From Oscillospiraceae bacterium (GTDB lineage Bacteria; Bacillota; Clostridia; Oscillospirales; Oscillospiraceae): a DNA stretch of 32,501 nt. The DNA is taken from contig JAAWUC010000012.1 in the NCBI GenBank assembly GCA_022804995.1, positions 1-32,501 of the forward strand, written 5' to 3'. The notes beneath the pieces are model-generated. The model had not been told where the DNA came from. It worked only from the letters and a program-made list of their open reading frames with translations, and made no database searches. This document shows, piece after piece, positions 1 through 32,501 of this stretch (position 1 is its first letter; every line of letters starts with the position of its first letter). Both the position numbers and the translations under genes were made by a program.

Positions 1-33
1 TTCCCGGCTGATATCGCTTGGATATTGTCGCAT
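1..33 (-). CDS. IS5-like transposase, N-terminal 11 codons only
   Basis: Reading the minus strand, an ATG at 33 opens a frame that runs off the window edge and begins MRQYPSDISRE. From memory, this start is typical of IS5-family transposases of Firmicutes, which begin M(R/K)xYPSDI(S/T)REQF. An AGGAG ribosome binding site lies 10 bases upstream (44-48), and a consensus promoter lies further upstream at 63-91. The insertion sequence would extend left of the window, with its end somewhere around 90-112, next to the stop codon of the neighbouring membrane-protein gene. Only 11 residues are visible, so the family is a recognition from a short string and not a proof. Confidence 0.55.
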   Translation of the reverse strand, partial: MRQYPSDISRE

Positions 34-62
34 TCGCCCTCATCTCCTGCCTGTTTTCCCTT

Positions 63-91
63 ATTATCTGCTTTTCCTTCTCGTTTGTCAA
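63..91 (-). promoter_or_regulatory. Sigma-A-type promoter for the transposase
   Basis: On the minus strand a TTGACA -35 box (86-91) and a GATAAT -10 box (63-68) are separated by 17 bases, with the AGGAG and ATG of the transposase start downstream. This is near-consensus spacing and sequence. Confidence 0.55.
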
Positions 92-109
92 AAAATTTTA
101 AACAGGCTC

Positions 110-637
110 TTAGACCTTTTTCCGTACGATCACCGTCCAAATAAGCAATCCAGCACCAAAAGCCACCCAAACTATCACCCCATAAGAAGAAAAAAACAAA
201 CGCCAATGGAAATACTCTTGAACGAGTGTGTTTTCTTCGATGAGAAAATGGCTATAATTTACAATTGTCACCGGAAGGTCAACATACATGGAGCGAATTG
301 CCGTTGAGTATCGTAGTATATTGGGGTGAAGCGTTTTTACGCCATTTGGGGAAATTCTATATCGATCGGAAAAAATGCTTTTTTCTAAAGTTATAACTTG
401 GATCGAGTGATTCTTTGATTCTAACAAAAGCACGATGGTATTGTACTCATGTATAGAATCAATAATTCGACAATCAATAAAATCGTCGTGGACTAATTCA
501 AGCGATAATTCCGATACTGGGGGGCTGATACGACTGAATATGCTTGCATCAAGAAAAATTGTGATTAACACCCCTAGAAAGGTGGAAACAGAAATCAGTA
601 CAATGCCTTTTTTGATCTCACTTTTTTGTATTTTCAT
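110..637 (-). CDS. Two-helix membrane protein, unknown function
   Basis: A 175-residue protein with an N-terminal membrane helix (about residues 10-30) and a C-terminal helix (about 150-170) ending in RKKV. The roughly 120 residues between them would be extracellular. I do not recognise the family. It starts 18 bases after the stop of the secreted-protein gene 656-1507 and is probably co-transcribed with it, but no clear ribosome binding site precedes its ATG. The gene is AT-rich like its upstream partner. Its 3' end abuts the presumed insertion sequence at the left edge, so the C-terminus could have been altered by insertion, although the helix followed by basic residues looks like a natural end. 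Pairing with a secreted hydrophobic protein would fit an immunity or anchoring role; that is inference only. Confidence 0.6.
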   Translation of the reverse strand: MKIQKSEIKKGIVLISVSTFLGVLITIFLDASIFSRISPPVSELSLELVHDDFIDCRIIDSIHEYNTIVLLLESKNHSIQVITLEKSIFSDRYRISPNGVKTLHPNILRYSTAIRSMYVDLPVTIVNYSHFLIEENTLVQEYFHWRLFFSSYGVIVWVAFGAGLLIWTVIVRKKV

Positions 638-655
638 TATGAATTATCGTTTATT

Positions 656-1507
656 TTAAGTACGTGACCAAGATTCAACACGATAATTATCATACTGCCA
701 GAGATGCCCCATCACAGTATCACTAAGTTCTTTGGTCTTCCAACAACTATCCGGAATCATCCCATCCCAATACTCGTTACCAATTCGGTCGCTGTCTTCA
801 TCTGTGATATAGTAGTAATAACTAGTCAATGTGTTTGTATTTCTGGGATTATCAATGTCTTTGAATGTAAAAATATATTTTGTTCTCTCGCTACTGAGTG
901 GAATAGTGCTTTTTGTCAGATAAAATCCAGCAGCAGACGCTCCAAACCCAAATAATGCCTTGATTCCAGCGGCGAGATTAGCCGCAAAGGCTTCTGGCAC
1001 ACTCATAAGTGTTATAATCATTCCTATCAAAGTTGCCAAGTCATAAAGAGTGCCTGGTATCGTTTCTAATTCATAAATCGTAGAAGTTGGAACTGAATCA
1101 TACGAATAGGAAACCTCTGCTCTGCATATCCCAGCAGAGTCGTAGGCAGCATACTTGTAAGTAATTGTTCCAAGCTGGACTGTATACCGGGAGTACGGTT
1201 GAGGTGATATAATGACACTTTTGTTTCCAAGAACTTCTATTTTTTCAATTTTACCACCGGCATTTTCAACAACGAGGGGCTCCATTGATCCAGGCCGCGC
1301 CGTAACGTTTTTCTGCCATTTTCCGTATTCATATTGCTGAAGGGTAATTGTTCCGTCAGGGTTGTGGATTGAATAAATTCTTGTATTTTCTGATTCGTAC
1401 ACTAGCTCTCCGCTTTGTCCTAAGTCCTGGGCATATGCAGGCGGACACAAAGAAGCCAAAAATGACAATGTTAATATTAGAGATAGCACAGATTTCAAGT
1501 TTTTCAT
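656..1507 (-). CDS. Secreted protein with internal hydrophobic hairpin, unknown function
   Basis: A 283-residue protein with a clear signal peptide cleaved near AYA-QD (about residue 26). A beta-rich region follows (about 30-145). Then comes a strongly hydrophobic, Gly/Ala-rich stretch (about 150-200) able to form a membrane-inserting helical hairpin, and a polar Tyr-rich C-terminus. The ATG is preceded by GGAGG at 7-base spacing. The layout is reminiscent of large secreted bacteriocin-like proteins (the geobacillin-26 type came to mind), but no signature motif was verified. It lies 24 bases after the solute-binding lipoprotein gene and directly ahead of the two-helix membrane protein, so the three may be one transcript. 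Its base composition is clearly AT-richer than that of the lipoprotein gene. Confidence 0.65.
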   Translation of the reverse strand: MKNLKSVLSLILTLSFLASLCPPAYAQDLGQSGELVYESENTRIYSIHNPDGTITLQQYEYGKWQKNVTARPGSMEPLVVENAGGKIEKIEVLGNKSVIISPQPYSRYTVQLGTITYKYAAYDSAGICRAEVSYSYDSVPTSTIYELETIPGTLYDLATLIGMIITLMSVPEAFAANLAAGIKALFGFGASAAGFYLTKSTIPLSSERTKYIFTFKDIDNPRNTNTLTSYYYYITDEDSDRIGNEYWDGMIPDSCWKTKELSDTVMGHLWQYDNYRVESWSRT

Positions 1508-1531
1508 TTTGTAACCTCCATTATATTTGCT

Positions 1532-3808
1532 TCATCGTTGTTCACCAAGATACAAATTGACCTGCTTCTGGATCAGCTCCACCGTCTCCTCCAGCGATTT
1601 ATCCCCGGCCAGGAAGGGTCCGCACTGCTCCTCCACTATGCCATAAATCGCATCGTCGAACAGCTCCATGCGCTCTATGCTGCTGTAGAAGTCCAAAAAC
1701 CGCTGATAGTCCTCCTCTGTCAACGGCGGAAGCGTGATTTCAACGGAGCTGAATACATTGGGGCTGAACTCCTTTTCGTTTTCCCCGGATACAGCGGCCA
1801 GCAGCTCAAGATCGGACCGGTTTACAGGGAGCTCTACCATCCCCTCTCGGAACGGACAGTCCGATTCATCCTTATACTTCGGCAGAAATATTTCCCGGAT
1901 GAATTCCCAGGCCGCCTCCTTGTCTTGGCAGACGGAGGTCATCGCCACCCGGGTATTCCCTGCGCTGAAGCTGCTGCCCACGCTGCCGTCCTCCACCGGG
2001 AAGCCCACAAGGGCGGCGCGTCCGCCGGAAATGGCTCCATACACCGCGTCGAGCTCCTGGAAGGCGTCCACACTGTCGAGCAGCTGGTAGGACAGCATTT
2101 GCAGCCCGCTTTCCCACCGGCGGCACATCTCCATATTGACAGCGTCCGAGTCGTTCCAGTTAAATTCCGCCGGAAAGCTGTCCACAAACGCCAGCGCGTT
2201 CCGGAACTCCCCGCTGTCGAAGGAGCAGGTCCCGGCCCCCCAGTCCACATAGCTGTCCAGGCTCATGGCCAGGACATAGTACAGAATAGACTCCTTGGTG
2301 TAGAAGTACTCCATCATCGTGGCTTCCTCCGGCAGGGAGTCCAGCGCCTCCCGGAGGTCCGCCAAGGACCAGCTGGCCCGGTCTCCCACCACGTTCTCCG
2401 CACCCGCCAGGGTCTGGATGCGCACAGAGTCAAAGGCCATATAGAGTCCGCCATCTACCTCCGCGGCCCGCAGCGGCGCTTCCATCACCGCTCCCCGGCC
2501 CAGCTGAGGATCGTTCTCGATCCAGGGCCACAGGTCCTCCAGGTATCCCCGCTCCGCCAGCTGGCAGTAGGGCGGACGGCCTCCGACGAGATCCCCCATT
2601 TGCAGAATATCGGGCACAGCTCCGGCGGCCATCTCTACCAACAGCTTATCCAGGCCACTGCCGCCGTCCTGGTCATAGATGGAGTAGTCCTTCACCTCAA
2701 GCTGTACATCCGTGTGCGTGCGGTTGAAGCGGCTGACCGCCTCCCAGTCTACGCTCTCCGGCCTCAGAACGGCGTAGGTCAGGATAATTGTCTCCGGCGC
2801 GGCGGAGCTCTCCTGCGGGGACAAGACCGCCGCCTCCACCGTGCCGTCCCGCGTCAGAAGCAGCAGCACCCGCCCATCTGCCAGAGGGGTGCAGTAAAAG
2901 ATACTGCCTGGATGGAAGCGGCTCTTATCCCAGCCGGTGATGATTTCGGGCTCTCCAGCGGCTGCATTCCAGCCATACAGGGCATCCTCTCCGCTGAAGC
3001 AAAACAGCCAGCCGCCTCCGCCGGGCCAGACTATTTCCGCGTGGCTGGGGAGGCTGTACGCCTCCCCCCAGCCGCGTTTGTCCGGGTCCACAGTCTGCAG
3101 GGTCTGCTCGCTCAGGACGGCTACAGCGCCGTTTCCCAATGTCACAAAGCGGCCCCGCGCTTCCTCCCCCTCCAAGGTGAACAGCAGCTCCCCAGCGCTG
3201 TCCAAAACCCGCAGCTCTTCCTGTGCCAGAACATACCGGTTTCCGTCCCGGTCCACGGAGAAGCTCTGGAACTCGCCCAGCTCCAGACGCTGTATCTCGC
3301 CGCCGTTCCGGTCCAGCTGCCGCAGGCTGTCCACGCTCCCGCCGCCGGTGCGGAAGTCCTCCCTGCGCTGGCTCTCCTCGTCGAAGCCCTCCGGCAGATC
3401 GTAGAAGCTGTAGGCCCCCTTCTCCTGGACCCACAGGGAGCCGTCCGCCCCAACATAGAGAGCGCTGGGGTAGACGCCGCCCTCCGCTCCCTCTGGAAGC
3501 GGGACGGGGGCGTAGTCCGTCAGCTCCTCCGCATCCTCGTTGTCCAGGGACAGGCGCAGCAGATGGAATTCCCTGCCCTGTTCCGCAGCGCGTCCGCACA
3601 GGATGTAGGCGTTTTCCTGAGCGGCGCCGCACCCCAGCGGCTGATCAAGCTCCCCTCCCAGCTCCAGGAAGGACGGCGTCCAGCACAGCGAGTTGCTTAT
3701 ATCTGCAATTTTGACATTGTTCTGGCTATTACAGGCCGAAAGCGCAAAGATAATGAACAGCATTTGAGGAAATAATATGACTAACGGGATCTTTCTGCGT
3801 AGTGCCAT
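1532..3808 (-). CDS. Extracellular solute-binding lipoprotein with N-terminal propeller-like region
   Basis: A 758-residue lipoprotein. A hydrophobic signal segment ends in the lipobox LSAC at residues 23-26, so Cys26 would be lipidated and the protein held on the outer face of the membrane. Residues about 50-330 show repeating short beta-strand units (phrases such as DGSLWVQEKG and DRDGNRYVLA), suggesting a beta-propeller-like domain. From about 335 (PETIILTYAV) to the end it resembles family-1 ABC solute-binding proteins, including a typical IxxFNxxH-like segment and late hinge regions. No permease or ATPase gene is adjacent, so it is an orphan binding protein; the ligand is unknown. GAGGTG lies 4 bases before the ATG. 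The gene is much richer in GC than both neighbours, which suggests a separate origin. Confidence 0.8.
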   Translation of the reverse strand: MALRRKIPLVILFPQMLFIIFALSACNSQNNVKIADISNSLCWTPSFLELGGELDQPLGCGAAQENAYILCGRAAEQGREFHLLRLSLDNEDAEELTDYAPVPLPEGAEGGVYPSALYVGADGSLWVQEKGAYSFYDLPEGFDEESQRREDFRTGGGSVDSLRQLDRNGGEIQRLELGEFQSFSVDRDGNRYVLAQEELRVLDSAGELLFTLEGEEARGRFVTLGNGAVAVLSEQTLQTVDPDKRGWGEAYSLPSHAEIVWPGGGGWLFCFSGEDALYGWNAAAGEPEIITGWDKSRFHPGSIFYCTPLADGRVLLLLTRDGTVEAAVLSPQESSAAPETIILTYAVLRPESVDWEAVSRFNRTHTDVQLEVKDYSIYDQDGGSGLDKLLVEMAAGAVPDILQMGDLVGGRPPYCQLAERGYLEDLWPWIENDPQLGRGAVMEAPLRAAEVDGGLYMAFDSVRIQTLAGAENVVGDRASWSLADLREALDSLPEEATMMEYFYTKESILYYVLAMSLDSYVDWGAGTCSFDSGEFRNALAFVDSFPAEFNWNDSDAVNMEMCRRWESGLQMLSYQLLDSVDAFQELDAVYGAISGGRAALVGFPVEDGSVGSSFSAGNTRVAMTSVCQDKEAAWEFIREIFLPKYKDESDCPFREGMVELPVNRSDLELLAAVSGENEKEFSPNVFSSVEITLPPLTEEDYQRFLDFYSSIERMELFDDAIYGIVEEQCGPFLAGDKSLEETVELIQKQVNLYLGEQR

Positions 3809-3863
3809 GTTTCACCTCAGAATCGGTTGGTTGTTTAAATACTCGCCGTATTCTTCCTGTAAG

Positions 3864-4205
3864 TTAATATCTGGAACTGAAGGTCACGCAATACCTGTAA
3901 GTTGCGCCATCCCTTGAAAACACGCCGCAATTCGAGCAGTCCCATGTTTGTACAATCGTCTCGTCACAATGAGTATGCACCTTGGGGCTGGAGCCGAGTG
4001 GACATGCAGCATCGCTACGACGGAGGCCGAATTCCGAACGGTCTGTGCATTTGGCCATCTCCGCACACTTGGGACAGTACCCCCACAGAGCATACGGGGC
4101 AATCTCTTCATCGGTAATTTCGACTGCCATAGCCGGCAAGGCCAAAGTTGTCAGCGACAAAATCAGCGCCAGAGCAATGGCCAATAATCTTTTGACTGCA
4201 TTCAT
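3864..4205 (-). CDS. Small secreted cysteine-rich protein, unknown function
   Basis: A 113-residue protein with a signal peptide (MNAVKRLLAIALALILSL onwards, cleaved near AMA-VE). The mature part holds paired cysteines: CPKC, CSNC, plus several single Cys and an HxHC, resembling a zinc-ribbon or disulfide-rich fold. The start at 4205 is preferred over an in-frame ATG at 4238 because it gives a clean signal peptide and has GGAAGAAG upstream. It heads the minus-strand group that continues into the lipoprotein gene 55 bases later, and it lies divergent to the Xre/sigma operon. The family is not recognised. Confidence 0.6.
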   Translation of the reverse strand: MNAVKRLLAIALALILSLTTLALPAMAVEITDEEIAPYALWGYCPKCAEMAKCTDRSEFGLRRSDAACPLGSSPKVHTHCDETIVQTWDCSNCGVFSRDGATYRYCVTFSSRY

Positions 4206-4466
4206 AGTAATGTTCTTCTTCCAATCATCAAGATTCAATAACGCACTTAGATGTGTCTGGGTACACTGGACACTTATTTATTTGCCTATCATAAATAATC
4301 ACCCGCCTTTATTTTGACTAGCTCCATAATTAAGAGGATACTGGAATGCCTCTAATTATATATGTCTTCAAAAAACAAAATCTGACATTTCCATCCAAAA
4401 CTTTCTTAATTTTTTAAGGGTATATGTATGGATATAACAGAGCAACACAATCCTACATACTATTTA

Positions 4467-4496
4467 TTGACAAAATCTTCTACAAAATGATATGAT
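4467..4496 (+). promoter_or_regulatory. Sigma-A-type promoter of the Xre/sigma operon
   Basis: Perfect -35 TTGACA (4467-4472), 18-base spacer, and -10 TATGAT (4491-4496). It reads toward the Xre regulator whose ATG is at 4659. Confidence 0.7.
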
Positions 4497-4564
4497 ACCC
4501 CCATAATCAACATTTAATTAACGTTCTTTAAACTTAATATAGATAAAATGATATCTGTAAGAAA

Positions 4565-4583
4565 ATTTGTCTATTGGACAAAT
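4565..4583. repeat. Short inverted repeat, possible operator
   Basis: ATTTGTC and GACAAAT are separated by five bases (tattg). The repeat lies between the promoter and the start of the Xre gene, a plausible binding site for autoregulation. That role is inference from position. Confidence 0.35.
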
Positions 4584-4658
4584 AAAATATCCCCAACAGG
4601 CTGTTTATTCCCCCTCTTGTAAGCAATATAATTTTCAGAGAAGAGAGGAGGATTAGAA

Positions 4659-5027
4659 ATGAAAAAGAATGATTTTGATCGCTTAATTGGGGAGAATATC
4701 CGTCAATACCGTGAAAAAGCTTATCTGGCACAGGCGCAGCTCGCCGAAAAGATTGGAGTTGGCGTGTCATTTATATCGCGGATTGAGCGAGGTGAAAAAT
4801 CTATGAAGCTACAAACCCTCCACTCCATTGCTGGTGCGTTAGATGCCAGCTGTGATGCACTGCTTCAACCTGAAATCACAGTCGATCCGCATATTACCAC
4901 TATAGTTTGTATGCTAAAAGACCAATCTCCTTCTTATATGGAAGGCATTGAAGCAATGATACGGACATGCGACAAACATTTTAAAGCAAAATATGATCTC
5001 CCACTTAATATAGAAAAAATGACATAG
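4659..5027 (+). CDS. Xre-family transcriptional regulator
   Basis: A 122-residue protein. Residues about 8-65 form a Cro/C1-type helix-turn-helix: IGENIRQYREKAYLAQAQLA, then a recognition-helix region with SFISRIERGEKS, the classic Xre signature. The C-terminal part (about 80-122) is a short helical region, possibly for dimerisation. The ATG has a strong AGAGGAGG site upstream. It is the first gene of a plus-strand operon with a sigma factor, a DUF4367 membrane protein and a secreted protein, and its stop is only a few bases before the sigma-factor start. It probably controls its own operon and perhaps the divergent secreted-protein genes. Confidence 0.85.
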   Translation: MKKNDFDRLIGENIRQYREKAYLAQAQLAEKIGVGVSFISRIERGEKSMKLQTLHSIAGALDASCDALLQPEITVDPHITTIVCMLKDQSPSYMEGIEAMIRTCDKHFKAKYDLPLNIEKMT

Positions 5028-5036
5028 GTGATGATA

Positions 5037-5567
5037 ATGCTTCCTGAGCAGGATAAGTTAATTAATCAGCTTTATAGAAATAACTTCTGCAAGTTGAAGC
5101 GATATGCGCAAATGTTTGTGCATTCAACACAGGCCGAGGAAATCGTTCAGGATGTCTTTCATGAGGCGGTTGAAAAAGTGGATCAGCTTTCCACCCATGA
5201 AAATCCAGATGGCTGGCTAATGCAAGTATTAAAAAACAAGATCCGCAACTATCAAAGAGCAACACAAAGAGACTTGCTGCGGTTAATCTCAATTGACAGT
5301 GAAGCTGCGTTGCAGATTCCCACACAAGGGAATGTGGACGACAGATTGCAAGAAGAGGAGACTGTAGTTCTGGCTATCCAAAAAATCAGATCGACGCTTA
5401 CCGAACAAGAATTGTACCAATTAAAGCGGGTTATATATGATAACGCCAGTCATAAAGAATTAGCTTCTGAGTTAGGCATTTCTATTTGGACGAGCCAAAA
5501 AAGATTGGAGCGCGCAAGAGGCAAACTGGCGAGGTTGTTTCCAAGACGTCGAAAAGAAAAGTATTAA
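5037..5567 (+). CDS. ECF-type RNA polymerase sigma factor (sigma-70 family)
   Basis: About 176 residues. The N-terminal half matches sigma region 2 (AEEIVQDVFHEAVEKVDQL and NPDGWLMQVLKNKIRNY). The C-terminal half matches region 4 with a helix-turn-helix (LTEQELYQLKRV, HKELASELGISIWTSQKRLE). GTG at 5028 and ATGs at 5031 and 5037 are all possible starts; 5037 is chosen because AGGTG lies about 7 bases upstream. The gene directly follows the Xre gene and is probably translationally coupled. The next gene encodes a one-helix membrane protein, the usual arrangement for a sigma factor and its membrane-bound anti-sigma factor. Its targets are not visible here. Confidence 0.85.
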   Translation: MLPEQDKLINQLYRNNFCKLKRYAQMFVHSTQAEEIVQDVFHEAVEKVDQLSTHENPDGWLMQVLKNKIRNYQRATQRDLLRLISIDSEAALQIPTQGNVDDRLQEEETVVLAIQKIRSTLTEQELYQLKRVIYDNASHKELASELGISIWTSQKRLERARGKLARLFPRRRKEKY

Positions 5568-5627
5568 ATTATAGGAGTTTGTGTCATATTTCGGAAAATG
5601 CGGACATACTATAGGGGGAGGCGTTCA

Positions 5628-6542
5628 ATGGAGAACTCAGAAAATATCCAAAGCTATACCGCTTTAGACCACCTTAGCACGCACCAGTTAGAAGAGCTTT
5701 TGCGTAATGATCTAGCTATATCGGAGAGCTGCAGCGTTGAAATGGTAAATTATATAATGGGGGTGATCGAAAAGCGCGAAAAAAACACTTCGGAAAACCG
5801 GAAGGAAATAGAACGGGCATGGCAGGAATTTCAAGAATTGTATAATACTCCCGAGGGCGAAGGAAGCTCTCTTTATCCTGCAGAAGAGATGGAGGCAACT
5901 GCTGATAACTTGGACAACCAGCATATAAAGATTCCGCTCTTTACAGCTTCCAAGCATTATCACCTTCGCCGAACTTTGCTTGCGTCAGCGGTAATTGCCA
6001 TTGTGGTTTTTTTTCTAGTTCCTCCAGCTCTCGGATACAATGGCCTCAGGGAGATGATTGGAAAGTGGACAAATGCTGTGTTTCATTTTGAAGATTTATA
6101 TGTATCCGACAGCTTCCAGCCAGATGCAGATATCGAAACAGCTTCAAATATGGTGGAGAAAGAATATTTCACGCTTGAAGAAGCATTATCAGACTATGGA
6201 TTAACTGAAGCAATGGTACCTACGAGGATTCCGGAGGGTTTCGTACTGCAAGATGTCTCGGTTTTTGAACAATCGGAATGGGGTGAAATAGAGTTTTCAG
6301 CCTTGTTCAAAAAAGGAGATAGTTCCCTTGTAATTTCAATGATTTATCACGATACACCGGAATCATTTAATTATGAAAAGGATCCAACAGCGGTTGAAAT
6401 CTATACTGTGAACGGGACTGCTTTTTATTTTTTTGACAATTTAAGCAAAAAAGCTGTCACATGGTACAAAGGTTGCTTCGAATATTCCATTTCAGGAGAG
6501 GTTTCCATAGAAAGTCTAAAAGCCATAATTAACTCAATATGA
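5628..6542 (+). CDS. DUF4367-type membrane protein, probable anti-sigma factor
   Basis: A 304-residue protein. A cytoplasmic charged N-terminus (about 1-110) is followed by one membrane helix (about 118-140, LLASAVIAIVVFFLV) and an extracellular region. That region contains TRIPEGFVLQDVSVFEQSEW and later beta strands typical of DUF4367 domains, known as the outer part of anti-sigma-like proteins in Clostridia. The start at 5628 is chosen over an in-frame ATG at 5598 because GGGGGAGG lies 6 bases upstream. It follows the sigma-factor gene by 60 bases and overlaps the region of the next gene's start. It likely holds the sigma factor inactive until an envelope signal arrives (inference from family and context). 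Confidence 0.75.
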   Translation: MENSENIQSYTALDHLSTHQLEELLRNDLAISESCSVEMVNYIMGVIEKREKNTSENRKEIERAWQEFQELYNTPEGEGSSLYPAEEMEATADNLDNQHIKIPLFTASKHYHLRRTLLASAVIAIVVFFLVPPALGYNGLREMIGKWTNAVFHFEDLYVSDSFQPDADIETASNMVEKEYFTLEEALSDYGLTEAMVPTRIPEGFVLQDVSVFEQSEWGEIEFSALFKKGDSSLVISMIYHDTPESFNYEKDPTAVEIYTVNGTAFYFFDNLSKKAVTWYKGCFEYSISGEVSIESLKAIINSI

Positions 6543-6556
6543 AAGGGATTGACGCG

Positions 6557-6976
6557 ATGAAGAGAAAAAGTTTCTGCCTTGTATTAGTGGGTATGTTATT
6601 TGCTGCCTATTTTGTTGTACCTGTGTCTGCCATCTCAACAAGGGCAAGCGCACAGATTATGAGGTACAGCACAGATGCTAAAGCTGTTGGAAATGGTAGA
6701 ATTGCAATGAAATTCTCTATTCTTGGAACAGATATTATGGACACTATCGGTGCCAAACGGATTCAAATTTACTCCCAGGTTGGAGGTCGATGGGTAATTA
6801 CGGAGATTTATAGCCAAGATGATGCAGGAATGTCTGATACTGACACCTATACCTACGCTAATACTGTCTATTACGATGGAACAAGTGGTACATATTACAA
6901 AATAGTGATTACAGTTTTCGCTGAAGACGATGCTGGTTCCGACTCGCGAACAGAAACACATTACGTTACAGCCTGA
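6557..6976 (+). CDS. Small secreted protein (possibly DUF6147-like)
   Basis: A 139-residue protein with a signal peptide (MKRKSFCLVLVGMLFAAYFV, cleaved near VSA-IS). The mature domain of about 115 residues is beta-rich with many Thr, Tyr and Asp residues (DTDTYTYANTVYYDG; TYYKIVITVFAEDDAG). It looks like a small all-beta surface domain. The start at 6557 has AAAGGG upstream at 9 bases; an ATG at 6539 overlaps the previous stop. It is the last gene of the Xre/sigma operon and is followed by a strong hairpin terminator. The family resemblance is tentative and the function unknown. It could be the secreted output of the sigma-factor circuit. Confidence 0.6.
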   Translation: MKRKSFCLVLVGMLFAAYFVVPVSAISTRASAQIMRYSTDAKAVGNGRIAMKFSILGTDIMDTIGAKRIQIYSQVGGRWVITEIYSQDDAGMSDTDTYTYANTVYYDGTSGTYYKIVITVFAEDDAGSDSRTETHYVTA

Positions 6977-7022
6977 TTATTTTCGCCGCATTTGCCAGCT
7001 AATCTTGTAATCTTAAAATGAT

Positions 7023-7059
7023 GAGAAGGCCCCGCACAGTTGACGTGCGGGGCCTTCTC
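7023..7059. terminator. Bidirectional terminator hairpin
   Basis: A perfect 15-bp GC-rich stem (7023-7037 with 7045-7059) with a 7-base loop lies between converging genes. The T-run is weak on both sides (CATTTT on the minus strand), but stem strength and position make it the shared terminator of the plus-strand secreted-protein operon and the minus-strand conjugation operon. Confidence 0.75.
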
Positions 7060-7060
7060 G

Positions 7061-8164
7061 TTACCACTTGCTCAAAATCTTTCCATACATCTGCCGCTTC
7101 TCCACATCATATCGCTGCACCAGCAGAATCACCGTGTCGCCCACCCGAAAATCCGAATCCTCATGCTGGTAGGAGTAGCTGCACATACAGACCGTCCCGT
7201 CCGGCAGATTGCAAAACACGCCGCCGCCGTACTTCCCAGCAATAATGGCCTGCCGTCTGCTTCCCACGGGATGGCGCAGTTCCGCCCCCTCGAAAGGGTT
7301 GGACTCTGTTTCTTTAACAGAGATCCGGAGTGCTTCCGTAGCGGCGTCATAGCTCTTCACAATGCAATCAAGCTCCTCGCCGGGGTGATAAGCGTTACGC
7401 AGATCGGGGATGGCCGTGTAGCGGAGTTCTCTTTGAGTCAGATTGATGTCATGACCATAGCACTCCACCAGACACCGCCTGGGCCCCACGGACAGCACCC
7501 GGCACCTAGCCCTTGCCCCCTCCCGGTGGAGGGCAGGACGGTGGGTGAAATAGTATCGCTGGGAGCGGGCCGCCATACGCCGGGAGGCCACTGCAAAGTC
7601 GCACTCCCGGTCCACCTTGATGATGATGAAGTCGATGGCCGCGCCCACCATGTTCCGGAGCACAAAGTCTGGCCGCTCCTGTCCGTCCTCCCACATTTCC
7701 GAGGCGGGGATGACGATCCGAACCCGGTAGGGTACTACTACAGCGCAGTAGATGGTCTGTCGCTCCACATCCCCAGTCTGGCGGTTCCGGACGCTGATAG
7801 ACAGCGGGTCCACGCCGATGATCTTTCCGGTGAGTGCGCTGCGGCCCCGGTAGAAGGCGTAGATGGAGTTCCACTCCTGGCGCTCCTCCGCTGTCAGGCC
7901 CCGGTCCAATTCGTTGAAGTTCAGATCAAAAAATGCCTGCCGGTCGCTTTTCTCTGGGGCGGGTGCAGGTGAGGGCTCTGCCTCCGGTTCCGGAGGCAGG
8001 GATTCCTCCACAGGCGGCACATCCGGCGGCATCTCTGCCGGAGGAAGCTCCACATCCATGATTTCCCCCTCGCCAGCGGCGGCATCCGTATTCTCCCCGG
8101 AAGCCTGCTCCAGAACAGCGCTCTGCTCCAGCTCCTCGGGTTCCATGAGTTTCTTTCTTGGCAT
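7061..8164 (-). CDS. S1 RNA-binding-domain protein of the conjugative element
   Basis: A 367-residue protein. The first 90 or so residues are acidic and Pro/Glu-rich (PEPEAEPSPAPAPEK) and probably disordered. The remainder looks like two or three OB-fold units; the clearest S1 motif spans about 270-315 (YHPGEELDCIVKSYD followed by ALRISVKETESNPF). S1-domain proteins of this size recur at the end of conjugation operons in Clostridia; their role is not established. ACAGGAGG precedes the ATG. It is the last gene of the minus-strand operon and ends right at the terminator hairpin. It probably binds nucleic acid in the cytoplasm (inference). Confidence 0.7.
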   Translation of the reverse strand: MPRKKLMEPEELEQSAVLEQASGENTDAAAGEGEIMDVELPPAEMPPDVPPVEESLPPEPEAEPSPAPAPEKSDRQAFFDLNFNELDRGLTAEERQEWNSIYAFYRGRSALTGKIIGVDPLSISVRNRQTGDVERQTIYCAVVVPYRVRIVIPASEMWEDGQERPDFVLRNMVGAAIDFIIIKVDRECDFAVASRRMAARSQRYYFTHRPALHREGARARCRVLSVGPRRCLVECYGHDINLTQRELRYTAIPDLRNAYHPGEELDCIVKSYDAATEALRISVKETESNPFEGAELRHPVGSRRQAIIAGKYGGGVFCNLPDGTVCMCSYSYQHEDSDFRVGDTVILLVQRYDVEKRQMYGKILSKW

Positions 8165-8201
8165 AAATTTTCCTCCTGTAAATGATTTATTTCACAGCTC
8201 G

Positions 8202-8720
8202 TCAGGAGCCGTAAAACCGGTGTGAGCCGTCCGGTTGCCGGGCGGCAAAGAAATGTTTGGGCGGCAGCGTTAGCCCCGGCGGCGCTGTACCACTGTCGGA
8301 AATCCATACAACCCGTCCGGGACCGGCCCTCGCCTGTGTATTGCTGTGCAGCGGATTAGACAGCGTAGCCACAGTGAACAGGCGGAGAGAACTGCCCTCC
8401 AGCGCAAAACGCAGGAGCTCCGGAGATGTTACAGCGGCAGAAAAATCCTGTAATTGGCCCTTCGCCAGCTCCAGCATCACATCCACCGCTTCCAGGCGGC
8501 GGTGATCTGACTGTGCGTCAGAAAGTCCTGCCAGGCCGCCATCCAGACGCATATCGCCGCATAGATTCCGCAGCTGCCGCAGCATGGCGTCCATGCGCTG
8601 GTCGGAGATGTCTATCTCCGGAAATCTTCCCTGCACCAGAGCCTGGAGCTGCTCTCGCCGGACATATCCCAGCTTCCGAAGCGCCTCCACGATGTACTTT
8701 TGCTGAACGGATAAAAGCAT
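8202..8720 (-). CDS. Conserved element protein, DUF5697-like
   Basis: A 172-residue soluble protein. The N-terminus (MLLSVQQKYIVEALRKLGYV, then RREQLQALVQGRF) looks like a winged-helix DNA-binding segment. The middle part (LELAKGQLQDFSAAVTSPEL) resembles the family I recall as DUF5697, small proteins found beside RepA-like genes in clostridial elements. The start at 8720 is preferred because AGGAGG ends 8 bases upstream, and this site overlaps the TGA stop of the RepA gene, so translation of the two is coupled. The biochemical function is unknown. Confidence 0.55.
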   Translation of the reverse strand: MLLSVQQKYIVEALRKLGYVRREQLQALVQGRFPEIDISDQRMDAMLRQLRNLCGDMRLDGGLAGLSDAQSDHRRLEAVDVMLELAKGQLQDFSAAVTSPELLRFALEGSSLRLFTVATLSNPLHSNTQARAGPGRVVWISDSGTAPPGLTLPPKHFFAARQPDGSHRFYGS

Positions 8721-8725
8721 TGACA

Positions 8726-9718
8726 TCACCTCCTGTCCGGCGGGGAGCGCAGGCTGTTGAGGTAGGGGTCCACCATCAGGTCGCTCTCACTCTCCGCAAT
8801 GCAGTTGAAAATCGTCGCCATGGTGTAAGCAGTGGAATTGCGGATAGGCCGGTCCAGGTTGGCGTGGAGCTTGCTTTCCGCCGTCCGGAGAATCATCCCG
8901 TCCAGAAGATGCAGCCGGGAGCGCACCCGGCTCTGGGGCAGCACGGCCCCACCGACTCGAAAGCTGTTGGAATAAAACAGGCGCTCAATAGCGTTTTCAA
9001 ACACCTTAGCTGTCTCCGGCTGGAAATGCGAAAGCTCACAGGCATCCAGAATGCCTATGAGCTCCTCCTCATCGTCCGCCTGCCTGTGGGGAACGGGCTG
9101 ACTGACTTCCATATCACTCAGTTCTTTTTGACTTGTATTATTATAACTTGGCCGCAGATTTTGAGGTTCTGGAACCGCGAATTCAGAGGTTCTTAAATCT
9201 CCGATTCTGCTGTTCTTGAGCGGCAGATCCCACGATTCTTGCGGAGGTATAAAAGAATCCGGCCTGTCAAGAACCACGGATTCTGCGGTTCTTGAACTGT
9301 GTTTTTCAGGTAAAAATGGTGTACAGGAATAGTCAGGATCATCCTCCGGCTGGACGCTGGCCAGATAGATCTGATTGGCATCGCCCCGGCCACAGCGTTT
9401 TTCCCAGACGAGCTCCAGCTCCACCAACTTTCGGAATGCCGCCGTGACCCGCTGCTCACAGACTCTCAATTCTCGTGCCAGCTCCTTACGGGGGAAAATA
9501 ACGAAGACCTCGCCACGGTCATTAACCCAGCCGTTCCTGCGGGATAACTGGAAGCGATTGAGGAGGAAGGTGTAGGTCACCTTGGCGTCCAGGCTCATGT
9601 CCGCATAGCGCGGGTCGGAGAACAGCCATCGAGGCATCTGCATGTGGTAGATGCTCTGCACATCCGTCTGCTTCATCAGGGCAAAAGGCGGGCGCTCTTT
9701 CATTTCTGCTGCCTTCAT
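8726..9718 (-). CDS. repA: RepA N-terminal-domain replication initiator-like protein
   Basis: A 330-residue protein. Residues about 15-125 match the RepA_N domain of Gram-positive plasmid and element initiators: MQMPRWLFSDPRYADMSLDA, KVTYTFLLNRFQLSRRNGW, then VFVIFPRKELARELRVCEQR. This is a winged-helix origin-binding domain. The C-terminal part (about 230-330) resembles the helical tail of these proteins. The start at 9718 is chosen because GGAGG lies 6 bases upstream; an ATG at 9799 would add residues unlike the family. Its presence suggests the element can replicate after transfer or exists partly as a plasmid. No iteron-like origin was recognised nearby, although such origins are often inside the gene itself. 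Confidence 0.8.
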   Translation of the reverse strand: MKAAEMKERPPFALMKQTDVQSIYHMQMPRWLFSDPRYADMSLDAKVTYTFLLNRFQLSRRNGWVNDRGEVFVIFPRKELARELRVCEQRVTAAFRKLVELELVWEKRCGRGDANQIYLASVQPEDDPDYSCTPFLPEKHSSRTAESVVLDRPDSFIPPQESWDLPLKNSRIGDLRTSEFAVPEPQNLRPSYNNTSQKELSDMEVSQPVPHRQADDEEELIGILDACELSHFQPETAKVFENAIERLFYSNSFRVGGAVLPQSRVRSRLHLLDGMILRTAESKLHANLDRPIRNSTAYTMATIFNCIAESESDLMVDPYLNSLRSPPDRR

Positions 9719-9762
9719 GGGAAACCTCCATATTCTGACCGCATACCGGTGGCCATTTCCGC

Positions 9763-9791
9763 TTGATATTCCGATAAAATTATGATAAAAT
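9763..9791 (+). promoter_or_regulatory. Sigma-A-type promoter of the toxin-antitoxin pair
   Basis: TTGATA (9763-9768), a 17-base spacer and TAAAAT (9786-9791) read toward the antitoxin ATG at 9823. The -10 area contains the direct repeat GATAAAAT twice (about 9773 and 9784), which could be the autoregulatory operator typical of such pairs. Confidence 0.65.
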
Positions 9792-9822
9792 ATAGTCATC
9801 TAAAAGAAAGGCGGGATACGAA

Positions 9823-10095
9823 ATGATGCAGATTCGGCCGGTTTCTGATTTGAGGAACAAATTCTCGGAGATAGAAGAAACGGTTTTGAAAAACGGCGAG
9901 CCGGTTTTCCTTACCAAAAACGGCTATGGCTCACTGGTCGTCCTCAGTCTGGAGCAGTACGCAGAGCTGACAGACGATCTAGAGCTTGCCTTGGATGAGG
10001 CAGATAAAGCCGCCAGTTTGTCCGATATGCGCTATTCCAGCAAAGAAGTGTTCAGCCGGGTGAGAGGACGTATCCATGATCGGAAAGCGTTATGA
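9823..10095 (+). CDS. Phd/YefM-family antitoxin
   Basis: A 90-residue protein whose first 50 residues match the prevent-host-death antitoxin fold: IRPVSDLRNKFSEIEETVL, then NGEPVFLTKNGYGSLVVLSL, followed by an acidic helical C-terminus that would wrap the toxin. The Phd/YefM N-terminal domain binds the operon promoter. The start is 9823 or 9826, with AAAGGCGGG upstream. The gene overlaps the toxin gene by 20 bases and lies on the opposite strand to the conjugation operon. It probably stabilises the element by addiction. Confidence 0.85.
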   Translation: MMQIRPVSDLRNKFSEIEETVLKNGEPVFLTKNGYGSLVVLSLEQYAELTDDLELALDEADKAASLSDMRYSSKEVFSRVRGRIHDRKAL

Positions 10096-10390
10096 GTTGC
10101 GGATTCTCCCGCTGTTTGAGGACGACCTCAATGAGATCGTAGACTACATCGCCTATCGCCTGCGAAACCCGGTTGCGGCGGAACGGCTGGTGGATGATGT
10201 AGAAGCGGCCATCGAGGAGCGGCGGAGCTGTGCGGAGGCTTTTGAGCCATATCCCTCATCCCGCAGACGGGAGCACCCGTATTACCGCATCCAAGTCCGC
10301 AATTTTACGGTTTTCTATGTGGTCATAGATGGGACAATGGAAGTCCGCAGGATACTCTACAGCCGGAGTGACATCAGGAAGAAGCTTTAA
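10076..10390 (+). CDS. RelE/ParE-family toxin
   Basis: A 104-residue basic protein. Residues LPLFEDDLNEIVDYIAYRL near the start and YYRIQVRNFTVFYVVIDGTM near the end match the RelE/ParE fold (helical hairpin then four-stranded sheet). The C-terminal VRRILYSRSDIRKKL is typical of the family. GAGAGG lies 7 bases before its ATG inside the antitoxin gene. RelE members cut ribosome-bound mRNA and ParE members poison gyrase; the sequence alone does not decide between them. It forms a type II pair with the upstream antitoxin. Confidence 0.85.
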   Translation: MIGKRYELRILPLFEDDLNEIVDYIAYRLRNPVAAERLVDDVEAAIEERRSCAEAFEPYPSSRRREHPYYRIQVRNFTVFYVVIDGTMEVRRILYSRSDIRKKL

Positions 10391-10407
10391 TGGACAGTCC
10401 GCCGGGA

Positions 10408-12444
10408 TCATCTCCCAGGCGGACTGCCTTCATCTTCTCCGCACACGCCGTCTATCGTGAATTCCACCATTCCAAGGTTTACGCTGTCGGATTGTGCCGC
10501 TGCCTCTACCTGATACTCCAAGTCCTCCGCCGGGTTGATCTCAGATGGAGGAGCCGCTGCCTCTTGCTGCTGGTTGGGGGAGGAAACTTCACCCTCCCGC
10601 TGCTTCCATTTCGGCACGTAATCTATAACCCGGCAGGTCTTGAGCTTCCCGTAATCCGGAAACTCCTCCGGAGTCAGCTTGTAGAACAGCGCCGGCTTAC
10701 GCCCCTGAAACAGGGCGATGCACTTCCGGCGATCCAGCCGCAGGATCTCATCCGGCAGCATGAGGTCCCGCTGGGCATTGCTGCGGGTCTGAGAGTAGGG
10801 CCGAGTGCTGGTGTAGACCGGAGAGAACAGAGGCACGAGGGGCATCTGGTTGTTGGTAACGGAGATTGTCACCTTGCCGCACTTTTCCGAGATGTACTTG
10901 GCTGAAGTCAGATCGTTGCATCCCATGTAAAGGGTTTGGTCAAAGGTTGCCAGCTGGTTTTCCCACTCCTTTCCCGGATACTTTTCCTGCCACTGGGACA
11001 GGCTCTGCACCACGATCTGGCAGCTCATGTTGAAGCCCCGGATGCTGTTGTGGGCGTCGGCGATGCCATCCATGTAGCCGATGTTGCAGTATTCATCCAG
11101 ACAGAAGTTGACCAGCACCGGCAGACGGCCATTTTTGCCGTGGAGCCGGGCGTAGTCGGAGAGACGGGGAAGCGCCAGGGAGAAGAACAGGGAACTGAGG
11201 AACCGGTAGGCGCTGTCCTGGGCGGAGATAATGACGAAGTAGGCGCAGGGCTTCTGTCCGGGCAGCAGCAAATCCACATCATGGTTCCGGGTGATGGCAT
11301 CCACCAAGTTGTTCTGGAAGATGGCCAGCCGGTTGCCCAGACCGATGGCGATATTGCCCCACAGGTTTTCTCGGGCCTTCAGAAACAGACCGTGGTGGCC
11401 CTTGGCTGGATGCTCCGGCGGCAGCTCAGCCAGGGTGCGGTTGATCTCCTGGATGCTCTTGTTCGCCATGATCTGGTAGACGTCTCCAAGCCCCCGCTGT
11501 TCTATGGGCAGCAGGTTTCCGTTGGCATCCTTCAGATTGCAGACGTAGTGGATGAGGGCCATGAGCAGGTTCAGCTCCGCGCGGCTCCAGAAGTCGTCCG
11601 CTTCCTTCGGGCCGGAGGTGTTCTTGATGATGGTGTTGGCCACCGTCTGCACCAAATGGGTCTCCTTCTCCAAGGAGTACAGGCAGTTCCAGCCGTCCGA
11701 GTGGGCCATATCCAGAAAGTTGACTGCCTTGACGTAGTGGCCCTTTTCCCGGAAGTACGGCGAAAGTTTTTCAAAGAGCTCCCCCTTGGGATCTGTGACA
11801 AATACGGACTCGCCCCGCCGGGCGCAGCCCATGAGGAACGGGATAATAAATCCTCTGGATTTCCCGCTGCCGGGTGCGCCGATGCAGAGGAGGTTGTTGT
11901 TGTCTCCGGGGATCATCCGGTGGGCGGCATAGACGGCGTATTTGTCCGGGTCGTCCTTGCGGACCTTGTGTTTGCCTAGCATCATACCCTGGACCTTCCC
12001 GACCTCCCCCAGCTCCAGAAACTCCTCCATCTCCTTCTTTGTGAGGAATCCGGAGGAACCGTGGGTAGCGTCCGGGAGGATGTCAAAGCCCCGGGGGTCG
12101 TGGGTGTACTTGTAGCCGGAGAACCAAATGTACCCCTTTTTCGTAATGAGGCAGACCAGCAGCACGATCACAGCGGTGACACCCAGGCCAAAGGGCGTGA
12201 ACACCACGAACCAGTTTTTGAAGGGGTTGACCACCCAAATGCTGGGGATCTCCTGCCCGGGGAGGTGGAAGGTGGCCTGCCGGCCCAGCTCCAGGGAATT
12301 CAGGAGCATCCCGTAGAAGTACCAGGCCACCAGCCCCAGCGGAATATAAAATGGGAATTTCGCTTTATGGCGCTCATACCATGCGCCGCACTCTTTCTCA
12401 ACGAGATCCTCCAGCTTTTCCACGGCTTTGGAAGGGCGGAGCAT
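10408..12444 (-). CDS. virD4: VirD4-like type IV coupling ATPase (CD1115-like)
   Basis: A 678-residue protein. Two membrane helices (about 31-50 and 80-101) are followed by a cytoplasmic TraG/VirD4 ATPase domain. The Walker A motif GAPGSGKS is at residues 189-196; a Walker B-like strand (PVLVNFCLDEYCNIG) is near 430. The C-terminal end is Pro/Gln/Glu-rich. Known members link the relaxosome to the secretion channel and energise DNA transfer. An ATG at 12453 sits directly against the AAAGGAG site, so the ATG at 12444, nine bases from it, is the more likely start. The gene begins inside the 3' end of the upstream winged-helix gene (47-base overlap), indicating coupling. It ends 18 bases from the toxin gene's end, with which it converges. 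Confidence 0.9.
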   Translation of the reverse strand: MLRPSKAVEKLEDLVEKECGAWYERHKAKFPFYIPLGLVAWYFYGMLLNSLELGRQATFHLPGQEIPSIWVVNPFKNWFVVFTPFGLGVTAVIVLLVCLITKKGYIWFSGYKYTHDPRGFDILPDATHGSSGFLTKKEMEEFLELGEVGKVQGMMLGKHKVRKDDPDKYAVYAAHRMIPGDNNNLLCIGAPGSGKSRGFIIPFLMGCARRGESVFVTDPKGELFEKLSPYFREKGHYVKAVNFLDMAHSDGWNCLYSLEKETHLVQTVANTIIKNTSGPKEADDFWSRAELNLLMALIHYVCNLKDANGNLLPIEQRGLGDVYQIMANKSIQEINRTLAELPPEHPAKGHHGLFLKARENLWGNIAIGLGNRLAIFQNNLVDAITRNHDVDLLLPGQKPCAYFVIISAQDSAYRFLSSLFFSLALPRLSDYARLHGKNGRLPVLVNFCLDEYCNIGYMDGIADAHNSIRGFNMSCQIVVQSLSQWQEKYPGKEWENQLATFDQTLYMGCNDLTSAKYISEKCGKVTISVTNNQMPLVPLFSPVYTSTRPYSQTRSNAQRDLMLPDEILRLDRRKCIALFQGRKPALFYKLTPEEFPDYGKLKTCRVIDYVPKWKQREGEVSSPNQQQEAAAPPSEINPAEDLEYQVEAAAQSDSVNLGMVEFTIDGVCGEDEGSPPGR

Positions 12445-13516
12445 CGACAACATCTCCTTTCGGGGTTATGAATTGTGTGCGCGGGGGAGTATAGGGAACC
12501 GGCGGCCTGTCGGTCACTTCCGAGATAGCCTCATCGGTGAGGACAAACACCCTGGCGAGGCCGGTATCCCGGTATCGGGGGAACAGCACCGTTTCCGCCT
12601 GCCCCCGCAGGGCGGCAACAGCGATCTGATTTATTTCCTGCTCGTGGGCCGCTCGGATGGCGGCGTCAACGCGCCGCAGATCCATATCCGCGGCCATAAC
12701 AAAGGGCAGGCCCTGGAAAAGAGCGTCCCAGGCGGGAACATCTTTAGGCGGAGGCTGGTACTGGTTCTTCAGCGCGGCTTGGGTTAGTTTTTTTCGGTAA
12801 TCCGGCGCTGACATAATCTGCAGCTGCACCGCGCCGGTATCATCACAGGAGAGAAGATGCACCGGGAGCTGTAAGCAGCGGTAGGCGTCGCCGTAAAGGA
12901 TCAGCTTTGTATGGAGCTTGCTGGTCTGCTCCAGCTCAGTGAGAATATCCGTGTAACTCTCCCCGGCAAAGATAAACGCCCGCCGGGCATTCCGGAAGCG
13001 GGCGGTCTGGTTGGTGAAAGCGGTCAGCTCATCCGTGAGGGCTATTTTGCCGATGCCAGGGCAGACGTAGTGGACTGCGTAAAGCGTATTGCCCAGGTTA
13101 GCAATGGCGGCAATACGGGTACTCCCCCAGGGATTAGAACCTCGACTGCGGGAGACGGCGGAGAGGAATAGAGAGGGGGATGCCATCATACTTCCTGTTT
13201 CGGTTGTAAAAATGTCAACGTTCCCCCGGTATGCAGTCAGTGCCATCCGGCTCAGGCGGATGCGTCGCTGAATGGCATCCCCGTGATATGATTGTGTCAG
13301 CTGGGGAAGTCTGCCCTCAAAGATATCCCGCAAAAGTGCTCGGCCATTAGTGGAAAGCGTGAGGGCACCACTTCCCCGATGTCGGCGAACCAGCCCCAGA
13401 AAAATCAGATATTTCCGCTCAGTCGAGGTTGAAACGACATTCAGGTCCTCCGGCTGAATATATTGACACCAACACAGTAGGCGAAGCGCGTCAATGTCAC
13501 GTTGGCTGAAAATCAT
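12398..13516 (-). CDS. Winged-helix protein of the transfer region (replication-relaxation-like)
   Basis: A 372-residue soluble protein. Residues about 1-70 look like a winged-helix DNA-binding domain (FSQRDIDALRLLCWCQYIQP; YLIFLGLVRRHRGSG). Residues about 140-260 have alternating strands and helices (TLYAVHYVCPGIGKIAL; HTKLILYGDAYRCLQLPVHL). This two-part design resembles proteins annotated as replication-relaxation, but I cannot confirm the family. The gene follows a 164-base gap with two strong inverted repeats and overlaps the coupling ATPase gene by 47 bases. A plausible role is binding DNA near the transfer origin or helping the coupling protein; this is inference from the fold and position. 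Confidence 0.55.
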   Translation of the reverse strand: MIFSQRDIDALRLLCWCQYIQPEDLNVVSTSTERKYLIFLGLVRRHRGSGALTLSTNGRALLRDIFEGRLPQLTQSYHGDAIQRRIRLSRMALTAYRGNVDIFTTETGSMMASPSLFLSAVSRSRGSNPWGSTRIAAIANLGNTLYAVHYVCPGIGKIALTDELTAFTNQTARFRNARRAFIFAGESYTDILTELEQTSKLHTKLILYGDAYRCLQLPVHLLSCDDTGAVQLQIMSAPDYRKKLTQAALKNQYQPPPKDVPAWDALFQGLPFVMAADMDLRRVDAAIRAAHEQEINQIAVAALRGQAETVLFPRYRDTGLARVFVLTDEAISEVTDRPPVPYTPPRTQFITPKGDVVDAPPFQSRGKAGGSR

Positions 13517-13547
13517 GCACTCCCCCCTCTATCCCACCATTCCTGCG

Positions 13548-13599
13548 AACGCCGAAACCGCCCTTGCGCCGCTGCCGGCGCAAGAACGATTTCGGCGTT
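13548..13599. repeat. Inverted repeat 1 in the 164-base transfer-region gap
   Basis: Outer arms of 10 bp (AACGCCGAAA / TTTCGGCGTT, 13548-13557 and 13590-13599) and inner arms of 9 bp (CTTGCGCCG / CGGCGCAAG, 13563-13571 and 13576-13584) are separated by a symmetric 5-base internal bulge, with a 4-base loop. There is no T-run after it on the minus strand. Confidence 0.6.
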
Positions 13600-13607
13600 T
13601 CTGCCGT

Positions 13608-13643
13608 CTCTATGCGGGGTCAATCGGTTGCCCCCGCATAGAG
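13608..13643. repeat. Inverted repeat 2 in the 164-base transfer-region gap
   Basis: Perfect 12-bp arms (CTCTATGCGGGG at 13608-13619 and CCCCGCATAGAG at 13632-13643) with a 12-base loop. On the plus strand it is followed by a T-rich stretch (ATTTTATTTTT), but no plus-strand gene ends here. Together with repeat 1 it fills the non-coding gap and could be part of a nick region, an operator, or an RNA processing or attenuation site. Confidence 0.6.
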
Positions 13644-13680
13644 GACAGATTTTATTTTTCGGCGGTTAGATATACTTTTA

Positions 13681-14244
13681 TCAAAGGTGCTGCGGCGCAA
13701 GGGCTAAAGTGTATTGGTCGTCATCCGGGATGAGCCTGCCCTTGATGGCGTTGGAGATGGCCTTGTACCCTTTGTTGTCCTGGTCAAAGATGTGCCGCCC
13801 GTCGATGCCGCAGTGTTCATCAATCACCAGCATCGCCTGATTGAAATGGGGCAGCTCGCTCCCTCCGCTCTCGTACTCATCCAGCAGCCGCCGGATGGTA
13901 TCGCTCAGCCACTCCGGTGTCTGGTAGCGACAGTGGGGCAGGAGCGTATTCAGCTGGATGTGCAGCCAGCCATAGCCAAACTGCTCCACATACCCGGCAG
14001 TCTCCATCCGGGGAGCGGCGGGCCTGCTGCCATAGCCGCCTGCGCCCGGAGAATGCTTTTCACAAAGCCGCCGCAGCTCCAGCGTGGTCCGCTCAAATTG
14101 CGCCGCAGTTTGCTCCAGTGTCCGTTGCAGCTTCGCCGGGTCCGGCTGTCCGCTGCCGGCCAGCGCCGCGACCTCGCCAGTTCTCTGAAAGGCGCAGCTG
14201 ACCAGCTCCTGTATCCGGGCTATGTCCTGTTTCAGACTGTTCAT
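13681..14244 (-). CDS. Conserved small element protein (possibly DUF6100)
   Basis: A 187-residue soluble protein. The N-terminal half is helical (MNSLKQDIARIQELVSCAFQ; LEQTAAQFERTTLELRRLCE) and may form a coiled coil. The C-terminal half has a conserved-looking stretch (YGWLHIQLNTLLPHCRYQTP; FNQAMLVIDEHCGIDGRHIF, then DQDNKGYKAISN). It resembles proteins I recall as DUF6100 beside VirB4 genes in clostridial elements; the family name is tentative. Its ATGA overlaps the VirB4 stop, so the two are translationally coupled. It is the last gene before the two inverted repeats. Confidence 0.55.
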   Translation of the reverse strand: MNSLKQDIARIQELVSCAFQRTGEVAALAGSGQPDPAKLQRTLEQTAAQFERTTLELRRLCEKHSPGAGGYGSRPAAPRMETAGYVEQFGYGWLHIQLNTLLPHCRYQTPEWLSDTIRRLLDEYESGGSELPHFNQAMLVIDEHCGIDGRHIFDQDNKGYKAISNAIKGRLIPDDDQYTLALAPQHL

Positions 14245-16190
14245 TCCGCGCCTCCTCTCCGTCTCACCCGCAGGTCCGTGGGCGAAGTCGTGATTGCATC
14301 GTACTCTTTCTGGGTGGCGTGGAATGCGATAGGCACATGATTATAGCCGATACAGAGAAGTCCCTCGCCTCGCCGGAACCGGGTGATCTGGCGGACTTCA
14401 TCCTCAGAGAGATTGAGCACACCCTGAATGAGCCGGGCCTCCTGCTCCTCCATCTGCATCACCAACTTGATCCGGCTGGAGTCCAGGATACCCTTGCCGT
14501 ACTTTCCCCCGTCCAGGCCGAAAAGGTCCTGCATCCCCTGGGTGGAGGTAACGGCGATGCCGCCCAGGCCCCGGATGGTCTTGACCATCTCCTGGACAAA
14601 GCCTGCCGCCAGGGGATTGGAGTTGGCCCCCACCAGGCTCCAGAGCTCGTCGGCGATGAGGGCGGAAAGGTCGGAACCAGCATCCATGATGAGGTCATTG
14701 GCAATGTCGGTGGCCCAGAAGATCCCTGGCAGCAGCAGATCGTCCGGCATCCCGGAGGTGTCCAGAACGATGTACTTGTTGTCCAGATCAATGTCGTTCC
14801 TTGCGCCCATGGCGGAGGCCGAACCGGTGACATACCGGGCCAGCACCACCGCCAGGTGCTTCGTCTCGACGTTTTCCTGGAGGACATTGTACCAGTCCGC
14901 AATAACGGGCATCTTCCGGAAAGCACCGTCCTCATCCAGAACAGAATCATTGTCAAAGGTGATCCCATACCTCCGGTAGCACTCCACCAGAGAGGAATCC
15001 AGATGGTTCTTATCCTCATCCGACAAATCCCTTTTTTGCAGCGAGTACCAGATGATGAGCCGGGAAATCTTATCCGCCAGAACGGAATCGTCCCGTACCG
15101 CCAGATCCCGCAGGCCGGAGTAGGTGTCCAGGGATTTCCGACGGATAGCCATGATATTGGGGCAGTCCTTGGATGAGGGGGACATCTTCAGATAGAGTCC
15201 GCCCAGCAGCTCACAGAGGGGCCGGAACTCGTGACCCTTCTTTGGCACGATGAAGATGACCCGCCGCCCCTGCTGCCGCAACCGTCCGCCCAGGCACTGG
15301 AGCGTGAACGTCTTACCCGCGCCGGAGGAGCCTCCAATCCAGCAGTTGCCGTTGGTATACTTATAATCGTCGTAAGGATCGAGGAACACCGGGGAGCGGT
15401 TGTAAAGGTTCAGTCCCAGGAACACGCCATTGCGGTCGCTCAGTTCATAGGAGGCGAATGGGAACGCCGCTGCCACGCCGCTGGTGAGAGCGTTGCGCCG
15501 GGACTTCCGCTCCACATCCGCATCCAACGCCAGCAGCGGCAGGGCGGAGAGGAACGCCTGCTCGTTCTTGTAGTCACAGCGCCGGGCGATCATGTCAATA
15601 GAGACGCACAGCTTCTCCACAGCGGTGACGCGCTGCTCCAGCGTCTCCGCGTCGTCCGCCATTACCTCGATGAGCGTGTGCATGTAGTAGAAGTCCTCCC
15701 CCTGACGGTTCATCGCGTCCTTCAGATACAGTCCGGAGCTGATGGCGCTGTCCAGCTCCTCGTAGTCCTGCCGGGTATCGCCCACGTCCCGCATCCGGGA
15801 GCGGTTGACCATGGTGGTCTGGGCAATCTTGGAGAGGATCTTCTCCTTGGACTGGCGCTTACAGGTGAAGATAAGGTTGACACCCTCGCCAGCCTCCACC
15901 AGCGGGGCCAGCCAGCAGGAGCCCACGGCGGTAGTGTAACCGTAACCCGCAATATAGAGGTAGGCGTGGTACACGCCGTCCACGAGGATATAGTCCCGGC
16001 TCTTGGTGTCGATGGTGGCGGGGGAGAGGATGTCCAGAATGGTGGTGGAGCCGGATTCCAGCTCGGTGAGATCCGGTTTCTCCTCTCCGAATAGCAATCG
16101 CTTGAAGCTGGACTGCTTTTTCTCCGCAGGCGGAGCTTTCTTTTTAAGCCGTGCTTTGGCGGCGGGCTTGGCGGTTTTCTTCTTCTGCAT
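14241..16190 (-). CDS. virB4: VirB4-like conjugal transfer ATPase (CD1110-like)
   Basis: A 649-residue ATPase. A Lys-rich N-terminus (1-30) is followed by the VirB4/TrbE N-terminal domain (about 60-250) and the P-loop ATPase domain. Walker A GGSSGAGKT is at residues 286-294; a Walker B-like LSALIADELWSL lies near 500, and the late stretch GGIAVTSTQGMQDLF is typical of the family. VirB4 powers assembly of the type IV channel at the inner face of the membrane. AGGAGAG lies 4 bases before the ATG. The upstream TraC-like gene ends nine bases earlier, in the same reading frame, with a TAG stop, an unusual arrangement. The 3' end overlaps the next gene by 4 bases. Confidence 0.92.
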   Translation of the reverse strand: MQKKKTAKPAAKARLKKKAPPAEKKQSSFKRLLFGEEKPDLTELESGSTTILDILSPATIDTKSRDYILVDGVYHAYLYIAGYGYTTAVGSCWLAPLVEAGEGVNLIFTCKRQSKEKILSKIAQTTMVNRSRMRDVGDTRQDYEELDSAISSGLYLKDAMNRQGEDFYYMHTLIEVMADDAETLEQRVTAVEKLCVSIDMIARRCDYKNEQAFLSALPLLALDADVERKSRRNALTSGVAAAFPFASYELSDRNGVFLGLNLYNRSPVFLDPYDDYKYTNGNCWIGGSSGAGKTFTLQCLGGRLRQQGRRVIFIVPKKGHEFRPLCELLGGLYLKMSPSSKDCPNIMAIRRKSLDTYSGLRDLAVRDDSVLADKISRLIIWYSLQKRDLSDEDKNHLDSSLVECYRRYGITFDNDSVLDEDGAFRKMPVIADWYNVLQENVETKHLAVVLARYVTGSASAMGARNDIDLDNKYIVLDTSGMPDDLLLPGIFWATDIANDLIMDAGSDLSALIADELWSLVGANSNPLAAGFVQEMVKTIRGLGGIAVTSTQGMQDLFGLDGGKYGKGILDSSRIKLVMQMEEQEARLIQGVLNLSEDEVRQITRFRRGEGLLCIGYNHVPIAFHATQKEYDAITTSPTDLRVRRRGGAE

Positions 16191-16199
16191 GGTACTCTC

Positions 16200-16871
16200 C
16201 TATTCAAAAATCCCGTGTACGGCGGTGGTCATATCAAACACACCCTCCGGCAGCTTGACCCGGAGGCTGGTGCGCTTGTTGATGATTTCATAGAGCAGCT
16301 TGAGGATAAAGTCGTCGGAATATTGGGGATCCAGCACCTCCAGCTCGCACACGTCCAGATACCGCCGGGCAGTATCCGCCTCCTCGTTGAGCCGCTGGAT
16401 GATGGCGGCGGCGGTGTAGCCGGCGGCCTTCATACCGGCCTCGTACTGGAAGATCAAGAAGAACCGATGACGGATAGCGTCGCTGGCCACGCCCTGGCCG
16501 ATCTCCCTGATGTTGTCCTCGATCATCTCCCGGCAGGACTCGTTTTCCTCCTCCCCGGCGTACTGTTTCATCCGCTCCACATACTCCCCCGTGTCTGCCG
16601 GGAGTGTCCGGGCCTGGAGCTGGAAGCTGTCCGGCGCGATTTTCAGATAGGCGGCAAAGGAGGAGATGATGTTCTGCCGGTCGCTGGGAGATTTCAGATA
16701 GATGTTGACCGGCAGCACCTCCAGAATTTTGATGAAGCGGTTGTCCCGGGTGACGGCCACGCCGCCGATGATGTTCTTGATGGGGAGCCACGCCTGGATG
16801 CTGTCCCGGTAGGCCCCGCCTCCCCCGGCGGCTTTCACGCTGCCGCCAAAAATCAGTTCTTTAATATTCAT
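16200..16871 (-). CDS. TraC-like / VirB4 N-domain-like transfer protein
   Basis: A 223-residue protein. The stretch GGVAVTRDNRFIKILEVLPV followed by NIYLKSPSDRQNIISSFAAY resembles the N-terminal, ATPase-lacking part of TraC/VirB4 proteins (a TraC-like domain often found between PrgI-like and VirB4 genes in Firmicutes). No P-loop is present. The start at 16871 is chosen because GAGAGG lies 9 bases upstream and it overlaps the radical SAM stop by 4 bases (ATGA). The stop is TAG; VirB4 follows in the same frame nine bases on. It likely acts together with VirB4 at the membrane base of the channel (inference). Confidence 0.65.
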   Translation of the reverse strand: MNIKELIFGGSVKAAGGGGAYRDSIQAWLPIKNIIGGVAVTRDNRFIKILEVLPVNIYLKSPSDRQNIISSFAAYLKIAPDSFQLQARTLPADTGEYVERMKQYAGEEENESCREMIEDNIREIGQGVASDAIRHRFFLIFQYEAGMKAAGYTAAAIIQRLNEEADTARRYLDVCELEVLDPQYSDDFILKLLYEIINKRTSLRVKLPEGVFDMTTAVHGIFE

Positions 16872-17767
16872 AAAATTTGTCCTCTCTTTCCCGGATATTG
16901 ATAGTCCTCCCACGTACAGGAGTGGAGGATCGCTCGGTGGTTGACCCACCGGGCAAATGCTTTCTGTTCCAAATTTGGTTCCCCGCCGTCATAGTCCCAA
17001 TATGGTTGGGCGAACGGCTCTATACCCATCTCCCGCAAGGTCATGACCCGCTGGTGGGCATCCTCCACATCCCGCACCAGGACATAGGCCCAGAAGCAGG
17101 AGGGAGCCGCGCCTGCCTCTCGGAGATAGGCTGCGGCCTGCTCCACCACCGGGAGCATATCGTTGGTATCGCAGGACATCCGGATAAAGCGTATCCAGTG
17201 GAGCCGGGCCAGCAATTTCGCGGTCTCCGAGATGATCAACCGTGCGTCCAAACCCTGGTTGAAATCGACCCACGTAGGTTTCCCTCCCATGCGGTCGATC
17301 TGCTCCAGGCCAAAGTCTGAAGCTAGGACATTGTTATCCAGAAAGACAATCTCACGGCTATCCGGCCTCCTGATCTCTTCCCAGTCGGCAGCAGGCCGGA
17401 TTTTTCCTTCCTTATGCGGGACCAAACACCAGGGACATTGACGGATACAGCCCCTTGTCAGAAAGCCGATGCCCCTTTTGAACTGCGGATAGATGCTGTA
17501 GTCCGGCGGCATGGCTTCGACCTCTGGCGGGAGCGTCCCATAGTCTTTATAGCCGGTCCCACCCGTTATGATTTCGTCCGCATTGATAACGCTATCGAAA
17601 TCAGGAGTGAAAGTGAATACTTTGGATTGATACACTCTGTCATAGTGTTCAAAGCCGTTCCACCACTCCACCTGATCCCCGCAGGATTTATGCCATGCGG
17701 ATAAACGCATGAGGGCCAGATTGGGGAAATTGTTGTGTCCATCCACTGCAACCAAGCCCACCTTCAT
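16868..17767 (-). CDS. Radical SAM protein embedded in the transfer operon
   Basis: A 299-residue protein. The motif CIRQCPWC (Cys107, Cys111, Cys114; CX3CX2C) would hold the iron-sulfur cluster that splits S-adenosylmethionine. The N-terminal part (MKVGLVAVDGHNNFPNLALM then RLSAWHKSCGDQVEWW) looks like the Rossmann-type segment seen before the radical SAM barrel in a group found in phages and mobile elements of Firmicutes. FVDFNQGLDAR-like residues (VDFNQGLDARLI) near 195 lie in the barrel. The substrate is unknown. The start at 17767 overlaps the PrgI-like stop by 4 bases, and the stop overlaps the TraC-like start by 4 bases, so it is an integral member of the coupled chain, not a chance insertion. 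Confidence 0.85.
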   Translation of the reverse strand: MKVGLVAVDGHNNFPNLALMRLSAWHKSCGDQVEWWNGFEHYDRVYQSKVFTFTPDFDSVINADEIITGGTGYKDYGTLPPEVEAMPPDYSIYPQFKRGIGFLTRGCIRQCPWCLVPHKEGKIRPAADWEEIRRPDSREIVFLDNNVLASDFGLEQIDRMGGKPTWVDFNQGLDARLIISETAKLLARLHWIRFIRMSCDTNDMLPVVEQAAAYLREAGAAPSCFWAYVLVRDVEDAHQRVMTLREMGIEPFAQPYWDYDGGEPNLEQKAFARWVNHRAILHSCTWEDYQYPGKRGQIL

Positions 17768-18066
17768 TTCCCCGCCTCCCCCCGGTAGCAGATGAGCCTG
17801 CGGCCCTTCCGCCAGCGCCACCAGCAGGCCAGCCACCGGGTCAGGCTGTCGTCGCTGATGCCCAACAGACCGAAGCCGCCCAGCGGCACAACGATGACCA
17901 TGGTGACGATGATCTTCGGCGTCAACGGCAGCGGGAGCAGCGCCAGACACAGGTACAGCACCGGCAGGGTGAGGAGCGCCGCCTCCACCAGATTGCGGAG
18001 CTCAAACAGCCCCATTACCCGGCCCGCGTCTGTAAAATTGGCAGGTATGTAGTAAATCTCATTCAT
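17764..18066 (-). CDS. PrgI-family membrane protein of the type IV system
   Basis: A 100-residue protein with two closely spaced membrane helices (about 30-47, LLTLPVLYLCLALLPL, and 50-70, IIVTMVIVVPLGGFGLLG) and a basic C-terminus. The start YYIPANFTDAGRVMGLFEL fits PrgI-like proteins, the VirB3 equivalents of Firmicutes systems, usually coded just before VirB4. The ATG at 18066 is chosen because GGAGG lies 9 bases upstream; ATG at 18075 is closer to the site. It overlaps the stop of the Xre gene upstream and the start of the radical SAM gene downstream. Confidence 0.85.
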   Translation of the reverse strand: MNEIYYIPANFTDAGRVMGLFELRNLVEAALLTLPVLYLCLALLPLPLTPKIIVTMVIVVPLGGFGLLGISDDSLTRWLACWWRWRKGRRLICYRGEAGK

Positions 18067-18328
18067 GTGACTCATCCTCCGCCGCTTGGAGGAGACGGCC
18101 CCTGCAATGCAGGAAGTCCGCCTCCAGAAGCAGCAGTTCTCGTTTTCGATTGGCGATCAGGGCCTCCATGGCCCTGTCCATTTTCTCTGACAGCCGCCTT
18201 GTGGCCCGAATTTTTCCCAGCTCAACGCAGCTGACGTATTGGTTGGAGCACCCGGAGGCGTCCGCCAGTTCGCTGAGGGGGATGCGGTACCGGCAGCGCA
18301 GCCGGTACAGATTGCTTTGTTCCGACAT
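18059..18328 (-). CDS. Small Xre-like helix-turn-helix protein in the transfer operon
   Basis: An 89-residue protein. Residues about 8-60 (YRLRCRYRIPLSELADASGC then SNQYVSCVELGKIRATRRLS) match the Cro/C1 helix-turn-helix pattern. The remaining residues form a charged helix (MEALIANRKRELLLLEADFL). The start at 18328 is preferred because GGAGG is 9 bases upstream; it overlaps the end of the hydrolase gene. It may repress the transfer operon or act as an RNA- or DNA-binding partner. Its place inside the channel genes is unusual for a regulator. Confidence 0.75.
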   Translation of the reverse strand: MSEQSNLYRLRCRYRIPLSELADASGCSNQYVSCVELGKIRATRRLSEKMDRAMEALIANRKRELLLLEADFLHCRGRLLQAAEDESHE

Positions 18329-18329
18329 C

Positions 18330-19517
18330 TCATGGTTCCTCCAGATAGTGGATGCTGGGAATCTTGCACCAGCCCTCCCAGCCCCGGCCGGCCAGCTCAG
18401 TCTTGACCACGCCATACTTGGTTCCCATGGCCTCGATCACATAGCCATTGCCGATGTAGACGCCAATATGGCCCGACTTCCACACCGCCAGCCCCACGAC
18501 CTCCGGCATGGTATCCATAGTTCCAGACTCTACGGCGGATTGGTACATCTGGTTCGCGCCGTAGTCCGGCATACCGTTGGTTCCATACCTGATCTCCAGG
18601 CTCTGGGCATCCAGCCAGCCGTAGCCCTTGATAAGCCCCACGCAGTCCGCTGTCCGCCGGTTCAGCCAGTTATTTCGAATAAAATCCGCGTACTTGCCCA
18701 CGCCGTCCGGATACTGCCGGAGCTTGTAGTCGAACAGGGATGGGGTCAGGACGCTGCCGTAGGTTCCCCAGACATAACCCCAGCCGTTTTCCCACGCCTG
18801 AACGGCGTAGGCGGCTAGATCCAGATTGTTTTTCGTGCCGGGACTGATGAAAGCGGAAATATCTATGGCGTTGTCCCCGCCGCCAGCTCCGCCGGGGGTG
18901 ATGCTACCGCCGCCGGCGGTGTCCCCCTCATAGCTGGGCGGCGGCACAGGGAAGCGGTCCCTGTACTTCTCCAGTGCGCCGCTCTCCGACAGAACCTCGT
19001 ACAGGGCCCCCGCCCAAGTCCTGGCTTCGTCATCAAAGCCCAGCTGATCCATTAACGCCTCCGGGTCCGGCTTTTGCACCTCCACCTTCAGGACTGTCTG
19101 TATCAGATCGCCCTCCCCGGTCAGGAAGTCCAGGGAGGGCCCGAAGCTCAGCCGTGCGGTACAGAAGGATTGAATCTCTTCCGCCGTGATTTCATTGAGA
19201 TTCTGTTGGTGGGCGGCAGAGTTGATGGCGATGAGCCAAAGAAGATCCTCCTCCTCCAGGGTGCTGGAGACCTCGATTTTGTCGATATTTTCATACTCTC
19301 CGGCGAGGCCGGTGACCATGGAGTCGATGTATGTTTTCTCGAAGCCCTCCAGACTCAGATAGGCCCCGCCGGCAGTTAGGGCCTGCTCCGTCATGTGGGC
19401 GATGTCCTTCGTATTGGAGCTCCCATAGCCGAAGAACAGGTTGGGGATTGCGGCAAAAACAAGTGCCGGAAGTAGGATCAGCACTGTCAGGACGCCCCCA
19501 AAGCGTTTACTTTCCAC
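18330..19517 (-). CDS. NlpC/P60-like (C40) peptidoglycan hydrolase, CD1108-like
   Basis: A 395-residue protein. One N-terminal membrane helix (about 8-30, VLTVLILLPALVFAAIPNLF) anchors it. A helical region follows (about 35-190), then a Gly-rich linker (about 200-218) and a C-terminal C40-type peptidase domain. The probable catalytic Cys is 292 (RRTADCVGLIKGYG) and the His is 350 (KSGHIGVYIGNGYV). Such enzymes cut wall peptides so the transfer channel can pass. The GTG at 19517 is chosen because GGGGAGG lies 8 bases upstream and the helix then starts at once; it overlaps the end of the TrbL-like gene by 11 bases. A separate lysozyme-type domain, present in some relatives, was not recognised. 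Confidence 0.85.
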   Translation of the reverse strand: MESKRFGGVLTVLILLPALVFAAIPNLFFGYGSSNTKDIAHMTEQALTAGGAYLSLEGFEKTYIDSMVTGLAGEYENIDKIEVSSTLEEEDLLWLIAINSAAHQQNLNEITAEEIQSFCTARLSFGPSLDFLTGEGDLIQTVLKVEVQKPDPEALMDQLGFDDEARTWAGALYEVLSESGALEKYRDRFPVPPPSYEGDTAGGGSITPGGAGGGDNAIDISAFISPGTKNNLDLAAYAVQAWENGWGYVWGTYGSVLTPSLFDYKLRQYPDGVGKYADFIRNNWLNRRTADCVGLIKGYGWLDAQSLEIRYGTNGMPDYGANQMYQSAVESGTMDTMPEVVGLAVWKSGHIGVYIGNGYVIEAMGTKYGVVKTELAGRGWEGWCKIPSIHYLEEP

Positions 19518-21681
19518 GCCGGTCCCCTCCCCGCTGCTTTGGGATGTACCGCTGAACAGAAGGCGGCCTTGCCAGCACGGAACTCTGCGGCTTAACGGCG
19601 GAACCTTTCCTGTTCCGCTCCCGCTTTGTGAGCCGGCTGCCCGTCGAGGGCATGACGGCCCTGTATTGGACATCCGATGTGGTTCCTGCCGGGCCGTGAC
19701 GGACTGCGGGTGTTTTGCTACGCTGGGCTTTATCCGATTCGATGGCCTGATACGGTTCCTGCCGGGCCGGCTTGGAATGGGTCCGCAAAATCTGGCCCTC
19801 GCCGGATATCAAGGAGTCAGTTTTCTTGGATTTCAGCAACTCTGCAGGCTGCCGCACGGCGCGGGGCTGGAGCGCGTTTCCTGCCGGGCCGGTTCGTGAC
19901 AGCATAGACCGTATCTCCGCTGTCCGTTCGGTTGTGGAGAATGTGCGGCGGGTGGAGCGGGTTTCTGTCCATCGGGTCTGGCCGTTCCGGACGGCGGGAG
20001 GTGCGGAGGCCGCCGCCGAACGGGCGTGTTTTGCCCCACCGGGGGATTTCGGAGCAGCAGTTCCTGCCGCGCCGGTCCCGGACTCCAGTTTTCTCCGGAA
20101 ACCGCCGCCGCCGGAGGGCGTGAAGCCGCCACCCCGCGATGCGTGGTGGCCCGAGGATGTTTCACGGATAGAGCTGATTTGGTCAGAACGGGAGGTATTC
20201 GTGTCCTCAGAGGCTGGGGAAGTCCTTGATCCTCCCCCGAATTTTCCCCGTGATCCGCCGCTGAAGCCACCACCCTGTTGCCCGCCTCCGAAGCTGCCTC
20301 GCCCGCCGCCGCTGAATCCACCGCCACCGGCCCTCCCTCTGCCAAAGCCGCTACTCCGTCCATTGTTGAAGACGCTGTGCCAGACGGACTTTTCCGCGGT
20401 AGAGAAGCCGGTCCTCATTCCTGCCGTGCCGGAATGGGAGAACTGCTTTCCTTCGGAAATGTCCTGAGATTGCACATAGCTGGCTCCGCGATGCACACCC
20501 GGCTCAACGGCGCTGTTTCGTGTTCTTTTCGTAAATTGATCAGCCTGATTGACTGGCGCGGAGGAGATTCCGCTGTTCTGAACAAGGCTGGATTGCTGGG
20601 GCTGCCCTTGGCGCTGGATGTTCTCCTCGGTTTTGCTCTGCCGGGAGGAAGCGTCCCTTGTGGAGTTCTGCGTCTGTTCCTGCCGGGTGGTGGAGGCTGT
20701 ATTCCCCTGCCGCCCCGGCCGGAAGAGGCCGGAGGCCAGACCGCCCGCCGCCGCGCCCACAGCGGCTCTCCCAACGCCCGCCGCGCCCCTGCCGTCACCG
20801 CCCGCCGTTTTCAGCACCGATTTGGTAACCTGGGAGGCCGCGCCACGCAGGACGCTGGATACCAGCATCCCCGGCAGACTCCGCCCTTTTTTCTCCCCGG
20901 TCATGGCGGGATTCAGACCGATGCGGGTGATGATATCGTCCGCCTTTCTCGCCACTCTTGTGATGCTGGAGATAAGCACCAGCCAGGGAATCACATCCAG
21001 ACCGCTGGGGATGGCGGACATCACCGACAACAGCATCTTGAAGAACATCATGTTTGTCACCATGAGCAGACACATACTGCCGTACATCCGGCACCAGCCG
21101 GTGAAGATAGGCGCTGTGCTCCCGCTGCCGCCCATGGAGAAGGCCAGGGGCGCGGTGACGGTCAGGGTAGAGAGCACCACGTACTGTTCCGCGATTTTCA
21201 GCAGCAGCTTCAGCATCTGGACCATGAGAAACAGATCTCCGACGATGACCACCAGCCACCCGGCGGTGAGGTTTCCGAAGATTCCGGCGTCGATGAGGTG
21301 GACGTCGATGGCCTCCGGGACCTTCAGCAGGGCAATCACCCGGGAAGTGAGGTTCAAGCCCAACTCGCAGAGCTGGGGACTGGCCAGCAGCAGAAAGGCG
21401 AACACGAAGGTCCTGCCGAAGAGCAGCTTCGGATTCTCTCCTTCAAAGCCCAAGCCGGCGGCCATGCTCTTGAGGGCCTGGAACACCAGATTCCCCAGCA
21501 GCAGCGCCCAGCCAACGGCAAGCAAAACTCCCATAATGTCCAGGAGAATAGGGACATGGGCCCTGATGTACGCCAGGTCCAGGCTCATGATGTCCAGCAG
21601 GGAAGAGGAGACATAGTTCCATATCTCCAGAACCAGGCTGTACATCCATTCAATGTACCCCTGGAAAATCAGTTCAAGCAT
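19507..21681 (-). CDS. VirB6/TrbL-like channel protein with long low-complexity tail (CD1112-like)
   Basis: A 724-residue protein. Residues 1-260 hold about six membrane helices (for example ILLDIMGVLLAVGWALLLGN, ALAFSMG-type segments) as in the VirB6/TrbL inner-membrane channel proteins. From about 275 to the end the protein is Arg/Gly/Ser/Gln-rich, with a block of repeats (GRGRAGGGGFSGGGRGSFGG and following, about 20,215-20,350) and no obvious fold. GGAGGAG lies 6 bases before the ATG. The tail is presumably cytoplasmic or wall-spanning and disordered. It carries several copies of a short DNA motif (CGGCAGGAA) read in two frames. The neighbours are a VirB2-like gene upstream and the hydrolase gene downstream. 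Confidence 0.8.
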   Translation of the reverse strand: MLELIFQGYIEWMYSLVLEIWNYVSSSLLDIMSLDLAYIRAHVPILLDIMGVLLAVGWALLLGNLVFQALKSMAAGLGFEGENPKLLFGRTFVFAFLLLASPQLCELGLNLTSRVIALLKVPEAIDVHLIDAGIFGNLTAGWLVVIVGDLFLMVQMLKLLLKIAEQYVVLSTLTVTAPLAFSMGGSGSTAPIFTGWCRMYGSMCLLMVTNMMFFKMLLSVMSAIPSGLDVIPWLVLISSITRVARKADDIITRIGLNPAMTGEKKGRSLPGMLVSSVLRGAASQVTKSVLKTAGGDGRGAAGVGRAAVGAAAGGLASGLFRPGRQGNTASTTRQEQTQNSTRDASSRQSKTEENIQRQGQPQQSSLVQNSGISSAPVNQADQFTKRTRNSAVEPGVHRGASYVQSQDISEGKQFSHSGTAGMRTGFSTAEKSVWHSVFNNGRSSGFGRGRAGGGGFSGGGRGSFGGGQQGGGFSGGSRGKFGGGSRTSPASEDTNTSRSDQISSIRETSSGHHASRGGGFTPSGGGGFRRKLESGTGAAGTAAPKSPGGAKHARSAAASAPPAVRNGQTRWTETRSTRRTFSTTERTAEIRSMLSRTGPAGNALQPRAVRQPAELLKSKKTDSLISGEGQILRTHSKPARQEPYQAIESDKAQRSKTPAVRHGPAGTTSDVQYRAVMPSTGSRLTKRERNRKGSAVKPQSSVLARPPSVQRYIPKQRGGDRRGK

Positions 21682-21711
21682 TGCCGGCTCCTCCTCTCAG
21701 ACAGAGGCGTG

Positions 21712-22071
21712 TCAGGGAGTGAGGGTAGCCAGGCCGCTGAACTGGGGAGTGATGTAGGCAATAAACGCCCCGATCCCGTTGATGATGGCCCAGCAGATCC
21801 AGATACGTTTGAGCCAGTCCCACGCCTGGTCCACTTTGTGTTGGTTGTTGGAGAGCTTCGCCCCGATGACGGCGATGGCGGACATGAGCCCGGCCAGCAC
21901 GGTGCTGATCCCGGCGATATGGTTGTACAGATCCACGATCAGATTGTTGGCGATGGTCCACAGGTCGTCCGCCGCCAGCGCCGGGGCAGTCAGGCAGACC
22001 AAAAACATGAGAATCAGCGCCATACGCAGATAGAAGCGGGGGCGTTTCAGATGGTTTGTGAGTTTTCTCAT
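21712..22071 (-). CDS. VirB2/TrbC-like small membrane protein (pilin-like)
   Basis: A 119-residue protein. A signal-like N-terminus (LRMALILMFLVCLTAPALAA) would be cleaved near ALA-AD, leaving a mature peptide of about 85 residues with two helices (GISTVLAGLMSAIAVIGAKL and RIWICWAIINGIGAFIAYIT). This is the VirB2/TrbC pattern, also seen in Maff2-type element proteins. It would form the core of the transfer pilus or channel. The start at 22071 follows AAAGGAG by 5 bases; an upstream in-frame ATG would add a non-hydrophobic stretch. It lies 43 bases after the HD-GYP gene and 30 before the TrbL-like gene. Confidence 0.7.
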   Translation of the reverse strand: MRKLTNHLKRPRFYLRMALILMFLVCLTAPALAADDLWTIANNLIVDLYNHIAGISTVLAGLMSAIAVIGAKLSNNQHKVDQAWDWLKRIWICWAIINGIGAFIAYITPQFSGLATLTP

Positions 22072-22114
22072 AACATCTCCTTTTGATATAGACGGCATCG
22101 TTCCTGCCGGAGGT

Positions 22115-22735
22115 TTATCGGACATAGCCGCAATACACCGTATGGACGATGGCGGCGATGTTCCAACCGAAGCAGGCCGTCATCTCCGGCGCGAAGGTCC
22201 CGCAGGCTCCGGATGTAATCATGGAGGCGGCCTGGTCAGGGGAATACGCCGGTTTATAGGGCCGCATATGTAGAAGAGCGTCAAAGGCGTCCGCCAGCCC
22301 CACCACATGGACCCATGGTGTAATCCCCGCTCCCGCCAGACCGTCCGGGTAGCCGCCGCCGTCCCAACGCTCGTGGTGGTGGCGGCAGACATCGCAGAGG
22401 AGCGGGAACGCCTCGCAGCTTCGCAGCTCTGGCACCTGCCGCAGCAGCTCACAGCCCTGGGTGGTATGGGATTTCATCAGGTCATATTCCTGCCGGGTCA
22501 GCTTGCCCGGCTTATTGAGAATCTTCGGCGGAATGGCCCGCTTCCCGATGTCGTGGAGGCAGGCCAGAAGGGAATACAGCCGGATTTCCGGCTCGGACAG
22601 CCCCGGAATCACAGAGGACTCCGAGAAAAGGCGCAGCAGGCAGCCGGTGAGGCTTTGAAACTGCGCACTGTGGGGAGAGCTCTCAATCAGAAAATGCTCC
22701 TGTTGGAGAATCGTAAAAGCAGCTTCCATATCCAT
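22115..22735 (-). CDS. HD-GYP-type phosphodiesterase
   Basis: A 206-residue protein made almost entirely of an HD-GYP domain. Visible motifs are the HS pair near residues 22-23, HDIGK (His61, Asp62), His90, the HHH at 119-121 followed by ERWDGGGYPDGL with the GYP triplet, and DAFDAL with Asp149. These are the metal and GYP residues of enzymes that hydrolyse cyclic-di-GMP (family knowledge). There is no sensor or receiver domain, so regulation must come from partners or expression. GAGGTG lies 6 bases before the ATG at 22735. It is the first gene of the channel operon after the adhesin and sits between surface and transfer modules. Confidence 0.85.
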   Translation of the reverse strand: MDMEAAFTILQQEHFLIESSPHSAQFQSLTGCLLRLFSESSVIPGLSEPEIRLYSLLACLHDIGKRAIPPKILNKPGKLTRQEYDLMKSHTTQGCELLRQVPELRSCEAFPLLCDVCRHHHERWDGGGYPDGLAGAGITPWVHVVGLADAFDALLHMRPYKPAYSPDQAASMITSGACGTFAPEMTACFGWNIAAIVHTVYCGYVR

Positions 22736-22756
22736 CGTCTTCACCTCTTAATGTGG

Positions 22757-22786
22757 GAGGGACGGTCCCCAAACGGACCGTCCCTC
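22757..22786. terminator. Hairpin after the adhesin gene
   Basis: A 12-bp perfect stem (GAGGGACGGTCC / GGACCGTCCCTC) with a 6-base loop lies seven bases after the adhesin stop on the minus strand. No T-run follows, so it may be a weak terminator, a processing site or an mRNA end-protector between the adhesin and the transfer genes. Confidence 0.5.
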
Positions 22787-22793
22787 AGATGAT

Positions 22794-25700
22794 TTAATAG
22801 CCGGTTTTGGGCAGGGCGGGCTTGGGCGTCTCGATGAGTTTGCGGACAAGGGTGGCCCAATACGCCTGGGCGGTCTGCCAGGTGCCCTGGAACTTTCCTC
22901 CGGCGTCCGCCCGGTTGATAAGCTGGTAGTTGTTGGCCGCGCTGCCGTGGACCACTACTGTCAGGGTAGGACCGGTGGTAGACTGGAAGCCCGCCGGGAC
23001 CTTGCCGAACTCAAAATAGATGTCGGTGACAACCTCCCCCGCCTGGGTGGGGATGGCGTTGAGGTTGAAGGAGTAATTGCTGGTGGTGACCAAATTGGAC
23101 GCCAGCACCTGATAGCCCGCGCCGCCGCTGGTCTTGTAGAGAATCCGGTAGTTCAGACGGGCGCTGTAGATGCCGGTGGTCAGCGTCATGGCCGTGGCCG
23201 CGTCGGTGGGAACGCGGTCATGCCAGAAGAAGTTCTCCAGAGGCACATTGCTGGTATTGGCCACCGTCAGATCGTAGCGCATCTGGTCCCCGGCCAGCAC
23301 CTGGGCGTTGCCCCGCTTGGTAATGACCACGCCAAGGCTGGAGGGCTTGTCATAGGCGGAGAGCCTGATGATCTGCCCGGAATACTCCAGGGTTTCATCG
23401 AAGGGGGTGGGGTCCAGCTGCCAGTAGGGCGGCGCTGTCACCTCCACAATCTTGTACCGGCCCAGGGGCAGAGGCTTGGAGGCCGCCACGCCCCGAGCGT
23501 CCGTGGTGATGTAGTCCACCACTTTGCCGCTGCGGGCCTCGCTGATCTCGTAGACTGCGCCTTTCAGGGGAGCGCCGGCGGGTGTGCCGGTGACCTCGTT
23601 GTACTCCGCGGCAAACTTGCAGACCTGGAACTGCCCCGTGATGGGGGTGTTCTCCCATTCCACCAGAGTCACTTCGCCCGCTTTGACGTAAACAGTTTTC
23701 ATCTGAGTATCCGGGATATAGCCTGGATTTTCCAACTCCCGCAGGTAGTAGCGTCCGCCGTCTGTCAAATCTTCAATGTAGACATAGCCCTGGTTGTCCG
23801 AGGTGTACTGGCCAATGGGCCGGTTGGAGCTGTCATAGAGCAGGAAAGTCACCCCGTAAAGTCCCTTGCCGGTGGCGGCACTGGTTTTGTGAATCAAGAT
23901 GCCTGAAAACACCTTGTTTTCCACTGTTAAAGTGGTATTTTCTCCATTCCGCACGGTAAACATGTGGCGGCTGGAGTCCAGCTTGAATTCCTTCGGACAT
24001 TCCTTCTCCACCGCGTAATAATTTTCGGCCTCCAGTTGGAGAGTAGCGCGGCCATTGCTGTCCGTGGTAATGGTATCGATCAGGGCATCGTCATCGGCAC
24101 GGCGGATCTCAAAGGTAACGTTGGGGATACGCTTTTCCTTGTTGCCAGCCACCACCTTGATCAACTCGAAATTACCCGCAGGGGCGTTGAGGAAAACCAG
24201 AGTTTGCTGATCGTCTGGCCGCACCGTCACCGTCTGGGTCTGGGTGGCCGGGTCGATGGAGTACCCGGAGGGGCTTTTCACCTCCTTCGCCACCACGGTG
24301 CCCACCACATTGACCCGGATCTCGCCATTTTTATCAGTGGTGTACAGTCCGTTACTGGACAGATGGCCGTTGGCCGTGTCCACATACCTGCCGTCCGCGT
24401 AAGTCAAAAGGAACGCGGCCCCGCTTAAAAGCTCCCCAGTGGTACTCTTTTTCTGGATCACCAAAGTTCCGACGCGCTCGTTCCAGAAGATCAGCTCGGG
24501 GGCCTGGGTGCCTGCCTTGATTTTGACTGTTTTGGGTTCGCCGTCCAGGACAAAGCCCTCGACAGTGGAAATTTCCCGCGCGGTGACGGTGGTTCCCGGT
24601 TCCAGCCCCTCGATCACGATCTCGCCTGCGGAATTGGTGTAGAAGGTCCCGCCGCCGGGGCCTACCGCCGCGCCATCGCCGGTAGTCACTTTGAAGCAGA
24701 CCCCGGCCAAAGGCTCCCGGTCAGTGCCCTTGATGTATTTGCGGATCGTCAAAGTCATCTTGGGGTCGTTTTCAAAATCCAGGTTATTGCCGCCGCCCGT
24801 GCCAGTGCTGCCTCCCGGATTGGTCCCCGTTCCGCCGCTGGTGGCGGTATTTGCCCCACTTTTCAGCACGATAGTCTGGGGGGTAGGGTTCAAAACATGA
24901 GTGTCCGGCACCTTGGTCTCAACGGCCACCACCGTGGAACCGGGCAGGAGGCCGCTGACGGTAACGGTCCCGTCCTTTCCGGTGGTGTATTTCCCGATGA
25001 TCTCGCCATTGGCATATTTCAAAGTGAATTGGGTGTTGGGCACGGGCTTCCCCGTCACCGAATCCACCTTCGAGAGCGTCAACGAACACAAGGGATTGTT
25101 GTAAAAGTAGAGCTGCTGGGTGTCGTCGCCGGGGTTTACCACCACGGTCTGGCTGCGGGTGTTGGGGTCGATGGCATAGCCGGGGGCACTGGACACCTCT
25201 GTGCAGATCAGGGTGCCAGTGATGCCGGAGAGGACGATCTGCCCCTCCTTATTAGATGTGTACAGACCGTTGGAGGACAACTGGCCATTAGCGGCGTCCA
25301 CCACCCTGCCGTCCGTGTAGGTGATACGGAACTGTGCCCCCTCAATGGGGGACTTGTCCACACTGGACAGTTTATGGAGGACGAGGTTCCCCAGCTTTTG
25401 GTTGCGAAATTCCAGGGTCACAGTCTGTCCGGCTTTGATCTGCGCCACTTGAGGTGCATCGTCCAGCAGGTAGCCGGACTTGGCCCTGGTCTCCTTCACC
25501 ACCAGGCTCGTGCCAGGTTCGATCCCGCTGACGGTGAAGGTCCCCGCGCGGTCCGTCACGAATTTGCCATTGCCGTCGCCCACTACGGTGCCATCGCTGG
25601 TGATGACCATAAATTCCACGTCACTGAGCGGGCTACCGTCGCTTGCGTCCACCTTCTTGACCAGCAAACCGCCCTTGGCACTGTTGCCGAAGCGAACGTG

Positions 25701-28601
25701 GATGACCTCCTGCTCCTCGCCGGAGAGGTACACGGTCTGGGGTGGGGTGTCGATAACGTGGTCCCCGTCACTGGACAGCTCCTCAATAATGATATAAGTG
25801 CCCCTTTTCAGCCCGGTGGCCGTGAAGCTGCCGTTCTTTGAGGTCTGGTAGGTTCCGATGACAGTACCGCCTGTGCCGGAGGTGTTGCCGGACAGGTAGC
25901 GGATCTGGAACACCGCCCCCTCAATGGCCACGTTGGGGTGCTGGGAATCATATTTCCAGACGCAGATGGCGGACAGCGGCTGGTTGCGGAACACAAATGT
26001 GTGGCCCTGACCGGCGGGGATGAATGCTTCCTGGGTGTCCGGGTCGGCCTTGGCAAAGCCCTTCAGCGGCTCCAGCTCCTGCACCCGGAACCAGCCGTCC
26101 CGCAGGCCCAGGGTGCCCATCTTGGTGCCGTCCAGCTCGATCCGGCCATTCTTGTCCGTATAGAACACGCCCAGGTCGTTCATCTCGCCGGTGGCGGTAT
26201 TGTTGCTGGCATACCACACCCGGAAGGGCACATTGGCCAGCCGGTCGAAGGTGACGGCGTTCTCCTTGATGATCTCAATGATGGGCCGCTTATGGTTCTT
26301 GAAGTAGGCGGTATGGTCTCGGTTGGGGTAGAGGGTCACTAATTGGGGATCAGCATCCTTCAGCCAGGGGGAGGGCACGGATTTTTCAGAAATTTCATAC
26401 ACACCGGGCAGGAGGTTCTTCAGCTCAGCGCGGCCCGTGCTGTCCGTCGTCCTGTCGAGGTAATGGGTGCCGTCCTCCACCCTGGCGATGCGGAAGGTGA
26501 CGCCCTCCAGGGGTCCGCTGTCCGCGCTCTTTTTAATGAGATGGAGGCTGGGCCGGATGCTGTTGGTGAACACGAACTCAGCATTCTCATTCTCGTCCAG
26601 CTGAATGATCCGCTGAGCCTCATCCACGATATAGCCGGGGCAGGATAGCTCCGTCACCAGGTAAGCCCCTACCGGCAGCTTGGAGAGGTCAATCTCACCT
26701 TTGTCGTCTGTAATGAACTCTTCGGGCCCGTAGTCCCCGGCAACCGATTTAATGCTGAACTTCGCGCCGGAGATAACCTTGGAGGGGTCTGCCGCGTCCA
26801 CCTTGATCAGGTGGATGCCGGGCTTCCTGGCGTTATAGAAAATGAGGGGCTTGATGCCGTCCCCGGCGTGGAGCTCTACCTGCTGGGGGGTGCCGTCCAG
26901 GACGTGCTCATCATCCGCCGCCACCTCCTGGACCAGATAGGTCCCTGGCTGGAGGTCTGTAAGCAGGATTTCCCCCAGTTCGCCGGTGCGGTAATCGCCC
27001 AGCAGTTCCCCGTCCCGCCATATGCGGAAGGTGATGCCGCCGAGGACATTGTTGTTGCTGCTGTCGTACTTCTCGATCCGCAAGCCAGGAAGCTCCTTGT
27101 TGACAAAGGGCACGGAGGAGACTTCGCCGGGTACGACAGTGACGGTCTTGACTGATTCTGTGTCGGCCTGCCAGCCGGGGATGCCGGCGATCTCCCGGAC
27201 CTCGTAAGCACCGGGCTTCAATTCTGTGAACTGCACCGCGCCGCCGGCCTCGGTGACGCCAGTGTAGGTCCTGCCGGTCTCGATGTGCTTGATTTGCACC
27301 TTGACGCCCGCCAAATTCTCGCCGGTGTCGCTGCTCTTCTCCACCCGCAGGTCCCCGTAGGGCTCGTTCTCGAAGGTCAGTTCCGCCGTCCTGCCGTCCG
27401 TGACCGTCACATTCTGGGCGGGATTATCGCTGGGGAGGTACCATTTCGGGGGAATCCGCTCATAGATGGTATAGTTTCCGGGCTCCAGGTCCGAGAGGTT
27501 GATTTTCCCGTTCACGGTGGAGAAGCTGCCGATGGTATCGCCGTGGGGCCCGACAACCTCGAAAATGGCCCCGTCCAGCAGGTCCAGGGTTCCGGCGTCC
27601 CGCTTGATAATGACCAAATCGCCGGCCCCGGATTCCTCCTCGCCGCCACCAGGTTCGTCTCCGCCGCCGGGTTCATCCCCTCCACCGGGCTCGTCACCGC
27701 CGTCTGAATTGTACCGGCTGATGGCGTCCTCCGCCATGATTTCGCGGGGGTCGGTATCCACCATGTAGTTCTGCAAATTGCCGTATTGGTCCGTTTCAGC
27801 GCAGATTGCGTAGAAAATAGCGTACTTGTGGACTTTTGCACTCAGCTTCACCTGTACGCTGCCGGTCTGGCCCTCTACGCTGTCTTTGGGATACAGGACC
27901 TTGAACTGGCCGGTCCAGCCGCCATTTCCGTCACTGGTGGTGAGGTACACGCCGGTGATGTCGTTCCCCTGCACCCCGATGATCCGCGTCCCCTCGGGCA
28001 CAGCGCTGGGGTCAGCAAAGGCAATCGTGGCGTAGCCGTCCACCCAGGTTTCGCTGGTCACGGTGAAGACCTGCTGGAGATATTCGTCACCGTCCACGGT
28101 GACAGGGTAGGCGGTATCCCGGTCCGCCTCCACCGTCAGCCGGGGCTCCAGGATGTGGTCCCAGTACATTCCGGTCTGGTAGATCTGCTTCGCGGCGTAG
28201 TACCCCTCGTTCACATCGTTGAGCCCCAGCTCATCCAGGGGGCGGTGGGGGTAGCCGCTGGCCACGATGCCGAACACTTTCGGGTCCGTATATTTCTGGT
28301 TAGCGAGGTACGAGATCCCCGTTCCCGCCGGAACCGTCTGCGGCACACCGGCGGTGTTCGGATTCACGCAGTAGGCGGGCACCTGCCGGGAGGACCCGTC
28401 CGCATCCACGAAATTGTAATAGGTGTAGGTCTGCTCCCGCACTCTGCCGTTGATGGACAAATAGGCCATCTCCTGGCCGTTGTGGAAGATCTGGACCTCC
28501 CCCAGGGCCTCCTCCACGCTGGAGGCGGCAAGGGCCGCGCCTGGGAGCATCCCCAGGACCATGACCAGCGCCAAAAGCAAAGCTGTCAGTTGTCGTTTCA
28601 T
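22794..28601 (-). CDS. Giant Cna-B-repeat adhesin with terminal LPKTG motif
   Basis: A 1935-residue secreted protein. The signal peptide (MKRQLTALLLALVMVLGMLP, cleaved near ALA-AS) is followed by an N-terminal domain with a Tyr-Cys-Val-Asn-Pro segment and a Gln-rich segment (AAKQIYQTGMYWDH) that resemble thioester adhesion domains. A DEPGGG linker repeated three times (27641-27702) comes next, then about 15 Cna-B/SpaA-type repeats, each beginning with a K(x)D/S-type strand (IIKRDAG, VEKSS, IEKYD, LIKVD and so on) and ending in an Asn-containing strand (F-EN). A DUF11-like domain follows (VITKRGNAQVLAGDQMRYDL). The protein ends LPKTGY and stops, with no helix or charged tail. GGAGG lies 6 bases before the ATG. 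The repeats suggest a stiff fibre held by isopeptide bonds; surface attachment would need the neighbouring sortase (inference). Confidence 0.85.
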   Translation of the reverse strand: MKRQLTALLLALVMVLGMLPGAALAASSVEEALGEVQIFHNGQEMAYLSINGRVREQTYTYYNFVDADGSSRQVPAYCVNPNTAGVPQTVPAGTGISYLANQKYTDPKVFGIVASGYPHRPLDELGLNDVNEGYYAAKQIYQTGMYWDHILEPRLTVEADRDTAYPVTVDGDEYLQQVFTVTSETWVDGYATIAFADPSAVPEGTRIIGVQGNDITGVYLTTSDGNGGWTGQFKVLYPKDSVEGQTGSVQVKLSAKVHKYAIFYAICAETDQYGNLQNYMVDTDPREIMAEDAISRYNSDGGDEPGGGDEPGGGDEPGGGEEESGAGDLVIIKRDAGTLDLLDGAIFEVVGPHGDTIGSFSTVNGKINLSDLEPGNYTIYERIPPKWYLPSDNPAQNVTVTDGRTAELTFENEPYGDLRVEKSSDTGENLAGVKVQIKHIETGRTYTGVTEAGGAVQFTELKPGAYEVREIAGIPGWQADTESVKTVTVVPGEVSSVPFVNKELPGLRIEKYDSSNNNVLGGITFRIWRDGELLGDYRTGELGEILLTDLQPGTYLVQEVAADDEHVLDGTPQQVELHAGDGIKPLIFYNARKPGIHLIKVDAADPSKVISGAKFSIKSVAGDYGPEEFITDDKGEIDLSKLPVGAYLVTELSCPGYIVDEAQRIIQLDENENAEFVFTNSIRPSLHLIKKSADSGPLEGVTFRIARVEDGTHYLDRTTDSTGRAELKNLLPGVYEISEKSVPSPWLKDADPQLVTLYPNRDHTAYFKNHKRPIIEIIKENAVTFDRLANVPFRVWYASNNTATGEMNDLGVFYTDKNGRIELDGTKMGTLGLRDGWFRVQELEPLKGFAKADPDTQEAFIPAGQGHTFVFRNQPLSAICVWKYDSQHPNVAIEGAVFQIRYLSGNTSGTGGTVIGTYQTSKNGSFTATGLKRGTYIIIEELSSDGDHVIDTPPQTVYLSGEEQEVIHVRFGNSAKGGLLVKKVDASDGSPLSDVEFMVITSDGTVVGDGNGKFVTDRAGTFTVSGIEPGTSLVVKETRAKSGYLLDDAPQVAQIKAGQTVTLEFRNQKLGNLVLHKLSSVDKSPIEGAQFRITYTDGRVVDAANGQLSSNGLYTSNKEGQIVLSGITGTLICTEVSSAPGYAIDPNTRSQTVVVNPGDDTQQLYFYNNPLCSLTLSKVDSVTGKPVPNTQFTLKYANGEIIGKYTTGKDGTVTVSGLLPGSTVVAVETKVPDTHVLNPTPQTIVLKSGANTATSGGTGTNPGGSTGTGGGNNLDFENDPKMTLTIRKYIKGTDREPLAGVCFKVTTGDGAAVGPGGGTFYTNSAGEIVIEGLEPGTTVTAREISTVEGFVLDGEPKTVKIKAGTQAPELIFWNERVGTLVIQKKSTTGELLSGAAFLLTYADGRYVDTANGHLSSNGLYTTDKNGEIRVNVVGTVVAKEVKSPSGYSIDPATQTQTVTVRPDDQQTLVFLNAPAGNFELIKVVAGNKEKRIPNVTFEIRRADDDALIDTITTDSNGRATLQLEAENYYAVEKECPKEFKLDSSRHMFTVRNGENTTLTVENKVFSGILIHKTSAATGKGLYGVTFLLYDSSNRPIGQYTSDNQGYVYIEDLTDGGRYYLRELENPGYIPDTQMKTVYVKAGEVTLVEWENTPITGQFQVCKFAAEYNEVTGTPAGAPLKGAVYEISEARSGKVVDYITTDARGVAASKPLPLGRYKIVEVTAPPYWQLDPTPFDETLEYSGQIIRLSAYDKPSSLGVVITKRGNAQVLAGDQMRYDLTVANTSNVPLENFFWHDRVPTDAATAMTLTTGIYSARLNYRILYKTSGGAGYQVLASNLVTTSNYSFNLNAIPTQAGEVVTDIYFEFGKVPAGFQSTTGPTLTVVVHGSAANNYQLINRADAGGKFQGTWQTAQAYWATLVRKLIETPKPALPKTGY

Positions 28602-28621
28602 AAGATTCCTCCAAAATGTGA

Positions 28622-28650
28622 GGAGCGTGTACCTGCACGGCACACGCTCC
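28622..28650. repeat. Hairpin ahead of the adhesin gene
   Basis: Arms of 9 bp (GGAGCGTGT / ACACGCTCC) with an 11-base loop lie between the stalk-protein stop and the adhesin ribosome binding site. On the minus strand it is followed by TCACATTTTGG. It may attenuate readthrough or shield the mRNA, mirroring the hairpin at the other end of the adhesin gene. Confidence 0.5.
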
Positions 28651-28673
28651 AAGTCTTGATGAATGTTCAGTTT

Positions 28674-29498
28674 TCAGAAGATTTTGTACTCAGTTCGCTG
28701 GAAAACGCCATCCGCGTAGACGTCCCAGACCTCCAGGTGCCAGTCCCCGCAGGGGCAGGCGTCCAGGGCCTTCGTGACCACCTCCGGCTTCCAGGGCCAG
28801 AAACCGGGGACCGATTCACTCTCCGGCATGGTCAGCTGGATGTGGAGCCAGGGGGTTCCGTCGCTGCGGCGGACGGCCTGCCCGTTCTGCCAGGTGGAGG
28901 AGTTGGCCCCCATGGCGTTGTACAGGGTGTACAGCATCCGGCGGGTCTCGTAGAGGTTGCGGACGAAGAGGTAGTCCACGCCCTCCACGTTGAAGTGCCG
29001 GGCCTCGGCTTTGGGCAGCTCCGGCTGGTCGAACTGGGACCAGTCGCAGGTGGAGGCGGGCAGCTCGCCCACCGGGCCGCTGGCGAAGTAGTTTTTGTCA
29101 TACCGGCTCACGTCCGTGATGGTGTAGCTGGTGCCGTCGTCACAGAGGATGACGTCGCCCGCCTGGGGGGCGTACCGGGAACCGTCCTGCGGGATGGTTA
29201 TACTGCTGTCTGATTTCACTTCCTCGGCATAGGGCTTGTCCGGGCTGATAATGACGCTGTTGGTTCCGGCGTCATAGTCCACGCCGAAGTCCATCGCCTG
29301 CCCCACATCCCGGAGCTTCACATAGTTGCTGCCATTGATGGAGTATGCCTCCAGGTCGATCATCCGGTCCTCCAGATAGAAGCTCTGACTGCTGGGGTTT
29401 GCCATGAGCCCCGCCATCGCCTGGCTGGCGGGACCGCTGAGGACAGCGCCGGTGAGGAAGCCCAGAAGCACTAAAGCCATATTCGTTCTCTGTTTCAT
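28674..29498 (-). CDS. Secreted stalk-domain protein (copper amine oxidase N-domain-like)
   Basis: A 274-residue protein. An N-terminal signal segment (MALVLLGFLTGAVLSGPASQ) is followed by a short stalk-type domain (about 40-90) with the typical phrases YSINGSNYVKLRDVGQAMDF and GTNSVIISPDKPY. This fold is often called copper amine oxidase N-terminal or stalk domain and mediates surface attachment or wall contacts in Firmicutes. The C-terminal 170 residues (containing FNVEGVDYLFVRNLYETRRM, WLHIQLTMPES) are not recognised. AAAGGAGG is 5 bases before the ATG. It is first on the transcript from the promoter at 29614-29642 and is followed by the adhesin. Confidence 0.7.
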   Translation of the reverse strand: MKQRTNMALVLLGFLTGAVLSGPASQAMAGLMANPSSQSFYLEDRMIDLEAYSINGSNYVKLRDVGQAMDFGVDYDAGTNSVIISPDKPYAEEVKSDSSITIPQDGSRYAPQAGDVILCDDGTSYTITDVSRYDKNYFASGPVGELPASTCDWSQFDQPELPKAEARHFNVEGVDYLFVRNLYETRRMLYTLYNAMGANSSTWQNGQAVRRSDGTPWLHIQLTMPESESVPGFWPWKPEVVTKALDACPCGDWHLEVWDVYADGVFQRTEYKIF

Positions 29499-29529
29499 TT
29501 GTTCCTCCTTTTATCCTCGGTTGATACCT

Positions 29530-29572
29530 CCAGCTTCCCGCAGCCTATCCCCGGAGGCTGGCGCCCGCCTCC
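29530..29572 (-). promoter_or_regulatory. Structured leader with competing stems
   Basis: In the leader between promoter and stalk gene, three stems share sequence. GGAGGC/GCCTCC (29567-29572 with 29553-29558), CAGCCT/AGGCTG (29555-29560 with 29541-29546) and CCAGC/GCTGG (29557-29561 with 29530-29534) cannot all form at once. This is the geometry of an attenuator or riboswitch-like switch. I did not recognise a known riboswitch class, including cyclic-di-GMP. Confidence 0.35.
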
Positions 29573-29613
29573 ATTGTCTGTGCCGGATTCGCCGCGAAAA
29601 GTTCTGTAATCAC

Positions 29614-29642
29614 ACCATAACGCAGAAATCCGCACCTGTCAA
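29614..29642 (-). promoter_or_regulatory. Sigma-A-type promoter for the stalk/adhesin genes
   Basis: On the minus strand, TTGACA (29637-29642), 17 bases, then TATGGT (29614-29619). It reads into the stalk and adhesin genes with a leader of about 110 bases before the ATG at 29498. The rest of the 257-base gap between sortase and stalk genes shows no convincing gene. Confidence 0.7.
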
Positions 29643-29755
29643 AGATTTATTTTATTTCCCTACGCCGATAAAACGGTTTCACCTCCATTTGTTTTCAATT
29701 TCTCACTTTTTGGCCTATACCACCCTCCTTTCAAGCATGACTTCATAAAAAGTTT

Positions 29756-30559
29756 TTATTTTACTTCCACCCCCTGAACGCAGATCCGGCTCTCCGGGTG
29801 GTCCGCCAGACAGGTAGTGATGGTGACGCGGTTGTCGCCGGTGGCCTGCAGATAGCTCCAGTCCGTGTTGTCGATCTGACCCACAAAGCTGACCTGATAG
29901 ACCCTCGTGCCCAGGGCGGTGGTGTAGCGGATTTCCGCGCCGTACTCCAGGTCCTTGATGGACCCGATCACATACTTTGCGCCCCGATTGTGTCCGCAGA
30001 GGGCCACGTTGCCGTCCCAGGCCGAGGAGGAGCTGTAGTGTCCCAGCCCCTTCCTCATGCTCTCGTTGGTCTCGCCCTCCCAGACATTCATGGAGATGCC
30101 AAGGACGGGAATCTCTAGCGTGCCGATGCTGCCGTCCTCCCGCTCCAGGCCATCCACACTGGTGTAAGCTGTCTGCTGTCCCTGAACCGAGTTGGGAACG
30201 GAAAGCAGGTCCGGAAAGGCCATTTCTGCCAGACCATCCCCTGAGATGCCGTAGCCGCCCTCGCCGTCCCAGACAGCGGAGGCCGCCTGGAGGCCGGGCA
30301 GGAGAGACCTCTCCATAATCCCGATCTGGGTATTGCTGAGCAGACCGTATTCCAGCTCCGGGACCTGGTAATCCAGCACATTGGGGCCGCCGTAGTTGTA
30401 CTGGGAACCGTAGGTGTCCTCATAGCTGGTACTGCCGTAGTAGTCCTGGGGAGCGTCCGTGGTGAAAGCGTAGTCCGCCGCCTGAGCGCCGGCCACCAGG
30501 AACACCGCCAGAGACATTGCCAGCGCGGTTGTGCAAAAGCGTTTAGGCCAATTCATCAT
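29756..30559 (-). CDS. Sortase with signal peptide (class D-like)
   Basis: A 267-residue protein. The signal peptide (MMNWPKRFCTTALAMSLAVF, cleaved near AQA-AD) is followed by a long Tyr/Gly-rich linker (about 30-140) and the sortase domain. The catalytic triad is visible: His190 in LCGHNRG, Cys250 in TITTCLAD and Arg258 in ESRICVQ. Sortases cut LPxTG-type motifs and join the protein to another amine. The size and the ITTC strand suggest class D, but class B-type cannot be ruled out. The start at 30559 has GGAGG six bases upstream; a second ATG at 30556 is possible. It overlaps the upstream membrane-protein gene by 17 bases. The adhesin ending in LPKTGY is its probable substrate (inference). 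Confidence 0.85.
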   Translation of the reverse strand: MMNWPKRFCTTALAMSLAVFLVAGAQAADYAFTTDAPQDYYGSTSYEDTYGSQYNYGGPNVLDYQVPELEYGLLSNTQIGIMERSLLPGLQAASAVWDGEGGYGISGDGLAEMAFPDLLSVPNSVQGQQTAYTSVDGLEREDGSIGTLEIPVLGISMNVWEGETNESMRKGLGHYSSSSAWDGNVALCGHNRGAKYVIGSIKDLEYGAEIRYTTALGTRVYQVSFVGQIDNTDWSYLQATGDNRVTITTCLADHPESRICVQGVEVK

Positions 30560-31478
30560 GTTCAACCTCCTGTGTGTCGTCTACCTCTTCCGGTTCATCC
30601 TTGCGGTACTGCCGGAGCTCCCGCCGGGCCCGCACCAGCAACAGCGTTAAGGTGAGAATTGCCAGCACCGCCAGAATAGCGGCAATCTGCGGCAAAACGG
30701 CTTTGGCTCTGGATACCAGGGATACGTTTGGGACTGGGGCGGGCGCTTCCTCTGGAGCTTGATCCGTCTCTGTGCCCAGGTAGGTCACCTGATAGGTGAT
30801 ACTTTCCACCCTGTCGCTAGCGACGGTTCCGGTGTACTCCGCCGTGGTGATATATCCGGTGGCCACGCTGTAGGAGCTCTTGCCGGTATAGGTTGCCACC
30901 GCCTGATAGGTGGCCGGAGCCAGGGAATCCCCGACCACATCCGAGCCCGTGACCTGCCACTCCACGCCGGAGAGCTTCAGGGTTATGCCGTCCTTGACGG
31001 TGGTGGCCGGGACATAGGACATGTCGTTGCGGTCCACCGGACCGATGGTCCTAGTGGTGGAGATCGTGCGGGTCTTGCTGGTGTAGCCGGACGCTTCGGT
31101 ATGGATGCTGCTGTGGTCCAGGGAGAGGGTGCCGGTGTAGGTACCATCGCCGTACTCCCTGGCAGACGGCAGCGCCGCCAGAATATCCGCCAGATTGTCG
31201 GTGGCAGTCTCCAGCGTCACGGTTTCCGTTTTATTGCTGGTATCCGTCTGGCGGTTTTCCGTCTTGACGATATCCGCGAAGGCATAGAGGAAGCCCTCCT
31301 GCTCAAAGGGGGGCTCAATGAGTTCCTGCGGGTCAGTATCCGGCGCGAGGGTGTAGGTTTTGACCAGTTGATGGCTGCCGTTGAGCTCCTGGACGACGGT
31401 TTCCGTGGGGACCTCCAGGGCAAAGGCGTTTGATATCATGGTCAACGCCAGCAGCAGAGACAGGATGCACTTTTTCAT
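30543..31478 (-). CDS. Surface membrane protein, signal peptide and C-terminal anchor
   Basis: A 311-residue protein. The signal peptide (MKKCILSLLLALTMISNAFA) is followed by a large extracellular region rich in Thr, Ser and Tyr, which has beta-strand repeats (YTGTLSLDHSSIHTEASGYT; TYTGKSSYSVATGYITTAEY). A Pro/Glu/Ala linker precedes one membrane helix (about 260-285, IAAILAVLAILTLTLLLV) and an acidic cytoplasmic tail ending HDELA. The family is not recognised. The ATG at 31478 is preceded by GGAGGAGG at 8 bases and overlaps the stop of the upstream 31-codon gene. It is coupled to the sortase gene by a 17-base overlap, so it is probably part of the same surface-assembly unit. Confidence 0.75.
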   Translation of the reverse strand: MKKCILSLLLALTMISNAFALEVPTETVVQELNGSHQLVKTYTLAPDTDPQELIEPPFEQEGFLYAFADIVKTENRQTDTSNKTETVTLETATDNLADILAALPSAREYGDGTYTGTLSLDHSSIHTEASGYTSKTRTISTTRTIGPVDRNDMSYVPATTVKDGITLKLSGVEWQVTGSDVVGDSLAPATYQAVATYTGKSSYSVATGYITTAEYTGTVASDRVESITYQVTYLGTETDQAPEEAPAPVPNVSLVSRAKAVLPQIAAILAVLAILTLTLLLVRARRELRQYRKDEPEEVDDTQEVEHDELA

Positions 31479-31570
31479 GGCTGTAACCTCCTCCTTCTCC
31501 ATAAGAATCCTGCGCCGGCTAGAGTCAGCGCAACTACTGCCAGAGTGAGTCCGATGCGGATAGGTTTCAT
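31475..31570 (-). CDS. 31-residue single-helix microprotein
   Basis: The minus-strand frame begins MKPIRIGLTLAVVALTLAGA and continues GFLWRRRRLQP, followed by TGA. It has an ideal AAGGAGG site 7 bases before the ATG. The start overlaps the upstream gene's stop as ATGA, and the stop overlaps the downstream gene's start as ATGA. Double coupling of this kind strongly argues for real translation. The peptide is one membrane helix of about 18-20 residues followed by four arginines. This is the same layout as the C-terminal tail of a sortase substrate (helix plus charged tail), which the nearby adhesin lacks. Function is unknown; a membrane-anchor or chaperone role is inference. Confidence 0.75.
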   Translation of the reverse strand: MKPIRIGLTLAVVALTLAGAGFLWRRRRLQP

Positions 31571-31959
31571 TTGGTTTCCTCCTTAATTATGTATTCTACC
31601 GCGTACTCCGGATGTTCCTGGAGTGCCAACAGTATTCTCAGGGACTGCTCCAGTGCCCGCATGGTATCACGGGACTGCTTTTTCACAAAACCGCACAGAA
31701 GCAGGATTCTTCCGCCAGGAAGAATTGTAAAGGTGATTCGGACAGCGACCCTGCCTTTTGCACGAACCTCGTAAAGACTGCGGTATCGCTCCAGGGTAAA
31801 GTGTTTGTAATGAGGTTCCCGCAGGATGGAGGGGGGCATACGAGGCAGGGGGATGATCTGCCGCAGCAGCTTCTCCCGTAGCTTAGGCTCCAGACTCTCA
31901 ATAAACAACGCCGCTTGGGTGGGAGTATCCGGTGGTCGGTAAACGAGTACATCTTTCAT
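31567..31959 (-). CDS. RelE/HigB (Gp49)-like small protein
   Basis: A 130-residue protein. The stretch YRSLYEVRAKGRVAVRITFT, followed by ILPGGRILLLCGFVKK and then QSRDTMRALEQS, resembles the HigB/phage Gp49-like RelE-superfamily fold, where a GFVKK strand-turn followed by a helix is characteristic. No antitoxin-like helix-turn-helix protein is next to it, so toxin activity is uncertain. The start at 31959 has GGAGG 10 bases upstream and overlaps the stop of the preceding gene by 4 bases (ATGA). Its own stop overlaps the 31-residue microgene by 4 bases. Confidence 0.6.
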   Translation of the reverse strand: MKDVLVYRPPDTPTQAALFIESLEPKLREKLLRQIIPLPRMPPSILREPHYKHFTLERYRSLYEVRAKGRVAVRITFTILPGGRILLLCGFVKKQSRDTMRALEQSLRILLALQEHPEYAVEYIIKEETK

Positions 31960-32348
31960 GTTCCAGCATCCTCCTTCAGCATTTTCAAATGGGCCCAAAA
32001 ACTGTCTGCAAACAGCTCCGCGAATTCCGGACTGCCGCTGATCCACCAGATCGGGCCAGGCAAGTCGCGGAACATGCCGTCATATTGCAGGCAGATGAGC
32101 AGGAATTTCTGCTTGTGATCGGCACCTTCTGCTTCGTTAAGGAGCTGTGCCAACAGCTCCCGAACATTTTCATAATTCTGGTAGTAATCGCAGAGATCGT
32201 CGTAGAGCTGTCCGGCAAAAACAGCGCTGAGTACAGATAGGGCGTCGCGCTCCGGGGTGTCTTCCGCTGTTGCCAGCCCCATCCGGCGCAGACGCTCAAT
32301 GGCAGTGTCGTCGAATGGGCTGTGGGGGCGTTGGTATAGGTCTTGCAT
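31956..32348 (-). CDS. Small soluble protein, first gene of the surface operon
   Basis: A 130-residue acidic helical protein (LSVLSAVFAGQLYDDLCDYY; QKFLLICLQYDGMFRDLPGP; EFAELFADSFWAHLKMLKED). No domain is recognised. The start at 32348 is preferred because AAAGGAG lies nine bases upstream; an ATG directly against it (32357) gives a three-residue extension. It overlaps the RelE/HigB-like gene by 4 bases. It could be the partner of that protein, in place of a conventional antitoxin; this is inference from position. Confidence 0.6.
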   Translation of the reverse strand: MQDLYQRPHSPFDDTAIERLRRMGLATAEDTPERDALSVLSAVFAGQLYDDLCDYYQNYENVRELLAQLLNEAEGADHKQKFLLICLQYDGMFRDLPGPIWWISGSPEFAELFADSFWAHLKMLKEDAGT

Positions 32349-32377
32349 GGGTTTCATCTCCTTTTGGGTGTAAAAAT

Positions 32378-32412
32378 AGCTTGATACAGCCAGTTATGGG
32401 CTGTATCAAGCT
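32378..32412. terminator. Terminator-like hairpin A
   Basis: A perfect 14-bp stem (AGCTTGATACAGCC / GGCTGTATCAAGCT) with a 7-base loop. On the minus strand it is followed by ATTTTTA and then the ribosome binding site of the first surface-operon gene. It could be a terminator of upstream transcription or an attenuator. Confidence 0.6.
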
Positions 32413-32428
32413 CAGCCTGTCGAAAAAA

Positions 32429-32458
32429 GGCCTGTCTGGCTTCATAACCAGACAGGCC
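32429..32458 (-). terminator. Rho-independent terminator hairpin B
   Basis: An 11-bp stem (GGCCTGTCTGG / CCAGACAGGCC) with an 8-base loop, followed on the minus strand by TTTTTT (32423-32428). It is a classic terminator for a gene lying beyond the right edge of the window. The last 40 or so bases hold no feature I can support. Confidence 0.75.
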
Positions 32459-32501
32459 ACAAAGTTAATGAGGGATAAAATGTACGAGTAGGCAGTGGAG
32501 G

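Follow-up and report, generated by a model that had tools for sequence, protein, structure and literature searches.

A coupled 31-codon microgene in the surface operon of a gut mobile element, very probably encoding a conserved membrane protein

The surface operon and its microgene

The window analysed here is the whole stretch of 32,501 nucleotides of contig JAAWUC010000012.1, from an Oscillospiraceae bacterium (assembly GCA_022804995.1). It carries a mobile-element surface operon with the gene order p133, DUF891, microgene, p311 and sortase, then p274 and an adhesin. The features are:

31956..32357, minus strand: p133, which precedes the DUF891 gene; family libraries gave no match
31567..31959, minus strand: DUF891/Gp49 (HigB-like) gene (PF05973, E 6.5e-9), with an ATGA overlap with the microgene
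31578..31584, minus strand: Shine-Dalgarno sequence AAGGAGG of the microgene, anti-Shine-Dalgarno duplex energy -12.1
31475..31570, minus strand: microgene, 31 amino acids, with a single hydrophobic stretch, a Trp and a basic end
31490..31496, minus strand: Shine-Dalgarno sequence AAGGAGG of p311, within the Arg codons of the microgene, anti-Shine-Dalgarno duplex energy -12.8
30543..31478, minus strand: p311, with a signal sequence, a beta-rich exported part, a C-terminal membrane helix and an acidic end
29756..30559, minus strand: sortase gene (PF04203, E 2.4e-18), the start of which overlaps the p311 end
28674..29498, minus strand: p274, exported, with a weak Cu_amine_oxidN1-like match below the cut-off
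22794..28601, minus strand: SpaA-repeat adhesin gene (PF17802, 15 stretches), ending in LPKTGY and a stop

The microgene product is MKPIRIGLTLAVVALTLAGAGFLWRRRRLQP (minus-strand ORF 31475-31570). Its hydrophobic part is a single stretch, with a Kyte-Doolittle mean of 2.21 for the best 15 residues, and WRRRR follows. On the 5' side the TGA of the DUF891 gene overlaps the ATG of the microgene, and on the 3' side the TGA of the microgene overlaps the ATG of p311, both as ATGA. The sequence-only reading had described a tiny gene that has an ideal ribosome-binding site and is joined to each neighbour by an ATGA overlap; a strong site (AAGGAGG at 31578-31584) and both overlaps were confirmed. The Shine-Dalgarno sequence of p311 is contained in the microgene codons AGA AGG AGG AGG, and thus that site accounts in part for the Arg run in the window. 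For p311 we used the ATG at 31478, which is common to its relatives; the ORF start at 31502 is mechanical.

The DUF891 gene scored above the gathering score of PF05973 (36.2 bits vs 23.9). No fold or family was recognised for p311 or p133, and p133 had no match in NCBIfam, Pfam, PHROGs or PADLOC. It goes with DUF891 in the loci examined, and in one of them (L037) it is located elsewhere on the opposite strand. Two terminator-like hairpins, each followed by T runs, are found at 32378-32458 (minus strand), immediately ahead of p133, with which the block opens. At the other end, an HD-domain gene (HD_5, E 3.3e-23; 22115-22744, minus strand) directly follows the adhesin gene. Elsewhere the window encodes a T4SS coupling protein, a TraG P-loop ATPase and a RepA_N protein, and it has sub-threshold matches to PrgI and NlpC/P60. 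Therefore, the setting is probably a conjugative element.

Relatives of the locus and protein-level selection

Relatives of p311 were sought in 200 genomes of the family, 25 of the genus and, at E 1e-40, 394 of the order, with matches in 30, 12 and 10 genomes, respectively, the window's own genome being counted each time. A search of GTDB contigs gave seven p311 loci, and the named records among its close relatives were Oscillibacter, Dysosmobacter and uncultured Clostridia MAGs. By script we collected 22 loci with a hydrophobic frame directly before p311 (20-60 residues, ending at most 45 bases from the p311 start, hydropathy above 1.6, with a Shine-Dalgarno-like site), and a search anchored on DUF891 added L113 and L117. 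The resulting set has 24 loci, 23 of them distinct in DNA. One of the 24 (L110) comes from human faeces and is filed in GenBank as an unverified 'Bacteriophage sp.' record (MT838863.1); it carries DUF891, the microgene, p311 and the sortase gene, and thus it could be a fragment of a mobile element of this type.

A profile of the microprotein was also run on 400 genomes of the family. At a loose E of 0.5, 317 of the 400 were matched, mostly by chance, while all seven rows with E below 3e-6 had the frame beside p311. At E 1e-4 it matched 2 of 20, 7 of 64, 1 of 16 and 2 of 11 genomes in the genera to which G022, G386, G355 and G344, respectively, belong. On 391 genomes of the class, the only match was the window's own.

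In all 24 loci a frame for a helix plus basic tail lies at the identical place, between the DUF891/Gp49 (HigB-like) gene and p311. The TGA of the upstream frame falls at microgene start+1 in 24/24 loci, and the ATG of p311 overlaps the microgene stop by four bases, again in 24/24. In 23 loci the upstream frame stays open over 135 codons or more, in L110 over 36 codons, and the p311 frame stops after 35 codons in L108. Two of the 24 microgenes start with GTG.

A codon model was fitted to 22 distinct sequences, namely 21 from the script-found loci and a decayed copy (L105), with L113 and L117 left out. Over 28 codons omega was 0.393 (2dlnL 38.7), and over the 21 helix codons alone it was 0.367 (2dlnL 33.5). 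The synonymous-biased substitution that had been proposed as a check was thus found. In clade B (six sequences), omega was 0.304 for the helix (2dlnL 18.7) and 0.320 for all codons (2dlnL 21.7), and third-position entropy was raised (p 0.001). In clade A (13 sequences), the values were 0.478 (2dlnL 6.6) and 0.613 (2dlnL 4.4), and third-position entropy showed no significant rise (p 0.09). Protein-level selection on the microgene is well supported overall, and the support in clade A is modest. When the microgene interior was shuffled 20,000 times with dinucleotides kept, 4,669 shuffles were open, 10 of these also had a hydrophobic stretch with a mean of at least 2.0, and one was open, hydrophobic and had at least three K/R in its last nine residues. 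From these comparisons, the microgene is very probably a real, conserved protein-coding gene.

Conserved features and association with the DUF891 gene

The sequence-only reading had described the product as one hydrophobic helix plus RRRR. This holds for the window, but RRRR was found in only one of the 24 copies and was rejected as a conserved feature. What the loci share is the helix and a basic end. Every one of the 24 microproteins carries K/R at one or more of residues 2-5 and at two or more of its last nine positions, and in 20 a Trp followed by K/R lies near the C-terminal end (the exceptions are L047, L110, L113 and L117). The sequence varies widely with its hydrophobic character kept, as in L110, L113 and L117. 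In 14 loci there are in-frame AGG AGG codons, and the p311 anti-Shine-Dalgarno energy there is -11.6 or stronger; thus, the Arg run is partly the ribosome-binding site of p311. In the ten loci that lack AGG AGG the energy is -6.9 to -10.8, and the basic end is kept in these loci also. The C-terminal charge exceeds the N-terminal charge in 18 of the 22 script-found loci, and the two are equal in the other four, which belong to clade B. Therefore, charge makes an N-out/C-in orientation likely for clade A, with less certainty for clade B.

The search anchored on DUF891 found this gene in 16 of 400 genomes of the family (the window's own included), at 17 places. Two of them, both in G249, are cut by contig ends, and the other 15 reach p311. 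The helix frame is present in nine of these 15 loci (L111, L112, L113, L117 and L120-L124), and one (L125) has a 25-residue microgene remnant. It is absent from five: three have spacers of 74-81 bases that contain no hydrophobic frame (L114-L116), and in two DUF891 is coupled straight to p311 (L118 and L119). As to loss of the frame in close relatives, the frame and both overlaps were kept in 24 loci, but the frame was absent from five and truncated in one of the 15 DUF891-p311 loci, and thus DUF891 and p311 can do without the microgene.

Among p311 loci that lack DUF891, the script criteria found no microgene frame except in two decayed copies. In L105 (G804:C7, near 101218-101298) the microgene is intact, the p311 frame has 75 residues and DUF891 is absent, and in L033 DUF891 is reduced to a remnant and the microgene frame is degenerate. 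In one of the p311 loci that lack DUF891 (L038), an S1-domain gene is at the place of the microgene. On a p311 tree of 42 rows, from which L104 and L108 were omitted, five changes are needed for the label 'microgene', which occurs in three lineages. L033 and L125 both fall inside groups of carriers, which favours decay in these two. The five DUF891 loci that lack the microgene form two groups, for which loss and original absence are indistinguishable on this tree. Across the loci compared, the microgene tracks the upstream p133-DUF891 block and not the adhesin. A charge pairing between the microprotein and the acidic end of p311 was considered and not adopted; it is not specific, because the same acidic end is present in loci that lack the microgene (L048 and L049).

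Explanations for the microprotein and for the unanchored adhesin

Our main reading, to which we give a probability of about one half, is that the microgene would be a real gene and its product a single-pass membrane microprotein, accessory and dispensable, of the mobile-element surface operon, with its partner on the DUF891/p133 side or in p311, and that it would not be the adhesin anchor. The microprotein would be translated by coupling, in step with DUF891 and p311, and would insert as a single helix with its short N-terminus outside and its basic end in the cytosol, by the positive-inside rule. The least certain step is the last, in which it might act in the membrane as an accessory subunit, or as an adaptor, either of the DUF891/p133 side or of p311 at its cytosolic face; both are likelier partners than the adhesin. 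The place and coding status of the microgene rest on comparison among the loci, while its translation, topology and partner are what we infer. No significant family match to the microprotein was found in the family libraries searched here, and it looks like a family absent from them that is of a known kind, the small single-pass membrane proteins.

The strongest rival, which we consider unlikely, is that the microgene is a coupling or targeting leader. Translating a hydrophobic peptide would then set the output of p311 or bring the message to the membrane, and the free product would have little role. The exact double overlap in 24/24 loci is consistent with a leader, and so is a sequence that varies widely with hydrophobicity kept. 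The ten loci that lack AGG AGG have the weaker p311 site, and thus p311 may depend on coupling there. However, the codon model indicates that selection acts on residues. Moreover, DUF891 is coupled straight to p311 in L118 and L119, and the spacers of L114-L116 do without a hydrophobic frame.

Small single-pass membrane proteins of bacteria can be regulatory or accessory, and MgtR is an example. It is doubtful that the microprotein is an MgtR-like regulator, or a toxic peptide that forms the third element of a HigB-like toxin module. Its size and hydrophobicity would fit, it adjoins the HigB-like gene in all 24 loci, and the second match of its profile in the PDB was 2mc7, a 30-residue regulatory peptide (E 0.58, non-significant). 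However, there was no significant family match, and p133 is no recognised antitoxin. The microprotein resembles the MgrB/MgtR type in its size, its one membrane span and its own gene, of a sort that is often unannotated. It differs from that type in that no sequence match was found and in that the microgene is ATGA-coupled on both sides, to a HigB-like gene and to a surface-protein gene.

Improbable, in our estimate, is a sorting tail in trans, that is, a membrane tail that was split off and serves the LPKTGY adhesin, or else a sortase adaptor. Like the tail of an LPXTG sorting signal (TIGR01167), the microprotein has basic residues after a hydrophobic span of about 20, and the microgene shares an operon with a sortase and with an LPKTG protein that lacks a tail. 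The helix-plus-tail part matched model positions 13-32 of 34 in NCBIfam LPXTG_anchor, with 13.6 bits vs a cut-off of 15.9. However, the microgene is an ORF apart, with a start, a stop and a Shine-Dalgarno sequence of its own, and is not part of the exported protein that it would anchor, none of the 24 microproteins contains LPxTG, and the microgene follows DUF891 and not the adhesin gene. The adhesin itself is tail-less either way. In each of the 16 different elements with a readable C-terminus, it ends in LPKTGY and a stop: ten of ten with the microgene (the window, L055, L076, L078, L099, L100, L102, L103, L104 and L107) and six of six that lack it beside p311 (L038, L048, L050, L051, L052 and L053). 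This count omits loci that are cut by contig ends, have a broken adhesin frame or lack a match to its final portion, and therefore a diverged tail there would be missed. In the window, there is no in-frame continuation within 40 bases past the adhesin stop. The genomes of L048 and L050-L053 gave only weak matches to the microprotein profile (E 0.05 to 0.34); this profile misses divergent copies, and the genome of L038 was outside its search. The sequence-only reading had taken the microgene for the very part missing from the adhesin. These counts do not support that identification, and we rejected the microgene as a necessary partner of tail-less adhesins.

The sortase is similar in this respect. 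At 32 sortase loci (the window and 31 others), no stretch past residue 45 exceeded a 19-residue Kyte-Doolittle mean of 1.10, and a cleavable-looking pattern of the AxA type was present near the N-terminus in 30 of 32 (by regular expression, not SignalP). In this set the N-terminus of the L033 sortase was not recovered, and the L035 sortase frame ends early. The sortase may thus have no permanent membrane segment and be exported unanchored. Since the adhesin is tail-less with and without the microgene and the sortase, by these simple sequence rules, has no such segment, the lack of anchors in the readable relatives seems to characterise the module as a whole and not to be a gap that the microgene fills. 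A speculative and rather doubtful possibility is a sortase pathway in which neither the exported sortase nor the tail-less LPKTGY adhesin is membrane-anchored, p311 supplies membrane retention in trans, and the microprotein helps in elements of the p133-DUF891 type. That the microgene is a chance frame around two ribosome-binding sites was rejected as very improbable: the Shine-Dalgarno sequence of p311 explains part of the Arg run in 14/24 loci, but the helix omega of 0.37 comes from outside that site, the frame recurs in 24 loci, and only 10/20,000 shuffles were open and hydrophobic.

Thus, this gut mobile element very probably has, in a frame of 31 codons, a conserved membrane-protein gene that is absent from the family libraries searched. 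The oddity of the operon would be that adhesin and sortase are both seemingly unanchored in the readable relatives, rather than a microgene that fills a gap. If so, the question is how a tail-less sortase substrate stays at the cell. In one study (PMC4723074), Staphylococcus aureus Sortase A incorporates LPXTG peptides that have no helix, and a free carboxyl right after LPXTG may inhibit the enzyme; the adhesin here has one residue beyond that motif. A literature search by title and abstract, with most subscription journals outside it, found no description of the microgene or of a conserved tail-less LPKTG adhesin. A sortase with PKTG-type substrates on a conjugative element has been described for 023_CTnT of Clostridioides difficile (PMC6814731), and such a set is probably conjugative-element cargo here too. 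The two differ in that the substrate here ends in LPKTGY and the sortase apparently has a cleavable signal alone.
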